From positions 124,001 to 188,000 of the forward strand of contig JAHDCU010000008.1 of assembly GCA_020629715.1 (NCBI GenBank): a DNA stretch of 64,000 bases, in the 5' to 3' direction. A program made the translations under genes and the position numbers. The notes beneath the pieces are model-generated. The model was given only the letters and a program-made list of their open reading frames with translations. It did no database searches and had not been told where the DNA came from. The number at the start of each line of letters is the position of its first letter. The stretch's first letter is position 1. Positions 1 through 64,000 of this stretch are shown one piece after another. The DNA comes from Saprospiraceae bacterium (GTDB lineage Bacteria; Bacteroidota; Bacteroidia; Chitinophagales; Saprospiraceae).

Positions 1-2
1 TA

Positions 3-1649
3 AGTAATAATGGGCTGCTTCCACTAGAGAATATTACGTTGAGAGATACGATGCCTGAGGGGATGATCATAGAGAATATTTCTGATAATATCGACGGAGT
101 GATCGAAGAGGGTACCGGTATAGGCTCGGATATGTTAGTCATCAAGAACTTCAATATTGCGGCAAGGTCGGAGTTGGAGATTACGATATGGCTAAGAAGT
201 GTGGATGCTCCTGTGGGGAATACTTACTATCAGGCTTTTTTATATGATTTGCCACCGAAATATGGTGAAGTATATGCATCAGATAATGTCTGGACAGTAG
301 GTGAGCAAGGTGATCCATCGTTGTTTGTAGTTACGCCACGTAGATTGGACGATGTACAATGGGAGGTCATATCTCCGACAGACTGTTTAGAAGCTGATGA
401 TGGTCAGATTATTGTTAGTTCACCCCAGTTTTTTGAAGGGACTGAGTATGAAATAAAGATTTTAAATAGGATAGGGTATGCAGAGTATACCTACGAGGTC
501 ACTATTGACGAAAACAGCGCTTTTACATTGGATTCTTTATATCCTGGCAATTATCAACTCTTTCAGCTCCGGTCTTTAAAGGACAACTGTAGCTTGGCTG
601 TAAAGGATACTTTGATCTATTTGGAAGCACCTAATGATCTACTCCAGTTGACGATTGAAAGCAATAGCCCAATATGCTTCGGAGATGATATACAGCTCCA
701 GAGTCAGTTAGAACCAGAGGGTGGTCTTCGTTGGACTGGCCCCGATCTATACGGATCTGAAGATATTAACCCGATCATAGAAGATGCTACCCTAATTAAC
801 TCTGGTGAATACACGGTACTTGCAACCTACGGGTATTGCAGCCAGACTAGGAATCTAGATGTAGAAGTAAAAGAAGAAATCGATGCATCAATAGAGGGAA
901 AGACAGAATATTGCCAAAGAGATACACTGAGCCTAGCAGCGATTGCGGGTGGTGAGCAATTATCCTATCGTTGGAGTGGTCCATCAACCAGTGAAGCGGT
1001 AGACTCTATCTTAAATATTGTCGATATTACTGATATACATGATGGTACATACCAAGTCATTATTGATAATACTGCCTGTCAAGATACTGCGTCGTGGGAT
1101 GTCCTTGTATTACCTACGCCAACACTTACCTTGGATTCTGAACTCTATTCTGAGTTTTGTGATCCAGTCTATCTTACTCCAGAGGTATCTGGTGATAATA
1201 ATGTCACCTATCAATGGCAGCCCGCAACAGGACTGAGCTGCTCTGACTGTCTTGAGCCTGAGCTTCGCTATGTAGTGCAGCCTCGCTATCAGCTAAATGT
1301 AGAAAATCAATATATGTGTAGTGATAGTGCAGAAATAGACATACAGCTGAATACGGAGCGGATGGCATACGCTCCAAATGTATTTTCAGTCAATGGACAA
1401 AAGGAAAATGATAGATTTACATTATATCCAGGATGTGTAACTCAAGATATTTTGTTGCTCAAAATTTTTGATCGATGGGGAAATATGGTGTATGATCAAG
1501 GGTTGAATGGTGACACCAATACGCTCAGTTTTTGGGATGGTCAACTAAATGGTATTAGGTTGTCGAGCGGCGTATATACATGGATAGCAGAGCTAAGGCT
1601 TATCGACGGAACTAAAAGGGAATTGTCAGGCAGTATCACCTTTTTGTAA
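3..1649 (+). CDS. T9SS type B surface adhesin, 3' part of gene
   Basis: The frame is open from base 3, so the true start lies upstream of the window; 548 residues are seen. The first visible part resembles a DUF11-type repeat (L-x-D-T-M-P-x-G-M), followed by Ig-like or PKD-like beta modules with regularly spaced cysteines. The last ~85 residues (YAPNVFSVNG, then FDRWGNMVYD, W-D-G, SGVYTW) are a gliding-motility-associated type B sorting domain, which marks export by the type IX system and retention on the cell surface. No catalytic motif is visible, so an adhesin or structural role is inferred. Confidence 0.85.
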   Translation, partial: SNNGLLPLENITLRDTMPEGMIIENISDNIDGVIEEGTGIGSDMLVIKNFNIAARSELEITIWLRSVDAPVGNTYYQAFLYDLPPKYGEVYASDNVWTVGEQGDPSLFVVTPRRLDDVQWEVISPTDCLEADDGQIIVSSPQFFEGTEYEIKILNRIGYAEYTYEVTIDENSAFTLDSLYPGNYQLFQLRSLKDNCSLAVKDTLIYLEAPNDLLQLTIESNSPICFGDDIQLQSQLEPEGGLRWTGPDLYGSEDINPIIEDATLINSGEYTVLATYGYCSQTRNLDVEVKEEIDASIEGKTEYCQRDTLSLAAIAGGEQLSYRWSGPSTSEAVDSILNIVDITDIHDGTYQVIIDNTACQDTASWDVLVLPTPTLTLDSELYSEFCDPVYLTPEVSGDNNVTYQWQPATGLSCSDCLEPELRYVVQPRYQLNVENQYMCSDSAEIDIQLNTERMAYAPNVFSVNGQKENDRFTLYPGCVTQDILLLKIFDRWGNMVYDQGLNGDTNTLSFWDGQLNGIRLSSGVYTWIAELRLIDGTKRELSGSITFL

Positions 1650-1654
1650 ACTAA

Positions 1655-1689
1655 AAAAGAGCAAATAGCATTTCGCTATTTACTCTTTT
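1655..1689. terminator. Bidirectional intrinsic terminator between convergent genes
   Basis: Two 15-base arms (1655-1669 and 1675-1689) pair with one mismatch around a five-base loop. The base of the stem is A-rich on the left and T-rich on the right, so either strand ends in a U-rich tail. It lies between the adhesin stop and the aconitase stop, which fits shared termination of convergent transcripts. Confidence 0.8.
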
Positions 1690-1729
1690 ATATCATTTAG
1701 CAAAGTCCTACGACTTTAGATTTTATTGA

Positions 1730-4006
1730 TTAAGCTACACCAGCATCTTTTCTGATCTTATTAAGGGCTGAACCGGCTTTTACCCAATCAATCTGTGCTT
1801 GATTGTAAGTATGCGATACTTTAAATTCATCATTGGTACCGTCGTGGTGGTCTAATTTTATGGTCAATGGTTTTCCTGGTGCCATCGCATCAAAATCTAG
1901 GATACTCACAATATCATCCTGACGTACTTTATCGTAATCTGATTTATCGATAAAGGTAAGCGCAAGCATACCTTGCTTCTTGAGGTTAGTTTCATGAATA
2001 CGTGCAAATGATTTCACGATTACAGCATGTACTCCAAGGAATCTTGGTTCCATCGCTGCATGCTCTCTTGATGATCCTTCACCTAGATTTTCTTCTCCAA
2101 ATACAACTGTACCTATACCCTTTGCTTGATACGCTTTAGCACTATCTGGAACGGCAACGTAATCGTTGTTAACATAGTTAAGTACGGAGTTGGCTTTTTC
2201 ATTAAAGAAGTTGATCGCTCCTGTGTAGCAGTTTTCAGATATATTCTGTAAATGTCCTCTATATTTCAACCATGGTCCTGCCATAGAGATATGATCGGTA
2301 GTACATTTTCCTTTTACTTTGATCAACACTCGCATATCTGTTACATCCGTTTTCGTAATCGGCACAAATGGCGTCAATAATTGTAATCGATCTGAACTAG
2401 GATCTACTTTGACTTCGACATTGCTTCCATCTTCAGCTGGAGCATTATATCCTCTATCCTTTACATCAAATCCATTAGGAGGTAGCTCGTATCCTGTAGG
2501 TTCGTCAAGTCTTACTTCTTCTCCTTTATCATTCGTTAATGTATCAGTTGCAGGATTAAAGTCAAGTCTTCCGGCAATAGCGATTGCTGCTACCATTTCA
2601 GGAGAAGCTACAAAAGCATGAGTATTAGGATTACCATCAGCTCTTTTCGAGAAGTTTCTGTTAAAAGAGTGGATGATACTATTTTTAGGAGCATTCATTG
2701 GGTCGTTATACCTAGCCCATTGCCCAATACATGGTCCACATGCATTAGTGAAAATTTTAGCATTTAGATCTTCAAAAATCTTTAGTATACCGTCTCGCTC
2801 AGTCGTATATCGAACCTGCTCACTTCCTGGATTGATTCCAAATTCAGCTTTGGTGGTCAATCCTTTTTCTACTGCTTGTTTTGCAATTGATGCTGCTCTA
2901 GATAGATCTTCATAGGAAGAGTTGGTACATGACCCGATCAATCCCCATTCGACGTCTAGTGGCCAATCATTTTCTGTTGCTTTTTCAGTCATCTCTTTAC
3001 CAGCTGCAGTAGATAGATCTGGCGTAAATGGACCGTTGATTAATGGCTTCAATGTAGAAAGATCAATTTCTATAACTTGATCAAAGTATTTCTCTGGATT
3101 TTCATAGCATTCAGCATCAGCTGTTAAATGCTCTTTAACCGCATTAGCGGCATCTGCGATGTCGGCTCTATCAGTAGCACGTAGATAGCGGTCCATACTG
3201 TCATCATATCCAAAGGTAGAAGTCGTAGCTCCGATTTCTGCACCCATGTTACAGATCGTTCCTTTTCCTGTACAACTTAGATTTTTAGCGCCTTCACCAA
3301 AGTATTCTACGATGGCTCCTGTACCTCCCTTGACAGTCAGTATATCAGCAACTCTTAAGATGACATCTTTAGGTGATGACCATCCTGATAACTTACCCGT
3401 AAGTTTTACACCTATCAATTTAGGATTTTTGAGTTCCCAGGGCATGCCAGCCATCACATCTACGGCATCCGCTCCACCTACACCAATCGCTACCATACCT
3501 AAGCCACCAGCATTTACTGTATGGCTATCAGTACCGATCATCATTCCGCCAGGGAATGCGTAGTTTTCTAATACTACTTGGTGAATGATACCTGCACCTG
3601 GCTTCCAAAATCCGATGCCGTATTTATCAGAAACAGACTCTAAGAAGTTAAATACTTCATTACTCGTATTGATTGCGTTTTGTAGATCCGCATCTGCACC
3701 AATTTTTGCTTGGATCAAGTGATCGCAATGCACAGTGGATGGTACTGCAACTTTATCTTTTCCTGCCATCATAAACTGTAGTAGTGCCATCTGAGCAGTA
3801 GCATCTTGCATCGCTACACGGTCTGGTGCATAAAAGACATAATCCTTTCCTCTTTTATAGTCAGCTAAAGGGCTATCCGCATGTAAATGCGAGTACAATA
3901 TTTTTTCAGCAAGGGTAAGAGGTCTTCCCAAGGTTTTCTTTACACTTGCGATCTTCTCTGGAAGTTCGGCGTAGTGTTTCTTGATCATATCTATATCGAA
4001 TGCCAT
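1730..4006 (-). CDS. acn: Aconitate hydratase, mitochondrial-type
   Basis: Interconverts citrate and isocitrate in the TCA cycle in the cytoplasm. The 758-residue length, the GTDSHT motif and the iron-sulfur cysteines in GSCTNSS (near residue 357) and ACGPCIGQW (near 422 and 425) match mitochondrial-type aconitases rather than AcnB. The C-terminal swivel domain is complete ([15 protein letters not shown]). I chose ATG at 4006 ([12 protein letters not shown]); the frame extends 18 codons further upstream with an unlikely leader. A Bacteroidota-type -7 box lies about 30 bases upstream. Convergent with the adhesin gene. Confidence 0.96.
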
Positions 4007-4037
4007 ACTACTAGGTTTTTGTCGTTGAAAAGGACTG

Positions 4038-4045
4038 CAAAAGTA
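4038..4045 (-). promoter_or_regulatory. Candidate -7 box of aconitase promoter
   Basis: Read on the minus strand this is TACTTTTG, a match to the Bacteroidota -7 consensus TAnnTTTG, followed by CAGTCC. It lies 32 bases before the chosen ATG. No clean TTTG -33 element is visible at the expected distance. The same extended motif precedes gltX and the L31 gene. Confidence 0.5.
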
Positions 4046-4120
4046 ATAAATGTTGATCAATACATCTTTATCTTCAAATCAACAGTATTACATGTTTATA
4101 TCTCTAAAACTATTCCATAG

Positions 4121-4507
4121 ATGAAAAAGATTATCTTAACTATGATAATTGGTGTTTTTATGAGTTCATGTGAAAGCGATATGGAGGAGAATATTCCTTC
4201 ATCTCCAAGTTTTGCGCATATCGAAATTACGAGTTGGGATTGCCGCAGTACTAATGCAGATTGTCGATCGGACTCGTCATTTTTGTTAAATAATATAAAT
4301 CATGACTTTTATCCCGAAATGATGAATGTTGAGCTAGGAAATAGCCCACTTTTTACAATCAAATCAAATGAAGAGGGTTGGTGTAGGAAAGATCATTTGG
4401 AGCGATCTTCTTTTTACATTATTTCTAGATTTGATAATCTGGAAGTTGCTCAGCAAGTCAATACGCCGAGCCAATCGATTACTTATTTGGAGGTGCTGTT
4501 TGAGTAG
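4121..4507 (+). CDS. Small hypothetical lipoprotein
   Basis: Unrecognised 128-residue protein. It begins with a lipoprotein signal peptide (basic MKK, hydrophobic core, lipobox MSSC with the cysteine at about 17), so it should be lipid-anchored in the envelope. The mature part has three more cysteines (DCRSTNADC, GWC) and ends in a beta-rich stretch. It is divergent from aconitase and precedes the ATPase gene by 61 bases, but nothing shows a functional link to either. Confidence 0.75.
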   Translation: MKKIILTMIIGVFMSSCESDMEENIPSSPSFAHIEITSWDCRSTNADCRSDSSFLLNNINHDFYPEMMNVELGNSPLFTIKSNEEGWCRKDHLERSSFYIISRFDNLEVAQQVNTPSQSITYLEVLFE

Positions 4508-4531
4508 AGGCGCATACATAGTATAAAGCAC

Positions 4532-4563
4532 TTGTTAGCTTTGGTATTAATCTTGTAGCTTTA
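4532..4563 (+). promoter_or_regulatory. Possible promoter of the ATPase/TOPRIM-like pair
   Basis: TTG at 4532-4534 and TAGCTTTA at 4556-4563 are 21 bases apart, the spacing expected for Bacteroidota -33 and -7 elements, with one mismatch in the -7 box. Initiation would then fall at or next to the ATG at 4569, giving a leaderless or nearly leaderless mRNA. A perfect TAnnTTTG match also occurs at 4536-4543 but has no -33 partner. Confidence 0.35.
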
Positions 4564-4568
4564 TAAGT

Positions 4569-5558
4569 ATGATAGAAAAGGTTTCTATATCTAATTTTAA
4601 ATCTATAAAAAAAGTAGAGTTCAAAGCTAAGCGTATCAATCTGTTGATTGGTGAGCCGAATGTTGGTAAGAGTAATATTTTGGAGGCACTATCTTTATTA
4701 AGTATTCAAACGCTCAAGACTCAAAATAACTTTAAAAACATTGACTTCATACGTTTTGATAGGCCCTCCGATCTATTCTTTGATATATCCAAAGATGCTA
4801 CTATAAGTTATACAGAATTAGATGATTTAATTTTTGCTAAGTCATTAATTCCAGGGTGTACATTAAAGCATGAAAAGAACCGTATAAATGTAGATTGTAA
4901 AGACCTGAAATTTTCAATAATGCGAGATAAGTCTATTATAAACGAAGAAGACGACTTTCTCAATTTAGAACGACAGATTATAAAATACGAATATAGTGAA
5001 CAGACAAAATCAATTACTACATATAGTCCAAATCAATTGGCAGGACCATATGGTTCAAATTTATTCGATGTAATTTTTAATAATAATCTATTGGTTCAGG
5101 AGTTTCAAGAGTTAATTGACCCTTATGGCTTTGAAGCATTATTATCAGAAGACGAAGGTGAATTTTTCTTGATAAAACGACTGGGTAAAGGAAAAATTAA
5201 AAAACTAAGTTTCAACTTGCTTGCAGAAACTTTTAAACGATATTTATTCTTTTTAGCAGCTATTAAAACAAATCAAGATGCTACTCTTCTATTCGAAGAA
5301 CCTGAGGTTAATTCCTTCCCAACTTATATTAGCCGTCTAGCTCAAGAAATAGTAGACAGCTCGAATCAATATTTTATAGTAACTCATAGCCCATATCTCT
5401 ATGATCAGTTGATATCAACAGTTCCTAAGGAGGAAATAAATATTTTGAAAGTGGGATTTGAGGATTACAGTACGACCGTTAAAGAAATAGCATACAAGGA
5501 CTATGCGGAACTAAATAAGTTAGGTGTTGATGTGTTCTTTAATTTAGCTGATCTATAG
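4569..5558 (+). CDS. AAA (OLD/RecF-like) ATPase, first gene of a defence-like pair
   Basis: A 329-residue ABC/SMC-type ATPase. It opens with the typical ISNFKSIKKVEF strand, has Walker A GEPNVGKS at 28-35, Walker B LLFEEPE near 239-245 and the THSP switch near 271. The segment before Walker B (LLAETFKRYLFFLAAI) takes the place of the usual signature helix. No coiled-coil arm is present, so it is a compact member of the AAA_15/AAA_21 group. It abuts the next gene with no spacing, so the two are surely co-expressed. The pair is more AT-rich than its neighbours. A defence role is inferred from layout only. Confidence 0.85.
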   Translation: MIEKVSISNFKSIKKVEFKAKRINLLIGEPNVGKSNILEALSLLSIQTLKTQNNFKNIDFIRFDRPSDLFFDISKDATISYTELDDLIFAKSLIPGCTLKHEKNRINVDCKDLKFSIMRDKSIINEEDDFLNLERQIIKYEYSEQTKSITTYSPNQLAGPYGSNLFDVIFNNNLLVQEFQELIDPYGFEALLSEDEGEFFLIKRLGKGKIKKLSFNLLAETFKRYLFFLAAIKTNQDATLLFEEPEVNSFPTYISRLAQEIVDSSNQYFIVTHSPYLYDQLISTVPKEEINILKVGFEDYSTTVKEIAYKDYAELNKLGVDVFFNLADL

Positions 5559-6029
5559 ATGAATATTATCACCGAATGTTATGCAGAAACATATCTTTTG
5601 AAGTTTCTGGAGTATTCACCTAGGCATCAAAATAAAGGTGGAATGTCCAAAGTGATTTCTAGGGTTTTGGATGCTGATATCATGACTATTGGGGTTATTG
5701 ATAATGACATAATGAGACCTAAGTCTGACGATCGTTTTATGATACTTGATAGTAGTAATCGGGATCTATTATTCTTTAAGCATAAGCAAAAAGAGCTTTA
5801 CTTGGTTAAGCAAAATCCAGATTTTGAGGGTTGGATTTTCAATATTTCTAAAAAACATAACTTATTACCTAAAAACACCAAATTCACCTCCGTTAGAGAT
5901 CTTAAGGATGTGACGAAGCATGAAATCAAGCTAAGGAGAGATAAACAGTTTAATGATCTTTTAAAATCAATTCGAGCTCTTGAAAATTCCCCATTCAATG
6001 ATTTAAGAGATTTTTTAAATAGGCTCTAA
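5559..6029 (+). CDS. Small TOPRIM-like partner of the ATPase
   Basis: A 156-residue protein starting directly after the ATPase stop codon. The N-terminus (IITECYAETYLLKFLE) followed by a strand ending in VIDND (D48, D50) resembles the catalytic glutamate and DxD of a TOPRIM fold, seen in OLD nucleases and in the effector of PARIS-type ATPase/TOPRIM systems. The rest is lysine-rich and helical. It is much shorter than those effectors, so the assignment is a motif-level guess. It could instead be a regulatory or adaptor subunit of unknown fold. Confidence 0.6.
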   Translation: MNIITECYAETYLLKFLEYSPRHQNKGGMSKVISRVLDADIMTIGVIDNDIMRPKSDDRFMILDSSNRDLLFFKHKQKELYLVKQNPDFEGWIFNISKKHNLLPKNTKFTSVRDLKDVTKHEIKLRRDKQFNDLLKSIRALENSPFNDLRDFLNRL

Positions 6030-6043
6030 AATCATTAGAAGTA

Positions 6044-7963
6044 CTACCTCTCCCCACTCCGCTCAATCAATCTACCTGATATCCTCAAAAAATCCGCCTC
6101 AGTAATAAGCCCAATTAAATCACCCTTATGGATGACTGGTAGGCAGCCTACATTATGATCTCGCATAAGATGCATCGCTTGGAGTATAGTAGAGTTAGGA
6201 CCTACAGTGATAGGATCTTTATACATGATATCTTCTACAACACTTGCGTTGATATGAGCTGCATTTCGTACATAGTGACGCAATATTAATCTTGCACTGA
6301 CTAATCCTACAAGCTTACCTTTCGTATCTTCTACAGGAAGGTATTTTAGTCGCTTCCAGTCCATCATTTCGGCAGCAAGCTCAATGATGGTATCTTTTTG
6401 TACCGTCATCACATCTGTGACCATAAAATCTGAAACTTTAAGCTCATGTGGTACATAATCTGGTAGATCATTTACATCAGGATCTTTCCAATCATGTACA
6501 GGAATATTGGCACGTTGATTTTTGATCATACTAGCTGTTAAAACGCTCAATGCCTCGTCTTTAGTAAATTTCTTCTTTAGCGCTGTATATGATCTTAAGA
6601 TCCATCGTGCACCGTTCATATGTTTTTTAGCTCGTTGCTCAATGATGCCCAAGTAAAGCTCGATGTCTTTTTGCTCGACTCCCCTGCTAGCAAGTCCTTT
6701 TTTAGCGATGGGAAGAAGCTGAGTAAGCACCAATTCTGGACAGCTTATTTTTTGATCATTAAACCATGTAAATTTAGAATCAATCCCAAACTTGGCTGCT
6801 TTCACAAAGTTGTCACTGGCGTCTTCAAAAGACATATGATCTCTGATATCCTCGACTTCATTAGCCATACCGATCATGGTTCCTAACCAAAAGACTGCAT
6901 TCGCCATTTCGTCTAAAGGCGTAGGGCCAGCTGGGATTACGCGATTTTCGATGCGAAGATGTGGTTTACCATTATCACTGATACCGTAGCAAGGTCTATT
7001 CCATCGGTAGACTGTACTATTATGTACCTGCAAGGATCTTAATTTAGGTACCTTTCCATCTGCGATCATTTGCAAAGAATCTTCCTTGATATCAGAGCTT
7101 AGTAATACCTTAAATCGTGTTATATCTTCTTTATAAATTTCTAGTACTGATTTTTCCAACCATTTCTTTCCGAAAGATACACGTGGACTTCTATCTCGCA
7201 TATGCTCATGTGTGGTCCGAGTATCGAGCGCCTGTTGAAACATCGCAATACGAGACTCATGCCATAGTCGCTTTCCAAATACTACCGGAGAGTTGGCGGC
7301 CATAGCCATGATGGGGGCCGTGATCGCTTGCGATATATTATACATCTTGACGAACTCCTTTGCATCCACCTGAAGATGTACTTGAAAGCTTGTATTACAT
7401 GCTTCTAGTAGGGGGCTATCATGCTTTAATAATAGATCATCAATACCTTCCAGTCGTAACTCAAATGAGCTACCGATCAACTGAGCACTCATGGCATCCA
7501 TTAGGGCACGATATCTCTTTTTGGGTGTTAGATTATCGAGGCTTAGATGATATTTACGTAAGGTAGGAAGTATACCCGTGAGTAGATAGCTTGCGTCAAA
7601 TTGGTCAAGATGCTCCTGTATTTTGATGAGCTTAGATGTATTTTCTTCATCCAAATCAGAAAAGCAACTGCCTTTAAGTTCTCTAGGTTCTAGATTTGTT
7701 TCTAGATTAAATCTTGCCAATTCTGTTTCCACCCAAGGGAGCTCTTTCATGGCATCAAGAGCTTTCATGGCGATACAAGCAGGATTTTTACTTTTGTTAT
7801 GTACCATGACCATCTCTTGTTCAGCACCAATACGAGTGATACCGGACTCAAACCAGTCATTGTCTAACATATACTCAAGAGCTTGTACATCTTTGAGCAA
7901 AGATTTTACAAACTGCTGCATGGCAGCTTTATCATTGAGAAGAGATACCCTTTGTTCGCCCAT
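6044..7963 (-). CDS. GCS2-like carboxylate-amine ligase fused to CBS pair
   Basis: A 639-residue fusion. The N-terminal ~480 residues resemble the glutamate-cysteine ligase family 2 (YbdK-like) fold: GAEQEMVMV early on, then NLETNLEP, FQVHLQV and RIENRVIPAGPT. The last ~120 residues are two CBS motifs (VTDVMTV...LPVED and VEDIMYKDPITV...LPVIHKGDLIGLITEADFL), which in other proteins bind adenine nucleotides. I infer an ATP-dependent ligase gated by nucleotide levels; the substrate is unknown. I chose ATG at 7963 (MGEQRV); the open frame continues 12 codons upstream to a TTG. Confidence 0.8.
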   Translation of the reverse strand: MGEQRVSLLNDKAAMQQFVKSLLKDVQALEYMLDNDWFESGITRIGAEQEMVMVHNKSKNPACIAMKALDAMKELPWVETELARFNLETNLEPRELKGSCFSDLDEENTSKLIKIQEHLDQFDASYLLTGILPTLRKYHLSLDNLTPKKRYRALMDAMSAQLIGSSFELRLEGIDDLLLKHDSPLLEACNTSFQVHLQVDAKEFVKMYNISQAITAPIMAMAANSPVVFGKRLWHESRIAMFQQALDTRTTHEHMRDRSPRVSFGKKWLEKSVLEIYKEDITRFKVLLSSDIKEDSLQMIADGKVPKLRSLQVHNSTVYRWNRPCYGISDNGKPHLRIENRVIPAGPTPLDEMANAVFWLGTMIGMANEVEDIRDHMSFEDASDNFVKAAKFGIDSKFTWFNDQKISCPELVLTQLLPIAKKGLASRGVEQKDIELYLGIIEQRAKKHMNGARWILRSYTALKKKFTKDEALSVLTASMIKNQRANIPVHDWKDPDVNDLPDYVPHELKVSDFMVTDVMTVQKDTIIELAAEMMDWKRLKYLPVEDTKGKLVGLVSARLILRHYVRNAAHINASVVEDIMYKDPITVGPNSTILQAMHLMRDHNVGCLPVIHKGDLIGLITEADFLRISGRLIERSGER

Positions 7964-8032
7964 GATTATTGATTTTATCGACTCATATGATTTAACCAAG
8001 TAACATTCCTATTACTTAGACGTTATTGGATT

Positions 8033-8569
8033 ATGAAAATATGGAATTGCTCTCATATTGCGGCTTTATTCTCTGTTATTCTATTGCTAAGCTCATGCGG
8101 TAAAGAGGATATAGCTATCGCAAATGTTGTAAAAGAACTGGATTATGAAATCCCAGCGGGACTCAGTACTATCGAGACGCATACTTTTTTCTTTCCTTCC
8201 TTTGTATTCGGTATTGAGGAGATCGCAGCTCAGCAAGGGGTAGATATAGCAAACATTGATCGCATATCATCTCGACAAGGTCTCATCACAGCTAGATTTG
8301 ATAATGTAGATTGGGACTTTGTGAGTAGAGTAACAGTTGAGGCCGTTAAATTGGATGGCTCCAATGAGAGAACGGAGCTTTTTTATATGGACCCAGTACC
8401 TTTGAATGTCAACGAACAAATCGAACTTTTTCCGAGTCTTCCTAATTTGAAAGATATTTTGCTCGATGAATTTGTAAACCTAGAGGTCAAAATGCGGTTT
8501 AGGAGCTTTTCGCCGACTAATATTGATACACGATTACGACTAGAGTTTGCTATTTTTGACGAAGAGTAA
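8033..8569 (+). CDS. Hypothetical lipoprotein
   Basis: Unrecognised 178-residue protein with a lipoprotein signal (lipobox LSSC, cysteine near 22, then GKED). The mature part is predicted beta-rich with no catalytic motif. It is divergent from the GCS2-CBS gene and is followed ten bases later by a small isomerase-like gene on the same strand, so the two are probably co-transcribed. Confidence 0.75.
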   Translation: MKIWNCSHIAALFSVILLLSSCGKEDIAIANVVKELDYEIPAGLSTIETHTFFFPSFVFGIEEIAAQQGVDIANIDRISSRQGLITARFDNVDWDFVSRVTVEAVKLDGSNERTELFYMDPVPLNVNEQIELFPSLPNLKDILLDEFVNLEVKMRFRSFSPTNIDTRLRLEFAIFDEE

Positions 8570-8578
8570 AGATCTAAT

Positions 8579-8872
8579 ATGAACCAATATATGGTAGAAA
8601 TGGAAGTGCCAAGACCCGTAAATGAAGAGTTTATGAGCCTTATACCGGAGCAGCGGCAAGCTGTATCTACCTTATTTGGTCGTGGTAAACTGATTAGTTA
8701 TTCGCTAGATCAAGAGCGAAGTAAGCTTTGGATAATTATGACCGCCAGCAGCGAAAGTGAGCTCGTTCTTTTACTTGATGAATTGCCCATGACGATGTAT
8801 ATGGACTATCAGTATTTTGAATTAATGTTTCATGAGACTATCTCCATGATACCGACTATGTCGATGAACTAA
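8579..8872 (+). CDS. Muconolactone isomerase-like small protein
   Basis: A 97-residue protein with the pattern of a ferredoxin-like dimeric alpha-beta barrel: MNQYMVEMEVPRP, then a helix, GRGKLISYSLDQERSKLWIIM, and a second helix before a final strand. This matches the muconolactone delta-isomerase/YciI-like family in length and layout. No aromatic-degradation genes are nearby, so the reaction is unknown and the name describes the fold only. It lies between a lipoprotein gene and an MFS carrier gene on the same strand. Confidence 0.6.
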   Translation: MNQYMVEMEVPRPVNEEFMSLIPEQRQAVSTLFGRGKLISYSLDQERSKLWIIMTASSESELVLLLDELPMTMYMDYQYFELMFHETISMIPTMSMN

Positions 8873-8897
8873 TCACCTCAAAAAGCGTCGTAGTAAC

Positions 8898-10097
8898 ATG
8901 CCTTCCAATAATCGACGTTTTGTACTCTATACACTTGCTATCATCAGCTTTTCTCACATTGTGGATAGTATGTTGATTATGCCCTTGGGGGATATATTCA
9001 TCAAGGAATTTAATCTTACGGCATCACAATATGGTTTATTAGTTTCGGTCTATTCTTTCGCGGCCGCAGTATCAAGTGTCGTAGCTTTCTTTAAAATGGA
9101 TGAGTTCGATCGCAAAACAGCATTGCTGTTTATCTATGCTGGTTTTACGATAGGGACCATATTATGTGCATTTGCGCCCAGCTATGAAATCTTGGTCTTG
9201 CTCCGAATGGTAACAGGTTTTTTTGGTGGAGTAATCGGAGCATTGGCACTGGCCATCGTAAGTGATCTATATGCTTTTGAGGAACGTGGACGAGCTATGG
9301 GAGTGTTGATGGCTGCATTTTCTGCAGCAGCGGCACTAGGTATACCGATCGGATTATACTTAGCAGAGCAGGGAAGCTGGCAGACACCATTTGTCATCAT
9401 CGGTATCATGTCAGCCATCATTTGGATTATCGTTTTATTTAGTTTTCCAAAGTTGACGGCTCATCTCAAGACCTTGGATCGAAATCGCTCACCTATCCAA
9501 ACCATTAAAAATACTTTTGGAGATGTTAATCAAGTATGGGCGCTAGTCGCAGGATTCGTTCTGGTATTTGGTCACTTTTTGACAATTCCTTTTATATCCC
9601 CTTACATGATTAATAATGTAGGATTGACGCAGGAAGATATTGCTATTCAGTTTTTTGCTGGCGGCTTGGCAACCGTATTTACTGCGCCGATAATAGGAAA
9701 ACTGACAGATCAATACGGTTATAATAAAGTGTTTTTGATCATCATGCTGATCTGTTTTATACCGATATATATGATCACTAATCTTGGAGAATCTCCATTG
9801 TGGTATGCCGTAGTCATCACTACCTTATTCTTCATATTTGCGAGTGGTCGAATGATTCCTGCCAATACCATTATCACCTCCGCACCAGCTACGAATACTA
9901 GAGGTAGTTTTATGAGTATCAAATCAGCATTACAGCAACTAGCTATTGGACTATCGGCTACGGTAAGTGCTATGATAGTGTATCAACCAGCTGAGGGAAT
10001 ACCATTTGTAAACTATGATGTAGTTGGTTATATGTCCATCTTTTTTGGATTGGTCACCATTTGGTTATTGAGAAAAATCAGTGTTACAAAAGAATAA
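8898..10097 (+). CDS. MFS transporter
   Basis: A 399-residue inner-membrane carrier with about 12 hydrophobic helices and a cytoplasmic loop near residues 185-205. The FDRKTALL loop and the RMVTGFFGG and ERGRAMG segments are typical of the major facilitator superfamily; length and termini resemble AraJ-like efflux members. The substrate cannot be read from sequence. It starts 25 bases after the isomerase-like gene and ends only 3 bases before the convergent metalloprotease gene, leaving no room for a terminator. Confidence 0.9.
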   Translation: MPSNNRRFVLYTLAIISFSHIVDSMLIMPLGDIFIKEFNLTASQYGLLVSVYSFAAAVSSVVAFFKMDEFDRKTALLFIYAGFTIGTILCAFAPSYEILVLLRMVTGFFGGVIGALALAIVSDLYAFEERGRAMGVLMAAFSAAAALGIPIGLYLAEQGSWQTPFVIIGIMSAIIWIIVLFSFPKLTAHLKTLDRNRSPIQTIKNTFGDVNQVWALVAGFVLVFGHFLTIPFISPYMINNVGLTQEDIAIQFFAGGLATVFTAPIIGKLTDQYGYNKVFLIIMLICFIPIYMITNLGESPLWYAVVITTLFFIFASGRMIPANTIITSAPATNTRGSFMSIKSALQQLAIGLSATVSAMIVYQPAEGIPFVNYDVVGYMSIFFGLVTIWLLRKISVTKE

Positions 10098-10100
10098 TGC

Positions 10101-12458
10101 TTAGTGCATATGCCCACATCCTATGGGTGATCCGGGAGGTAAAGTAGACTCATTACCCATAGGATACTGATCTGGATTTTCAATAATCTTTTCTTTTATG
10201 TCAAGCAGATAGGCATATCTCTTCTGTTGGCCTATCGTAGTCATGAACTGAAGCTCTATAGTTTCTACATGGCTCCATAAAGTAGCAGAAACCAAAGTAT
10301 TTACTTTTTGATGTGCAACGAGCTTGACTAAATGCATGTAAAACGTATGTATAAGATATTGACTATACAGATTATCTTTCCTGCTTTTAAAAGCATCTAG
10401 CGTGATTGCATCTAGTACAGTCTGAAGATTGAAAGCATTGCCCTGTTGATGAAGCCGTGTAATTCTTTGAGGGTGTAGCAATTGGCTAATCGTACTTTGA
10501 ATACCCGCATACCCAAGATGATTGGCATCAAAGGGTAATCCAGTATGTCCTTTACTGGTCTCTCTATTCCTTCCAAAGCCAAAAGCGGCTGGAGGTATAA
10601 TTTTTTGAATATGTAATGGTAAGGATAAGAATTCTGGTTCTAATGTTCTGATCATTCGGTCCAAAGCTTCTTTCTGTTCTGCTACACTGACTACGCTGGT
10701 GGGATGAGCTTCTTCTCCTTTGATGGCATAGCTATAGTCAATACCACCAATCAATTTTACTACAGCCTCTTGCTGATATCTATGCATGTAATATACTGGT
10801 ATGAGCACTTTTTCTAACTCTGATAGGGGAGTACCATCAGGGATAGAGTGTTCCCCAAATCTTGAGAGTGCATCTTTTCTTAGTTCAACGATCCTATCAA
10901 ACTCTGAGATAGGATCACTACCATTGTCCCAAAGATGGGCGTAAGGATGAGCTCCACCGAGAGGTCTAGCATCTTGATCTGTGATATATCCGAGACCCAA
11001 AGCTTTATTTTCTTTAATGATAGCCTCCAGGCCGTCTTGCTCTTTTTCTTCAGAAAAGACACTATATCCGTATTTGATCGTCTGCTTATCCCATGCTCCT
11101 ATTTTATCATCATAGGCATCTGCCATTTTGATATCTCCATTGTCATCTAACGATATGACAGGATGAGGGTAGTCCATTACAGATGCTCGATCATTAGCAC
11201 TTGCAGCAAAATTATGAGCAAGACCTATGGTATGCCCGATCTCATGAGCAGATAATTGTCTTAATCGAGCTAGCGCTAGCTCTAGCATAGGATCTTCTAT
11301 CAGACGACTGCCATAAGGGCTTAATATTCCTTGAGCGATCATATAATCCTGACGTACTCTCAATGATCCCAGCGATACATGACCTTTGATAATCTCTCCT
11401 GTACGTGGATCTTTTACCGATGCACCATATGACCATCCTCTAGTACTACGATGTACCCATTGAATGACGTTGTATCTGACATCCATCATATCTGCTCCCT
11501 CTGGAAGAATTTTCACCTGAAAGGCATCGATAAATCCAGCGGCCTCAAATGCCTGATTCCACCAACGGGCACCGTCCAATAATGCAGATTTGATGGGTTC
11601 AGGACAACCTGGATCTAGGTAATAAATAATAGGCTCTACCGCTTCACTCATAGCAGCGGCAGGATCTTTCTTTTCTAATCGATGTCTAGCTATATACCTT
11701 TTTTCAAGTGGACTAGATATAGGTGTAGCATAATCATAGTAGCTTATATAATTGAAGCCACTAGCCGAATGAAATGCTCTTTTTTGGTAGCCGTCATCGG
11801 GTAGCTGTATAAAACTATGGTGCTGACGTACGGTGATGGTCTTAGCATCTGGTGCTACTGATCTGATATATGCACCTTTAGGTTCTCCAACGAAGGTCAG
11901 CAGTGCCTCAAATTCTGAATTTTTTGGAAAAGCCTTAGTTCGATCTATCCAGACGGCAGATCTGCTATTCTCTAGTTTGTAACTACCTTGTTTTTTGCTT
12001 TTTAGTCTTCCTACCACATCATGCGCATCTCTGATGAGGAAAGGTGTCAAGTTAATACGTAGATCAGATGACCCAGATTTTTTTTTGGTCAATGGGAAAC
12101 CAAAAATGACTGACTGTGCAAAAGCCTCTTCTACAGATGCCTGTTCTAGTGGATTATCCGAAATTGCTCGGTAATCTTGGTTTGGTTGAATAAGTAGGAT
12201 CTTATCTCCAGCTTTGATAAACTTCACAATCTTAGTATCTCCCAATTGACCACGGTCTAGTCCTATATCATTGCTACCAAGTCCAGCAGATAGACTACTT
12301 ACATATAAAAACTCTTGATTTAGTTTAGACTCTGGTATTTCTAACCAAATAGTACCAGCCTCATTATTGTAATGAAAGTCAAAAAAGCCTTTAAAGTCTT
12401 GGGCCAGAGTAAAGTGGAATGTTATGAGTAGAAAGAGGAAAGTCTTGAGCAAGCGCAT
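10101..12458 (-). CDS. Secreted zinc-dependent metalloprotease (DUF5117/DUF4953 type)
   Basis: A 785-residue exported peptidase. A signal peptide ending in LAQ is followed by a DUF5117-like N-terminal half and a metzincin-type catalytic core. The zinc site HEIGHTIGLAHNF lies near residue 402, and a downstream SVMDYP supplies the Met-turn. The C-terminal part is helical and ends in a His-rich GCGHMH. Such proteins are common in Bacteroidota and act in the periplasm or outside the cell; the natural substrate is not known. No T9SS sorting domain is visible, so periplasmic location is likely. Confidence 0.9.
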   Translation of the reverse strand: MRLLKTFLFLLITFHFTLAQDFKGFFDFHYNNEAGTIWLEIPESKLNQEFLYVSSLSAGLGSNDIGLDRGQLGDTKIVKFIKAGDKILLIQPNQDYRAISDNPLEQASVEEAFAQSVIFGFPLTKKKSGSSDLRINLTPFLIRDAHDVVGRLKSKKQGSYKLENSRSAVWIDRTKAFPKNSEFEALLTFVGEPKGAYIRSVAPDAKTITVRQHHSFIQLPDDGYQKRAFHSASGFNYISYYDYATPISSPLEKRYIARHRLEKKDPAAAMSEAVEPIIYYLDPGCPEPIKSALLDGARWWNQAFEAAGFIDAFQVKILPEGADMMDVRYNVIQWVHRSTRGWSYGASVKDPRTGEIIKGHVSLGSLRVRQDYMIAQGILSPYGSRLIEDPMLELALARLRQLSAHEIGHTIGLAHNFAASANDRASVMDYPHPVISLDDNGDIKMADAYDDKIGAWDKQTIKYGYSVFSEEKEQDGLEAIIKENKALGLGYITDQDARPLGGAHPYAHLWDNGSDPISEFDRIVELRKDALSRFGEHSIPDGTPLSELEKVLIPVYYMHRYQQEAVVKLIGGIDYSYAIKGEEAHPTSVVSVAEQKEALDRMIRTLEPEFLSLPLHIQKIIPPAAFGFGRNRETSKGHTGLPFDANHLGYAGIQSTISQLLHPQRITRLHQQGNAFNLQTVLDAITLDAFKSRKDNLYSQYLIHTFYMHLVKLVAHQKVNTLVSATLWSHVETIELQFMTTIGQQKRYAYLLDIKEKIIENPDQYPMGNESTLPPGSPIGCGHMH

Positions 12459-12580
12459 AAGATTGATTTTGTAATTTGAATATACGGGGTTTGTAAGTCT
12501 ATTTTGAATTCTAATAATTGAAATAATAATAGGTGGTTATCTTATTTATAAATTTAGACTCAAAGTTTTATTATAAATAC

Positions 12581-12609
12581 TTGACTTAAACTTTAAGTTT
12601 AAGTATATT
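12581..12609 (+). promoter_or_regulatory. Sigma70-like promoter with a palindromic operator in the spacer
   Basis: TTGACT (12581-12586) and TATATT (12604-12609) are separated by exactly 17 bases. A perfect palindrome with ten-base arms ACTTAAACTT and AAGTTTAAGT around one central T spans 12584-12604, covering the spacer. The downstream operon encodes an XRE repressor-like protein, so this is a natural autoregulatory operator candidate. The hexamers are of the E. coli type rather than the Bacteroidota type, which lowers certainty about the promoter itself. Confidence 0.6.
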
Positions 12610-12646
12610 AGTAATACGAAAACTATACTGTTGTTTAATTTTTAAA

Positions 12647-12943
12647 GTGAATCCTACATTTAATGTAGCATTCAATAAATTTCGACACATGGTTTTCTCA
12701 CTCGAAAAAGCTGAAGCTGTTTTAAATTATTTTAAGAAGCCATCAGTTACCGACTTTCTGAATGGTATTTATGACTTATTCGATATACTTGAAGAGCGTA
12801 TCGATGAGCTTGATCAGGAAATTAAAAAGAAGGATAAGCTATCAGACGAGGAGCTTATCAGAATAAAAATTATCTATTTGAGATGTATCTCATTGCAATT
12901 AGAATACGATGATTTAATTCTCAATATGGAAAACTTCCCGTAA
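12647..12943 (+). CDS. Small helical hypothetical protein upstream of XRE regulator
   Basis: Unrecognised 98-residue protein, acidic and almost entirely helical (FDILEERIDELDQEIKKKDK could form a short coiled coil). It starts at GTG 12647; an ATG 13 codons in is the alternative. Its stop overlaps the ATG of the XRE gene by one base, so the two are translationally coupled. A role as partner or modulator of the regulator is inferred from that coupling alone. Confidence 0.6.
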   Translation: MNPTFNVAFNKFRHMVFSLEKAEAVLNYFKKPSVTDFLNGIYDLFDILEERIDELDQEIKKKDKLSDEELIRIKIIYLRCISLQLEYDDLILNMENFP

Positions 12944-13314
12944 TGTACTTCGGAAAAATTATAAAACTCTTTAGGAAGAATAGCAAAAAGACGCAAGTAG
13001 AGCTTGCCTCTTTGCTTGATATTACTCCTGAATACCTTTCTAAGTTAGAGAATGGCTCTAAGACTCCTAGTATTGAGCTATTGAAGAAGCTCAGTCAGAT
13101 ATTGGATATTCCTTTACCACTATTTTTATTCTTATCAACGGATGAGTCTGATCTCACTCCAGAAAAACGTGAGCGATTTAATCAATTTAAACCTGTGATT
13201 GATCAGTTATTGATTCAGATATTTGATGAACCCATATTAGATGTCGATTCTATTGGCTCGGGTTTAAAGGATTTATCAAAACTTAGGAAAGAAGGAAATG
13301 CTCAACCTGCGTAG
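12943..13314 (+). CDS. XRE-family transcriptional regulator
   Basis: A 123-residue protein with an N-terminal helix-turn-helix of the Cro/C1 type (about residues 5-60: FGKIIKLFRKN, TQVELASLLDI, YLSKLENGSKTPS). The C-terminal ~60 residues are helical and may mediate dimerisation or sense a signal. It probably binds the 21-base palindrome upstream of its own operon. No phage or plasmid genes surround it, so a chromosomal regulator is more likely than a prophage remnant. Confidence 0.9.
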   Translation: MYFGKIIKLFRKNSKKTQVELASLLDITPEYLSKLENGSKTPSIELLKKLSQILDIPLPLFLFLSTDESDLTPEKRERFNQFKPVIDQLLIQIFDEPILDVDSIGSGLKDLSKLRKEGNAQPA

Positions 13315-13368
13315 AACTAGCATGTAGTATGCAGTTCGAACAACGAAAACTGATCCACGATCCCCGAA

Positions 13369-14079
13369 TTAAGTAAAATGCTTTAGCATGACTACTTCCT
13401 GCTCTGTCAAATGTCGATTCCACCCACGAGGTAAGTCCTTTTTTGTTAATCCAGCGTAATAGACTCTATCCAGTTTATTGACATGATAGTCTAGATGCTC
13501 AAATATGCGCCTCACGATTCGATTTCTACCGATATGGATTTCGATTCCGACTTTATTTCGGGGTTCATTTTTAATATAGTCGACAGCATCAACAGGTGCC
13601 AAACCATCTTCTAATTGTAGACCTCTTCTTATTTTTTTAAGGTCAGGTGGAGTGACAGGTCGATTGAGTTCTACTTCGTAGATTTTCTTCACTTCATGGC
13701 TTGGATGGGACAGTTTTTTAGCTAAATCACCGTCATTGGTCAAGAGTAATAGACCAGTAGTATTTCGATCTAATCTACCTACGGGATATATGCGTTCTTC
13801 TATTTTTTCTCCTCTGATGATATCAATTACAGTTGGTCTGCCGCGATCATCGCTTAACGTAGTTAGGACGTTTTTAGGTTTATTCATGAGGAGATAAACC
13901 TTCTTCTCCTCTAATGTCAGTTGCTTTCCTTCAAACTCCACAGTATCACTATTTTCAACTTCTGTTGCAGGATTTATGTGAACCTCGCCGTTTAGTTTTA
14001 TCTGACCAGATTTGACAAGTTCTGCGGCTTTTCGTCTTGAGCAAAGTCCTGTATGAGCAATGAATTTATTGAGTTTCAT
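13369..14079 (-). CDS. rluB: rRNA pseudouridine synthase (RluB/RsuA family)
   Basis: Modifies a uridine in ribosomal RNA. An S4 RNA-binding domain occupies about residues 1-50 (MKLNKFIAHTGLCSRRKAAELVKSG uses its usual basic pattern), followed by the RsuA-type catalytic domain with the active-site aspartate in GRLDRNTTG. The 236-residue length fits RluB/RluE/RsuA members. It is the last gene of a run with dnaB and the toxin/antitoxin pair, five bases after the toxin. Whether the target is 23S (RluB) or another site cannot be settled by eye. Confidence 0.92.
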   Translation of the reverse strand: MKLNKFIAHTGLCSRRKAAELVKSGQIKLNGEVHINPATEVENSDTVEFEGKQLTLEEKKVYLLMNKPKNVLTTLSDDRGRPTVIDIIRGEKIEERIYPVGRLDRNTTGLLLLTNDGDLAKKLSHPSHEVKKIYEVELNRPVTPPDLKKIRRGLQLEDGLAPVDAVDYIKNEPRNKVGIEIHIGRNRIVRRIFEHLDYHVNKLDRVYYAGLTKKDLPRGWNRHLTEQEVVMLKHFT

Positions 14080-14084
14080 ATGAT

Positions 14085-14381
14085 TTAGCTTATTCTCTCT
14101 GAAAAGTCTCTAGCACCATGATGAATCATAAGTATAAGGACTTCTCTTTCAGTATTGATTCTATAGACGATTCGATAATTTGAAAAAACGATTTCCCTAA
14201 TTTTAGTATTACCTATTTCTTCAACAATCTTACCGGCTCTCGGAAAAGTCTCTAAAACTTTAACTCGCTGTTTTATTTCCTTTACTTGAAATTTGGCAAA
14301 TCGTGGACTAACACTAGCAATAAAATCGAAAATTGACTTTAGATCTTTCTGTGCCTCCACCAACCATATAATTCTTACCAT
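14085..14381 (-). CDS. RelE/ParE-family toxin
   Basis: A 98-residue protein with the ParE fold pattern: WLVEAQKDLKSIFDFIA, then helix-rich FAKFQVKEIKQRVKVLETFPRAGK, and the strands REIVFSNYRIVYRI and ILMIHHGARDF. These features are typical of ParE/RelE toxins, which poison gyrase or cut mRNA on ribosomes. The start overlaps the end of the 58-residue antitoxin gene by seven bases, the normal toxin/antitoxin arrangement. Confidence 0.85.
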   Translation of the reverse strand: MVRIIWLVEAQKDLKSIFDFIASVSPRFAKFQVKEIKQRVKVLETFPRAGKIVEEIGNTKIREIVFSNYRIVYRINTEREVLILMIHHGARDFSERIS

Positions 14382-14551
14382 TTTTCGATCTCGTGATCTA
14401 ATTGCTCGTTGGTAATGGTTTCACCTTGATCTGCTATAGAAATTCTTTTATTTAGCTTTTCAATAAAGATTAAACGATCTATTAGTGTCTCAAGCTGTAT
14501 TTGCTCAGGCATTTGTTCAATATGCTGTAATAAATCTGATTTTTTAATCAT
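14375..14551 (-). CDS. Antitoxin of the ParE/RelE pair
   Basis: A 58-residue ORF (MIKKSDLLQHIEQMPEQIQ at its start) placed just before the toxin gene and overlapping its start by seven bases. The sequence is helical and acidic, ending in ITNEQLDHEIEKW, similar in size and tail to addiction-module antitoxins that wrap around ParE-type toxins. It has no obvious ribbon-helix-helix, so DNA-binding autoregulation is uncertain. It lies 45 bases downstream of dnaB. Confidence 0.8.
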   Translation of the reverse strand: MIKKSDLLQHIEQMPEQIQLETLIDRLIFIEKLNKRISIADQGETITNEQLDHEIEKW

Positions 14552-14596
14552 CTCCGTAAAGTTAAGTCAAATTTGATAAAGACAACTGTTAGATAC

Positions 14597-16114
14597 TTAG
14601 AACGGCGGAGCATCATAGTCCTCACCACCATTCATCTTGGAGGGTCTAGTGATAATTCCATTAGCAAATGGATCATCGCCAAAGCTGAGATCATCGGCAC
14701 TATCATCAGGCTCTGTAAAGAGTACATAGTGAGGTACGAACTTCAACATTACTGAGCCTAGAGATCCATTTCTATGTTTAGATATGATAACTTCTGCCTG
14801 ATCTTTGGGTGCTTCAAAATCCTCTCCGCCAAGCTCATAATAGTCAGGACGATAGATAAAGGTTACGATATCGGCATCTTGCTCGATTGCTCCTGACTCC
14901 CTTAGATCCGATAGTTGTGGCTTTTTGTCTCCACCTCTGGTCTCCACGGCTCTACTCAGCTGAGACAGGGCGATCACGGGAATATTAAGCTCCTTGGCCA
15001 TTCCTTTCAGTGCTCGTGAGATAGTTGATATTTCTTGCTCTCGATTTGATCTGGTTTGGTTTGGTGCAGATGACATGAGCTGTAGATAATCGATGACTAC
15101 CATCTGTATATCATGATTTTGCTTCAGTCTTCGACACTTCGCTCTAAGTTCAAATATATTGATTGCAGGAGTATCGTCTACGTAGATGGGTAACTCCGCA
15201 AGTCTAGTTACAGATGCATGCAGTTTGGCCCATTCGGTTTCGTCCATCTGTCCATTTCGTAGCATACGGCTATTGATATGGGCGTCCATAGATATCAGAC
15301 GTTGTACGAGTTGAGCATTAGCCATCTCCAAAGAGAATATGGCAACGGCTTGTCCGTGCTCAGCCGCATTTTTTGCCAATGATAAGGTAAATGCAGTCTT
15401 ACCCATACCAGGACGAGCTGCAATAATGATCAAATCAGAAGGCTGCCAGCCATTCGTGATTTTATCTAATTCTTGAAAACCAGTCGTCACTCCGGTTAGA
15501 TCGTCACCTTTAAGACGCATTGCATCTATTTGCTTTTGCACCTTTACGGCAACGGCACCTACAGCCTCATATCCTGTATTGAGGTTGGCATCGGTAATAT
15601 CATATAAACCACGCTCAGCTTCATCCAAGAGCTCTAATACATCCTTAGAATCTTCAAAAGAATCCTTGATTACTTGAGTAGAGACTCGGATTAGTTCTCG
15701 TTGTATAAACTTCTGTGTAATGATTCGGGCATGAAATTCAATATTGGCAGAAGATGCAACTTTATTGGTGAGATCCATAAGGTATCCTACACCACCTATG
15801 TCGTCTAGTTTTTGAGCTTTTTTGAGAGCTTCATGTACAGTAAGTATATCTATAGGCTGTTGTTTATCAAAAAGATCGGTCATGATATGATAGATCTCTT
15901 GATGGGCTTCTAGATAAAAGGATTCTTTCTTTAGTATCTCAATGACAGCGGGAAGAGCATCCTTGTCAAGCATAATGGCTCCTAATACAGCTTCTTCTAG
16001 CGGTATGGCTTGTGGTTGAACTCGACCATAGATCAGATTGTTGACATCTGATTCTTGTTTGATGGTTTGGAGTCTTCCAGGTACTGCTTTTAAAGGATTT
16101 ATTTTTTCTGCCAT
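14597..16114 (-). CDS. dnaB: Replicative DNA helicase DnaB
   Basis: Hexameric helicase that unwinds DNA at the replication fork. The N-terminal primase-interacting domain (residues ~25-130; PLEEAVLGAIMLD) is followed by the RecA-like motor with Walker A ARPGMGKT and the DYLQLM Walker B strand, then RSNREQEIS and the arginine-rich KHRNG region. The 505-residue length is normal and no intein is present. It leads the run dnaB, antitoxin, toxin, rluB. Four DnaA-box-like sequences lie upstream. Confidence 0.97.
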   Translation of the reverse strand: MAEKINPLKAVPGRLQTIKQESDVNNLIYGRVQPQAIPLEEAVLGAIMLDKDALPAVIEILKKESFYLEAHQEIYHIMTDLFDKQQPIDILTVHEALKKAQKLDDIGGVGYLMDLTNKVASSANIEFHARIITQKFIQRELIRVSTQVIKDSFEDSKDVLELLDEAERGLYDITDANLNTGYEAVGAVAVKVQKQIDAMRLKGDDLTGVTTGFQELDKITNGWQPSDLIIIAARPGMGKTAFTLSLAKNAAEHGQAVAIFSLEMANAQLVQRLISMDAHINSRMLRNGQMDETEWAKLHASVTRLAELPIYVDDTPAINIFELRAKCRRLKQNHDIQMVVIDYLQLMSSAPNQTRSNREQEISTISRALKGMAKELNIPVIALSQLSRAVETRGGDKKPQLSDLRESGAIEQDADIVTFIYRPDYYELGGEDFEAPKDQAEVIISKHRNGSLGSVMLKFVPHYVLFTEPDDSADDLSFGDDPFANGIITRPSKMNGGEDYDAPPF

Positions 16115-16204
16115 ATGTAGCTTAAATACAACGTATGATAACTAATCAGAATACAAAGTTAATAGTTCCCGCCTATCTACATACTATCATGGTCAGCTAG
16201 CATG

Positions 16205-16329
16205 AGTGGAAAACTTTATCAAAGAATGTGGAAAAATGATAAATCCTGTGGAAAGTTAAAATCATGGTTAGGCAATAAGCTATAAAAAAAGCGTGATCAG
16301 AAGATAATGCTGATCACGCTTGTGGATAG
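16205..16329. other. Cluster of four DnaA-box-like 9-mers upstream of dnaB
   Basis: On the minus strand, TTTTCCACT (16205-16213), TTTTCCACA (16227-16235), CTTTCCACA (16247-16255) and CTATCCACA (16321-16329) match the DnaA box TTATCCACA at 7 to 8 of 9 positions. The first three are spaced by 22 and 20 bases, about two helical turns, in the same orientation. They could be DnaA-regulated control sites for dnaB or part of an origin. Confidence 0.4.
16289..16321 (-). terminator. Intrinsic terminator
   Basis: Perfect 12-base arms (16289-16300 and 16310-16321) around a nine-base loop. On the minus strand the stem is followed directly by a run of T, the layout of a Rho-independent terminator for the coiled-coil gene that ends at 16368. 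Confidence 0.85.
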
Positions 16330-16367
16330 ATTCTCGTATATAAATATCGACTATATGTAAGTATCTA

Positions 16368-17036
16368 TTAATTCTCTTTACCTACACTATTGAGTCGCAC
16401 TTTTACGCTTTCTACCATCTTTTCTTGAGCGGCAATTTCTTCTCTTTTAGCGTCTTGATCTAGTAGGTTTTTCTCAATATTAGATTCTGCTTCTGCAATC
16501 TTTTTATTGGCATTTTCAATATCCTCATGATATCCTTTGTTTTTCTTTTCTAGTTTTCCTAGATCTTTATTGAAGTTTTTAAGGCGCTTTTCTTCTTCCT
16601 CTAATTCTTTTCCGATGACTTCTTTCTGCACCAAATAACTGAAGTTAGTAAGAAAAACCTCTACACCATTTGCCTCGCTCGGAGCTTCGTCAGATGAGAT
16701 AAAAGATACTCCATTATCCACCCATACTGTTAGTGATGACATGTCACTACCTTCATCGATGCGGCCATAAATAGTGATTGGTCCATTTGAAGGGATAGCG
16801 GGTACCTTAGTTTGGTTGACATAATATTCTTTTGCTTTTTTGTTGCGCTCTACTTTTCCGTATGGTTTGAGGTAGTTTTTCCATAGATTCTCGGTCATTT
16901 TACGATCAGATCCATTTAGGTCTATGGTAAAGGCATTTTTATTACCAAGACTCATAGTAGTCGATCGTTCTGATACTTGAGCAGATGTAAGTAATGGAAA
17001 TAGAAATAAGGCGATTAATAGTTGATAGGTTTTCAT
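16368..17036 (-). CDS. Exported protein with C-terminal coiled coil
   Basis: Unrecognised 222-residue protein. A signal peptide (MKTYQLLIALFLFPLLTSAQ) precedes a ~110-residue beta-rich domain, and residues ~135-215 are a strongly heptad-like, charged coiled coil (EEEEKRLKNFNKDLGKLEKK). The size and two-part layout suggest a periplasmic structural or scaffolding protein. It is monocistronic: it has its own terminator and is divergent from the ABC exporter genes. Confidence 0.7.
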   Translation of the reverse strand: MKTYQLLIALFLFPLLTSAQVSERSTTMSLGNKNAFTIDLNGSDRKMTENLWKNYLKPYGKVERNKKAKEYYVNQTKVPAIPSNGPITIYGRIDEGSDMSSLTVWVDNGVSFISSDEAPSEANGVEVFLTNFSYLVQKEVIGKELEEEEKRLKNFNKDLGKLEKKNKGYHEDIENANKKIAEAESNIEKNLLDQDAKREEIAAQEKMVESVKVRLNSVGKEN

Positions 17037-17187
17037 ATCATTTATCTTTTAAAAAAATTAGTTTCAAAGCAATATTCGTAAGATAATATAATCTATTGAC
17101 TAATCCTTAGACGTATAAGTATATCACATGTAACCTGTATAAATCATAAATTTCTGTTAATCAAATCGGTCATTGATAGGGCTAAAA

Positions 17188-17210
17188 CAATATTTTGGTC
17201 CAAAAAATTG
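17188..17210. promoter_or_regulatory. Near-perfect palindrome, candidate operator
   Basis: Eleven-base arms CAATATTTTGG and CCAAAAAATTG flank a single central T, with 10 of 11 positions paired. It sits in the 249-base divergent space between the coiled-coil protein and the ABC exporter, about 75 bases before the latter's ATG. The symmetry suggests a dimeric repressor site. No candidate regulator is adjacent. Confidence 0.45.
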
Positions 17211-17285
17211 GGATTAATCTCTCTAATTAGAACTTATTGGATCGGTTTGATTTTATTTACATGGTAAAACAATTCTTTAAGATAT

Positions 17286-18194
17286 ATGCACATCCTTACT
17301 CTAGATAATATAGTCAAACAGTATAGTAATCATTTAGCTGTAGATCATATTAGCTTCAATATACCAAAAGGCAGCATTTTTGGTCTTTTGGGACCTAATG
17401 GTGCAGGTAAAACTTCATTGATCAGAATCATAACTACAATAACTGCAGCGGATAGTGGTACTGTACTTTTGGATGGTCAAGCGCTCGCATCGGCGCCTCC
17501 TTTACTAGTAGGGTATCTACCAGAAGAAAGGGGATTGTATAAAAAAATGAAAGTAGGAGAGCAGCTTCTATATCTTGCTCAGTTGAAGGGTTTGTCTGAA
17601 AAAGAGGCTAGAGAAAATATTAAGCTTTGGTTTGAAAAATTTGGTATTGAGGACTGGTGGAATAAAAAAATAGAGGAGCTATCGAAAGGGATGCAACAAA
17701 AGATTCAGTTTATTGCTACGGTCCTTCATAAACCTAAATTGATCATTTTGGATGAGCCTTTTACAGGTCTTGATCCTATCAATACTAACCTGATTAAAGA
17801 TGAGATTCATCGTATGAATGATGAGGGTACAAGTATCATATTTTCTACCCATAGAATGGAGCAGGTAGAGGAGATATGTAAGGATATTGTACTAATCAAT
17901 CAGGGTAAAATAGTGCTAGAAGGCTCTGTCAAAGATGTTAAAGATCAGTTTAAGGATAACATATATCGAATAGAATTTGATGGTCATCTACCCGCTAATC
18001 TTCAAAGTAGCGACTTCAAAATCATTGACGATAATAGAGAGTCCTTGACCATTCAGATCAATGAAGGGTATGACTCCAATGAGTTGCTTAGAAGTCTTCT
18101 TAATGAAGGTATTCAGATCCGTTCTTTCAATGAAGTATTACCGAGTCTCAATGAAATATTTATCAAACAAGTAGAAAACGCGAGCCATGAATAA
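17286..18194 (+). CDS. ABC exporter ATP-binding subunit (NatA-like)
   Basis: A 302-residue nucleotide-binding subunit. It has Walker A GPNGAGKTS near 38-46, signature LSKGMQQ, Walker B LIILDEPFTGLDP and the switch STHRMEQ; the C-terminal ~80 residues are the extension found in DrrA/NatA-type exporters. Its last eight bases overlap the permease start, so both subunits are made together. Likely function is ATP-driven export of sodium, a drug or a lipid; the substrate cannot be told. Confidence 0.93.
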   Translation: MHILTLDNIVKQYSNHLAVDHISFNIPKGSIFGLLGPNGAGKTSLIRIITTITAADSGTVLLDGQALASAPPLLVGYLPEERGLYKKMKVGEQLLYLAQLKGLSEKEARENIKLWFEKFGIEDWWNKKIEELSKGMQQKIQFIATVLHKPKLIILDEPFTGLDPINTNLIKDEIHRMNDEGTSIIFSTHRMEQVEEICKDIVLINQGKIVLEGSVKDVKDQFKDNIYRIEFDGHLPANLQSSDFKIIDDNRESLTIQINEGYDSNELLRSLLNEGIQIRSFNEVLPSLNEIFIKQVENASHE

Positions 18195-19509
18195 GATTTG
18201 GTTAATCACAAAACGAGAGTATGTCACTCGTGTCAAGAATAAAACTTTTTTATTAACCACATTCCTAGCGCCTATCGGCTTCCTGCTGTTTTTCTTAGCA
18301 TTAGGTTTCGTGATGAGTAGAGGATCGGATGACTTAAAGACAATCTATGTTTTAGATGAACAGAATTTACTCAATGGAGAGTTGTCGGGTAGGGAAAATT
18401 TAGAGTTCAAATTTTCTGATTCTAGCCTAGATCAACTTAGATCTCAGTACGAGACTGATCAATTTGCAGGGATTTTGCAGTTAAGATCGATCGATCGAGA
18501 TGATATTGCTAAATATGATATTCTCTGGCACAGCGATGATCAGCTTGCTCTGGACGAATCACAATCAATAGAGCGAGTAGTACGACGTAAAGTCAGAGAT
18601 TATAAGCTCAAAGCTTTAGATATAGATGAGAGTAAGTTAGAATCTTTAGATACTAGGATCAATATTATCCCCAAAACTATACTTGCTGATAAAGAAGTAA
18701 GTAGCATGACAGGTGTAGTAGGATCAATATTAGGTGGAATAGTTGGTTACGCTCTGTTTTTCATTATTCTCATCTACGGTATGCAAGTGATGCGCAGTGT
18801 AATGGAGGAAAAGATAAACCGAATCGTGGAAGTCTTGATATCATCAGTTACTCCTTTTCAACTAATGATGGGGAAGGTAATTGGAGTAGGGCTAGTAGGC
18901 CTTACACAGATTGGTCTATGGGCAATATTATTTCCAGTTATTTTTGCTGTGGGATCTACGTTTTTTGGCATAGATAGTAGTCCTGAAATGTTAGATATGG
19001 CCAATAATCCTGATATACCCGAGGAGGTGATGGCTGAAGGAATGGATAAAGTTGCAGTTATATTAAGAGAGATCGGTAATATGAACTGGCTAATGATTCT
19101 TCCTCTTTTAATATTCTATTTTTTAGGTGGATATTTTGCATATGCCTCTCTATTTGCGGCTGTGGGTTCAGCTGTAGGTGAAGATATTAATGAAGCGCAG
19201 TCTCTTACGTTACCGATTATGTTGCCTTTGATGTTTGCCGTATATATTGGAGTGAGTGCCATTAATGCTCCTGATGGAGATATCGTAGTATGGGCGTCTA
19301 TCATTCCGCTGTTGTCTTCTATTGTAATGCCAGTAAGACTTCCTTCTGATCCAGCAGCATGGCAAATAATATTGTCCGTTATATTGTTGGTCGGATTTGT
19401 GTTTTTCTTTACTTGGTTAGCTGGTCGTATATATAGAGTGGGTATATTGATGTATGGTAAGAAGGCAAGTTTCAAAGAGCTCTGGAAGTGGATTTTTTAT
19501 AAAGGATGA
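18187..19509 (+). CDS. ABC-2 type exporter permease (NatB-like)
   Basis: A 440-residue inner-membrane permease. One N-terminal helix (residues ~22-42) is followed by a large external domain of about 130 residues and then five to six helices starting near 180. The conserved MEEKINRIVEVLISSVTPFQLMMGK segment, shortened here to its core MEEKINRIVEVL, identifies the NatB/ABC-2 family. It pairs with the ATPase that it overlaps. An array of TGA-containing heptamers follows its stop codon by 11 bases. Confidence 0.92.
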   Translation: MNKIWLITKREYVTRVKNKTFLLTTFLAPIGFLLFFLALGFVMSRGSDDLKTIYVLDEQNLLNGELSGRENLEFKFSDSSLDQLRSQYETDQFAGILQLRSIDRDDIAKYDILWHSDDQLALDESQSIERVVRRKVRDYKLKALDIDESKLESLDTRINIIPKTILADKEVSSMTGVVGSILGGIVGYALFFIILIYGMQVMRSVMEEKINRIVEVLISSVTPFQLMMGKVIGVGLVGLTQIGLWAILFPVIFAVGSTFFGIDSSPEMLDMANNPDIPEEVMAEGMDKVAVILREIGNMNWLMILPLLIFYFLGGYFAYASLFAAVGSAVGEDINEAQSLTLPIMLPLMFAVYIGVSAINAPDGDIVVWASIIPLLSSIVMPVRLPSDPAAWQIILSVILLVGFVFFFTWLAGRIYRVGILMYGKKASFKELWKWIFYKG

Positions 19510-19520
19510 TTTGTTTAACT

Positions 19521-19548
19521 AGTTGACAGTTGACAGTTGACAGTTGAC
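19521..19548 (+). repeat. Heptanucleotide tandem repeat AGTTGAC x4
   Basis: Four exact copies of AGTTGAC follow the permease stop codon. Because seven is not a multiple of three, the TGA in each unit closes all three forward frames. It is one of three heptamer arrays in this window. Confidence 0.95.
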
Positions 19549-19620
19549 TAAATTATTTTGACTAGGATAGATGCAAATATTGAATCTTTGAAACTATCAG
19601 TTTTGTAATCTAGTTGGCCC

Positions 19621-19648
19621 GTAACCCGTAACCCGTAACCCGTAACCC
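19621..19648 (+). repeat. Heptanucleotide tandem repeat GTAACCC x4
   Basis: Four exact copies of GTAACCC, preceded by a partial CCC, end directly at the TTG start of the TMEM220-like gene. TAA occurs in all three forward frames. Copy-number change here would alter the distance between any upstream promoter and the gene. Confidence 0.95.
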
Positions 19649-20008
19649 TTGAATAAAAAATGGATACATATAATTGTCGCTTTGCTAATGATTAGCTTTG
19701 GTGCAGTACAATTCAATGATCCTGACGGTTTGATATGGGTGGGAGTGTATTGGTTGGTGGCTTTGGTTCCGATATCTACGATTTTTGATAGACTTAATCC
19801 TATATGGTCGCTCCGTTATGCTATGGTCTTGTTGATCTGGCTTTTGTTTTACATACCAGATGTGATATATTGGTTGGGAGAAGGAGCACCTAGTATTGCA
19901 GAATCTATGAAAGCGGAATCACCCTTTATAGAGCTAGTAAGAGAGTTTTTTGGATTAGTGATATGCATAGGTACTTTGCTTTTCTACTATTTCAAAGGAA
20001 GAAAGTAA
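19649..20008 (+). CDS. TMEM220-family membrane protein
   Basis: A 119-residue protein with four predicted membrane helices. The FNDPDGLIWVGVYW segment after the first helix is the hallmark of the TMEM220 family, whose function is unknown. The start is TTG at 19649 (MNKKWIHIIVALL); the next in-frame ATG, 13 codons in, would truncate the first helix. A GTAACCC repeat array abuts the start codon. It precedes the TPR/BlaI/M56 operon by 55 bases but that operon seems to have its own promoter. Confidence 0.75.
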   Translation: MNKKWIHIIVALLMISFGAVQFNDPDGLIWVGVYWLVALVPISTIFDRLNPIWSLRYAMVLLIWLLFYIPDVIYWLGEGAPSIAESMKAESPFIELVREFFGLVICIGTLLFYYFKGRK

Positions 20009-20021
20009 GTATTTGGCGTAT

Positions 20022-20059
20022 TTTATAGTTGCATAACTTATAAATACGTTATATATTTG
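20022..20059 (+). promoter_or_regulatory. Bacteroidota promoter with overlapping palindrome, upstream of TPR/BlaI/M56 operon
   Basis: TTG (20029-20031) and TATATTTG (20052-20059) are 20 bases apart, matching -33 and -7 elements of Bacteroidota sigma factor. A near-palindrome with arms TTTATAGTT and AACTTATAAA (20022-20044) covers the -33 element. The predicted start of transcription falls at about the ATG at 20064, so the mRNA may be leaderless. BlaI, encoded second in the operon, is the obvious candidate to bind the palindrome. Confidence 0.6.
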
Positions 20060-20063
20060 AAAT

Positions 20064-21239
20064 ATGCGTTATGCAGTTTTCATATTATATCTATTTACTT
20101 TACAAGTAAGCGAAGGGCAATCCGTTGTATCAGATTCTTTATTGAATTTGGCAAGCTACCAAGATCAACTTGGAAATACTAATGATGCTATAGCGTCGAT
20201 TGACCAGTGTATAGAAATTGATTCTTTAGCATACGATTGCTATATGCTTGGTGCTAAAATAGCTCAGAGACAAGGTGATTTCAAGAAGGTAAAAAATTAC
20301 TTACTTCATGACTCGTTGATGTATTATCGAGCCAGTGCATGCCATAGAATATTGGCGAATGTCTATGAACAAGAAGGTAACACCGCCAAGTCAGGAAAAT
20401 ACTACAAGTTATTATGCGATAGCTTCCCTGATCAAGCCCTATATCATCGAAAACTGGCACAGCAATATGCAAAAGCCGGGGCTGTGAATAGCGCATTCAG
20501 GGAGTATGGAAAAGCCTATCAGCTTAATGATAAAGATGTATTTACTATCCTTGGGTTGTCAGAGTTTTTGGTGAAATCTAAAGAATACGAAAAGGTGGAT
20601 TCGATCCTCAATGCAGCCGTAGCATATGATAGCACTAACGTCAGAATAAAACATCAGCTAGCTATAAGCAAATATCGGCAGCAACAGTATGATAGCACCT
20701 GTATAGTGATGAAAAGTCTAGAAGGGCGTATAGATTTCAATCCATATCAAAATAAGATCTACGGTTATAGCTTGATACAAATTGATTCTTTGGATGATGC
20801 CATTTTCTATCTAGAAAAGAGTCTGCAAGGAGAAGGAAATCCTGAGAAGGCTCATTATTATTTAGGTATTGCATATGAAGAAAGGGACGAATTAGATAAT
20901 GCAAAGTATCACTATGATAAGGCCATCGAATATGCTATAAGTAAAGACATAGACCTATATCATCGCAATCTTGCAGCCATGGCACATGATGATAATGATG
21001 GTGCAGAAAAGATAAAGCATCTCAAAAAAGTATATGAATACGAACCTTCGGGAAGAAATCTTTTTCAGCTAGCTAGAGCAGCGGATGAGTACTATGCTGA
21101 TAAAAATGTTGCCAAACGATACTTCCAAAAATATCTAAATCTGAATAATCAGGAGCCACAGCTTTCTACATATGCTAGAGATCGCGTAGCTACGATAAAG
21201 GAGTATTTACATTTTAAAAAATCAAAATCTGGATCATGA
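20064..21239 (+). CDS. Exported TPR protein, first gene of a BlaI/M56 operon
   Basis: A 391-residue protein with a short signal peptide (RYAVFILYLFTLQVSEG) and about eight to nine tetratricopeptide repeats through the rest (for example AHYYLGIAYEERDELDNAKYHYDKAIEYA). TPR arrays bind other proteins, so it may be a periplasmic partner of the M56 sensor. Its stop overlaps the BlaI start in an ATGA, so translation is coupled. A promoter-operator candidate lies immediately upstream. Confidence 0.85.
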   Translation: MRYAVFILYLFTLQVSEGQSVVSDSLLNLASYQDQLGNTNDAIASIDQCIEIDSLAYDCYMLGAKIAQRQGDFKKVKNYLLHDSLMYYRASACHRILANVYEQEGNTAKSGKYYKLLCDSFPDQALYHRKLAQQYAKAGAVNSAFREYGKAYQLNDKDVFTILGLSEFLVKSKEYEKVDSILNAAVAYDSTNVRIKHQLAISKYRQQQYDSTCIVMKSLEGRIDFNPYQNKIYGYSLIQIDSLDDAIFYLEKSLQGEGNPEKAHYYLGIAYEERDELDNAKYHYDKAIEYAISKDIDLYHRNLAAMAHDDNDGAEKIKHLKKVYEYEPSGRNLFQLARAADEYYADKNVAKRYFQKYLNLNNQEPQLSTYARDRVATIKEYLHFKKSKSGS

Positions 21240-21592
21240 AGAGACTAACAAAAGCAGAGGAAGAGATCATGCAGTTATTCTGGGAGCACGGTGCATCAAC
21301 GGTCAGTGGATTGATCAAATTGATGACCGATCCGAAACCACCACATAGCACCATTTCATCCATCGTCCGCATCTTAGAAAAGAAAGGATTTGTAGATCAT
21401 AAAGCCTATGGAAGGACCTATGATTACTTTCCAATAATAGAAAAAGATGACTACTCGAAATACAAGTTGGGAAATCTAGTATCCGGGTATTTTGACGGTT
21501 CTATGAATCAGTTAGTAAGCTTTCTTGTAAAAGAAAACGACTTGTCCGTCAAGGATCTTTCAGAAATCATTGATCAACTACAAAACGACTAA
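21236..21592 (+). CDS. BlaI/MecI/CopY-family repressor
   Basis: A 118-residue winged-helix repressor. MKRLTKAEEEIMQLFWEHG, the helix-turn-helix (PPHSTISSIVRILEKKGFVDHK) and the wing (YGRTYDYFPII) are typical of the family, whose members repress until cleaved after a signal from an M56 membrane peptidase. That peptidase is encoded next, two bases after the stop codon. The C-terminal dimer helix with the presumed cleavage area is present (GSMNQLVSFLVKENDLS). Confidence 0.93.
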   Translation: MKRLTKAEEEIMQLFWEHGASTVSGLIKLMTDPKPPHSTISSIVRILEKKGFVDHKAYGRTYDYFPIIEKDDYSKYKLGNLVSGYFDGSMNQLVSFLVKENDLSVKDLSEIIDQLQND

Positions 21593-21594
21593 TC

Positions 21595-24090
21595 ATGCTA
21601 AATCAAGATATACTATTTCAGTTTTTGATAGACTCCACACTCTGCTGGACAGCCTTTTTATTGATCTATGTTTTGTTTCTTCAAAAAGAGACCTTTTTTA
21701 GACATAATAGATTGTATTTGTTGGCGTCATTAATGATGGGATTATTGTTGCCGATGCTGAGATTTTTACCAGAACACGTCAAAATAGAGCATAACGAGTC
21801 TATCGAATATGCAGCTTATTGGGTGGGGGAGAGTCTTATACTACCTGAAGTCTCTCAAGGATTAGATGCTTATGTGATTATCTTATTATCCCTATATAGT
21901 ATTGGAGTTATAGTAAGTCTATTTTTCATAGTAAAATCGGTAAGATCCATTTATACTTTGCGAGTGGGCGCTAATATTGAAAAAAGGAATGGCTATGAGC
22001 TCATTATCACTTCTAAAGAACACTTACCTTTTTCATTTTTTGGTAGTATCTATATCAGTAAAGCCTTGAGTTCAGATTCAGGGATCAATCAGATACTTAA
22101 GCACGAAATAGCGCATGTCGATGGTAAACACAGTTGGGATATTCTCGCAGTAGAATTCATTAAATGTCTGTTTTGGTTTCATCCTCTACTGTACATATAT
22201 AAATCAGCATTGCGACAGACGCATGAATTTGTTGCCGATCAAATGGTCTGTAAAGAATATCGTCGTAAAGACTACGGTCGTATGCTACTAGAACATTCTT
22301 TTTCAGGCTTACAGATGAGCCTTGCTAATCACTTTTTTAACTCTCACCTCAAAAAACGTATCCAAATGATGTATCAACATCCAAGTCAAAAGAAAGCTAG
22401 TATAAAGTATCTGATGGCCCTTCCACTAGTACTTGTATTCTTTGTGGTTTTTAATATGGCATATCCTAAAGATGGCATGAGCCAAGAGAAAGTAGATAAT
22501 TCGAGTGCAGTCTCATACAGCAGAGCTGACCTAGAAAAGCATATGAAGGATTATCCATATGCTACCGTAGATGAAATTGGAAAAGATTTTCCAGTCCTTA
22601 AAGCACTAAAACATACGGAGATTATCTATAGGACTTTAGATAATGAGCATCCTGATATCAAGATTTTTAATGTAAATGATACTTCACATATGTATCTATA
22701 TAATGATGGTATTGATGGCAATACTCCAGCCGCAACCACTGTAAATTTTTTTGATAAAACACTTGTGGCAGATACTATTCCAAATCGACAAGTATGGTAT
22801 GACACTATAGTAGAATTTGATCCAGAGACATATGAGGAGAAGTTGACGATCGTAAAAAGAGAAGCGCAGCAATACTTTGGCGATTCTATATCATATAAAG
22901 TGAAGGATGGAATGTCTGAGATGAAAGTTTATCAGGAAGGAGAGGTGGATACCATCATTGAGTTTGATCTAGATACTAAAAAGGAAAAAACAAATATCGT
23001 AAAACGATCTGCACAATATCACAATGATGAAATTTTTAAAGTAGTGGAGCGAATGCCTTGTATGATTGGATGCGAAACCATTACGGATAAGGAGGAAAGA
23101 TCGGAATGCTCGAATAAAAAGTTTGTCAAGTACTTGGGTGAAAATATTATGTACCCTAAAAAAGCACAGCAAGATGGCACTGAAGGTACTGTAGTAGCAA
23201 ATTTTGTTATTGATAAATCTGGTTTTGTGCAAGATGTGAAAATCTTAAGGAGCATAAGTACGGAAATTGATAATGAGTCTCTCCGAGTACTAAATGCTAT
23301 GAATGGATCATCTCCATCTTGGAGCCCTGGAAGGCAACGGGGAAAAGCCGTAAAGGTATTATACACCGTCCCCATAAAGTACAAGTTACAAGACGATAAA
23401 AAGAATAAAAATGAGCTTGAGAAAAAGCTGGAAGGAAAAAAAGCTGGCTTTGGATGGCAATCGAAAGGGGTATATGAGGATTCACCTACAGTAGTAGGGC
23501 ATGGCGAAGCAAAAAAAGAAATGAAGCTTTTTAATAAAAATATTGATCAGGATAATATTACCTATATCATCGATGGTGTCATAGAGCAACCCAACAGTTT
23601 GACAACCATCAATCCAGATGATATAGCCACGATCAATGTCTTCAAAGGAGCAAAAGCCAAGGAAATTTACGGTGATGGTATCAAGGAAAGTGTCATTGAT
23701 ATCAAAACAAAAGTCTATGCTGCTCAGCAAAATCCTGAATTTGATATACCAGCTATGGTGCCAGGTTGTGAAAATGAAGGAGATACAGAAGCACAAGTGA
23801 AGTGCAGTGAGAGGAAGCTACTGATGGCTGTTTACAAAAATATTAAGTACCCAGCAAAAGCACGGGATAAATCTATTCAAGGTACTGTAATATCGAGTTT
23901 TACAGTAGAGGTAGACGGCAGAGCTCATAGTCCGGTTATCAAAGAATCTATCGGTGGCGGCTGCTCAGAAGCAGTATTAGAGATGTATAAAATCATGCTC
24001 AAAAAATACCCAACATGGATTCCTGCGCAAAAAGATGGAAAAGCTATAAAATCAGAGTATGTATTGCCTGTGAAGTTTAAGCTGCAGTGA
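21595..24090 (+). CDS. M56 BlaR1-like sensor peptidase with plug-like and two TonB C-terminal domains
   Basis: An 831-residue membrane sensor. Residues 1-295 hold four membrane helices and the M56 zinc site HEIAH near 170-174 with H-S-W-D. Residues ~400-475 contain two copies of a DTIVEFD-type segment. Residues ~489-597 and ~722-831 are TonB C-terminal-like domains (NIMYPKKA...GTVVANFVID and NIKYPAKA...GTVISSFTVE). Residues ~654-705 look like a TonB-receptor plug (YIIDGVIE...INPDDIATINVFKGA). It probably senses the envelope and triggers BlaI cleavage. No penicillin-binding sensor domain is present, so the signal differs from classical BlaR1. Confidence 0.85.
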   Translation: MLNQDILFQFLIDSTLCWTAFLLIYVLFLQKETFFRHNRLYLLASLMMGLLLPMLRFLPEHVKIEHNESIEYAAYWVGESLILPEVSQGLDAYVIILLSLYSIGVIVSLFFIVKSVRSIYTLRVGANIEKRNGYELIITSKEHLPFSFFGSIYISKALSSDSGINQILKHEIAHVDGKHSWDILAVEFIKCLFWFHPLLYIYKSALRQTHEFVADQMVCKEYRRKDYGRMLLEHSFSGLQMSLANHFFNSHLKKRIQMMYQHPSQKKASIKYLMALPLVLVFFVVFNMAYPKDGMSQEKVDNSSAVSYSRADLEKHMKDYPYATVDEIGKDFPVLKALKHTEIIYRTLDNEHPDIKIFNVNDTSHMYLYNDGIDGNTPAATTVNFFDKTLVADTIPNRQVWYDTIVEFDPETYEEKLTIVKREAQQYFGDSISYKVKDGMSEMKVYQEGEVDTIIEFDLDTKKEKTNIVKRSAQYHNDEIFKVVERMPCMIGCETITDKEERSECSNKKFVKYLGENIMYPKKAQQDGTEGTVVANFVIDKSGFVQDVKILRSISTEIDNESLRVLNAMNGSSPSWSPGRQRGKAVKVLYTVPIKYKLQDDKKNKNELEKKLEGKKAGFGWQSKGVYEDSPTVVGHGEAKKEMKLFNKNIDQDNITYIIDGVIEQPNSLTTINPDDIATINVFKGAKAKEIYGDGIKESVIDIKTKVYAAQQNPEFDIPAMVPGCENEGDTEAQVKCSERKLLMAVYKNIKYPAKARDKSIQGTVISSFTVEVDGRAHSPVIKESIGGGCSEAVLEMYKIMLKKYPTWIPAQKDGKAIKSEYVLPVKFKLQ

Positions 24091-24119
24091 CCTCCCATTA
24101 ATCTTATAGATTAATAATT

Positions 24120-24166
24120 AGGCTATTAGTTGCTATCTTAGTAAGATGAGACTAATAGCCTTTTTT
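24120..24166 (+). terminator. Hairpin plus T-run that encloses the next gene's start codon
   Basis: Perfect 11-base arms (24120-24130, AGGCTATTAGT; 24151-24161, ACTAATAGCCT) flank a 20-base loop and are followed by TTTTTT. The loop contains a smaller symmetric element (ATCTTA, then TAAGAT) and the ATG at 24146. It has the form of an intrinsic terminator for the M56 gene, but its 3' arm is codons 2 to 6 of the DinB-like gene. Confidence 0.75.
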
Positions 24167-24721
24167 GTACTTCTATCTTCTACGCTTATGGCACAAGACA
24201 TCCCTTACTCCGAGATTGGCGAAAAGCCCGAAACTTTTACTGCGGGTACTAGTATATCGAGAATGATAGATGGTCTTGGCTATCGTTATTACTGGGCGAC
24301 CGAAGGGTTAAGAACAGAAGATCTTAGTTATGATCCTGGAAACGGAGGTCAAATATGTAGTGATGTACTAACTCACCTATATGGTCTTAGTACCACTATA
24401 TTGAATGGTGTAAAATCTGCACCTAACATCAGACCTCTGGTCACTGATGGAATAGAATGGGATGACATGAGAGCATCTACATTGCATAACTTTAAGCAGG
24501 CCTCTGACATAATCAAGCAACTAAGTGATGATGAGGTGCAAGGATTAAAGCTTGTTTTTCAGCGAGGTGATCTTAGCTCAGAGGTTGACTTTTGGCATAT
24601 GCTCAATGGTCCTCTTGCAGATGCCATCTATCACGTTGGACAAATAGTCTCATATAGACGGTCTACGGGAAATCCGATTGATCCAAACGTCAATGTGTTT
24701 AGAGGAAAAAATAGGGAATAG
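24146..24721 (+). CDS. Exported DinB-like protein
   Basis: A 191-residue protein. A signal peptide (MRLIAFFVLLSSTLMAQ) is followed by a four-helix-bundle pattern like DinB/YfiT proteins: YRYYWATEGL, then SDVLTHLYGLSTTIL, then HVGQIVSYRRSTGNP near the end. DinB-like proteins often bind a divalent metal through three histidines; here H-L-Y, H-N and H-V-G are possible ligands. Export is unusual for the fold. The start codon lies in the loop of a terminator-like hairpin. Confidence 0.7.
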   Translation: MRLIAFFVLLSSTLMAQDIPYSEIGEKPETFTAGTSISRMIDGLGYRYYWATEGLRTEDLSYDPGNGGQICSDVLTHLYGLSTTILNGVKSAPNIRPLVTDGIEWDDMRASTLHNFKQASDIIKQLSDDEVQGLKLVFQRGDLSSEVDFWHMLNGPLADAIYHVGQIVSYRRSTGNPIDPNVNVFRGKNRE

Positions 24722-24779
24722 CATCTGTAAAACTAATAGCGGAAACTTTCGTTAAAATTAAAGTTTAGACTCTAATTGC

Positions 24780-25142
24780 TTGAGAAATAAAGACCTCATA
24801 TTATCGATTATACAGAAGGCAGATTCTGCTTTGTCTCATCAGGATCTTGTGCAGGGAATTGATAAGAAAATCAATCGAGTGACGATCTATCGCATTTTAG
24901 ATAGATTGATCGATGCAGGGGAAATTCATAAAGTCATTGATATAGATGGTGTTGGCAGATATGCTGCATGTCATAAATGCAACGATTATAATCACATGCA
25001 TGATCATGTTCATTTTAGCTGTACAAAATGCTCAGCAGTCACTTGTTTGGATAATATTCATCCTTCCTTTAAAATGCCAGCCAACTATAAAGTAGAAGAA
25101 GTTAACTTTACGATATCGGGGATTTGTCCGAAGTGTTTATAA
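24780..25142 (+). CDS. Fur-family metal-responsive regulator
   Basis: A 120-residue repressor. The N-terminal winged helix (LSHQDLVQGIDKKINRVTIYRILDRL) is followed by a zinc/metal domain with CHKC, the HMHDHVHF histidine cluster, CTKC and a final CPKC. This fits Fur/Zur/PerR proteins; the metal cannot be named by eye. The start is TTG 24780, since an in-frame stop lies 21 bases upstream and no ATG intervenes. The 3' end overlaps the convergent YcxB-like gene by 35 bases. Confidence 0.9.
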   Translation: MRNKDLILSIIQKADSALSHQDLVQGIDKKINRVTIYRILDRLIDAGEIHKVIDIDGVGRYAACHKCNDYNHMHDHVHFSCTKCSAVTCLDNIHPSFKMPANYKVEEVNFTISGICPKCL

Positions 25143-25671
25143 ATGTTGTGGTTAGTAATTCATAAAATTCATTGAATGTATCTTGACTAGGGAATGCTTT
25201 TTTGGGTAGGACAAAAAAACCTTTTCGGTGAAAGAAGTGTATTCCTAGCTCCTTTTTACTAATATTTTCGATTGAAGTGGCTAAAATGATAGTTTCAGAA
25301 TCGGTTGTGAGACTTGAGATCTTAATATATTTTTCGTTGATATGTATTGTAGATGAACTATAGTCGTTATACTTTTCGATATGATAGTTTATTGATTTTT
25401 TGAGTTTGAGATTAAACCACATGTGCTTACTTAATTTTATAGATCCAATGATGGTATAGCTACTACTAATCAATAGAATTCCAAGATTCAAAGCATTATT
25501 ATACATGATATAAGCGGCAATAAGTCCGCAAATAGGAGTAAGGATAATCCAGTGAATTTGATTTTTAAGGGTTTTTCCTCCAAAAACGCTATCGTCGTAG
25601 AAATACTCCGTGAGAAGCTCTTTTGTGAATTGTAACTGAAAATTATATTTATGAGCAGGTTTTTTTTCCAC
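25108..25671 (-). CDS. Two-helix membrane protein, YcxB-like
   Basis: A 187-residue protein starting at GTG 25671. A soluble N-terminus is followed by two adjacent membrane helices (about residues 42-58 and 63-80) and a C-terminal PH-like beta domain with INEKYIKISS and FHRKGFFVLPKKAF. This layout matches the YcxB-like family of unknown function, in which the FFVLPKRAF-type motif is conserved. The last 35 bases overlap the Fur gene tail to tail. Confidence 0.7.
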   Translation of the reverse strand: MEKKPAHKYNFQLQFTKELLTEYFYDDSVFGGKTLKNQIHWIILTPICGLIAAYIMYNNALNLGILLISSSYTIIGSIKLSKHMWFNLKLKKSINYHIEKYNDYSSSTIHINEKYIKISSLTTDSETIILATSIENISKKELGIHFFHRKGFFVLPKKAFPSQDTFNEFYELLTTTFINTSDKSPIS

Positions 25672-25701
25672 TTATATTATGGCTAATTAAATTCCATCAA
25701 G

Positions 25702-25974
25702 TTACTCATGCCACTTAAGATTACGCAGATAGCGCTTTTCATTAATATTCCAAGAGCGATAACCATCCCATATGCCGATTGCTGAACATATTATAGCGTA
25801 TCTTAGAAATGTATTCAATGTCAATGGTCTCAAAAATACCTCTATCGCTATAAGTAATAGTAATAGGTAAGATGCTGTAGATTTTGCTTTTTTTGCTATA
25901 AATACAAGTCTCTCTTTTCTTCTCTCTTCTTTCCAATACAAATAATGCTGATATTCTTGTGTAACCCTTTTCAT
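25702..25974 (-). CDS. Small hypothetical membrane protein
   Basis: Unrecognised 90-residue basic protein. A charged N-terminus (WKEERRKERLVFIAKKAK) is followed by one to two hydrophobic segments at about 33-50 and 58-70. It lies 30 bases upstream of the YcxB-like gene on the same strand, probably in one transcript. An overlapping open frame at 25742-25993 is a less likely alternative because it lacks a matching membrane profile. Confidence 0.55.
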   Translation of the reverse strand: MKRVTQEYQHYLYWKEERRKERLVFIAKKAKSTASYLLLLLIAIEVFLRPLTLNTFLRYAIICSAIGIWDGYRSWNINEKRYLRNLKWHE

Positions 25975-26026
25975 AGCAGTAAGATAGCGACACCGAATAT
26001 GAAATTCCAGTGTCGCTTAATATAAT

Positions 26027-26641
26027 TTACTTACTAAATAGGTTGCCTAGTATTTTCATACCCATGCTTGCTACCTCATCCATAGCAGATCCATCACCAT
26101 CTCTATCTAAAATTTTGGTAATTAGATTGTTGTTTTGATTTTGCTGAGTGTATTGTCTTTGGCTTTGACCCAAGAAATCCATTAAAGAACTGGCACCCAT
26201 GTTATTTTGCTTCTTTTGTTGGCCCAATACTCCTAATGCAACAGGAGCAAGTTTCATAAGCATGTTCATAGCACCGCTACGATTGACTCCTGATCCTTTG
26301 GAGATCATTTCTACGACATTGAAGATGTTGTCACCTAGCAAGTGAGAAAGTATACCAAAACCATCTGCCGATTTGCTGTTGGCTACTTGACCACTTCCTG
26401 TGACTAGGTCCATTACACTTCCCAGTATACCACCGTCATGGTCTCTCTCCAATGCATTATTCAGAGCTTGAGCACCTTGAGGAGAAGATGCATTTTTAGC
26501 TACTGCATTCATTAAAGTCTGCATGACCATATTGGCTGCTACATTGGTTTGTTTTTTATCGGCTCCACCGATTTGAGAAGTAAGTGCATCTATTACTCCG
26601 CTAGAAAGTTGACCTTGGAGAAGGTCCATTAAGTTTGTCAT
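26027..26641 (-). CDS. DUF937 (YidB-like) protein
   Basis: A 204-residue protein, rich in Gly, Asn, Gln and Met. The MDLLQGQLSSGVIDALTSQIGG start and the GILSHLLGDN segment are typical of DUF937, a family of unknown function that includes YidB. No signal peptide or catalytic motif is seen. The conserved GILGSVMDLVTGSG and later VASMGMKILGNLF helices suggest a helical oligomer. It is preceded by about 215 bases without a gene. Confidence 0.85.
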   Translation of the reverse strand: MTNLMDLLQGQLSSGVIDALTSQIGGADKKQTNVAANMVMQTLMNAVAKNASSPQGAQALNNALERDHDGGILGSVMDLVTGSGQVANSKSADGFGILSHLLGDNIFNVVEMISKGSGVNRSGAMNMLMKLAPVALGVLGQQKKQNNMGASSLMDFLGQSQRQYTQQNQNNNLITKILDRDGDGSAMDEVASMGMKILGNLFSK

Positions 26642-26856
26642 GTTGTTTTAAGTTTTTTAACAATGATTGATTGCTGTCTGAAACCCTTGCTCCACCAATC
26701 ATTAAGATAAAATCAATCCTTGGCAATACAAAATGGTTTAGACTCATTAGTATCAATACAGATTTATAGTTGAAAATTCCGTTTTGATAAAAATATTAGC
26801 ATGAAAATTGTAATGTATTAATAATCTATTGATTATAAGTTAAATATAAATACTAT

Positions 26857-27783
26857 ATGTTATTAAGTAACAGGATTGTAATGTTAGTAAGTTCTTTGCT
26901 CTTATGTTCTTTTTCCTTGATTGGACGGACTTATGGGAGCAAGCTTGCTGATCATTATATTTCTACATATAAGGAGATTGCTATTTCTGAAATGCATAGA
27001 TCCGGTATCCCTGCTTCTATTAAGTTGGCTCAGGGTTTATTGGAGTCGGACTGGGGTAGAAGTGACCTAGCTACTATAGCAAATAATCACTTTGGTATCA
27101 AATGCGGATCTCAATGGACAGGGAAAGTATTTGCCAAAGAGGATGACGATCGAGATAGCAAAGGTAATCTCATTATGAGTTGTTTCCGAGCATATGATGA
27201 TCCATTTGAATCATACATAGCACATACTGATTTTTTGATGGACAGTAGAAAAGCATATCGTTATGGATTTTTATTCGAATACGATCATACAGATTATAGA
27301 AAATGGGCCAAAGGACTATTGAAAGCTGGCTATGCTACCGATAAGAAATACCCCAAAAAACTAATACAAATCATTGAGCAGTATGAGTTATTTTTATTTG
27401 ATCAAAGTGGTGAGCTCGAACGAGATTTATATGCTGTAAGTAATCATGTAGACAAGAGAGATGAGGTAGTTACTAATGCTAACACTTCTAAGAAAGAGAT
27501 TAGAAAGTTTTCTAAAAAGAAAAGTTACGACCATAAGCATACCATTGATGAAAAAGAGGGTTTGTTTGACATTGCGCTTCAATATGATGTGGCATTCGAG
27601 GCTTTAGAAAAGGAAAATAACCTTGATCATGATAATGACTTAATAGCGGGTAGAACGATCTCTTTGGATAGAGCCAAGCGAAATAGTAAAAAACCTAAAC
27701 TTAGAAAAAGAAAGAAAAAATCTCATGAATTAAGGGATCCTAAGTTTTTGTTTGGACCTGATTGGGCTAAGCCTAAGCGTTAA
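26857..27783 (+). CDS. Exported glucosaminidase (FlgJ-like) with LysM-like tail
   Basis: A 308-residue peptidoglycan hydrolase. A signal peptide is followed by a glucosaminidase domain (residues ~32-190) with IPASIKLAQGLLESDWGRS containing the catalytic glutamate (LAQGLLES) and NNHFGIKC. The tail is very basic and includes a degenerate LysM-like segment (EGLFDIALQYDV...ENNLDHDNDLIAGRTI, given here in parts). It cleaves between GlcNAc and MurNAc in the wall. Likely role is cell-wall remodelling; flagellar genes are absent. Confidence 0.88.
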   Translation: MLLSNRIVMLVSSLLLCSFSLIGRTYGSKLADHYISTYKEIAISEMHRSGIPASIKLAQGLLESDWGRSDLATIANNHFGIKCGSQWTGKVFAKEDDDRDSKGNLIMSCFRAYDDPFESYIAHTDFLMDSRKAYRYGFLFEYDHTDYRKWAKGLLKAGYATDKKYPKKLIQIIEQYELFLFDQSGELERDLYAVSNHVDKRDEVVTNANTSKKEIRKFSKKKSYDHKHTIDEKEGLFDIALQYDVAFEALEKENNLDHDNDLIAGRTISLDRAKRNSKKPKLRKRKKKSHELRDPKFLFGPDWAKPKR

Positions 27784-27825
27784 GATATCGTTTTGTATTT
27801 TGTATTGATTTAAAACTGATAGAGC

Positions 27826-28527
27826 ATGCATTTAAGGTATTTAGTTTGTAATCTAGTGATGTTTTTAACCTTCTCCATGTCGGGCCAGAGCCTTTGGTTT
27901 GGCCCAAAGTTGGGACCTACGGTATCTTTTCAACAGTGGAATAACATCGAACAGGATGCTCTATTCACATATCATGGAGCTTTTTTTATTGAGACTTTTG
28001 ATGAAGAATCTCCCAGTAGTCTATATGCTCAGCTGGGATATCATACGCGAGGTAGCGCTATAAGAGTCAATGACTTTTTTTCAGGTTTTAATTCATCACA
28101 AGGATTTGAATTCAATAATGTGGCACTGATCTTAGGTGCAAAACGGAAGTTTAGCACGATGGGAAGTTTTGAAGCCTTCTATACGGTGGGCATCCGTGGA
28201 GAATATACGGTCAACACCAATTTGCAGGAATATGAAAGATTTGAAAGCTTCTTTTATCCAATGGATCAATTTGTCAATAAGGTCAATTATGGTTTAAGTT
28301 TCGGTGGTGGCTTGGAGTACCGATTATCAGAATTTATAGGAGGAAGTTTAGAGCTGACGATAAGTCCTGATCTTTCATTCCAATATCAATCTCCAGAAAT
28401 CGGAAATATAACTAATCCTTTTACGGGCAACGTAACGAATGTAGGAGAGAGGCAAATCCGAAACCTATCAGCTGAGATAAGTCTGGCAGTAAGGTTTTTA
28501 AGGAAAGTCATCTACGAAGATTACTAA
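27826..28527 (+). CDS. Outer-membrane beta-barrel protein (PorT-like)
   Basis: A 233-residue exported protein. The signal peptide ends at about SGQ, and the remainder alternates hydrophobic residues in ~10-residue strands (LWFGPKLGPTVSF, SSLYAQLGYHTRG, LSFGGGLEYRL, LSAEISLAVRFL). These fit an eight-stranded outer-membrane barrel of the PorT/OmpX type. It starts 42 bases after the glucosaminidase gene and may share its transcript. A link to T9SS assembly is only suggested by resemblance to PorT. Confidence 0.7.
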   Translation: MHLRYLVCNLVMFLTFSMSGQSLWFGPKLGPTVSFQQWNNIEQDALFTYHGAFFIETFDEESPSSLYAQLGYHTRGSAIRVNDFFSGFNSSQGFEFNNVALILGAKRKFSTMGSFEAFYTVGIRGEYTVNTNLQEYERFESFFYPMDQFVNKVNYGLSFGGGLEYRLSEFIGGSLELTISPDLSFQYQSPEIGNITNPFTGNVTNVGERQIRNLSAEISLAVRFLRKVIYEDY

Positions 28528-28738
28528 AAAAATACTCTCTCAAAACCACGAGCCTACATCTAGGATCAAACGAGGTCTTGAAAAAGTATCTTATCCGTAA
28601 GTAGAAACCATGAGCGATCCTCTACTTGAGATGTATTCGATTTGTGTTCATGAGACTAGCGGACTAATCTTCTCAATCGAATCTTGAAAAACCCGTGAAG
28701 AATCTACGAAACTTCACATTCCTAATGAGTATATTTTT

Positions 28739-28795
28739 AAAGTCTAAAGTCTAAAGTCTAAAGTCTAAAGTCTAAAGTCTAAAGTCTAAAGTCTA
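28739..28795. repeat. Heptanucleotide tandem repeat AAAGTCT x8
   Basis: Eight near-perfect copies of AAAGTCT run to 28795. On the minus strand the unit reads AGACTTT and supplies the TAG stop codon of the dockerin protein (28793-28795) in its first copy. The remaining copies then carry TAG in every frame. The 210 bases before it (28528-28738) hold no recognisable gene. Confidence 0.95.
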
Positions 28796-30106
28796 GTGTT
28801 GTATGACTATTTTCTGCGTCTGTATTATTCCCTCTTCTGATTCTAATTGGAGAAAGTAAATACCATTATTTAAATTGTCCACTAAGAGTTCTGTATTTCC
28901 GCTATGGCTTTTACTGAGCACCACTTTACCAAATTGATCGTATAACTTACTTTGCGATATACCTTCTGATACGCCAAATATTTGAAGTACATCATTGGTT
29001 GGATTTGGGAATACTCTCAATTCTGATGTAGATGTGATATACTTGAGATCTATAATTTCTTCCTCCAATTTTTGGTTTACCATGAGACTTGGAGTCGGTG
29101 CTTCTGTTAATTGTAACACATCTGATAGGTATGCGTCTTCGTTGGCCATAAAAGTTACGTAAAACAGGGTTTTATTTTTCTCTATTTCATTATTGTCAAC
29201 GTCCATCCAAGCTATACTAGTTTTACCTGATGCTGAAGCCTGGTTATGGATACTTTCGGGAGTGATAGTTAAAGCTGCAGATTCTATGCTAAGATCTGAG
29301 ATTTGAGTTTGATCAGAGTCGAGTGTTAGTTGCAAGCCATAGATAGCAAGATCTTCATTAGCGGATACAGCAATACTATAGGGGACTCCTGACTTTATTT
29401 TTTGATCTTCGATGGTAAGGTAAGTAGTTGATCTGTTTTCGACAACTTGATTATTTGATTGGAGTCCAGAGATTGCTGATCCGTTGATATCACCAATTTT
29501 TACAGCAGTACAGCCTACTACTGGGATGTCATAGTTAAAGTCTTCGATGACTTCATCTGCAAAGGCTATCCAGCTTACTTGATTAGGTAATTCATTGTAG
29601 ATGCCTAGGATCAGTCTTCTCATCTCTAGTAGATCTACTGCTGATATGCTACCATTATTATTGATATCAGCGGCTAACTTTTTATACTCACTATCAAAAG
29701 TGTTTATACCTAAAATATGACGCGTGATGAGGACCATATCAAGTGTAGAAACTCCATTGAGATAGTCTTGATTAGATGAAAAAGTGGTAGCATTTGACCA
29801 TAAGTTAAAGTCAATAGGGGCTTCTGAAATAAATATTTGTATAGAATTTATAGAATCACAAAGCACATCAGTCAGCTCAGGATAATCCCCTTGATTTTCG
29901 TCGGTACAATCATAGGTGGTATTACTGAGAGAGTTAAATAAATCCCATTCTATATTTACATGGTTATCAGATTCAGTTGCTACCAACAAGCCAATAGTTT
30001 GACCAATTACGGTGGAATCAGCAAGATTAATTGGATTCTGAGCCGCACTATGATTATGGAAAGCTAAGAGAGATATGGATAATATGATATTTATTATTGA
30101 TTTCAT
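28793..30106 (-). CDS. T9SS protein with dockerin-like and cohesin-like modules
   Basis: A 437-residue surface protein. A signal peptide ends in AAQ. Residues ~115-170 form a dockerin-like pair (YLNGVSTLDMVLI then RHILG, and DINNNGSISAVDLLEMRRL), the first loop being one residue short. Residues ~238-350 resemble a cohesin fold (YGLQLTLDSDQ, SIAWMDVDNN, KTLFYVTF). The last ~80 residues (ELRVFPNPTNDVLQIFG to the final strand) are a T9SS type A sorting domain. It lies 20 bases after the cohesin-repeat gene, so the two are likely co-transcribed. Confidence 0.85.
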   Translation of the reverse strand: MKSIINIILSISLLAFHNHSAAQNPINLADSTVIGQTIGLLVATESDNHVNIEWDLFNSLSNTTYDCTDENQGDYPELTDVLCDSINSIQIFISEAPIDFNLWSNATTFSSNQDYLNGVSTLDMVLITRHILGINTFDSEYKKLAADINNNGSISAVDLLEMRRLILGIYNELPNQVSWIAFADEVIEDFNYDIPVVGCTAVKIGDINGSAISGLQSNNQVVENRSTTYLTIEDQKIKSGVPYSIAVSANEDLAIYGLQLTLDSDQTQISDLSIESAALTITPESIHNQASASGKTSIAWMDVDNNEIEKNKTLFYVTFMANEDAYLSDVLQLTEAPTPSLMVNQKLEEEIIDLKYITSTSELRVFPNPTNDVLQIFGVSEGISQSKLYDQFGKVVLSKSHSGNTELLVDNLNNGIYFLQLESEEGIIQTQKIVIQH

Positions 30107-30125
30107 GATCTTTGTTTTTAAGTAT

Positions 30126-33100
30126 TTAAAGTACGATTAGCGTTCCGTAGGCAATAGCTTGGTTGCCGATCCTTACCTTATAGATGTACGTTCCAGTAGC
30201 AAGCCCTTCTCTTGTTATATTAAAGGTGGATGACCGTTGATTCATACGCTTGAGTAGTTGCCCTTGAGCACTGAAGATCTCTAACTGTTTAGGGACATTA
30301 CTTTGATCTTCCAGCTCAAGGGTAGCTTCATCTAGTATAGGGTTGGGGTATATTTTACTTGCAATTACGATGGTAGGATCATCAACAGAAAGCTGAACAT
30401 CCATGAAGTTAGTTCCGATAAGATGGAATGTTTCATTGGTAATGATAGGCTCGTTGAAATCAAAGTATATGCCTGCTTTATTGAATATTTCTTCACCATC
30501 TTCTAGATTAGGTTTTTGTTTGATGGAGTATGTTATGAACCCATGGCTTCCTGGCTCATTAGTAGTACTATCTACAAGCTTAATATTGTTGAATACAAAT
30601 CTGAGTTCTTGATTACGTAGTATCATTTCATAATCATGGCTTGCAGCTCCTACCTTCAGCGACCGTATGTCAAGATTACGAGATAGCGTATCTACGATTT
30701 CTACTTTAAATGCAGTATCTGTTCCTGTATTTTGAAATCTTATTTTAAACTCTAAATCTGTATTCTTTTTGATATAATGCTCGTCGCCATATCCTCTCGG
30801 AAATGCATTTTTATCATTAGGATCGTAGCTGCCGATATTTTCTTGGCAATCACTTGATATCCATGCATCATTGTCATCTTCAGGAAACATAAGCACATAT
30901 CCGAGGCTAAAGTCGCTGTCGTTGTCAGGATCACATCCTTCTATGACTGCAGTAGGATTAGATGCACCTGGATGACCATTGACTTGATTGACATTGACCC
31001 TAAAAGTAGCACCATCGGCGGCATAAGCAAACGATTCTTGCTCACCAGAAGGCAGGTTGATCTCTTGTTTATTAAACATCACATCATCTTCGATTACGAT
31101 AAATTCAGAAGGCATGATCATATCTCCAATTCCTACATTCTGTATATTAAATCGTACCGAATCATTATCGCACTCTCCACTTACTCTGAGGCTTGCTCCA
31201 TCATAGTTACTTCCAAGTTGTGAACAATCATTATTAGGGTATATGATAGCTTCGCTACAATGTGTTTGCCCCAATACTGATTCACATGAGACATTGACGA
31301 CTACTTTAATTTTTGCACAGGTAAAAGGTGCTACATCTCCAAGGTTGAAGGTATATCCGTTGGATCCCACTTCATAATCAGGATGATCTGTACTGATGAA
31401 ATCTAAATTTTCATCTAATATAAGCTCGATGTAGGCTTCCGCGGCAGTAGTGGTACCAGTATTACAATACTCAAGTACATAGGTATTATCAAAACATCTT
31501 CTGAGAAATGGTGTAGAAAGGCTTACATCCAATAAAGAACAAGACTCTACTGCGGTAGTATAAAAATCGATCTCATCGATATCACCATTTTGAGCCGTGA
31601 CACTGACTATATCATTTTCACAAAAGCTCCAGAGTTCATTTGGTGAAATGGCTGAAACCGTATAAGTGCCAGGTACTACAAGGGCTTGATAGTAACCTTC
31701 ATTATCAGTATTACTGTAAAAAGTATCTTGGGGCGCAGCAAATTGTACGATCCAATCTTGCATTGGAGTTTCCATTGGATCATCTGTACAGTTTGCATCT
31801 TCATCATACCTGATGTATCCAGAAAGTAATGCTCCCTCTGAAAGAAGTTCTACTTGATCGGAAACTAAGCAAATTTCGACCACTTGATTATTAATTATTT
31901 TGCTTATTTCTACAGGAATTGGGTTAGAGGTGATACTTACCTCTGAAGCGTTGTTTGAGCTAGAAGTAAAATTGATGGTAAATAGTGAACTACCATCGGC
32001 TATACTCAGACCTTGGACGGTATTATCTATCCATGCAAAATTGATAGTGCCTGGTGTATTACTGTTTATAGATGAGGGACCTACATTTAAAGCACCAGCT
32101 TCAATTGATTCAAATGTTAAATGGGTGTCATCGTATTCTATAGAAAATTGTAAAGAAGCAATGTCTTCAAAATTATACGTTTCAAAATCAATGGATAAAG
32201 AAGTAGATCCATTAGTACCCACAAGATCGATTATAAGACTGTCTACACAGTTTGAGGGATTGGTGCCAAGCACAACAGTATTAAAATCCATGCATAAATC
32301 TTCGTCTCTTGCATGCGCTGCACTATTGCCAAGATCTTGATTGGTAAAGCTTATAAGAGTTTGAGAATCTCCGGAATATTTTTCAAATTGTATCTGGAAT
32401 AAGCTAGTACCATTTGGGATACTTACAGATTCTTCGGTTGTTGACGCTTCCCAGTTAACAAATATCTTTCCATCTTGCTGATAAAGGCTGGTATTATCAA
32501 GCCCTAATAAACTATTGGTATTGATAAATTCTTCAAAGTTTAGAAGCGACTCATTATAATCAATCTCCAAAGTAAGAGAAGTGATACTATCAAATTCATT
32601 GACTTGTACATCAATAATAGTATGATTATCTGTTTCTATCAAGGATAGATTTACATCAAGACACGGAATAGGATCGTTGGAATCATTTCCGTTTCCTCCT
32701 CCTGTTGACGTGCAAAGATCTGGAATGCAAAGTACTTCACTTTGAGAATTTGCTATTTCAGCAGGAAATTGATCACTGGAGCAAATTTGAAAGTTAGGAT
32801 CATCGGACGAAATATTATCAAAATGTAATGTAAATAGTATAGTCTGATCTGCCAAAGTTGCCGGTGTCAATCCTGTATTATCAGTCCATACTACTCTTAT
32901 TTCTCCATTTGTAGGCTCATTGAAAGAGACTGCGGATAAGCCAGATAGTGCATAGTCGCTAGTAGAAGTAAAGTCAAGTACTGATGGATCGTAGTTCATC
33001 AAAAACTGCATGGAAGAGATATCTTCGAAGTCTTCTACTGTGATATCTATCGATGTAGTTGCGTTATCCGTATCCAATACAGCACTCAGATAGACTGTAT

Positions 33101-33620
33101 CTACACAGCTTCCATTTCCGTTTCCATTCCCTGATCCGCCACCCCCACTGTTGTTTCCTAGGTCGTTGATGCATAGTATATCATTATCAGCATTGGATAT
33201 TTCTGCCGGAAAACCACTAGTAGAACCTATGTTGATGTTAGGATCCTCACTACTAATTACATCAAAATATAAGGTAAAAATCTGACTCAACTCTGGCAAA
33301 GTCACTGGGTTGCTAGCAGTATTATCAATCCAGATTAGTCTTATTTCTCCATCGGTCACTTCTGCAAAAGATGCTGATGTCATACCAGGTAGGTTATAAT
33401 TGCCAGAAGACTGAAAGTCAACTACTGATGTATCATAGGATACTAAAAACTGCATGGACTGAATATTGGTAAATCCCGTTACAGCAATATCTACAGCCAT
33501 AGTATTACCAGTAGTCGTGTATGTCGAAAGTACTTGTATGGTATCTACACATGCGTTTTGTGCATGCATAGAGCTATTTAGCCATAAGAAAGCCATCAAG
33601 GCGATGATATATTTTTTCAT
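30126..33620 (-). CDS. T9SS protein with four cohesin-like repeats
   Basis: A 1164-residue surface protein. I chose ATG 33620 (MKKYIIALMAFLW) over a start eight codons upstream. After the signal peptide come four cohesin-like modules of ~130 residues (each with MQFLxxYD or similar and GEIRVVWTDN), joined by Gly/Asn-rich linkers. Next are a carboxypeptidase-regulatory-like domain (~602-690), DUF11-like and DUF7619-like modules (SYDPNDKNAFPRG near 930) and a type A sorting domain from ~1088. It resembles a scaffold that could bind dockerin-bearing partners. Confidence 0.85.
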   Translation of the reverse strand: MKKYIIALMAFLWLNSSMHAQNACVDTIQVLSTYTTTGNTMAVDIAVTGFTNIQSMQFLVSYDTSVVDFQSSGNYNLPGMTSASFAEVTDGEIRLIWIDNTASNPVTLPELSQIFTLYFDVISSEDPNINIGSTSGFPAEISNADNDILCINDLGNNSGGGGSGNGNGNGSCVDTVYLSAVLDTDNATTSIDITVEDFEDISSMQFLMNYDPSVLDFTSTSDYALSGLSAVSFNEPTNGEIRVVWTDNTGLTPATLADQTILFTLHFDNISSDDPNFQICSSDQFPAEIANSQSEVLCIPDLCTSTGGGNGNDSNDPIPCLDVNLSLIETDNHTIIDVQVNEFDSITSLTLEIDYNESLLNFEEFINTNSLLGLDNTSLYQQDGKIFVNWEASTTEESVSIPNGTSLFQIQFEKYSGDSQTLISFTNQDLGNSAAHARDEDLCMDFNTVVLGTNPSNCVDSLIIDLVGTNGSTSLSIDFETYNFEDIASLQFSIEYDDTHLTFESIEAGALNVGPSSINSNTPGTINFAWIDNTVQGLSIADGSSLFTINFTSSSNNASEVSITSNPIPVEISKIINNQVVEICLVSDQVELLSEGALLSGYIRYDEDANCTDDPMETPMQDWIVQFAAPQDTFYSNTDNEGYYQALVVPGTYTVSAISPNELWSFCENDIVSVTAQNGDIDEIDFYTTAVESCSLLDVSLSTPFLRRCFDNTYVLEYCNTGTTTAAEAYIELILDENLDFISTDHPDYEVGSNGYTFNLGDVAPFTCAKIKVVVNVSCESVLGQTHCSEAIIYPNNDCSQLGSNYDGASLRVSGECDNDSVRFNIQNVGIGDMIMPSEFIVIEDDVMFNKQEINLPSGEQESFAYAADGATFRVNVNQVNGHPGASNPTAVIEGCDPDNDSDFSLGYVLMFPEDDNDAWISSDCQENIGSYDPNDKNAFPRGYGDEHYIKKNTDLEFKIRFQNTGTDTAFKVEIVDTLSRNLDIRSLKVGAASHDYEMILRNQELRFVFNNIKLVDSTTNEPGSHGFITYSIKQKPNLEDGEEIFNKAGIYFDFNEPIITNETFHLIGTNFMDVQLSVDDPTIVIASKIYPNPILDEATLELEDQSNVPKQLEIFSAQGQLLKRMNQRSSTFNITREGLATGTYIYKVRIGNQAIAYGTLIVL

Positions 33621-33780
33621 AACAATTGGGTTAGATATGTTCATAACACAAATATGGGATGCTTTTTCTATGATAAATAATACATTTAATTAGTTTTGTA
33701 GAAGAAAGATGTATTAATTTAATTTTTTAATATATTGTATTTCAGTGTTTTATAATATTAGAGTGTAGATATTATTATAG

Positions 33781-35175
33781 ATGTTTGGTGAAACTTTTAT
33801 CGAAATATTGGATAAGTTAAGTCCAAAAGAGCAGGATAAATTGGAAAAACTGCTGAAATCTGAGTTTTTCACCATCAATAGTCGCGTCTTATTGTTGTTT
33901 GATATTCTAAAGGATAAGCATCTACAAATGATCCCAGATATTGATAAAGAAGGGATATTCAAAATCATTTATCCTCAGGAACAGTATCAGGATTCCAAGT
34001 TACGTTTACTGTTAAGTGATCTTTTGAAAGCAGTCGAACAATATATCACGATTAGTAAAGTGATAAACGATAAGGACTATTCTGAAATGGCTAGTCTTCG
34101 TTTTTACAAAAAGCATAATCTTTCTAAAAGTTATATCCATCGACTAAATAAGGTAGAACGAAGATTACAAAAGAGTAAGCGCAAAGATCAGAGTCACTTT
34201 GAGGCACTTATGGATTTTCAATTGGAGCAATATGAATTTTTATCGTCTCAAAAAAGAAATCAAGAACTTGCTTTTAAAGACATACATCAGACTATAGATA
34301 CGATTTATTACGGTAGGAAGCTAAGATGGTTGTGTCTTGCTCTATCTCATAAAATGGTGTATAACCAAGAGTATGATCTCCAAAATATTGAATTGATCTT
34401 AGAGAAATCAAAAGAATTGGCGCCAGATCATCCTATGATTGCAGTATATCTCAGCTGTCATGCAATGATTGTGCAAGACACTATCGTAGATTTTCAATTG
34501 TTTAGAGATACGCTGAGTGAATATATTAGTCATTTTGATAATGAAGAATTGAAAGGCCTATATCTACTGGGTATAAACTTTTGTATACGCCACCTCAATA
34601 AAGGCGAAAAGGATTTTGGTAAAATTGGCCTAGAACTATATGCTAGAGCCTTAGACAAAGGGGTATTACTGACTGATGGAAAGATCTCAAGATTTACTTA
34701 TCGAAATGTAGCTATGATGGCTATACGGGTAGGGGACTTACCTTGGGCTGAAGAATTTAGCGAAAGTTATAAATCAAAAATCGCCAAACAATATCAATTG
34801 AGTGCTTATCACTTCAATCTAGCGCTTATCCGATATCATGATCAGGATCATGACCAATCTCTAGATCATCTGCTTCATGTCAATTTTAAAGATCCTTTGA
34901 TCCAATTAGCATCAAAAACTCTTCAGTTGAAGTTATATTACGAGCTTAAAGAATGGAAGTTATTGGATAGCCATATAGATTCTATGCAAGTATATTTAGT
35001 CAGAAAAAAGATCCTTGGATATCATAAGCAGAATTACAAAAATATCATCGGATTAGTCAAGCAAATACAACGATCTAATCAGTATGATACTAAAAGTCAA
35101 GCTAAATTAAGGACCAAGATTGAAGATGCTAATCCGCTGACTGAGAGAAAATGGTTACTAGGGTTGGTTAGTTAG
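33781..35175 (+). CDS. Large helical protein of unknown function
   Basis: Unrecognised 464-residue protein with no signal peptide or membrane segment. It is almost fully helical, with TPR-like spacing in the C-terminal half (YHFNLALIRYHDQDHDQSLDHLL). The N-terminal ~60 residues (FIEILDKLSPKEQDKLEKLLKS) resemble a small compact domain. It is a stand-alone gene divergent from the cohesin protein and convergent with a glycosyltransferase. A cytoplasmic scaffold role is only a guess. Confidence 0.65.
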   Translation: MFGETFIEILDKLSPKEQDKLEKLLKSEFFTINSRVLLLFDILKDKHLQMIPDIDKEGIFKIIYPQEQYQDSKLRLLLSDLLKAVEQYITISKVINDKDYSEMASLRFYKKHNLSKSYIHRLNKVERRLQKSKRKDQSHFEALMDFQLEQYEFLSSQKRNQELAFKDIHQTIDTIYYGRKLRWLCLALSHKMVYNQEYDLQNIELILEKSKELAPDHPMIAVYLSCHAMIVQDTIVDFQLFRDTLSEYISHFDNEELKGLYLLGINFCIRHLNKGEKDFGKIGLELYARALDKGVLLTDGKISRFTYRNVAMMAIRVGDLPWAEEFSESYKSKIAKQYQLSAYHFNLALIRYHDQDHDQSLDHLLHVNFKDPLIQLASKTLQLKLYYELKEWKLLDSHIDSMQVYLVRKKILGYHKQNYKNIIGLVKQIQRSNQYDTKSQAKLRTKIEDANPLTERKWLLGLVS

Positions 35176-35192
35176 AAGCCTTTAGTCTAAGA

Positions 35193-35915
35193 CTATCGTT
35201 TACTCCAGATATTATATTTTAGGATACAATAGATAGCCCTAAATCCATCTTTCCAATTGATCTTTTTACCTTCTTCATAAGTACGACCATAGTAGGAGAT
35301 ACCTACTTCATAAATCCTGATTTTTGGGATTCGAGATACTTTGGCAGTTACTTCGGGTTCAAATCCGAAGCGCTGTTCTTTTAGAGAGACGGATTGGATA
35401 ATTTCGCGTTTCCATAGCTTATAGCATGTCTCCATATCGGTCAGATTTAGATTGGTCATAGCATTAGACAGGAAGGTCAATATACCATTGCCTATAGAGT
35501 GCCAGAAAAATAAAATTCGATGTGGATTACCGCCCATAAATCGACTGCCGTACACTACATCCGCAAAACCATCCAAGATCGGTTTGAGTAGTATATTGAA
35601 CTCATGCGGATCGTACTCTAAGTCAGCATCCTGTACTATGACATAATCTCCTTTGGCTTTTGCTATTCCAGTATGTAGAGCGGCACCTTTGCCTTTATTC
35701 ACCTCGTGCTCATAAAACTGGATATTGAGCTCAGGATGCTTGATCATATAATCTTTCACAACCTTGCTTGTACTGTCTGATGATGCATCGTTGACAATAA
35801 TATATTCTTTAGTGATTCCGTCAATGAGCACCACTTCAGATATCTTATCTAGTATGGATTCGATGGTATTTTCTTCATTGTAAGCAGGAATGATGATGGA
35901 CAGCATTTTACTCAT
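35193..35915 (-). CDS. Family 2 glycosyltransferase (DPM1-like)
   Basis: A 240-residue GT-A enzyme. IIIPAYNEENTIE, VNDASSDST, DADLEYDP (the metal-binding DxD) and CYKLWKREI are characteristic of dolichol-phosphate-mannose-synthase-like transferases, which load a sugar onto a polyprenyl phosphate on the cytoplasmic face. There is no C-terminal membrane anchor. It is followed upstream by OsmC-like and START-domain genes on the same strand, but nothing ties their functions together. Confidence 0.9.
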   Translation of the reverse strand: MSKMLSIIIPAYNEENTIESILDKISEVVLIDGITKEYIIVNDASSDSTSKVVKDYMIKHPELNIQFYEHEVNKGKGAALHTGIAKAKGDYVIVQDADLEYDPHEFNILLKPILDGFADVVYGSRFMGGNPHRILFFWHSIGNGILTFLSNAMTNLNLTDMETCYKLWKREIIQSVSLKEQRFGFEPEVTAKVSRIPKIRIYEVGISYYGRTYEEGKKINWKDGFRAIYCILKYNIWSKR

Positions 35916-35948
35916 AGTGGTACTAGATGATTTTGATAATAAGAATTG

Positions 35949-36362
35949 TTAATCTGATAAAGATGCTGCATCTATGATTTCATAACTAGTGGTAATCTCA
36001 GCAGTTTTCTCTAGCATTTTAGATACCGAGCAGTATTTTTCTACGCTAAGGTCTATTGCTTCTTTGGCTTTTTTATCCTTTATATCTCCTATGAGTTTAT
36101 AGTGCATATGGATCTTGGTAAATAACTGTGGTATTTCTTCTCTTCGAGTACCGGTGACTTCTACTTTGACATCTTGTAAGTCTTGACGCATCTTTTTTAA
36201 TACCATGACGATATCAATAGTACTGCATCCCGCTATGGCGCTCAATAATGACTCCATAGGACCTACGGCAAGACCATCGCCACTAAGTTCTAGTGTATGA
36301 CCTGCTTCATTGGATGCCTTGAAATGCATGTTATCATTGATACGTTCGAGTAATATTTTCAT
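35949..36362 (-). CDS. OsmC-family protein
   Basis: A 137-residue protein. GPMESLLSAIAGCSTIDIVMVLKK contains the conserved redox cysteine and helix, and SVEKYCSVSKML carries the second cysteine of OsmC/Ohr proteins, which reduce organic hydroperoxides. The N-terminal DNMHFKASNEAGHTLELSGD fits the family. The two-cysteine pair is intact, so thiol peroxidase activity is plausible. It lies between GT2 and START-domain genes with short gaps, probably one operon. Confidence 0.9.
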   Translation of the reverse strand: MKILLERINDNMHFKASNEAGHTLELSGDGLAVGPMESLLSAIAGCSTIDIVMVLKKMRQDLQDVKVEVTGTRREEIPQLFTKIHMHYKLIGDIKDKKAKEAIDLSVEKYCSVSKMLEKTAEITTSYEIIDAASLSD

Positions 36363-36385
36363 ACCTCTAAAGTACTAAACATGAT

Positions 36386-37012
36386 CTATTTAAAGTTAGG
36401 GATTTTGGTGTCGCGATAATGGGGTATCCTTTCCCTAAATGCAATGAAAGATTCTAATGGTCCATCAGAAACACCAGAGTTGGCTAACCAAGCTGGGAGC
36501 AAACCAGCTGGCTCCATATGTCCATAGTGAGTGATCAAAGTCTGTTTTTCGTTTATAGCTTTGATTTCGTAAGCTGCTCGCATGACAGATACTTTGACAT
36601 TGCCTTTGTATCCTGATCTGCCAGCGTCATAGGCTGTAATAGTAACTTTGGCAACCCCATCTTGCATTTCAATAGTGGCATCAGTATCTACATATCTATC
36701 CCTGACCGGCCAGGGTAGATCAAAGACAATCAGATATTTAGCTCGACTATTGCCGATGATACTATCTACATGTACTTCAGATACGTACATATACCATTCT
36801 GTAATATTTGGAATGTCAATAAGGGTAGCAATGACGCTTTCTTGACTTTCATCCATGACAGCCTCCATTTTAAATTCCTTGATTGCCGAGCCTTCGCATG
36901 GTCTGGTCCATACCTTGATGTTATCTTGATCCTTAGCTAAAGTCCAAGAGGATTGACCGCTAATGACGAAGTTGTTAACAAAAATAATGCAAAGGATAAC
37001 AATCAATCTCAT
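36386..37012 (-). CDS. Exported START-domain protein
   Basis: A 208-residue protein. A signal peptide ends near SGQ. The rest matches a START-like lipid-binding fold (WTLAKDQDNIKVWTRP, LIDIPNITEWYMYVSEV, LPWPVRDRYV and a C-terminal GPLESFIAFRERIP). The PWPVxDR sequence is typical of bacterial START proteins. It is the first gene of the run START, OsmC, GT2 on the minus strand. Its ligand is unknown; a periplasmic lipid-carrier role is inferred. Confidence 0.8.
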   Translation of the reverse strand: MRLIVILCIIFVNNFVISGQSSWTLAKDQDNIKVWTRPCEGSAIKEFKMEAVMDESQESVIATLIDIPNITEWYMYVSEVHVDSIIGNSRAKYLIVFDLPWPVRDRYVDTDATIEMQDGVAKVTITAYDAGRSGYKGNVKVSVMRAAYEIKAINEKQTLITHYGHMEPAGLLPAWLANSGVSDGPLESFIAFRERIPHYRDTKIPNFK

Positions 37013-37083
37013 AGAGCTAAAACGTTGGATATCGGATTCCGTTGTCTTTTTGATATCTTGGGGTTACAAAATTTTTATAACAT

Positions 37084-38541
37084 ATGTTGGCATTAGCTTC
37101 TTTCGCAGGTGGTCCATTATTTACCAATGATGCAATAGTTTTTGGAATATTATTAGCACTTCTGGCACTTATATTCTATACCGAAACTCTACAGACTCCT
37201 TTTTGGAAGAAGTTTTATACTTATGTGCCATCGCTTTTACTTTGCTATTTTTTGCCGGCATTGTTTCACTGGCCGTTTCATTTGATCGCACCTCATTGGT
37301 ATGATGCTTCCTTGATTGATCTATTATCTCAGTACAATCTAGCCGTACCAGAAGGTCTAAATTATGATGGGATTACCAATTTTTTAAGTGACTCAGGGGT
37401 TGCTAAATCTGAGTTTGCGCCTTATCAAAGGCACTCACAATTATATTTTGTGGCGAGTAGATATCTCTTGCCTGCTAGTTTGATATTGCTTTGCTTGGGT
37501 ATTGATTTTAAGGGCATTATCAATCTAGGACCAAAGGCACTCATCATGTTTGGTGCTGCAACGCTTGGAATCATATTGGGTGGCCCAATCGCATTATTGA
37601 CAGTATCCACGATTGCACCTGATGTGGTAGGCGCTACTCCTGGCGAACTATGGAGAGGTCTTTCTACCATAGCAGGAAGTTGGATTGGTGGAGGGGCTAA
37701 TCAGGCGGCAATGAAAGAGATATTTGAGGTTAAGGATAATCTATTCGGAACGATGATAGTCATTGATGTGATCGTTGCCAATATATGGATGGGCTTTTTG
37801 TTATACGGAGCTAAGATCAGTGATAAATTGGATGACAAACTGAAAGCTGATAATAGTGCCATACAGGGCTTGATAGATTCGATTTCAAACTATAGAGCAT
37901 CTATCAAGGAAATGCCTACGACAACGAAGTTATTTATCATGCTTGCCATCGCTTTTGGAGGAGTGGCATTGTCACATTTTGGAGCAGACTTACTATCTCC
38001 ATTTTTTGATGGTATCAATGAAAGATCCAAAGAGTTTGATGCAGACGGCAATGTGATATTTAATGGTGTTTTATTAGAATATGGACTGAGTACATTGATG
38101 TCTGGCTTTTTCTGGCTAGTTGTAATTTGTACAACGATAGGTCTTGCTCTTTCATTTACCAAGTTTAGAAAATTAGAGGGTGTAGGTGCATCCCGGTGGG
38201 GTAGTATTTTCATATATATTTTGGTAGCTACCATTGGTATGAAAATGGATCTCGGGGAAGTATTAAAAAACCTAGGTTTGTTTTCAATAGGAATCATATG
38301 GATGCTTATACATATCCTTGTATTATTAGCAACTGCTAAGTTAATTAAGGCGCCATTCTTCTTTGTAGCGGTAGGCTCTCAGGCCAATATTGGTGGTGCT
38401 GCTTCTGCACCTATTGTCGCTTCAGCATTTAATCCAAGTCTTGCTCCTGTAGGTGTATTGATGGCGGTGTTAGGTTATGCCATGGGTACATATGGAGCCT
38501 GGGCCTGCGCCTTGATGATGCAGGCCGTGAGTGGTGGATGA
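37084..38541 (+). CDS. DUF819-family membrane protein
   Basis: A 485-residue protein with about 11 to 13 membrane helices. The SWIGGGANQAAMKEIFEV segment, the FGADLLSPF and ASAPIVASAFNPSLAPVGVLMA stretches are hallmarks of DUF819, a family predicted to be carriers of unknown substrate. The two halves look internally duplicated, as in many transporters. It is divergent from the START-domain gene with only 71 bases between, which must hold both promoters. Confidence 0.9.
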   Translation: MLALASFAGGPLFTNDAIVFGILLALLALIFYTETLQTPFWKKFYTYVPSLLLCYFLPALFHWPFHLIAPHWYDASLIDLLSQYNLAVPEGLNYDGITNFLSDSGVAKSEFAPYQRHSQLYFVASRYLLPASLILLCLGIDFKGIINLGPKALIMFGAATLGIILGGPIALLTVSTIAPDVVGATPGELWRGLSTIAGSWIGGGANQAAMKEIFEVKDNLFGTMIVIDVIVANIWMGFLLYGAKISDKLDDKLKADNSAIQGLIDSISNYRASIKEMPTTTKLFIMLAIAFGGVALSHFGADLLSPFFDGINERSKEFDADGNVIFNGVLLEYGLSTLMSGFFWLVVICTTIGLALSFTKFRKLEGVGASRWGSIFIYILVATIGMKMDLGEVLKNLGLFSIGIIWMLIHILVLLATAKLIKAPFFFVAVGSQANIGGAASAPIVASAFNPSLAPVGVLMAVLGYAMGTYGAWACALMMQAVSGG

Positions 38542-38634
38542 TGGTAGGTATTAACGGAACTCTTAAGAGGAGTTTAATCGTTAAAGTCAGTTTATTAGTG
38601 GATAAGAAATGAGAAAACCCTTTGATAAATTACA

Positions 38635-39360
38635 TTGAAAATAGTAACCTGGAATTGTAATGGTGCTTTCAGAAAGAAATTCGAAAGGATTGCTGAACTG
38701 AACGCGGATATTTATATAATTCAAGAGTGTGAAAATCCGCTTGAATCCAAACATGAAGAATATCAAAAATGGGCGGCCAACTATATTTGGAAAGGGGACA
38801 GTAAAAACAAAGGACTAGCTGTTTTTGCTAAGTCAGAAATTGTCATAAAAGAATTGAATTGGCCAAATCATTACGAAGATCATACCGTTAAGCATTTTCT
38901 TCCTTGCGAGATCAACGGACAATTCAATTTATTGGCAGTATGGACTCATAGAAATAACTCACCTAACTTTGGATATATAGGACAATTCTGGAAATACCTT
39001 CAGATCAATCGTAAGAAAATGAAAAATATTCTAATGTTTGGGGATTTTAACAGCAATAGTAAATGGGATCAATGGGATAGATGGTGGAATCATTCAGATG
39101 TTGTCAATGAATTGGAGAAAATAGGAATAATAAGTCTGTATCATATGATAAAGGGTGAGCAGCAGGGTAATGAAACTATACCCACGTTATATTTTCAAAG
39201 AAAACTTGAAAGGCCGTTTCACATTGATTATGTATTTAGTTCTGCAGAGTATATAGAGAAGTTACTAGATCTAGAAGTAGGAGTTGCGGAGCATTGGCTG
39301 GATATTAGTGATCATATGCCAATTATTGCAGAATTTAATGAAGAATTATCATCAAATTAG
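38635..39360 (+). CDS. Endonuclease/exonuclease/phosphatase family protein
   Basis: A 241-residue member of the EEP fold. VTWNCNGAFR, IIQECENP, WTHRN, LMFGDFNSNS and SDHMPIIAEF carry the metal-binding and catalytic residues (N, E, D, N, D-H). The start is TTG 38635 placed directly at the first strand, so there is no signal peptide and it is cytoplasmic. It could act on DNA or on phosphoesters; the substrate is not evident. It is unusually short, lacking family insertions. Confidence 0.85.
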   Translation: MKIVTWNCNGAFRKKFERIAELNADIYIIQECENPLESKHEEYQKWAANYIWKGDSKNKGLAVFAKSEIVIKELNWPNHYEDHTVKHFLPCEINGQFNLLAVWTHRNNSPNFGYIGQFWKYLQINRKKMKNILMFGDFNSNSKWDQWDRWWNHSDVVNELEKIGIISLYHMIKGEQQGNETIPTLYFQRKLERPFHIDYVFSSAEYIEKLLDLEVGVAEHWLDISDHMPIIAEFNEELSSN

Positions 39361-39450
39361 TGGTCTTTACAAAGAATAATTATTAGAAAAGGTTAACTCA
39401 ATAGATAACTGAGCCTCTTATTTTTAATAACCTAATCAAGCCCTTAATAC

Positions 39451-40656
39451 CTATTTCTTACTAAAAGACACTATCGCTTGAGTATCACGATGTCCCACTA
39501 TGGCGGTATAAGTGCCTGCTTGTAGAGACTTCACATTTATACCAGAACCAGCGCTGTAATGAGCCTCTTGTATGATTAGTCTTCCATGTATATCGTAAAT
39601 ACTTACGCTAGCATTTGTAACTACATGGTCGATAAAAATCACATCTGCAGAGGGATTAGGATATACTTTAAGAGTTGCTATTTCTTGTTGCTCATTAGAA
39701 GAGGTTTGGTCTAATAAGGATAGATCAAATCTGTAGAGAGCATTCTCACCATTTACATCAAAATTGATACCTCCCATAAAATATACATGGCTACCTATGA
39801 TAAAACTGGCAGGCGCCCATCTTCCTACCGTAGCTGGGAGCGGAGGTAAGGTTTCCCATCTATCTTCATCGGGGATATATCTCATAAATGAAGTAGCGTT
39901 AGGTACATGCGCAGAATGACTTTCATTATCACCAGCTAGTACGTAACCTTTGTCTTGATAGTTGAACTGCGTACCGGCTACTCGACCACCTGGGGCATTA
40001 TCTATTTCTGTCCAAGTCATATTTTCAATATCGTACTGTAGCCAATTAGTTCTATGGCCACCACCTACATATACGTGGTCTCCAGCTGCAAAGTGATATG
40101 GGTGATGCCTTTCTCCACCGGGAATAAATGGTCTTGCAGTCCATGCTTGAGTAGATATATCGTATTCCCACCAGTCATCTAGATCGCCGTCCCAAAAAGA
40201 ACCTGAACCCATCAATACTTTTCCATTATGTGCTATTAGTGCTGGATGATTTCTTCCTTGACATGGGCATGATGGTAACTGTGTAAACGATTCATCGGAT
40301 GGGTCAAAGACCCAAAGATCGCTTAGGTAATTACCTTGACCAGAGCCTTTACTTCCAAAACCATAATAATATTTACCATCCCAATCATCTCCTATAGCAA
40401 GAGCCCTAGGCTCTCCAGGGAAATCTGCTAACTGTGACCAAGTGTCATCTGCTTCGTTGTATTTCCAAAATGCATTTGAAAATTCTCCACCGGATACCCC
40501 TTCAAAGACATAAGCTCCCCCATCTACTCCAAAACCATTGGTATGATGTTTTAAAAATGGAGGTTCACCCAGGGTTTCCCAGGTTTGTGCATGGGTATGA
40601 AATGCAGTACAGCTAAGAAGTAAAGCGCAAAATATAGTAAGGTAACAATTGTACAT
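39451..40656 (-). CDS. Kelch-repeat T9SS protein
   Basis: A 401-residue exported protein. The signal peptide ends at about HAQ. Five to six kelch motifs follow (for example VYVGGGHRTNWLQYDIENMT and GSHVYFMGGINFD), giving a beta-propeller of ~290 residues. The last ~80 residues (LKVYPNPSADVIFIDHV, IYDIHGRLI, GTYTAIV) are a T9SS type A sorting domain. Kelch propellers bind sugars or proteins; some are galactose-oxidase-like, but no copper-site residues were identified. Confidence 0.88.
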   Translation of the reverse strand: MYNCYLTIFCALLLSCTAFHTHAQTWETLGEPPFLKHHTNGFGVDGGAYVFEGVSGGEFSNAFWKYNEADDTWSQLADFPGEPRALAIGDDWDGKYYYGFGSKGSGQGNYLSDLWVFDPSDESFTQLPSCPCQGRNHPALIAHNGKVLMGSGSFWDGDLDDWWEYDISTQAWTARPFIPGGERHHPYHFAAGDHVYVGGGHRTNWLQYDIENMTWTEIDNAPGGRVAGTQFNYQDKGYVLAGDNESHSAHVPNATSFMRYIPDEDRWETLPPLPATVGRWAPASFIIGSHVYFMGGINFDVNGENALYRFDLSLLDQTSSNEQQEIATLKVYPNPSADVIFIDHVVTNASVSIYDIHGRLIIQEAHYSAGSGINVKSLQAGTYTAIVGHRDTQAIVSFSKK

Positions 40657-40761
40657 CTGTATCAGTTAGATTAGTTCTCGTCAAGATAAGTCGAAACCTT
40701 CTTTTTTACGATCTATCTACTGATATATTCTGTTGTTTGGACTTCTTTGCGAAATGTTATT

Positions 40762-41769
40762 TTATAATCCCGCCTTTTTACTGATCTCTAGCATACGATC
40801 TATACAAGCTGTTCCTTGTTCGATGACCCAGTCTTCAAGTAATATTTCTGGTAACTCGTGCTTCATTGCGAGATAGAGTTTTTCCATGGTATTACGCTTC
40901 ATATGAGGGCAGTCATTGCAGGCACAGGTATTATTAGGCGGTGCTGGTATGAAAGTCTTTGATGGCGAGCGTCTTTGCATCTCATGTATGATACCTGACT
41001 CTGTAGCAACTATAAATTCTGTAGCATCTGACTCTTCAGTATATCTGATCATTTGACTTGTAGAACCGATAAACTGAGCCTTTTCTAGCAAATGCGCCTC
41101 GCATTCAGGATGTGCTATAAATACCGCTTCAGGGTGTCGCATCATGAGTTTTGTAATCTTCTCATGACTAAATATCTCATGCACCATGCAGCTACCATTC
41201 CATAGTACGAGATCCCTTCCTGTCACTTTTTCGAGATATGCACCAAGATTTCGGTCAGGAGCGAAAATGATACCCTTATCTTCAGGTACTGATTCTATCA
41301 CATATTTAGCATTAGAAGATGTGCAACATATATCAGTAAGTGTCTTAAGCTCAGCAGTACAGTTGATATAGCTTACAACTACATGATCAGGATATTTCTC
41401 TTTGAATTTTCTAAAAATATGAGGAGGGCAACTATCAGCCAATGAACAACCAGCTTTTAAGTCAGGGAGAAGAACTTTCTTCTGAGGATTGAGCATTTTT
41501 GCAGTTTCGGCCATAAAATGCACTCCTGCAAAGACAATGATATCCGCCTCGGTTTCTGCTGCTTTCTGAGATAGACCTAAGCTATCACCTATATAATCTG
41601 CAATATCTTGAATCTCCTTCTCCTGGTAGTAATGAGCAAGAATGATTGCATTCTTCTCTTTCTTCAGCTTATTGATTTCTTCTACAAGATCGAGGGTAGG
41701 ATCCACATCAATATCTAGGTATCCTCTTCTAGTAAGGCTTTTAGTTGCTTCAGCAAGTGCAGTGCTCAT
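40762..41769 (-). CDS. nadA: Quinolinate synthase NadA
   Basis: Condenses iminoaspartate with dihydroxyacetone phosphate to quinolinate in NAD synthesis. The 335-residue protein contains [25 protein letters not shown], three cluster cysteines in [18 protein letters not shown] and [15 protein letters not shown], and the HPEC motif. These [4Fe-4S] ligands appear intact. No nadB or nadC is adjacent. A -7-like box (one mismatch, GAACTTTG) may precede it on the minus strand. Confidence 0.96.
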
Positions 41770-41875
41770 AGTTTTTCATATTTGAGATACTAATGTAACA
41801 GTTAGCGGACACTTCAAAGTTCAATGCTCTAATAAAAAATAATTTTGTACCCTTGGGAACTAATACTCGATCAAT

Positions 41876-42583
41876 CTATACTCCTAAAATGAATATTGCA
41901 GGTCGCTTATGGAGATCTGGTAATTTGCTTTCATTCCATTTTGATATGGAATGAGTCTGTATATATTCTTCCGTATCATTGATGTCGCAGGCGATTGTCA
42001 ACTTCATGTTTTTTTGACATTGTGATATGATCTGCCCTAGAAGAAAGCCATTTTTATAAGGTGTTTCTATAAAAATCTGGCACTGTTTGGTTCGTATGAT
42101 ATGCGATTCGAGTTGCTTCAGTCGCTGAGCAAGTTGCGGTTTTTTATTGGGTAGATATCCTATGAATGCAAAGTTTTGCCCATTTTGTCCGGAGGCCATT
42201 AACGCCAAAATAATAGATGAAGGTCCTACATGTGGTACTACAGGAATACCATATTCATAAGCTTTTTGCACAAATAGATTGCCCGGATCGGCAATGCCAG
42301 GGCAGCCAGCCTCCGAAAGTATTCCTATAGAAATGCCCTCCTTTAGCGGTTGTAGATATTTTACAACTTGATGACTTGGATCGTGCTTATCCATCTCCAT
42401 GATTACCAGATTCTGGATAGGACTAGGGTGTTGGGTTGATTTGATAAATCGACGTGCGGTACGTGCTCGTTCTACAATAAAATGATCTAATCTGTGAATG
42501 ATATCTATAGTATCTTGCGAAAGATGATTAATTCCATCCTCTGAGATAGGGCAAGGTATCATATGTAATTTAGCTATTGCCAA
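41876..42583 (-). CDS. RsmI-like SAM-dependent methyltransferase
   Basis: A 235-residue tetrapyrrole-methylase-fold enzyme. LSEAGCPGIADPG (the GxPxxxDPG loop), VGPSSIILALMASG and FIGYLP are the signature of RsmI-type 16S rRNA 2'-O-methyltransferases, but it is shorter than classical RsmI and lacks the usual C-terminal domain. The start is TTG 42583, three bases after the SH3 gene stop, which keeps the first beta strand; an ATG eight codons later would remove it. Its exact target is uncertain. Confidence 0.85.
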   Translation of the reverse strand: MAIAKLHMIPCPISEDGINHLSQDTIDIIHRLDHFIVERARTARRFIKSTQHPSPIQNLVIMEMDKHDPSHQVVKYLQPLKEGISIGILSEAGCPGIADPGNLFVQKAYEYGIPVVPHVGPSSIILALMASGQNGQNFAFIGYLPNKKPQLAQRLKQLESHIIRTKQCQIFIETPYKNGFLLGQIISQCQKNMKLTIACDINDTEEYIQTHSISKWNESKLPDLHKRPAIFILGV

Positions 42584-42584
42584 A

Positions 42585-43082
42585 CTACTGTGGTGCTATA
42601 TAGTTGCCCCATACCCAACCTTCTAGATCGGCATATTGTACTTTACACCACTTACCCATTTTACCATCCCATATGTACTCTTTGGTATCAAAATACAGGA
42701 TATTTACTTCCGATCCATTGGGTATTTTTTGAATAATATTAGAGGATAGACTAGCGGCATCTCTGAGATTGACAAAATCATCTTCTATGCTAACTTTACC
42801 TAACTTATAAGGTGATGACGTGAGGCATTTTGTCAATTCAGCTTGTACAGAATCCGATTGAGCTTGCAGACTTTGATAGTCTTTCTCCCATGATCTAGGT
42901 GATTTTGAGACCAAGGAATCTTGACCTAAGACTTTATGATAAACATCTTCGAGTGTCGCAGAGGGTGACTTCTCTTGGTATATAGAAAAGAAAATCCAAG
43001 TCAGTAGGATGCCTAAAGCAATCCATAAATATGTTGATAATGATGATTCCCGTTTTCGACCGTATTTGCTTCTAATAGCCAT
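42585..43082 (-). CDS. Membrane-anchored SH3 protein
   Basis: A 165-residue protein. A basic N-terminus and one membrane helix (residues ~20-37, LWIALGILLTWIFFSI) are followed by a helical linker and a C-terminal bacterial SH3 domain (~100-165: VNLRDAASLSSNIIQKIPNGSEV, WCKVQYADLEGWVWGNYI, in parts). Such domains bind peptidoglycan or peptides in the periplasm. Its stop lies one base from the start of the RsmI-like gene, so the two are coupled. Confidence 0.8.
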   Translation of the reverse strand: MAIRSKYGRKRESSLSTYLWIALGILLTWIFFSIYQEKSPSATLEDVYHKVLGQDSLVSKSPRSWEKDYQSLQAQSDSVQAELTKCLTSSPYKLGKVSIEDDFVNLRDAASLSSNIIQKIPNGSEVNILYFDTKEYIWDGKMGKWCKVQYADLEGWVWGNYIAPQ

Positions 43083-43127
43083 GTCGAAATGCTGTTTTTA
43101 AACCGTAAATCTTTTAAAGTGAACAGC

Positions 43128-44117
43128 TTATACTTTAGCTAATTCACCTTTAAGATAATCAATCACATTGACTTCAAGTGCATCAGCTCCATGCAGTTCT
43201 GCTAGATACCAGCTTACCCAGTCTCCAAGGTGAACAAAATACATCGCTTTTTCAACCAAGTTTTTGCCTTTCGACCAAAGCTCAATAATATTGGGAGTGT
43301 ATTTAGATATGATCTCTTTATTGATATCCATACGTACTTGATTACGCTTGTAGTCATCCTTATTTCTAAAATATATAACTACGAGATCATCGTTTTTATC
43401 TGTCCATCCTACGAGTTCATTGTGATTCATCTCTGGGATAACATGGTGCCAGCATAGCATTTTAGAATTTTCATTTACTTGCTGACGAAAACGTACGGCT
43501 ACTGCTTCCATACGATCAGTCGTATAGATAACTGGAATTTTATTATTGAGTTTTACAGCGATACCCTTAGCTTGCTCTTGTATTTCTTCCTGATCAAATT
43601 GCAAAAGATTAGCAGAGGACCGTATACCATCTATCGTAGCGGTAGATATAAATCCTAGCTTATGCATCACAAATAATTGCTGCACTAAAGAGTATCCTAG
43701 GCATGCTCTCGGTGATGGCCAGTCACCGGGTACTTGTATATAATCAAGTCCCATCTCCTTGGCGGCTGCTATAAGCTTACCTCCTCCAGAGATTACTACG
43801 ATTTTAGCTCCGCTTTCTTTCATATGGCTGAAAGCTTCTAGTGTCTCCTCTGTATTACCAGAATAGGAAGAAAGGATCACTAGAGTGTTTTCATCAATAT
43901 AATGAGGAACAGAATAACCTTTACCTACTAGATATGGAATAGGGCACTCGTCCCTTATAAACTCTGCAACGAAATTAGCTCCTATACCTGAACCACCTAG
44001 TCCAGCAACATAGACCTTATTGATTGCTTTATCATGAGCATTGATCGTTGCTTTTGCACCTATTTCTAGAGCCTCATTTAACTGTTCTGGAAATCTTTGT
44101 ATAAGTGAATCCATCAT
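43128..44117 (-). CDS. Bifunctional phosphoglucose/phosphomannose isomerase
   Basis: A 329-residue SIS-domain enzyme interconverting fructose-6-P with glucose-6-P and mannose-6-P. VAGLGGSGIGANFVAEF near residue 34, SSYSGNTEETLEAFSHM (the SIS sugar-phosphate loop) and PEMNHNELVGW are hallmarks of the PGI/PMI family found in archaea and Bacteroidota. The start is ATG 44117; a second ATG is next. A TATATTTG box precedes it on the minus strand. Confidence 0.93.
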   Translation of the reverse strand: MMDSLIQRFPEQLNEALEIGAKATINAHDKAINKVYVAGLGGSGIGANFVAEFIRDECPIPYLVGKGYSVPHYIDENTLVILSSYSGNTEETLEAFSHMKESGAKIVVISGGGKLIAAAKEMGLDYIQVPGDWPSPRACLGYSLVQQLFVMHKLGFISTATIDGIRSSANLLQFDQEEIQEQAKGIAVKLNNKIPVIYTTDRMEAVAVRFRQQVNENSKMLCWHHVIPEMNHNELVGWTDKNDDLVVIYFRNKDDYKRNQVRMDINKEIISKYTPNIIELWSKGKNLVEKAMYFVHLGDWVSWYLAELHGADALEVNVIDYLKGELAKV

Positions 44118-44146
44118 AATCTGGAGTATTTAATCGTTTGAGTTAG

Positions 44147-44154
44147 CAAATATA
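44147..44154 (-). promoter_or_regulatory. Candidate -7 box before PGI/PMI gene
   Basis: Minus-strand TATATTTG followed by C matches TAnnTTTG, 30 bases before the ATG at 44117. No convincing TTTG is seen at the -33 distance, so confidence is modest. Confidence 0.4.
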
Positions 44155-44217
44155 TAGTATATTCTCGTAATATATGGTTACTGTAAATGTTACACTAAGA
44201 TTAAATTTTTCTAAGTT

Positions 44218-44580
44218 TTGAATACAAAGGAAATCGGAGAATATGGTGAAGACTGCGCTGCAAAATATGTAGCAGAGTTAGCTTATGTAATATTGGAGCG
44301 AAACTGGAGGTATAAAAAAGCAGAAATTGATCTCATTGCCATGGATGGCGAAACGCTAGTTATTATTGAGGTGAAGACCCGAAGCTATCAATGGTACGGC
44401 AAACCTGAAGACTCTGTAAATGCCAAAAAAGAGGCTTTTTTAATCGATGCAGCTAATCGATATATGGAACAGATCAATCATGATTGGGAGATACGATTTG
44501 ATATCATTTCGGTACTGATATCTAAATCAGGACAAGCAGTAATCAAACACTATCAAGATGCTTTTTTTGGTGGCTTGTAA
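44218..44580 (+). CDS. yraN: YraN/UPF0102 nuclease-like protein
   Basis: A 120-residue protein of the endonuclease-like YraN family. GEYGEDCAAKYVAELAY, ILERNWRYKKAEIDLIA and IIEVKTRS carry the restriction-endonuclease-fold motif (E-x-D-L-I-A then E-V-K). The function is unproven; Holliday-junction-resolvase similarity is only structural. The start is TTG 44218. It is divergent from PGI/PMI and convergent with a small lipoprotein gene. Confidence 0.92.
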   Translation: MNTKEIGEYGEDCAAKYVAELAYVILERNWRYKKAEIDLIAMDGETLVIIEVKTRSYQWYGKPEDSVNAKKEAFLIDAANRYMEQINHDWEIRFDIISVLISKSGQAVIKHYQDAFFGGL

Positions 44581-44589
44581 TCAAAAAAT

Positions 44590-44628
44590 CTCTTATCACC
44601 CATATCTTCTGTATATAGATGATAAGAG
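44590..44628 (-). terminator. Intrinsic terminator
   Basis: Nine-base arms CTCTTATCA (44590-44598) and TGATAAGAG (44620-44628). On the minus strand the stem is followed by ATTTTTTG, so it should end the transcript of the lipoprotein gene at 44659-45027. It is also close downstream of yraN, but lacks a T-run in that direction. Confidence 0.7.
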
Positions 44629-44658
44629 CTTACCATCGCCAAAAGTGACAATTAAAAC

Positions 44659-45027
44659 TTACTCGTCGCAGTCTTCAATATTATAACCTTCTTTATAGTA
44701 TAATGATGCTCCTGCGTTTAATTCTAATACATTACAATCACATTTGTATACCGGAGCTGATCTTTGGAAATTACCAAAATTTAGATCTATGATTAATGAA
44801 TCAGAAGTTTCTGTATAATCATTTGGATTAGGGATCGCATCTTCAATCGTTCCGAAACTCCCATCTACCGAATAGATTGTATATCGCAATCCACCTTGAA
44901 ATTCATATAAGGTATTATCAAAGGCTTCGTTAATCCATCTGCCTTCAATATTACAATTATCATTGCCGTCTTTATCACATGAAATCATAGTCATAAAAAG
45001 AACCACGACGACTAATACATACTTCAT
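44659..45027 (-). CDS. Small hypothetical lipoprotein
   Basis: Unrecognised 122-residue protein starting at ATG 45027; a longer frame begins at a TTG three codons upstream. The signal is MKYVLVVVVLFMTMISC with the lipobox cysteine, followed by DKDGNDNC. The mature part resembles a lipocalin-like or META-like small beta protein (IEGRWINEAFDNTLYEF), with three further cysteines near the end (KCDC, EDC). It is monocistronic, with its own terminator. Confidence 0.75.
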   Translation of the reverse strand: MKYVLVVVVLFMTMISCDKDGNDNCNIEGRWINEAFDNTLYEFQGGLRYTIYSVDGSFGTIEDAIPNPNDYTETSDSLIIDLNFGNFQRSAPVYKCDCNVLELNAGASLYYKEGYNIEDCDE

Positions 45028-45212
45028 AATCTTCAATTTTAAGGTTTATAACTTTCATCGATATCAGCATGAAATAAAGTCACTACTCAATGTAAATCGA
45101 TGTTGATTATGAAGTAGACGTTAGTAGAGACTTTTACCCCCAGGATATAATAGTATTTATGAACATTAAATTACTTCCAATTACAAAATGATCCGTATGG
45201 TATATTTATGCC

Positions 45213-47375
45213 CTATCCCTTCGGATCCCTAATATCTACACCAAGATTATAAAATGCGAATCCCCAAATATCAGCATACTGCTCTATGGTCTTAGATACA
45301 GGAGTTCCTGCTCCATGACCAGCGTTGGTTTCGATTCTGATCATGACAGGATTGTCTCCATTGTGCTTATCTTGAAGCTCTGCTGCAAATTTGAAACTAT
45401 GTGCAGGTACTACACGATCATCATGATCTCCTGTGGTCACTAGTGTTGCTGGATAGGCAACTCCTTCTTTTACATTATGTACTGGAGAATAGCCTCTGAG
45501 ATATTCAAACATCTCTTCTGATTGCTCGGAAGTACCATAATCATATGCCCATCCTGCGCCTGCTGTGAATGTATGATAGCGTAGCATATCTAATACACCT
45601 ACTGCTGGGAGAGCTACCCCAAAGAGCTCGGGACGCTGAGTCATTGCGGCTCCTACTAGAAGTCCTCCATTAGAACCGCCTTGTATAGCTAACTTATCAG
45701 AGCTAGTATATTTTTCACCGATAAGATATTCTGCTGCACTTATGAAGTCATCAAATACGTTTTGTTTTTTCATCTGAGTACCTGCATCATGCCACTCTTT
45801 ACCATACTCTCCGCCACCTCTTAGATTAGCCACTGCCAGGATACCACCGTACTCCATCCATACGGCTCTAGTAATGCTAAATCTAGGAGTAAGGCTGATA
45901 TTAAATCCGCCATAGCCGTACAGTAGTGTTGGATTACTACCATCTAGTTTGATTCCCTTTTTATAGGTAATGATCATAGGTACTTTAGTGCCATCTTTAG
46001 ATTGATAAAATACTTGCTTCGACTCGTATTGATTACCATCAAATTGGATTTCAGGCTGCCAGTATACATCTGACGATCCTGTTTTGGGGTCAAAAGAGTA
46101 GATGTTGCCAGGTGTATGATAGTTAGTAAATGAATAGTAAAGCGTCTTTTGATCTTTCTTACCGCCAAATCCTCCTGCAGAACCTACTCCAGGTAATTCA
46201 ATATCACGTACCAGTTTACCGTCCATATCATACTGCTTGATCTTAGATATAGCATCCACCATGTAGTTGGCGAAAATATATCCACTACCTGTACCAGGAC
46301 TCAATACTTCATCCGTTTCAGCAATAAGGTCTTTCCAGTTTTGAGATTGAGGAGCACTGGCATCTACAGTGACAACTTTCTTATTGGGTGCACCTAGGTT
46401 GGTGACCAAGTATAACTTGCTACCTATGTTATCCATAAGATAAGTGTCACTATCCATATGATCCAGTACCTGTATCATTTTTTGATCCGCACTTTCGAGA
46501 TCTACAAGATACAATTCATTGCCAGAGGTGGAGTTTGCGGCAGAGATGGTAAGATATCGGTCATCTTCAGAGACATATCCACCTACATATCGTCTTTTAT
46601 TAGTATTGTCACCACCAAATATAACTTGATCATCTTTTTGGGCGGTACCCAGTTTATGATAGTACAATTTGTGCTGATCTGTCTTGGCAGATAGTTCGCT
46701 ACCATCAGGCTTGTCATAGCTAGAGTAGTAGAATCCGTCATTTTTATACCATGATAGCCCAGAGAATTTTACATCTACTAAAGTATCTTCCATGATCTTT
46801 TTAGACTCTACATCCATGATGATCACTTTTCGCCAGTCGCTACCACCTTCTGAGATTGCATAAGCTAGGATTTTCCCATTTTTAGAAAAACTTACTGATC
46901 CCAGTGACGTCGTACCGTCTTCAGAAAAGGTATTAGGGTCGAGAAATACTTCGGCATCTCCATCGCCTTTTTTCCGATAGATGACATATTGATTTTGAAG
47001 TCCATCATTTTTATAGTAATAGGTATAGTCACCTTCTTTAAAGGGTGATCCTACCTTCTCATAATTCCATAATGTGGTTAATCGCTCTTCAATATTTTTT
47101 CTAAATGGGATTTTATTGAGGTAGTCAAATGTATGTTCGTTTTGACGCTTTACCCAGTCTGCAGTCTTATCACTCATATCATCCTCTAGCCATCGGTATG
47201 CATCGATAATATCTGTCCCAAAGTAGTTGTCTATTACCGTGTCTTTATCCGTTGTAGGATAAGTGCCGTATGATGTAGGATCTATCATCTTCATTTCAGT
47301 ATGACTTGTTTTGGTTTGATCTTGGTTGCAGGAATATATAGCAAAGATGAAGGCAAGAAAAGCTAGATTTTTCAT
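45213..47375 (-). CDS. Prolyl oligopeptidase (S9 family), lipoprotein
   Basis: A 720-residue serine peptidase cutting short peptides after proline. A lipobox (IYSC near residue 16) suggests anchorage in the envelope. The N-terminal half includes a seven-bladed propeller; the catalytic domain carries Ser in [12 protein letters not shown] (near 567), Asp in GDHDDRVVP (near 651) and His in NAGHGAG (near 686). Length and motifs match the S9A family. It is monocistronic between a small lipoprotein and the DUF4331 gene. Confidence 0.95.
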
Positions 47376-47481
47376 GAAGTTCTATTTATATGTAAGCTAA
47401 ATAATAGTCATGTAAAAATTAAAAATAATAGACAAAACAATAGACATGGTGTATCAACTGATTAGGGGCATATAAGAGAAA

Positions 47482-47512
47482 AGAGCCCCTTCACACAAGG
47501 CGAAGAGGCTCT
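47482..47512 (-). terminator. Terminator-like hairpin after the DUF4331 gene
   Basis: Eleven-base arms (47482-47492 and 47502-47512) pair at ten positions around a nine-base loop. On the minus strand the sequence beyond is TTCTCTTATA, moderately T-rich. Its position 53 bases past the DUF4331 stop fits termination of that transcript. Confidence 0.55.
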
Positions 47513-47564
47513 AGAATAGGGTGTATAAACAAAAAACCAATTAAAACAATGCAATCAAAATCAC

Positions 47565-50500
47565 TTATTGTTTGATGATATTCATGGCGCTAGAAAACTG
47601 TTGATTTTCTAGGCTCACAAAGTACTGTCCTGGGATTAATTCTTGGATATTGATCTTTTCGTTGCCTGTGTATAGCATTGCTGTTTTTACTAATTTCCCG
47701 TCCACTCCGTATATATTGACTTGGGTGTCTGTGAGTACGTTATCATTGCTATCCGTCATGATCTGGAAAAACTCAGAACTAGGATTAGGGCTTATGATTA
47801 ATCGAGTTGTTTGTCCATTGATATCGACTACTGAGGTGATAGGATTGCCATCAGGTGTTGATCCAGTCAAGTATACAGCAGATGCGCCAGCAAAAGCACT
47901 ACTACTGATTGGTGGTGTATCACCAGCAGGAGCATTTAAATCGAAGCTAAGAATACGACCACCTTCATTAGCACGTTCTGCAACATAGATAGAGTTATTC
48001 GTTACATCCAGCGCCACATCTACAGGATTACCTAAGCCTGTCGAAGGTCCAGCGATTCTAGTTTGCTCGTCAGCACTGATATTCCCATCTGCACTAGCCA
48101 TGCTCCAATTATTGATGATGACTAGACCACCATCAGCAGCATCTGAAGCCGCAGCTACATCGGTCAAGACCATGATGTCAGTTGCGGTATCGTAGAATAT
48201 ACCATGCGTACGTACTAGATTTTCAACAGAAACTATGGCATCGGCACTGATTGGTCCATCTTCGTTTAAGAAGAAATCGTTGTAGATAGCTACATCACTA
48301 GAGTTATCTACGATAGCATACATAGTATTTATATCCGCTTGGATTCCCCAAAGATTGATGTCTGCATCATAGGTATTCTTAAGGTCAAAACCTGTGCTGG
48401 TGTATTGGTAAACATAGTATTTATTGGTCTGACCATTAGCATCATTGGCATCTTGCGCAACGACCACAAAATCTCCAGCAACGGTAATTTCTCGACCATT
48501 GATAAAGTCTGAAGTAGAAGTCGCGATCAGTGTAGGATTATTACCAGCAGCAAGACTTGCTTTAACATCTGCGTATGCATTAAGTACATTATCTGTTCGA
48601 TTAAGTTGTATGAGTACATCTGTATCATCATTGTAGTAAATACCATCGGCATCAACATTAGCACTTGGAAATAGGCTGATTCGAGTACTTCTATCTTCTA
48701 AGATTGCTGTAGCTCCGATGAGTCCAGAAGTATTACTTGATACAAAGAAATCTCCCGTTACTGCTAGCATATAATCTTGAGCAGTTCCTGCTAATAAAAT
48801 TGCAGATGCACCGGCAAAAGCTTGCACGTAGCTAGGTGCAGGATTACCATCGGTAGAAGCTTGATCGAAGGCGATGACTTTACCACCATCACTTGCTCGC
48901 TCCGCTACAACTATGGTTTGATTTTCTGCGTCATAGGCAACATCTACAGGATTACCCAATTGAGTATTACTTCCTTCAAGTCTAATTTGTTCGTCATCAG
49001 TAATGACACCGTCACTGGCAGCATCAGTATAATTAGCTATGGTCAATACTGCACCATCAGTTGGGCTGCTTGCAGCTCCTACATCAGTCAGCACCATCAT
49101 GTCAGTGGCGACATCATATGCGATACCATGTGTTCGGATCATACTTTCTATAGTAACTACTGCATCAGCAGATACACTACCAGGTGCATTACTTAAAAAT
49201 GAATCGAATCTTGCAAGATCACTCGCATTATCCACTATGGCATATAGCGTATTACCAGCGAATTGAATCCCCCACAGGTTGATATCTGTTGTCAAGATTC
49301 TATCGAGAGAGATTGTGTTTGTAGTAATATCATAGATTACAAATTGGTTGATCTGACCATTGCCATCGTTGGCATCTTGAGCAACTACTAGTTTATCAGC
49401 TATCACTGCTATTTCTCTACCATTGCTAAAATCAGATGTAGAGCTGGTGATATAGCTTGGGCTCAATCCATTTTTGACATTTGATAAAACATCTCCATAG
49501 ATATCTATCACGTTGGCACTTCTATTGAGTTGATATAGTATATCGTTTTCAGCATCATAATGCACTCCGTCAGCATCTCCTGCTCTTACTGCAAAAGAAG
49601 TATTGTCAAAACTACGATCATTGTTGAACGTAAATAGCCCAGCTTTCGCTTGCGTATTTGATGAAACGAAATAGTCTTTTAATGCTGTGGGAGCATCTTC
49701 TTGCGTATCTGCACTATAAACTCTACCTGAACAATCACCAGTTCCACTTGCTGGCTGTGCAACGTATGGGAATGTGGCTGTAAAATCGCGATCATTACTT
49801 TCTACACCTGTAGTGAATGTCAATACATCAATAAGATCTTGAGTTAATGGACTTGGACTGGTAGCTGGATCATAATCATCATACCAAAGACCGATCGCCG
49901 CCAATACGGCACCAGATACTGCTTGAAGTTCTATTCGTGTAACATCATCTTCAAGTCTTCGTCCATTAGGGAATCCATCCATGTTAGGAATAAATTCGAT
50001 ATCTGTTGAAGTATTGTAAGGAGCCGCTGTAAGACCTAACACCGCTGCCTGAATAAGACCTAGAGAACTGAAATTTTCATCATCTCTTGGTGTAGGAGGT
50101 ACAGCCATATTAAGACGTAGCATATCTCCACCATTAGGTAAAAAGTTATTGACAAAAGGCTTACCTGCTGCTAAAGGATCACCACCTTTACCAGTCGCCA
50201 ATTGATATGGTCTTACATTCGGTACTCCTGTATGGAATGCAGGCCAAAGGTCTACTGATCTTGGTTTGCCCGGTGCAGGTAACAATAATGTACCGAATAC
50301 ATTATCATCTAATGCAGTTCCTTCTAAAGCAGGATTCCCTTTGAGGCCATATAGCCCATCTGCACCATTACTAAAATCAAATCCACCTAAAGAGGCAGTT
50401 TGGATACGTAGTGGTGTAAACGATGGCACAGCACCACCAAATAAGTCATCATCCATATACAGCGCTAGTTCAGGATTGAAAAAGTATTCATCTAGTGTGG

Positions 50501-51482
50501 TTTCACCGATTTCATCATAAGGGGTTATTCTATTCCAGAAGTCTTTTTGGCCTACAGGTATTACTGCTTCATTAGTTAAAGGCATACCTAGTCTAGAAAC
50601 TTGTACCCAGTCACCGTCATAGTCAGGATTCGCTGTACTACTCAAAGTAGTGATAGCTGGTCTACTTGCAGAAGCCCAAACTCCGATCACATAATTAGGG
50701 TCGAGGATATTTTCTGGAGTACTAGGAGCTCCGTTTTTGAGTAGCGTAGAGATGGGCACTTGTATAGCAATCGTACTTACATTCATACATGCAAGTCCAT
50801 CAACATTGTCACCTACTTGACGTGGTGCATTTCCAAGATCAAAAATACCACCTAAGTCAACGAAAAATGGATCATCACTTGGACCTGCAAATACAACTTC
50901 TCCGCTTGAGGTAGTGGTGATACCTGAGGTAAATAAAGAATTATAATCACTATCGAGTCCTGCACCTCCTTGAATAGATCGTGGTCCGATGTTGTTTGGT
51001 GGCACATAGCCATCTGTAATGACGGTTTCAAAAGTCACACCACCATCGAGACTACGCTCCATGGTATAGGTGTATTTATTGTTTTGGGCACCTAGGCGTA
51101 CGTAAAAGAACGTAGATGGATCTTCATGTACCATATCAAATGTAAATCGATAAATGATCTCGTCACCAGCTATTGCAGCATCATTATCTACATGGATTTC
51201 ATAACGAACGTTTTCTCCAAAATTATAGTAGTTAGGTCCTCCTTGTGGTAATTGCATAGGGACGTAAGTTGCAATAATTGTCACCATATCAGGATTGTCA
51301 GGGCTTCTAAATGCGTATAAATCTACATTGTCAGCCAATGGATCATTGGAAATAAGTGGAGCTTCTCTATGGCTTGAAGCCATCAGTTGTAAGCAGCCAA
51401 TCCCGATAATTAAGGTCAGGATACAAAGAATCCTGATGAATTCTTTGGGCATAGTAATAGGGTAAAAATTCTGTGTTTTCAT
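47565..51482 (-). CDS. DUF4331 protein with duplicated propeller-like repeat and T9SS domain
   Basis: A 1305-residue exported protein. The hydrophobic N-terminus is followed by the DUF4331 domain (residues ~34-590), recognisable from SSHREAPLISNDPLADNVDLYAF. Residues ~600-910 and ~911-1215 are two tandem copies of one ~310-residue unit (FVSSNT start, then STSDFxNGREI, VAQDANDxNGQ, LWGIQ, RTHGI, GNPVDVA, VAERA), which resembles a beta-propeller. The last ~80 residues are a type A sorting domain (LIISPNPSSEFFQI). A TPR lipoprotein gene precedes it on the same strand. Confidence 0.88.
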   Translation of the reverse strand: MKTQNFYPITMPKEFIRILCILTLIIGIGCLQLMASSHREAPLISNDPLADNVDLYAFRSPDNPDMVTIIATYVPMQLPQGGPNYYNFGENVRYEIHVDNDAAIAGDEIIYRFTFDMVHEDPSTFFYVRLGAQNNKYTYTMERSLDGGVTFETVITDGYVPPNNIGPRSIQGGAGLDSDYNSLFTSGITTTSSGEVVFAGPSDDPFFVDLGGIFDLGNAPRQVGDNVDGLACMNVSTIAIQVPISTLLKNGAPSTPENILDPNYVIGVWASASRPAITTLSSTANPDYDGDWVQVSRLGMPLTNEAVIPVGQKDFWNRITPYDEIGETTLDEYFFNPELALYMDDDLFGGAVPSFTPLRIQTASLGGFDFSNGADGLYGLKGNPALEGTALDDNVFGTLLLPAPGKPRSVDLWPAFHTGVPNVRPYQLATGKGGDPLAAGKPFVNNFLPNGGDMLRLNMAVPPTPRDDENFSSLGLIQAAVLGLTAAPYNTSTDIEFIPNMDGFPNGRRLEDDVTRIELQAVSGAVLAAIGLWYDDYDPATSPSPLTQDLIDVLTFTTGVESNDRDFTATFPYVAQPASGTGDCSGRVYSADTQEDAPTALKDYFVSSNTQAKAGLFTFNNDRSFDNTSFAVRAGDADGVHYDAENDILYQLNRSANVIDIYGDVLSNVKNGLSPSYITSSTSDFSNGREIAVIADKLVVAQDANDGNGQINQFVIYDITTNTISLDRILTTDINLWGIQFAGNTLYAIVDNASDLARFDSFLSNAPGSVSADAVVTIESMIRTHGIAYDVATDMMVLTDVGAASSPTDGAVLTIANYTDAASDGVITDDEQIRLEGSNTQLGNPVDVAYDAENQTIVVAERASDGGKVIAFDQASTDGNPAPSYVQAFAGASAILLAGTAQDYMLAVTGDFFVSSNTSGLIGATAILEDRSTRISLFPSANVDADGIYYNDDTDVLIQLNRTDNVLNAYADVKASLAAGNNPTLIATSTSDFINGREITVAGDFVVVAQDANDANGQTNKYYVYQYTSTGFDLKNTYDADINLWGIQADINTMYAIVDNSSDVAIYNDFFLNEDGPISADAIVSVENLVRTHGIFYDTATDIMVLTDVAAASDAADGGLVIINNWSMASADGNISADEQTRIAGPSTGLGNPVDVALDVTNNSIYVAERANEGGRILSFDLNAPAGDTPPISSSAFAGASAVYLTGSTPDGNPITSVVDINGQTTRLIISPNPSSEFFQIMTDSNDNVLTDTQVNIYGVDGKLVKTAMLYTGNEKINIQELIPGQYFVSLENQQFSSAMNIIKQ

Positions 51483-51569
51483 GTGTATGAATTAATATGA
51501 TTAAAGTATGATAAGGGGAAAGTCTAAGGCAATTAGCGACTCTCTTAAAATTTGGATTTGAAAATGAGA

Positions 51570-52772
51570 TTATAAACTTGCTAGATCTGGATGCTTAGAA
51601 TTGGTTATGGAGGCGTCCGCCATATGTTTTTGTACCATTTCTGTATTATTCAATGCTCTATATATTCTAGCCATCTGCATGTTTACATCAATATTGTCAG
51701 GGCGCTTATTGTATTCTGTTGAAGCTAGCGTCAATGCTTGATTAGGGTCGTCTAGGAGATCAAGATGGATGTCGGCATACTCCATGGTCATATTGTGTCC
51801 TGCGGCAATATCATCTTCCAGCATCGCGAAAATTTCTTCTATGATAAATTTAAATTCAGCTTCTCGATTTTGTTTCTTATAGATCTGCGCTAGTTGTACA
51901 TTGAATCCAAACTCAGGGATGTGATTGATTGCTACATTAAGGTCTTGCTCGGCACTAGCTAAATCGCCATTTTGTATTTTAAGATCTGCAAGTGCAGCTA
52001 TAGCAAATGGATAGTCTGGTCTTACGTTCAGTATTTCTTCGTAGGTTTTTTTTGCCTGATCAAATTGACCATATCGCTGATAGAGTTCACCCAGCGTAAG
52101 CATGGCCCATGCAGTCTCTTCATAACCAGGAAATCCAGATTTGATTGCCATAGTCATTGCAGATATGGCACCTTCTATATCTCCATGTATTTCTCTTAGG
52201 TAAGATACTCTTGAGTACGACCTAATATCGGGCTTGATACGGATCATCTGATCCGCTGCGACAATGGCTTTTTGATATTGACCCAGCTCCACATATGCAT
52301 CTACTAAAACTCCGTATACCTGTGCATTCTGCGGGTTCAACATAAGAGCTTTTCTCCCAGTGATAAGTGCATCTGCGAAGTCATGTAATGATAATTGTAC
52401 TCCAGCTTTTTGTACTAATGCTGTATATTGCTGGTCAGAGGTAATATGTTTTTGATTCAATACAGTGTCTGAAAGTGCTAATGCCGCTGGATAATAATGA
52501 CCATGCTCTCCCGTGACTCTTGCTTCCTGTATAAATAAGGCTGTAAGCTCTAATAGAGATTGAATATTTTTTTGGTCTTGATCGATTGAAGTTTTGAGAT
52601 CCATGTAGCTATTTTGGACATGGTCCCATTCTTTGCCGAGTTGAATACCCTCTGAGCGATCAAGTAATTCAGGAACAATACTCTTTGTTTGAACGGTTGA
52701 TTTAGAAGAGCAAGATATGAGTCCTAACATACTTAGGGCTAGTAAAACGTAAAAGTGTTTGATGCTTATCAT
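51570..52772 (-). CDS. TPR lipoprotein, partner of DUF4331 gene
   Basis: A 400-residue lipoprotein (lipobox LISC, cysteine near 21) with roughly nine tetratricopeptide repeats (for example GQFDQAKKTYEEILNVRPDY). It lies 87 bases upstream of the DUF4331 gene on the same strand, and the two families often occur together. TPR arrays bind proteins, so it may hold or present the DUF4331 protein at the membrane. The HupE-like gene often found with this pair is absent here. Confidence 0.85.
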   Translation of the reverse strand: MISIKHFYVLLALSMLGLISCSSKSTVQTKSIVPELLDRSEGIQLGKEWDHVQNSYMDLKTSIDQDQKNIQSLLELTALFIQEARVTGEHGHYYPAALALSDTVLNQKHITSDQQYTALVQKAGVQLSLHDFADALITGRKALMLNPQNAQVYGVLVDAYVELGQYQKAIVAADQMIRIKPDIRSYSRVSYLREIHGDIEGAISAMTMAIKSGFPGYEETAWAMLTLGELYQRYGQFDQAKKTYEEILNVRPDYPFAIAALADLKIQNGDLASAEQDLNVAINHIPEFGFNVQLAQIYKKQNREAEFKFIIEEIFAMLEDDIAAGHNMTMEYADIHLDLLDDPNQALTLASTEYNKRPDNIDVNMQMARIYRALNNTEMVQKHMADASITNSKHPDLASL

Positions 52773-52907
52773 CTTTAGTAGATTTTGATTACACCATGAC
52801 TTACGTTGACTAGATCACGATTGGATTTTTTATTTTCACAAAAATTTTAATTTTATATGTAATAGTCTCATTTATAACAGATTGAGCGCCTATTTTTCTT
52901 TAAGGAG

Positions 52908-53765
52908 TTATTCTGTAATCTCCATCTTATACCCTATACCATGAATATTAGAGATCTTGACATTGGGCTCAGGGCTCAGTTTTTTTCGGAGTTTTGATAT
53001 ATAGGTATCAAGACTACGTCCTACAATGACACCTTCATCTTCCCAAATAGGTTTAGTCAATTCTTCCCGTTTTATAATTCGGTTAGGGCTAGCTATCAAT
53101 ATTGAAAGCAGCTTACACTCTTTAGGAGAAAGTTTTATGTTCTGGTTTTGTGAGGTTAATATGAATTGATCTGGATAGAACCTTAGTGATCCTATTTTGT
53201 AAACCGTAAGAGATTCATTGCCTTTCTTTTGTTTGAAGTATAACCAATAGATAAGCCAAAATACAAGGCCTATCGAACTAATAGTTATACTTAAATAGAT
53301 TGGCCAATCCATTTCCGTATTGTTGGTTTGGATAGTCTTTAAGAATCTGATCTGAATTGTGTAACAAGCTTCTGGTATCGGTCTGCCACTACAAGGAATT
53401 ATTTGATCTCTAGGATTTTCAGCGATTTCGTAGCTATATGCTACTTCACCATCTTTACATTGTATAAGCTCCGCTCTATAATATCCTCCAAGATCAAGAT
53501 TTTGTAATACTGATTTGGTTTGGTCAACTAATATACCTTGATCTATAGAGAGGCTCTTTTCAAAAGAGATTTCAAATTTTGATGGTTCTATCTCGACTAT
53601 GGGTAGTATGCGAGAGGTTGAATCACAGTGAGCAAGTAAGAGTTGATTCCCCAGCTCTCGTAGTGCTATTTTTATACGTTCGTCATCATGATCATCTGAA
53701 GCATTTGTGATTGATGGAACGAGTAGGAGTAGAAATATTAAACATGATAAGATGTACTTAGCCAT
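52908..53765 (-). CDS. Membrane-tethered OmpR-type transcriptional regulator
   Basis: A 285-residue one-component regulator starting at ATG 53765 (MAKYILS). A signal peptide (ending near NAS) and a ~130-residue periplasmic domain with three cysteines precede one membrane helix at about 152-175 (WPIYLSITISSIGLVFWLIY). Residues ~190-285 are a winged-helix of the OmpR type (LSPKECKLLSILIASPN, GRSLDTYISKLRKKL, IHGIGYKM). Topology is the reverse of ToxR: sensor outside first, DNA-binding domain last. It is divergent from a serine hydrolase gene. Confidence 0.85.
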   Translation of the reverse strand: MAKYILSCLIFLLLLVPSITNASDDHDDERIKIALRELGNQLLLAHCDSTSRILPIVEIEPSKFEISFEKSLSIDQGILVDQTKSVLQNLDLGGYYRAELIQCKDGEVAYSYEIAENPRDQIIPCSGRPIPEACYTIQIRFLKTIQTNNTEMDWPIYLSITISSIGLVFWLIYWLYFKQKKGNESLTVYKIGSLRFYPDQFILTSQNQNIKLSPKECKLLSILIASPNRIIKREELTKPIWEDEGVIVGRSLDTYISKLRKKLSPEPNVKISNIHGIGYKMEITE

Positions 53766-53870
53766 GCACAAGGATATACAAAGGAATCCTATTTTCCATA
53801 TGTTTTACAAGTGTTGACACTTCTTTTACACTCTTTTGGCATATTGAATTTGAGGCTATGCTATGTTTGA

Positions 53871-55907
53871 ATGATTAACAAACAATATCGACAGTATATG
53901 AAATCATTGAAACATATAACCTATCATAGTTTGAGTATCATACTCTTAGTATTGCTTCGTAGCTCAGTTGGCTATTCCCAGTCAAATACTGTATCAGAAA
54001 TAGAATCATTGCTCTCAACATATCATGATTATGGACAATTTAATGGGGCTGCTTTAATATCAAAAGAGGGGAAAGTGATCTATTCATCAGCGAAGGGAAA
54101 AGCCAGTATGGAATGGAATATTGACAATCAAAGTGATACCAAATTTCGTTTGGCCTCAGTCACTAAACAGTTTACTGCTATGCTTATTATGCAGTTAGTT
54201 GAGCAAGGAAAACTTGATTTGGACGAGCATATATCTACTTATCTAGAAGATTATCCAAAGGATGTAGGTGATAAAGTGAGTATACATCATCTTCTGACGC
54301 ATAGCTCGGGCATACCAAACTATACTTCCTTTGATACATACTACGATATGATGGCTAAATCGTATAATTCCCAAGAGTTGGTAGAAAGTTTTCAGGACTC
54401 CACCTTACTTTTTGGCCCTGGGGAGCGATTTGACTATAGTAATTCTGGTTATGTATTATTGGGAGTTATCATTGAAAAAATTACGAATAAAACTTTCGAT
54501 CAAGTATTACAAGAGCAAATACTGACTCCATTGCAGATGCGTAATACGGGGTATGAGAATACTAGAGATATCATCCTCAATAAGGCTACCTGTTATGACA
54601 AACACGGCCCAGTATATGCCCCCGCCAGATATATTGATATGTCGGTAGCTTTTTCGGCAGGTGGGTTATACTCTACGGTAGATGATCTACATATCTGGAG
54701 TGAGTCTTTGAAGACAGAAAAACTTTTATCTAAAAAGTACTTAGATATCCTGTTTACTCCACATATCTCAGCATGGAGAAATCACTATGGCTATGGTTGG
54801 AATATAAGCGAAAGGTATATTGGGACGGAAGGAAAAAAGATCCAAACTATTGATCATGATGGTGTAGTCAATGGCTCATCATCGATCATTTTAAAAGTAC
54901 CTTCTGAAGACATATCGATCATAATCTTGAATAATGTTGGCGGTGCTCCCATGCAGAGGATTGCAGAATCTATACTTGCAGTATTACAGGAGGTTCCATT
55001 TAATCAGCCAAAGAGATCTATAGCAGATGCTATGTATGAAGAGATTTTAACCGAAGGAATCGATTCAGCAATGGCATTTTTCCAAGAACATAGAGACTGC
55101 AATGCTTACTATACTCGAGAACGAGATCTCAATATGACAGGTTATGTTCTACTGGAGAATGATAAACTGGATGAGGCTTTAGCTATTTTTGAATTGAATA
55201 TAAAATTGTATCCAAGATCAGCTAATGTATATGATAGCTATGCAGAGGCACTACTCAAAGCTGGTAGAAAAGAAGAAGCCATACAGCATTATAAAACATC
55301 TATTTCTTTAAATCCCCAAAATGAAAATGCCAAAGACATCCTGCATCAGATGGGAATTAAAACAGATGATATCAAGGTGGTAAACTATAATTTATTGAAT
55401 GCGATAGAAGGTTGGGGGCATGAAGTATTTCATTTCCCTTTACATTTTGCAAAAAATATAGAATTCACCGGTTGGGAAGAGGCTCATTTTCCTCCTCACT
55501 GGTCCAAGCAAGATAGTAGTCAATTTTGGTCTTATGTTTTTGCTTGGAATATTACGAATGATATCATACTCTCTGAAGAGGTTCTTGAAAATAACTTAGC
55601 GAAGTACTTCGATGGATTGTCTGCAGCAGTAAATAAGAATAAAGATAAGATTCTTCCAAAAGCGATCATTGATCTGCATAGATCGAAGGATGCCTCCAAA
55701 ATATCAAGCTATATTGGTACGGCGCATATATATGACTCTTTTGTAACAGAAGATACGCTGACTTTGAATGTAGAAATAGAGCTTAAAACCTGTGATGAAG
55801 AAAATAGAACAATTTCAATATTCCGTTTTTCACCGAAAGAAAATCCTCATTCGATATGGCATGAGCTTTATGAGGTTAATCTTATAGAAGGAGTATGTGA
55901 AGATTGA
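53871..55907 (+). CDS. Beta-lactamase-fold serine hydrolase with TPR and extra C-terminal domain
   Basis: A 678-residue exported enzyme. A signal anchor (~residues 15-36) is followed by a class C beta-lactamase/DD-peptidase-like domain with SVTK (96-99), DYSNSGY near 187 and DHDGVVNG as the third motif. One or two TPRs (~405-490) follow, and the last ~180 residues are of unknown fold with WEEAHFPPHW. It may act on peptidoglycan, D-amino peptides or esters; true penicillinase activity is unlikely. ATG at 53898 is an alternative start. It is divergent from the tethered regulator. Confidence 0.85.
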   Translation: MINKQYRQYMKSLKHITYHSLSIILLVLLRSSVGYSQSNTVSEIESLLSTYHDYGQFNGAALISKEGKVIYSSAKGKASMEWNIDNQSDTKFRLASVTKQFTAMLIMQLVEQGKLDLDEHISTYLEDYPKDVGDKVSIHHLLTHSSGIPNYTSFDTYYDMMAKSYNSQELVESFQDSTLLFGPGERFDYSNSGYVLLGVIIEKITNKTFDQVLQEQILTPLQMRNTGYENTRDIILNKATCYDKHGPVYAPARYIDMSVAFSAGGLYSTVDDLHIWSESLKTEKLLSKKYLDILFTPHISAWRNHYGYGWNISERYIGTEGKKIQTIDHDGVVNGSSSIILKVPSEDISIIILNNVGGAPMQRIAESILAVLQEVPFNQPKRSIADAMYEEILTEGIDSAMAFFQEHRDCNAYYTRERDLNMTGYVLLENDKLDEALAIFELNIKLYPRSANVYDSYAEALLKAGRKEEAIQHYKTSISLNPQNENAKDILHQMGIKTDDIKVVNYNLLNAIEGWGHEVFHFPLHFAKNIEFTGWEEAHFPPHWSKQDSSQFWSYVFAWNITNDIILSEEVLENNLAKYFDGLSAAVNKNKDKILPKAIIDLHRSKDASKISSYIGTAHIYDSFVTEDTLTLNVEIELKTCDEENRTISIFRFSPKENPHSIWHELYEVNLIEGVCED

Positions 55908-56216
55908 TAAACCAAAGATTAATATTATAAAGCTTAGTTTTCAATATTCCTTGCGGTATTTATAGTGTTAGGATCGGCAGCTTCATATAGCAGCTTTGGA
56001 TTTGAGGATATGGTGATTTTACACATGCAGATGGCGGCATTTTTCAAATAACATTGAAAATATTTTTAAATAGAAAGAAAGCCTCGTAGTTTAAGGTTTA
56101 GTTATAAAAGCGACTTAATGTTAAGTGTATCTAATGCTTGTTATGCAACACTTCAAAATTTATGAATTGGAACGTAAAGCAAGTGAATCGTGTTTTTGAA
56201 TTAAAACAAAGAAACT
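55908..56216. other. Gene-free region with a weak hairpin
   Basis: No convincing ORF or RNA was recognised in these 309 bases. The arms TTTTCAA (56041-56047) and TTGAAAA (56054-56060), followed by TATTTTT, could be a weak AU-only terminator of the serine hydrolase transcript. The 150 bases before the BI-1 gene are AT-rich and must hold its promoter, but no clear TAnnTTTG box was found. Confidence 0.4.
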
Positions 56217-56960
56217 ATGGCTAAAAAGGACTTTTTTTCTTCTCGAAATCCAATACTTAAGGAGAAAGTATTTCAGCAAGGGCATGACACTACGCTCAAT
56301 TATGAAGATTCGGTCCCTATGACTATATCGGGGGCAGTCAATAAGACGATGATACTATTTGGAGTATTGTTAGCTACAAGCGTTATAAGCTACTATATGG
56401 CAACTTCGTTTTTGATGTGGACTGGTGCCATTGGAGGTCTTATTATGGTTTTTGTAGCGGTATTTAAACCACATACTTCAGCAGTTTCTGCCCCTGTATA
56501 TGCGGCATTTGAAGGTTTATTTATAGGGAGTATAACATACTTTTATGGTCAAGCCTTTGATGGTATTGTTTTTCAAGCGGTCATGTTAACCTTTGGAGCG
56601 CTCTTTATCATGTTGCTCATCTATAAATTTGAAATTATAAAGGTAACTGAGAAGCTTAAGACAGGAGTTATAATGGCTACGGGTACGGTCTTTATTATTT
56701 ATTTGATGGGATGGATATTTAGCTTGTTTGGCGCAAATCTACCGTATTTGCACGAAGGAGGATGGATGGGTATAGGTTTTAGTGTTGTGGTAATCGGAAT
56801 TGCAGCCATGAATTTACTTTTAGACTTTGATTTGTTTGAAAAAGGAGTAGAGAGTGGAGCACCACAATATATGGAGTGGTTTTGTGGTATGTCTTTAATG
56901 ATTACATTAGTATGGCTTTATATTGAGTTTTTGAGACTCCTATCATATCTACAGGATTAA
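56217..56960 (+). CDS. Bax inhibitor-1/YccA family membrane protein
   Basis: A 247-residue inner-membrane protein with seven hydrophobic helices. A charged N-terminus (AKKDFFSSRNPILKEKVF) and FEGLFIGSITYFYG, GAPQYMEWFCGMSLMITLVWLYIEFLRLL segments match the BI-1/YccA family, some of whose members leak calcium or interact with FtsH. The last two helices with the conserved W-L-Y-x-E-F-L are complete. It appears monocistronic. Confidence 0.93.
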   Translation: MAKKDFFSSRNPILKEKVFQQGHDTTLNYEDSVPMTISGAVNKTMILFGVLLATSVISYYMATSFLMWTGAIGGLIMVFVAVFKPHTSAVSAPVYAAFEGLFIGSITYFYGQAFDGIVFQAVMLTFGALFIMLLIYKFEIIKVTEKLKTGVIMATGTVFIIYLMGWIFSLFGANLPYLHEGGWMGIGFSVVVIGIAAMNLLLDFDLFEKGVESGAPQYMEWFCGMSLMITLVWLYIEFLRLLSYLQD

Positions 56961-57063
56961 AGTAGTATAAGCTCATATCGCTTAATTCGCAAGTAGGTTA
57001 TATATAAACGATTTTGATACTATAACTTTTGGTGAATGGAGCTTTTAAAAGCAGCTATAATTA

Positions 57064-57095
57064 TTGGCATATTTCAATATTAAAATTTATCTTTG
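57064..57095 (+). promoter_or_regulatory. Bacteroidota-type promoter of the L31 gene
   Basis: TTG (57064-57066) and TATCTTTG (57088-57095) are 21 bases apart, matching -33 and -7 elements. The -7 box continues as CGATCC, like the aconitase and gltX boxes. The ATG follows 23 bases after the -7 box, leaving a short leader. Confidence 0.7.
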
Positions 57096-57118
57096 CGATC
57101 CTTTAAAGAAATTCGACT

Positions 57119-57397
57119 ATGAAAAAAGATATTCATCCAGAAAATTATAGAAAGGTAGTCTTCAAAGATCTATCTAATGATTTTACATTTATTACTAAAT
57201 CATGTGCAGCTTCTAAAGAAACAATCACATGGGAAGACGGTAATGAATATCCACTCGTCAAATGTGAGATCACATCGGAGTCTCACCCGTTCTTCACTGG
57301 TAAAATGAAGTTTGTAGATACTGCGGGTCGAATCGACAAATTTAACAAGAAGTTCGCAAAATTTGCGAAAAAGCAACCTGCCCAAGCAGAAGAATAA
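57119..57397 (+). CDS. rpmE: 50S ribosomal protein L31, type B
   Basis: A 92-residue ribosomal protein of the large subunit. [18 protein letters not shown] and [25 protein letters not shown] are typical. It has no C-x-x-C zinc pair, so it is the type B (zinc-independent) paralogue. The Lys/Ala-rich acidic tail (KKQPAQAEE) is common in Bacteroidota. It is monocistronic, framed by its own promoter and terminator. Confidence 0.97.
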
Positions 57398-57408
57398 AAA
57401 GAATAAAG

Positions 57409-57434
57409 GCCCTGATTATCAGGGCTTTTTTTTT
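57409..57434 (+). terminator. Intrinsic terminator of the L31 gene
   Basis: Perfect arms GCCCTGA (57409-57415) and TCAGGGC (57419-57425) with loop TTA, followed by a run of nine T. A textbook Rho-independent terminator beginning 11 bases after the L31 stop codon. Confidence 0.93.
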
Positions 57435-57498
57435 GGAATAATTTAAGAGAACGGTACAGTACAATGACTTATTTTTGTATTAGTATCAGGATATAGCC

Positions 57499-58710
57499 AT
57501 GAAGAATATCATATTATTTGATGACCAAGAGTGGAAGCAACTCTTACCTTTGACCTACACCAAGCCCGTATCTGAGCTCCGAGTAGGTATATTGACCATT
57601 AGGGAAAAATGGGAAACGTACTTAGGTGGAGAAGCCAGCTATATCACTCAGGATTATTTAGCAGAAAAATATGCTATCAATATACAGGATGACAATTATA
57701 TCATCAACGGTTCGGTATTGCCATCGCCTAAGCTATTGTCCTTTATCGAGCAGTTAAAAATTCATGAGGCGATATTAGATGGGGACGAGCTCATTGCTGC
57801 AAGGCTTGATAGAGAGCGTTTTGATCTACTCATCAATGAAGAACCCATTGAGGAGATGGTAGGTATAGATATTTCTAATGAAGAAAATCTGTATTCAAGA
57901 CTATCAAGGCCACATGATATCTTCTCACTCAACGAACAAGAAATTAAGAAAGACTTTAAGCTGATTACCAAAAACAGGAGATCTCAAGATATCTCAGATA
58001 CTAATCAGGTCCTAAATCCAGAAAATATATTTATCGAGAAAGGGGCAAAAGTAGAATGTGCAATACTGAATGCGACTCATGGTCCTATATATATCGGCAG
58101 AGATGCTGAAATTATGGAGGGGAGTATCGTAAGAGGTCCATTGGCAATGTGTAATAATTCAGTCCTAAAGTTAGGAACTAAGATATACGGAGCAACTACA
58201 CTAGGACCATACTGTAAAGTCGGTGGAGAAGTCAATAACTCGGTATTGCAAGGCTACTCGAGTAAAGCGCATGATGGTTTTCTAGGTAACTCTGTGATCG
58301 GAGAATGGTGTAACCTCGGAGCAGATACCAATAATAGTAATTTGAAGAATAACTACGACGAGGTTAAGCTTTGGGATTATACGGAAGAACGATTTACTAA
58401 AACGGGTTTACAGTTCTGTGGTCTGATCATGGGAGATCATAGCAAGTGTGGTATCAATACGATGTTCAATACGGGTACTGTTGTCGGTGTATCTACTAAT
58501 ATCTATGGGAGTGGATTCCCCAGAAATTTTGTACCAAGTTTTGCTTGGGGAGGAGCAAGTGGATTCTCTACGTATAGGCTCAACAAGGTGTATGATGTAG
58601 CAAAGAAAGTAATGAGGCGCCGAAATCTTGAGCTTACTCAAGAAGATCAGAAAATACTAGAGCATATATTCCTCAAGACTGCAATGTTCAGAAATTGGGA
58701 GAAAGCGTAA
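57499..58710 (+). CDS. GlmU-like sugar-nucleotidyltransferase/acetyltransferase-fold protein
   Basis: A 403-residue protein. The N-terminal ~190 residues are a degenerate nucleotidyltransferase-like domain (ILFDDQEWKQLLPLTYTKP). The C-terminal ~180 residues form a left-handed beta-helix with hexapeptide repeats (GPIYIGRDAEIMEGSIVRGP, LGPYCKVGGEV). This is the GlmU-like family widespread in Bacteroidota. The typical GlmU N-terminal G-x-G-T-R-M is absent, so pyrophosphorylase activity is doubtful. It overlaps the next gene by 16 bases. Confidence 0.85.
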   Translation: MKNIILFDDQEWKQLLPLTYTKPVSELRVGILTIREKWETYLGGEASYITQDYLAEKYAINIQDDNYIINGSVLPSPKLLSFIEQLKIHEAILDGDELIAARLDRERFDLLINEEPIEEMVGIDISNEENLYSRLSRPHDIFSLNEQEIKKDFKLITKNRRSQDISDTNQVLNPENIFIEKGAKVECAILNATHGPIYIGRDAEIMEGSIVRGPLAMCNNSVLKLGTKIYGATTLGPYCKVGGEVNNSVLQGYSSKAHDGFLGNSVIGEWCNLGADTNNSNLKNNYDEVKLWDYTEERFTKTGLQFCGLIMGDHSKCGINTMFNTGTVVGVSTNIYGSGFPRNFVPSFAWGGASGFSTYRLNKVYDVAKKVMRRRNLELTQEDQKILEHIFLKTAMFRNWEKA

Positions 58711-59387
58711 TACATATCCCGTGGTGGAAACGCTTTTGGAGCTATTTTTCTGACGTACTTATTGAGCATCAAGTTTCAGAGTTTCAAGATGACTTGTATC
58801 TGCTTCTTTCCAAGGGAAGATATCAGCTTTGTACAGACGACGCCATCTATTCTTACGATGATAAATATGAAAATTTTACCGGTTTATTTGATCAACTACG
58901 ATTAGATAGACTTCCTGGTAAAAAGGTTTTGATTTTAGGGATGGGGCTAGCTAGCATACCATATATTTTGGAGTATAAACTTGCTCTAAATCATTTCAAA
59001 TATGACTGTGTAGAAATCGATGAAGCCGTAGTTAGCCTCGCTTCCAAATACAGTCTTCCAAGACTGCAATCACAGGTAAATACGATCATAGCTGACGCAG
59101 AGCAATATGTTAATTATTGCAACCAACAGTATGATATGATCTGTGTAGATATTTTTCATGGTACTGATATCCCGTTGGAATTTCAGTCTCATGATTTTTT
59201 ATCGGCCCTTTCGGATATTTGTAGCCATCAAGGACTTATTGTTATCAATAGATTAGCATTTACCAACGAGGATCAACAGGCAAGCCAGCGCTATTTTGAT
59301 CAAGTATTTAGTAGTAAATATAGCGATGCCAGTCTCATACCTGTCAAGGGGAATTATATGCTTATCAACGATAGCCGATACCTTTAA
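58695..59387 (+). CDS. Spermidine-synthase-like methyltransferase
   Basis: A 230-residue Rossmann-fold protein. VLILGMGLASIPYIL (glycine-rich SAM loop), DCVEIDEAVVSLASKY (acidic ribose-binding end of strand 2) and DMICVDIFHG match spermine/spermidine-synthase-like proteins. The polyamine-specific catalytic residues are not clear, so it may be a methyltransferase with an unknown substrate. The start is TTG 58695 inside the previous gene; no ATG exists before the SAM loop, so the overlap is probably real. Confidence 0.8.
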   Translation: MGESVIHIPWWKRFWSYFSDVLIEHQVSEFQDDLYLLLSKGRYQLCTDDAIYSYDDKYENFTGLFDQLRLDRLPGKKVLILGMGLASIPYILEYKLALNHFKYDCVEIDEAVVSLASKYSLPRLQSQVNTIIADAEQYVNYCNQQYDMICVDIFHGTDIPLEFQSHDFLSALSDICSHQGLIVINRLAFTNEDQQASQRYFDQVFSSKYSDASLIPVKGNYMLINDSRYL

Positions 59388-59463
59388 GTATTAAAAACCT
59401 TTCTACAAACTCTATCACTCCTTGCAATGTTGTACATTCGTATTAATAGAAAAGTAAAAGAAG

Positions 59464-60072
59464 ATGTTTACCATAAATATATACCTTAAACTAGCGATTA
59501 TTGCGGTCTGTTTTATCGGAGGAGGAATACTCACAGCCATGTATGGCTTTGGATATACTTGGATATTATTCTTGATAGGTATTGTTTTTTTAGCCAGTTA
59601 TATCTTACTTGGTACAGTACAATCTACAGCAGAGCTCGTGCAGCGCCAAGAGTTCGAAGCTGCTGAGAAAAGACTAGCGTTGACACTCTCCCCTAAGTTA
59701 TTGTATGTGGTCAACAGAGCATTTTACTATATTATCAAAGGTTCTCTTGCTATGCAGGATAAGAAGAATGATGTGGCAGAGGACTATTTTCAGCAAGCAT
59801 TGGACCTAAAACTTCCTTCTGATAATGAGCGAGGTATGGTACTCATACAACTTGCTAATATCAATGCGATGCGTAGTAAGTGGAATGCTGCTAAAAACTA
59901 TCACCGTCAAGCGAAAAAACTAAAAATAACAGAGCAAGGTCTTAAGGATCAAATGCTCATGTTTGAGCGTAACCTTCAACAAAGTGGTACTATGAAATCT
60001 GCTGGTGCAGGTCGCCGTGGTGCTCAGATGATGCGTCCTGGCGGTAAGCGTAGGAGACCAAAGATGAGATAA
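59464..60072 (+). CDS. Membrane protein with TPR-like domain and basic tail
   Basis: Unrecognised 202-residue protein. Two membrane helices (residues ~8-25 and 30-50) are followed by two to three TPR-like helices (YFQQALDLKLPSDNERGMVLIQLANINAM in pieces), exposed to the cytoplasm. The final ~30 residues are strongly basic (GRRGAQMMRPGGKRRRPKMR), suggesting nucleic-acid or membrane contact. It lies 76 bases after the spermidine-synthase-like gene and may share its transcript. No function can be assigned. Confidence 0.65.
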   Translation: MFTINIYLKLAIIAVCFIGGGILTAMYGFGYTWILFLIGIVFLASYILLGTVQSTAELVQRQEFEAAEKRLALTLSPKLLYVVNRAFYYIIKGSLAMQDKKNDVAEDYFQQALDLKLPSDNERGMVLIQLANINAMRSKWNAAKNYHRQAKKLKITEQGLKDQMLMFERNLQQSGTMKSAGAGRRGAQMMRPGGKRRRPKMR

Positions 60073-60104
60073 ATTCTTTCGGTAATCGATGGTCATAATT
60101 TGTA

Positions 60105-60161
60105 TATCGCTAGTATAGCTCTAATATTATGTTGCATATGATACAACTGGGTATAGCGATA
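60105..60161. repeat. Inverted repeat between convergent genes
   Basis: Eight-base arms TATCGCTA (60105-60112) and TAGCGATA (60154-60161) enclose a 41-base loop that holds a smaller GTTG...CAAC hairpin. It lies between the convergent TPR-membrane and Lnb genes. No T-run follows, so it is not a classical terminator. Confidence 0.45.
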
Positions 60162-60196
60162 ATACTTACGCATTAGAAATTAACCCTAAATCCCAA

Positions 60197-61378
60197 TTAT
60201 ACGAAATACCTTGTCGACTTTGGCGTCTGATTTATAACCCTGAACATTATACCAAGGAGTATGATCTGAATAGGAAGAAAAGCAGGATGATAATATTGTG
60301 GGATAATTAAAAATAGAATCGGTACTATTGCATTGCATGCACCTAAAAACCATGCTAATTTTTTCTGCGAGTTTTTAAAATATTTCCCCAGTAGAAGGAG
60401 ATATAATGGGTTAGCCCAGATCAAGTTCCAGTTTAAAGCTGTAGCGCCATGATCAGTAAAAAACCAAAGGAATATGATAATACAACCTACAATGCTAATG
60501 CCTATCAACACTAAAATTTCAATTATTCTAAATAGACTAATCTTTCCATTTGACAACAAGAGAAAACTTAAGAGTAAAAGCCCCCAAAACACAAGAAGCG
60601 GATTAAACCAAGGTCGCTCTGCTCGGATTAGTCTTTCGCTTTTGTAATCTATCAGGGTGATATTCTCTGAAATAAGCGGCTTTCCTGATACCGTAGCTTG
60701 AGCAAAATAATACTCAAGGTATTCTGGCAAGAACATTTGCTGAGTTATACTTGCCTCTTTGTCTGCCTTACTTCCAATAACAAGATCGATCCCAAAATCA
60801 GACCACGGGAGACCGGTCAGAAACTCATCGAGCAGATTTCTGAAACTTAGTGACTCCGTTTTTATCTCTCCCCAATCTATGGTCTGCGATAAGGCATTGC
60901 TGGTCAATCCTTCTAGTCTAGTTGCGCAGTTGTCATAGAAAAAATCATAAGGGTACTCTACGTTTTCAGGCTTAAGGTTTTCTTCTATTGCCATCAAAAG
61001 ATTTTTAGCTTGTAGAGAATCTAAATTCAGTACTTGTTCTCTTACACTTCTGTGATCTCGTCGATATTCATACATGAAATTATCCTTAGGGGCAACACTA
61101 AGGTAATAGGGTAACTGCCCTTTCATAAATTTCAAATAAAAGTTAGGAGTACGAGTATTGAAGGTGCCGTAATTGAATATATAATCAGTATTTCTAGTTG
61201 AGTCTATGACTCTTAAGGCGCTGTGTCCAAAAGTGGAATAAAGCTCTGATCCAGGGTCACATGTGATCAAGGAAATTCTAAAGTTTTGTGCTTGCAGGTT
61301 CGGCGTAATTACCAAATAACAAAGAACAACACCTAGTATAGATAATAGCTTATGAAAAGTATATATATGTCGGTTCAT
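60197..61378 (-). CDS. DUF4105 (Lnb-type) lipoprotein N-acyltransferase candidate
   Basis: A 393-residue envelope protein. A signal peptide ends at about LQAQ. The periplasmic domain (~residues 35-250) carries STFGHSALRV with a conserved His and YDFFYDNCATR with a conserved Cys, the pattern of DUF4105. Four to five membrane helices follow from ~265. DUF4105 proteins (Lnb) have been reported as the lipoprotein N-acyltransferase of Bacteroidota, replacing Lnt; I recall this and could not check it. The many lipoproteins here fit that role. Confidence 0.8.
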   Translation of the reverse strand: MNRHIYTFHKLLSILGVVLCYLVITPNLQAQNFRISLITCDPGSELYSTFGHSALRVIDSTRNTDYIFNYGTFNTRTPNFYLKFMKGQLPYYLSVAPKDNFMYEYRRDHRSVREQVLNLDSLQAKNLLMAIEENLKPENVEYPYDFFYDNCATRLEGLTSNALSQTIDWGEIKTESLSFRNLLDEFLTGLPWSDFGIDLVIGSKADKEASITQQMFLPEYLEYYFAQATVSGKPLISENITLIDYKSERLIRAERPWFNPLLVFWGLLLLSFLLLSNGKISLFRIIEILVLIGISIVGCIIIFLWFFTDHGATALNWNLIWANPLYLLLLGKYFKNSQKKLAWFLGACNAIVPILFLIIPQYYHPAFLPIQIILLGIMFRVINQTPKSTRYFV

Positions 61379-61403
61379 CTTTCAGGATGAAAATACTAAA
61401 ATA

Positions 61404-62024
61404 TCAATTTAATACCTCAAGATTGTCGAAACGATACCCCATAGATCCATAATACTCTAGAATCTTTGGTAATACAACTTTTATTTTTTCAATTGTTTTG
61501 AGGCTATCGTGCATGACGATGATAGACCCGTTTTGAGTATTATTGATCACATTACGAAAGCAAGTATCTGCATCGATCTGCTGATCAAAATCCCCACTTA
61601 GGACATCCCACATCACGATGGTGTATTGATCTGATATTTCCCGTACTTGATTAGGAGTGATCCTACCGTATGGTGGACGAAACAAAGTAGTATCATTTAA
61701 GGGTTCACAATGAGTTATGTTATCATTGTATTTAGAGTTTTCAGTAGTCCAACCAGATAAATGATTGAATGTATGATTACCTACAGAATGCCCTTCTTCT
61801 TTGATACGATCATATATAGTGGGATGTTTTTGGATATTTTCACCTACACAAAAAAAACTTGCCTTTGCATTATACTCCCGAAGTACATCTAGTATCCAAG
61901 GTGTTGCTTCAGGAATAGGTCCATCGTCAAATGTTATGTAGAGTACCTTTTCTTCTGGCTTCATTCGCCATATCAGATTAGGGAAGAGGTTTTGAATTAA
62001 AGATGGTGTCTTGGTAAGGTACAT
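61404..62024 (-). CDS. Polysaccharide deacetylase family protein (NodB-like)
   Basis: A 206-residue carbohydrate esterase family 4 protein. YITFDDGPIPEAT (catalytic Asp), HSVGNHTFNH (metal-binding HxxxH), LFRPPYGRIT and VMWDVLSGDFD, MHDSLKT are the five NodB motifs in order. It may deacetylate peptidoglycan or another polymer. A hydrophobic N-terminus is weak, so location is unclear. It ends 25 bases before the Lnb-type gene and both are on the minus strand, probably co-transcribed. Confidence 0.93.
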   Translation of the reverse strand: MYLTKTPSLIQNLFPNLIWRMKPEEKVLYITFDDGPIPEATPWILDVLREYNAKASFFCVGENIQKHPTIYDRIKEEGHSVGNHTFNHLSGWTTENSKYNDNITHCEPLNDTTLFRPPYGRITPNQVREISDQYTIVMWDVLSGDFDQQIDADTCFRNVINNTQNGSIIVMHDSLKTIEKIKVVLPKILEYYGSMGYRFDNLEVLN

Positions 62025-62053
62025 CTATGTGTTTAATTTGACTATGGAATGCT

Positions 62054-62061
62054 TACTTTTG
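62054..62061 (+). promoter_or_regulatory. Candidate -7 box of gltX
   Basis: TACTTTTG matches TAnnTTTG and continues as CAATCC, as at the aconitase and L31 genes. Initiation nearby would leave a leader of roughly 80 bases before the ATG. No TTTG lies at the ideal -33 spacing. Confidence 0.5.
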
Positions 62062-62151
62062 CAATCCTTTTTGATTTATCCAAGTATGAAACGTCAGAAA
62101 TCATCGTTTGCTGCTAGATAATACATAATAATTTGAAAGAAAGTAGAGATT

Positions 62152-63690
62152 ATGGCTCGTAAAGTACGTGTAAGATTTGCACCATCACCCACAGGTCCGC
62201 TCAATGTGGGTGGATTAAGGACTGCATTATATGATTATTTATTTGCTAAAAAACATGACGGTGACTTTGTACTGAGGATAGAAGATACTGATCGTCTAAG
62301 GGAAGTGCCTGGAACTGAAGCTTATATTTTGGAAGCTCTTCAGTGGGCTGGTATTAGCCCAGATGAGGGCCCAGGGATAGGTGGTGATTATGGCCCATAT
62401 CGACAATCAGAAAGAGCAGATTTGTACCAAAAGTATGCGGATGAGCTCATCTCAAAAGGGAAAGCATATTATGCTTTTGATACGCCGGAGGCTTTGGATG
62501 AACTTAGAGCAAATGCAGAGAAAGATGGCGGTTCATTTAGATACGATCATAGCGTTAGGGAAAGTCTAGATACTAGTTTATCTATGAGTGATGAAGCTCT
62601 TAACGTAAGACTCTCAAGTGGAGACCCATATACCATAAGACTAAAAATTATCGCAGGTACAACTATATCTTTTGATGATACGGTAAGAGAGAAAGTAAGC
62701 TTTAGTACTGATCAGATGGATGATAAGATTATCATGAAAGCTGATGGTATGCCGACCTATCATTTGGCAAATATAGTGGATGATCACTTAATGGAAATCA
62801 CACATGTGATCCGTGGTGAAGAGTGGCTCAGTAGTACTCCACATCATGTATTTATGTATGACGCTTTAGGATGGGAGATGCCTACATTTTCGCATCTGCC
62901 TCTGATTTTGAAACCTGTAGGAAAAGGAAAATTGAGTAAGCGAGATAGTGCAAAATTTGGGTTTCCTGTATTCCCTTTGGACTGGCATAATGCTGATGGT
63001 GGATTGGAATTTGATGGTTTTCGTGAGGCAGGATTTATCCCTCAAGCTGTGATCAATTTTTTAGCATTTTTAGGTTGGAATCCAGGTACGGAGCAAGAAA
63101 TTTTTGATCTTCCATCTTTGGTAGAAGCATTTTCATTGGACAAGATCGGCAAATCAGGAGCTCGATTTGACTTCGATAAAGCCAAATGGTTCAATCAACA
63201 ATATATGATACAGATGGCAGATGAGGATCTGGCCAAGGAAGCAAAAGTATTTTTTGATGATTCAGTTAGTCATGATATGATTATTACCGTTTGTAAGTTA
63301 TTCAAAGAGCGAGTATATAGTCTGAAAGAGTTGCCAGAAGTATCAACATACTTATTTTCGGCTCCAACGGAATACGACGAAAAAACCATCAGAAAACGTT
63401 ATAAGATTGAAAATAAAGAGGCTATTCAAGACATTATTTCTTCGCTCAATGCACTAGATTCTTTCGAAGCAGATGCTATTCAAAGTACAATAAAAGGCAA
63501 AATTGAAGTGCAAGAATTAAAGTTCGGAGAGATACTTCCTGTATTTAGAATTGCCCTTACAGGTACGCTAAAGGGGCCTGATATTTTTGAAGTAATAGCT
63601 GCATTAGGGAAAGATGAGATGACATCACGAATGGGTGCAGGCTTGGATGTGTTTGATGCGATTTGGAAAGCCAAACATGAGCAAGCTTAA
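62152..63690 (+). CDS. gltX: Glutamate-tRNA ligase
   Basis: A 512-residue class I aminoacyl-tRNA synthetase that charges tRNA-Glu. APSPTGPLNVGGLRTALYDY is the HIGH region, RIEDTDRLREVP follows, and GKLSKRDSA is the KMSKS region. The C-terminal anticodon-binding part is full length. The first His of the HIGH motif reads Asn here (LNVGG instead of LHIGG), which is unusual. ATG 62152 gives the expected N-terminus. Confidence 0.96.
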   Translation: MARKVRVRFAPSPTGPLNVGGLRTALYDYLFAKKHDGDFVLRIEDTDRLREVPGTEAYILEALQWAGISPDEGPGIGGDYGPYRQSERADLYQKYADELISKGKAYYAFDTPEALDELRANAEKDGGSFRYDHSVRESLDTSLSMSDEALNVRLSSGDPYTIRLKIIAGTTISFDDTVREKVSFSTDQMDDKIIMKADGMPTYHLANIVDDHLMEITHVIRGEEWLSSTPHHVFMYDALGWEMPTFSHLPLILKPVGKGKLSKRDSAKFGFPVFPLDWHNADGGLEFDGFREAGFIPQAVINFLAFLGWNPGTEQEIFDLPSLVEAFSLDKIGKSGARFDFDKAKWFNQQYMIQMADEDLAKEAKVFFDDSVSHDMIITVCKLFKERVYSLKELPEVSTYLFSAPTEYDEKTIRKRYKIENKEAIQDIISSLNALDSFEADAIQSTIKGKIEVQELKFGEILPVFRIALTGTLKGPDIFEVIAALGKDEMTSRMGAGLDVFDAIWKAKHEQA

Positions 63691-63693
63691 GGC

Positions 63694-64000
63694 ATGAAAG
63701 CACCTTTAATCAAAGCACATTTAGAAGCATATAAAAATACTCTATCAGAGTCCAATGATTACTATAGCGCCTTTATTTTCGGGGTGCTGAGTAGATTTCA
63801 AAAATATTGGGATATAGATGCATCCGATTTTGGTGGTATGTTTGATCAGGTATTTAAAAATGAAGTTTCTAATACATTATGGTCGGCTGACCAATATCGC
63901 CCAAAAGAACTCATGCTTTTGATGATCAAACAGGATAAAGAGTTTGCAAGATTTATGTTCAAAGACTTATTCGATGAACAAAAAGACTTTCATGGACGGG
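63694..64000 (+). CDS. Hypothetical protein, 3' end cut off by the window
   Basis: Starts at ATG 63694, four bases after the gltX stop, and stays open to the end of the window (102 codons). The visible N-terminus (MKAPLIKAHLEAYKNTLSES, then YYSAFIFGVLSRFQKYW) is helical and aromatic-rich, with no signal peptide. The close spacing suggests co-transcription with gltX. No family is recognised. Confidence 0.65.
   Translation, partial: MKAPLIKAHLEAYKNTLSESNDYYSAFIFGVLSRFQKYWDIDASDFGGMFDQVFKNEVSNTLWSADQYRPKELMLLMIKQDKEFARFMFKDLFDEQKDFHGR

Follow-up and report, generated by a model that had tools for sequence, protein, structure and literature searches.

A probably self-regulated BlaI/M56 operon in Saprospiraceae whose protease carries TonB_C and plug modules and whose putative output is a TPR protein

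We describe a three-gene operon of a Saprospiraceae bacterium that encodes an exported TPR protein, a BlaI/MecI-type repressor and an M56 protease with a C-terminal arm consisting of a TonB_C domain, a mini-plug akin to that of TonB-dependent receptors, and a second TonB_C domain. With roughly even confidence, we interpret this operon as a self-regulated switch operating by regulated proteolysis, of the BlaR1/BlaI type, in which the envelope arm would serve as the input and the TPR protein as the output. The type of circuit is well supported; the signal sensed by the arm we infer. The operon lies in a 64,000-nucleotide stretch of DNA that was analysed as a whole (hereafter, the window), and its features are collected in Table 1.

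Table 1. Features of the TPR-BlaI-M56 operon (positions in the window)
Feature	Position	Strand	Basis
GTTG, possible -33-like promoter element	20028..20031	+	Sequence
Candidate BlaI operator AACTTATAAATACGTT, AACKWA-N4-TWMGTT	20035..20050	+	Sequence statistics
TATATTTG, -7-like element (TAnnTTTG), 4 bases 5' of start codon	20052..20059	+	Sequence, conserved in L038
Exported TPR protein, 391 aa	20064..21239	+	ORF call, Pfam; putative regulated output
BlaI/MecI-type repressor, 118 aa	21236..21592	+	Pfam Penicillinase_R, MecI structure sequences
M56 protease with TonB_C - plug - TonB_C arm, 831 aa	21595..24090	+	Pfam, NCBIfam, own profiles
M56 catalytic domain match, residues 152-259	22048..22371	+	Pfam; HEIAH 170-174, HE..AD 210-215
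Last predicted membrane segment, residues 266-293, ahead of arm	22390..22473	+	Hydropathy alone
First TonB_C domain, residues 518-598	23146..23388	+	Pfam TonB_C; PDB TonB chain, E 2.6e-5
Mini-plug, residues 653-706	23551..23712	+	TIGR04056 match, own profile, family profile
Second TonB_C domain, residues 746-830	23830..24084	+	Pfam counts two stretches; position from own profile
Terminator-like hairpin and T6, 3' of M56 gene	24121..24166	+	Sequence, fold

Operon layout and BlaI-M56 partnership

The three genes span positions 20064-24090 and are joined by an ATGA overlap and then by a two-base gap, exactly as a preliminary description of this DNA had reported. The gene identities given there were borne out as well: the TPR protein has a hydrophobic, signal-peptide-like N-terminal stretch and matches several TPR families in Pfam, the repressor contains a Penicillinase_R domain (94.3 bits against a cut-off of 22.6) and matches the MecI structure sequences (E 9.8e-12), and the protease contains a Peptidase_M56 domain (57 bits against a cut-off of 31). 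The terminator-like hairpin downstream of the M56 gene overlaps the ATG (24146) of the following ORF, and Rfam yielded no match within 19400-25200. In a second species (locus L038), where the M56 protein is 80% identical, we found the same gene order, the same intra-operon spacings and the same TonB_C-plug-TonB_C order, and because all of these recur, the layout is not a product of chance.

Homologues were collected in two sets, namely, 40 stretches picked from the matches listed for M56 similarity alone (the first sample), and a second set of 34 stretches found by TPR similarity and 6 by M56 query; since the sampling was from the matches listed, our counts describe these loci and not all M56 genes. 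The M56 counts cover 64 of 70 ORFs, five having been excluded as cut by a contig end and one (L079) as the same genome and locus as L038, which itself entered the sample through a related-locus search; the tree also leaves out L039. A wider Bacteroidota sample consisted of 49 loci, 29 with the best Pfam scores and 20 picked by hand among the matches listed, two of them in genomes of the same family as the window.

For 61 of the 70 M56 ORFs, a same-strand BlaI gene lies no more than 300 bases upstream, and BlaI is present in 48 of the 49 loci of the wider sample. Among the genes surrounding the first 44 M56 genes, clustered by sequence and inspected by eye, no recurrent linked gene besides BlaI and TPR proved worth following. 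By analogy with the family, M56 would cleave BlaI. The MecI residues N101-F102 align with F96-L97 of this BlaI, not with Asn-Phe; among 66 sequences, F96 is found in 87% and L97 in 71%.

The M56 protease lacks a penicillin-binding sensor

The catalytic site of the protease is almost invariant, with H170, E171, H174 and D215 present in all 64 aligned homologues and H210 and E211 in 63. Hydropathy alone predicts hydrophobic segments at residues 5-30, 39-60, 80-122 and 266-293, and a further segment (183-201) that falls within the catalytic domain match. No transpeptidase or penicillin-binding (SxxK) family was detected in the protein at E<=1 with Pfam, and the NCBIfam BlaR1 model matched residues 160-293 alone, its 36.9 bits falling short of the cut-off of 400, in agreement with the earlier claim that the sensor domain is missing. 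The possibility that the operon is a degenerate beta-lactam sensor system draws on the family resemblance to BlaR1/BlaI and nothing more; with this domain missing according to both Pfam and NCBIfam, and no beta-lactamase among the three genes, we consider it extremely improbable and reject beta-lactam sensing.

A modular arm of TonB_C and plug domains

The two TonB C-terminal domains noted previously were recovered by Pfam as two TonB_C stretches with 96.9 bits against a cut-off of 24.6. The accompanying claim of a plug-like segment fared unevenly: taken singly, the mini-plug remains below the Pfam Plug threshold (17.5 bits against 23.9), but it passes as a family, with all 20 matches at E<=0.01 between a profile of 19 homologous mini-plugs and the PDB being to TonB-dependent receptors (best E 7.6e-16). 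The refuting result named in the preliminary description, a segment that matches no plug profiles, therefore did not overturn the claim. For the window protein itself, the SusC/RagA model TIGR04056 matched residues 607-706 with E 6.8e-7, without reaching its cut-off, and matches to the RagA/SusC chains in the PDB were weak (E 0.055-0.31). The mini-plug corresponds to a plug core of about 54 residues, and no outer-membrane barrel family was found in the 831-residue protein with Pfam or NCBIfam. An AlphaFold model of residues 475-831, built from two sequences, had a mean pLDDT of 30.4, too low to be of use.

Given the two TonB_C domains, the first of which is 44% identical to a TonB_C-like stretch of a 306-residue ORF in the same genome, the M56 protein might be an energised TonB-like transducer serving some receptor, fused to a protease and involved mainly in transport, not regulation. 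We regard this as very unlikely, however: in the 64 homologues, none of the four predicted membrane segments contains a column with at least 25% His, so that the conserved histidine that a TonB anchor helix has for ExbB/D is missing, and M56 is partnered with BlaI. For want of such a histidine in the predicted membrane segments, the arm probably acts as a passive sensor rather than as an energised TonB.

Across homologues, the arm is modular. Among the 64 M56 proteins, Pfam identified TonB_C in 49, a T9SS sorting tail in 25 and a plug in 10, and the combination of M56 with TonB_C, plug or both recurs in Saprospiraceae and in other Bacteroidota families. TonB_C is a common companion of M56 in this sample, despite the fact that a search of open-access full text, judged by title and abstract opening, turned up no study of M56-TonB or M56-plug regulators.

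The BlaI/M56 switch could be real and the TonB_C and plug modules, nevertheless, mere spacers, or modules for dimerisation or peptidoglycan contact, so that the true input would be cell-wall stress or another signal received via the loops or the TPR protein. Such a role would be compatible with the variable number and order of the modules among homologues, with the 12 of 64 homologues that contain none by our own profiles, and with the 28 of 53 M56 ORFs in the wider sample that have neither TonB_C nor plug. However, apart from M56 itself, the only Pfam domains found in more than 3 of the 64 homologues are TonB_C/TonB_2, the T9SS tail and plug, an odd repertoire for spacers, and 76 of 82 TonB_C modules have kept the YP motif, which lies among their first ~30 residues. 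We consider the spacer explanation unlikely.

A candidate operator in the promoter of the operon

The candidate operator is a dyad in the BlaI operon's own promoter, newly described here and flanked by what we take, from the Bacteroidota promoter consensus, to be -33- and -7-like elements. The exact palindrome was present upstream of 32 of 59 homologous operons, whereas 50 shuffles gave a mean of 0.06 and never more than 1, and upstream of 5 of 394 other genes, all five being divergent neighbours of such operons. The palindrome was first read from the Saprospiraceae promoters that are also counted here, and the sole held-out test is that of 50 BlaI genes, 6 of which had the exact palindrome against 0.08 expected (maximum 1). 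The palindrome was not enriched in the genome, where each strand had 6 copies and the reversed pattern 26, or, at one mismatch, in the 64-kb window (3 found against 3.06 expected); its support is positional only. One exact copy in the window (3390-3405) was rejected as an operator, being located inside a 776-residue ORF (taken for aconitase by eye).

The genome contains six exact sites, one in the operon promoter and five within ORFs, such that the TPR gene is the one visible output. A 25-base form of the operator occurs with 0 mismatches solely at the window operon (genome G000) and its counterpart in G085. Allowing up to 3 mismatches, only the operon's own site stands out in these genomes, with 6 forward and 4 reverse sites in G000, where the reversed pattern gave 11 and 8, and 3 forward and 5 reverse in G085, where it gave 7 and 2; looser sites could add targets.

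Linkage of the TPR gene to the switch

An orthologue of the TPR gene was found in 41 of 150 genomes of the family, and in 28 of these 41 loci, BlaI adjoins it or lies one ORF away: downstream of TPR in 27 loci, one with an intervening ORF, and in the order BlaI-TPR-M56 in one further locus. The operator, with at most one mismatch, precedes 25 of the 27 TPR genes with BlaI downstream, and exact copies precede both TPR genes located at contig ends and 2 of the 11 solitary ones (L099 and L103); upstream of the other 9 solitary genes, it was missing at this tolerance. The L099 and L103 genomes each encode a BlaI-M56 locus elsewhere (L193 and L192, respectively) where the exact motif is found as well. 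No operator copy was found at L194, which in the L103 genome encodes the BlaI closest to that of the window, or at the BlaI loci L195-L198 of the L099 and L103 genomes. Judging from the operon, from the operator and from its retention at two detached TPR genes, the TPR gene would be the sole visible target beyond the switch itself.

Alternatively, the TPR protein could be a sensing partner rather than an output, one that binds the M56 arm in the periplasm and reports outer-membrane or secretion cargo. In the first sample, a plug was present in 6 of 8 M56 proteins accompanied by TPR versus 4 of 33 without it (p 0.001), and a T9SS tail in 6 of 8 versus 9 of 33 (p 0.035); the BlaI-TPR-M56 order in one genome is also in line with a partnership. 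On the tree, however, the TPR-plug association was not significant, with 2-3 independent pairs, so that the strong raw counts amount to a lead only, and the occurrence of solitary TPR genes, twice with the operator, fits an output. Thus, we deem a sensing role for the TPR protein somewhat unlikely.

Discussion

The retained HExxH motif, the promoter palindrome and the arm modules derived from TonB_C and plug uphold the view, already put forward in the preliminary description, of a BlaI/M56 regulatory circuit devoid of a beta-lactam sensor. That reading is thus upheld in part, its other element, detection of TonB-receptor state or outer-membrane stress by the arm, being conjectural. In the switch that we favor, BlaI would bind the palindrome between the -33- and -7-like elements and repress the TPR-BlaI-M56 operon. 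M56 is predicted from hydropathy and family membership to be an inner-membrane zinc protease with a cytoplasmic catalytic site, which would place the TonB_C, mini-plug and TonB_C domains in the periplasm. A periplasmic event at the arm would then switch on the protease, most likely because the TonB_C domains dock on parts of outer-membrane proteins (TonB boxes, for instance) or are freed from the arm's own plug module. Active M56 would, as in its family, cut BlaI and induce the operon, with the periplasmic TPR protein presumably taking the slot that blaZ or mecA occupies in the classical systems.

As in BlaR1/BlaI and MecR1/MecI of Staphylococcus, an M56 protein with an HExxH...E site and, by prediction, membrane segments adjoins a BlaI-type repressor, and a palindromic operator, here predicted, lies in the operon's own promoter. 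In contrast to those systems, the protease bears a TonB_C/plug arm instead of a penicillin-binding sensor, and an exported TPR protein replaces the resistance gene; the operator also differs in sequence from what we take to be the staphylococcal BlaI/MecI operator. Because TonB_C or plug arms are also found on 25 of 53 M56 ORFs in the wider sample, the switch is a variant of BlaR1/BlaI and no separate kind. The arm shares the TonB_C domain and the YP motif with TonB energy transducers but is fused to M56 and lacks the anchor helix in which a histidine is conserved. By family profile, it shares the plug core with SusC/RagA receptors but has just about 54 residues of plug, with no barrel and a predicted inner-membrane anchor.

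A broader and more speculative proposition, distinctly unlikely in our estimate, is that BlaI/M56 pairs of Bacteroidota conduct surveillance of outer-membrane machines, the protease directly reading whether TonB receptors or the T9SS fail or are occupied. The arm would then be assembled from copies of the parts through which such machines recognise one another (TonB_C, receptor plug, T9SS sorting tail); signal peptidase may cut it off past the last membrane helix, as in BlaR1, and freed T9SS-tailed arms could be exported as cargo. Signal-peptidase-like [AVS]xA motifs past that helix lend no support to such cleavage because they are equally common in tailed (15 of 27) and untailed (18 of 37) homologues.

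In FecA/FecR/FecI cell-surface signalling, transcription responds to the state of a TonB-dependent receptor. TonB-dependent nutrient receptors abound in the phylum Bacteroidota. The switch in the window would likewise tie receptor state to transcription but differs from signalling of the FecA/FecR/FecI type (see the review PMC9249621) in that the inner-membrane protease itself bears the TonB and plug parts. With its operator motif and TPR target, this switch can already be put to the test. If the arm indeed reads the state of TonB receptors or of secretion, the operon would represent a route from the envelope to gene expression that dispenses with a sigma/anti-sigma pair.

Organization of the TPR-BlaI-M56 operon

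Within the 4.13 Mb genome containing the window, genes for an exported TPR protein, a BlaI-type repressor and an M56 protease form a compact operon in which each pair overlaps or abuts. Pfam assigned Penicillinase_R to the second gene product and Peptidase_M56 plus two TonB_C stretches to the third, all above cut-off, and Pfam and NCBIfam scans of the M56 protein identified no penicillin-binding domain. An identical gene set, with the same intra-operon spacings and flanking genes, is found in a Saprospiraceae MAG of the same genus (genome G085, locus L038), with 80% identity between the M56 proteins. The coupled trio, the M56 protease without a penicillin-binding sensor and its two TonB C-terminal domains, all noted in the preliminary description, are thus confirmed.

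Downstream lies a terminator-like hairpin with T6, whose L038 counterpart has an imperfect stem. Its folded stretch includes the start codon (ATG, 24146) of the next ORF. This ORF, kept beside the operon in L038, encodes a 191-aa protein with a signal-peptide-like start and zero Pfam or NCBIfam matches at E<=1. A Fur-family regulator (Pfam 32 bits, cut-off 23.1) follows shortly downstream. Elsewhere in the genome, a weaker, fourth BlaI-family match (27.7 bits; G000:C13:58467-58634) lies on a contig with no M56 match.

Features of the operon and its surroundings (window coordinates)
Feature	Position	Strand	Remark
GTTG	20028-20031		possible promoter element
Candidate operator	20035-20050		AACKWA-N4-TWMGTT
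TATATTTG	20052-20059		-7-like element
TPR-BlaI-M56 operon	20064-24090	+	
TPR gene	20064-21239	+	
BlaI gene	21236-21592	+	
M56 gene	21595-24090	+	831 aa
Terminator-like hairpin	24121-24166		
191-aa protein	24146-24721		
Fur-family regulator	24780-25142	+	

The M56 protease and its predicted periplasmic arm

All 64 aligned homologues have the M56 residues H170, E171, H174 and D215, and 63 have H210 and E211; given this conservation, the window protease should be active. Hydropathy suggests four membrane segments, at residues 5-30 and 39-60, inside 80-122 and at 266-293; a further hydrophobic stretch (183-201) belongs to the catalytic domain. The arm, comprising a TonB_C domain, a plug-like core and a second TonB_C domain, follows the last predicted segment. 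TonB itself touches the motor through a conserved anchor-helix histidine. For TolA/TonB-like transducers, contact between such a histidine and the motor is described in PMC12204202, where the passage concerns a related family. None of the four predicted M56 membrane segments contains a histidine common to at least a quarter of the homologues.

The plug-like segment had been expected to match plug profiles, which holds for the module family but not for the segment taken singly: residues ~653-706 score 17.5 bits against a Pfam Plug cut-off of 23.9, although they match the SusC/RagA model at E 6.8e-7. When 19 plug-like modules from 10 of 44 M56 proteins were aligned into a profile, all 20 PDB hits at E<=0.01 were TonB-dependent receptors (best 7.6e-16). 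Because of this uniform set of hits, we identify the segment, on profile evidence, as a plug-derived module, namely a partial plug covering Pfam Plug positions 39-101 of 107, without a barrel.

Pfam scanning of 64 M56 homologues (E<=0.001) detected TonB_C in 49, Por_Secre_tail (the T9SS sorting domain) in 25, Plug in 10 (excluding the window protein, which does not reach this threshold) and TonB_2 in 6. Single homologues matched CHU_C, each of two carboxypeptidase-regulatory domains and, weakly, a GldM domain. Our own profiles found TonB_C in 52 of the 64, the T9SS sorting tail in 27 and plug in 17, while 12 had no such module; order and number of modules differed, and the window M56 has no tail. 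A search of 118 Bacteroidota genomes supplied a wider sample of 49 loci, in which the same profiles found TonB_C in 15 of 53 M56 ORFs, plug in 13, both in 3 and neither in 28. Judging by this distribution, the TonB_C/plug arm is not peculiar to the window locus.

In the first sample, with 41 complete M56 proteins, plug modules accompanied TPR genes (6/8 with TPR versus 4/33 without, p 0.001), as did tails (6/8 versus 9/33, p 0.035). A tree of 63 proteins yielded 2-3 independent pairs, with the same direction in most pairings, too few for significance to be reachable. In the M56 proteins of L045, L048, L049, L052, L057 and L061, Por_Secre_tail, above the Pfam cut-off, forms the extreme C-terminus, a surprising location for a T9SS sorting tail, given that the protease is membrane-anchored.

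Where the last membrane helix ends, 11/64 homologues (e.g. L046, L050, L063, L070) carry a lipobox-like motif ending in Cys (shuffles: mean 0.48, maximum 3); one of these 11 is T9SS-tailed. The BlaR1 sensor is shed through cleavage by signal peptidase (described in a passage of PMC9834060), and taken together with this the motif hints at processing of the arm.

A candidate BlaI operator

The upstream sequences of homologous operons share the palindrome AACKWA-N4-TWMGTT, which occurs exactly in 32/59 first-gene upstream regions (<=150 bases), compared with a mean of 0.06 copies (maximum 1) in 50 dinucleotide shuffles. Exact copies precede only 5/394 other genes of these loci, all divergent neighbours on the shared promoter region. 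As the pattern was derived from these 59 promoters, we tested it on 50 held-out BlaI upstreams of the wider sample, none used in the derivation, and found 6 exact copies (shuffles 0.08, maximum 1). There was no genome-wide enrichment (6 exact matches per strand versus 26 for the reversed pattern), nor enrichment across the window at 1 mismatch (3 versus 3.06 expected); the support for the operator is positional. Five of the six exact genomic copies lie within ORFs and one in the TPR-BlaI-M56 promoter. There it sits between GTTG and TATATTTG, which would be promoter elements by the Bacteroidota consensus, and this would be a usual place for a repressor. As only 4 bases separate the -7-like element from the ATG (20064), the message may be leaderless; by eye, some homologous operons have comparable spacing.

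Also by eye, BlaI genes of the wider Bacteroidota sample (L143-L191) have other upstream palindromes (TACGAA...TTCGTA, CTACA..TGTAG, ACTAA/TTAGT), and the palindrome in use apparently varies from one BlaI gene to another.

The TPR protein as a proposed regulated output

The TPR protein is the sole operon gene product apart from the switch. Its orthologue occurs in 41/150 family genomes, and we read all 41 loci. BlaI lies downstream of TPR in 27 (in L049 with one ORF between), and one further locus has the order BlaI-TPR-M56. The operator (<=1 mismatch) precedes TPR in 25 of the 27 linked loci, 19 times exactly, and exact copies precede both TPR genes at contig ends and 2/11 solitary TPR genes (L099, L103); the other nine have no upstream copy with <=1 mismatch. 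The L099 genome has a separate BlaI-M56 locus (L193), including the start of a TonB_C, with an exact operator. In the L103 genome, one BlaI-M56 locus (L192) bears two exact copies, and a second (L194), with a BlaI closer to that of the window, has none with <=1 mismatch. The operators upstream of linked and two solitary genes therefore support the TPR protein as a probable regulated output, with exceptions.

A proposed variant of the BlaR1/BlaI switch

Building on the observed domains, catalytic residues, operator statistics, and operon and gene linkage, we propose that BlaI would bind the predicted operator and repress the operon until M56 is activated by something that happens to the TonB_C-plug-TonB_C arm in the periplasm. 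The two exact operator copies at L192 slightly favour this proposal. The usual ligands of TonB_C domains are the TonB boxes of receptors, and YP lies close to the start of 76/82 TonB_C modules; our preferred candidate for the activating event is therefore docking on an outer-membrane protein. Alternatively, the TonB_C domains could be released from an internal plug contact. Against this proposal, some modules may be spacers, as the great variation of modules between homologues would suggest; a predicted structure model of the arm was uninformative. Whether through docking, as we favor, or release, activated M56 would cut BlaI. The window repressor aligns with MecI, with F96-L97 opposite MecI N101-F102, and thus differs at the site where BlaR1 cuts staphylococcal BlaI (Asn101-Phe102, according to a passage of PMC9834060), a point against the proposed cleavage.

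Among the titles and abstract openings searched, we found no study of M56 proteins whose arms carry TonB or plug parts, and an earlier description is possible. In the text covered by term searches, the M56 matches displayed for PMC12578637 were catalogue numbers, with no discussion of M56-TonB/plug proteins, and PMC12204202 gave no BlaR or M56 match. The window switch would work like BlaR1/BlaI, but its M56 protein lacks the beta-lactam sensor and is therefore not a BlaR1 by membership. We rate the TonB/plug-armed M56 switch as a variant of the BlaR1/BlaI type, in which the operon would be induced upon BlaI cleavage, with the TPR protein as its only visible output.
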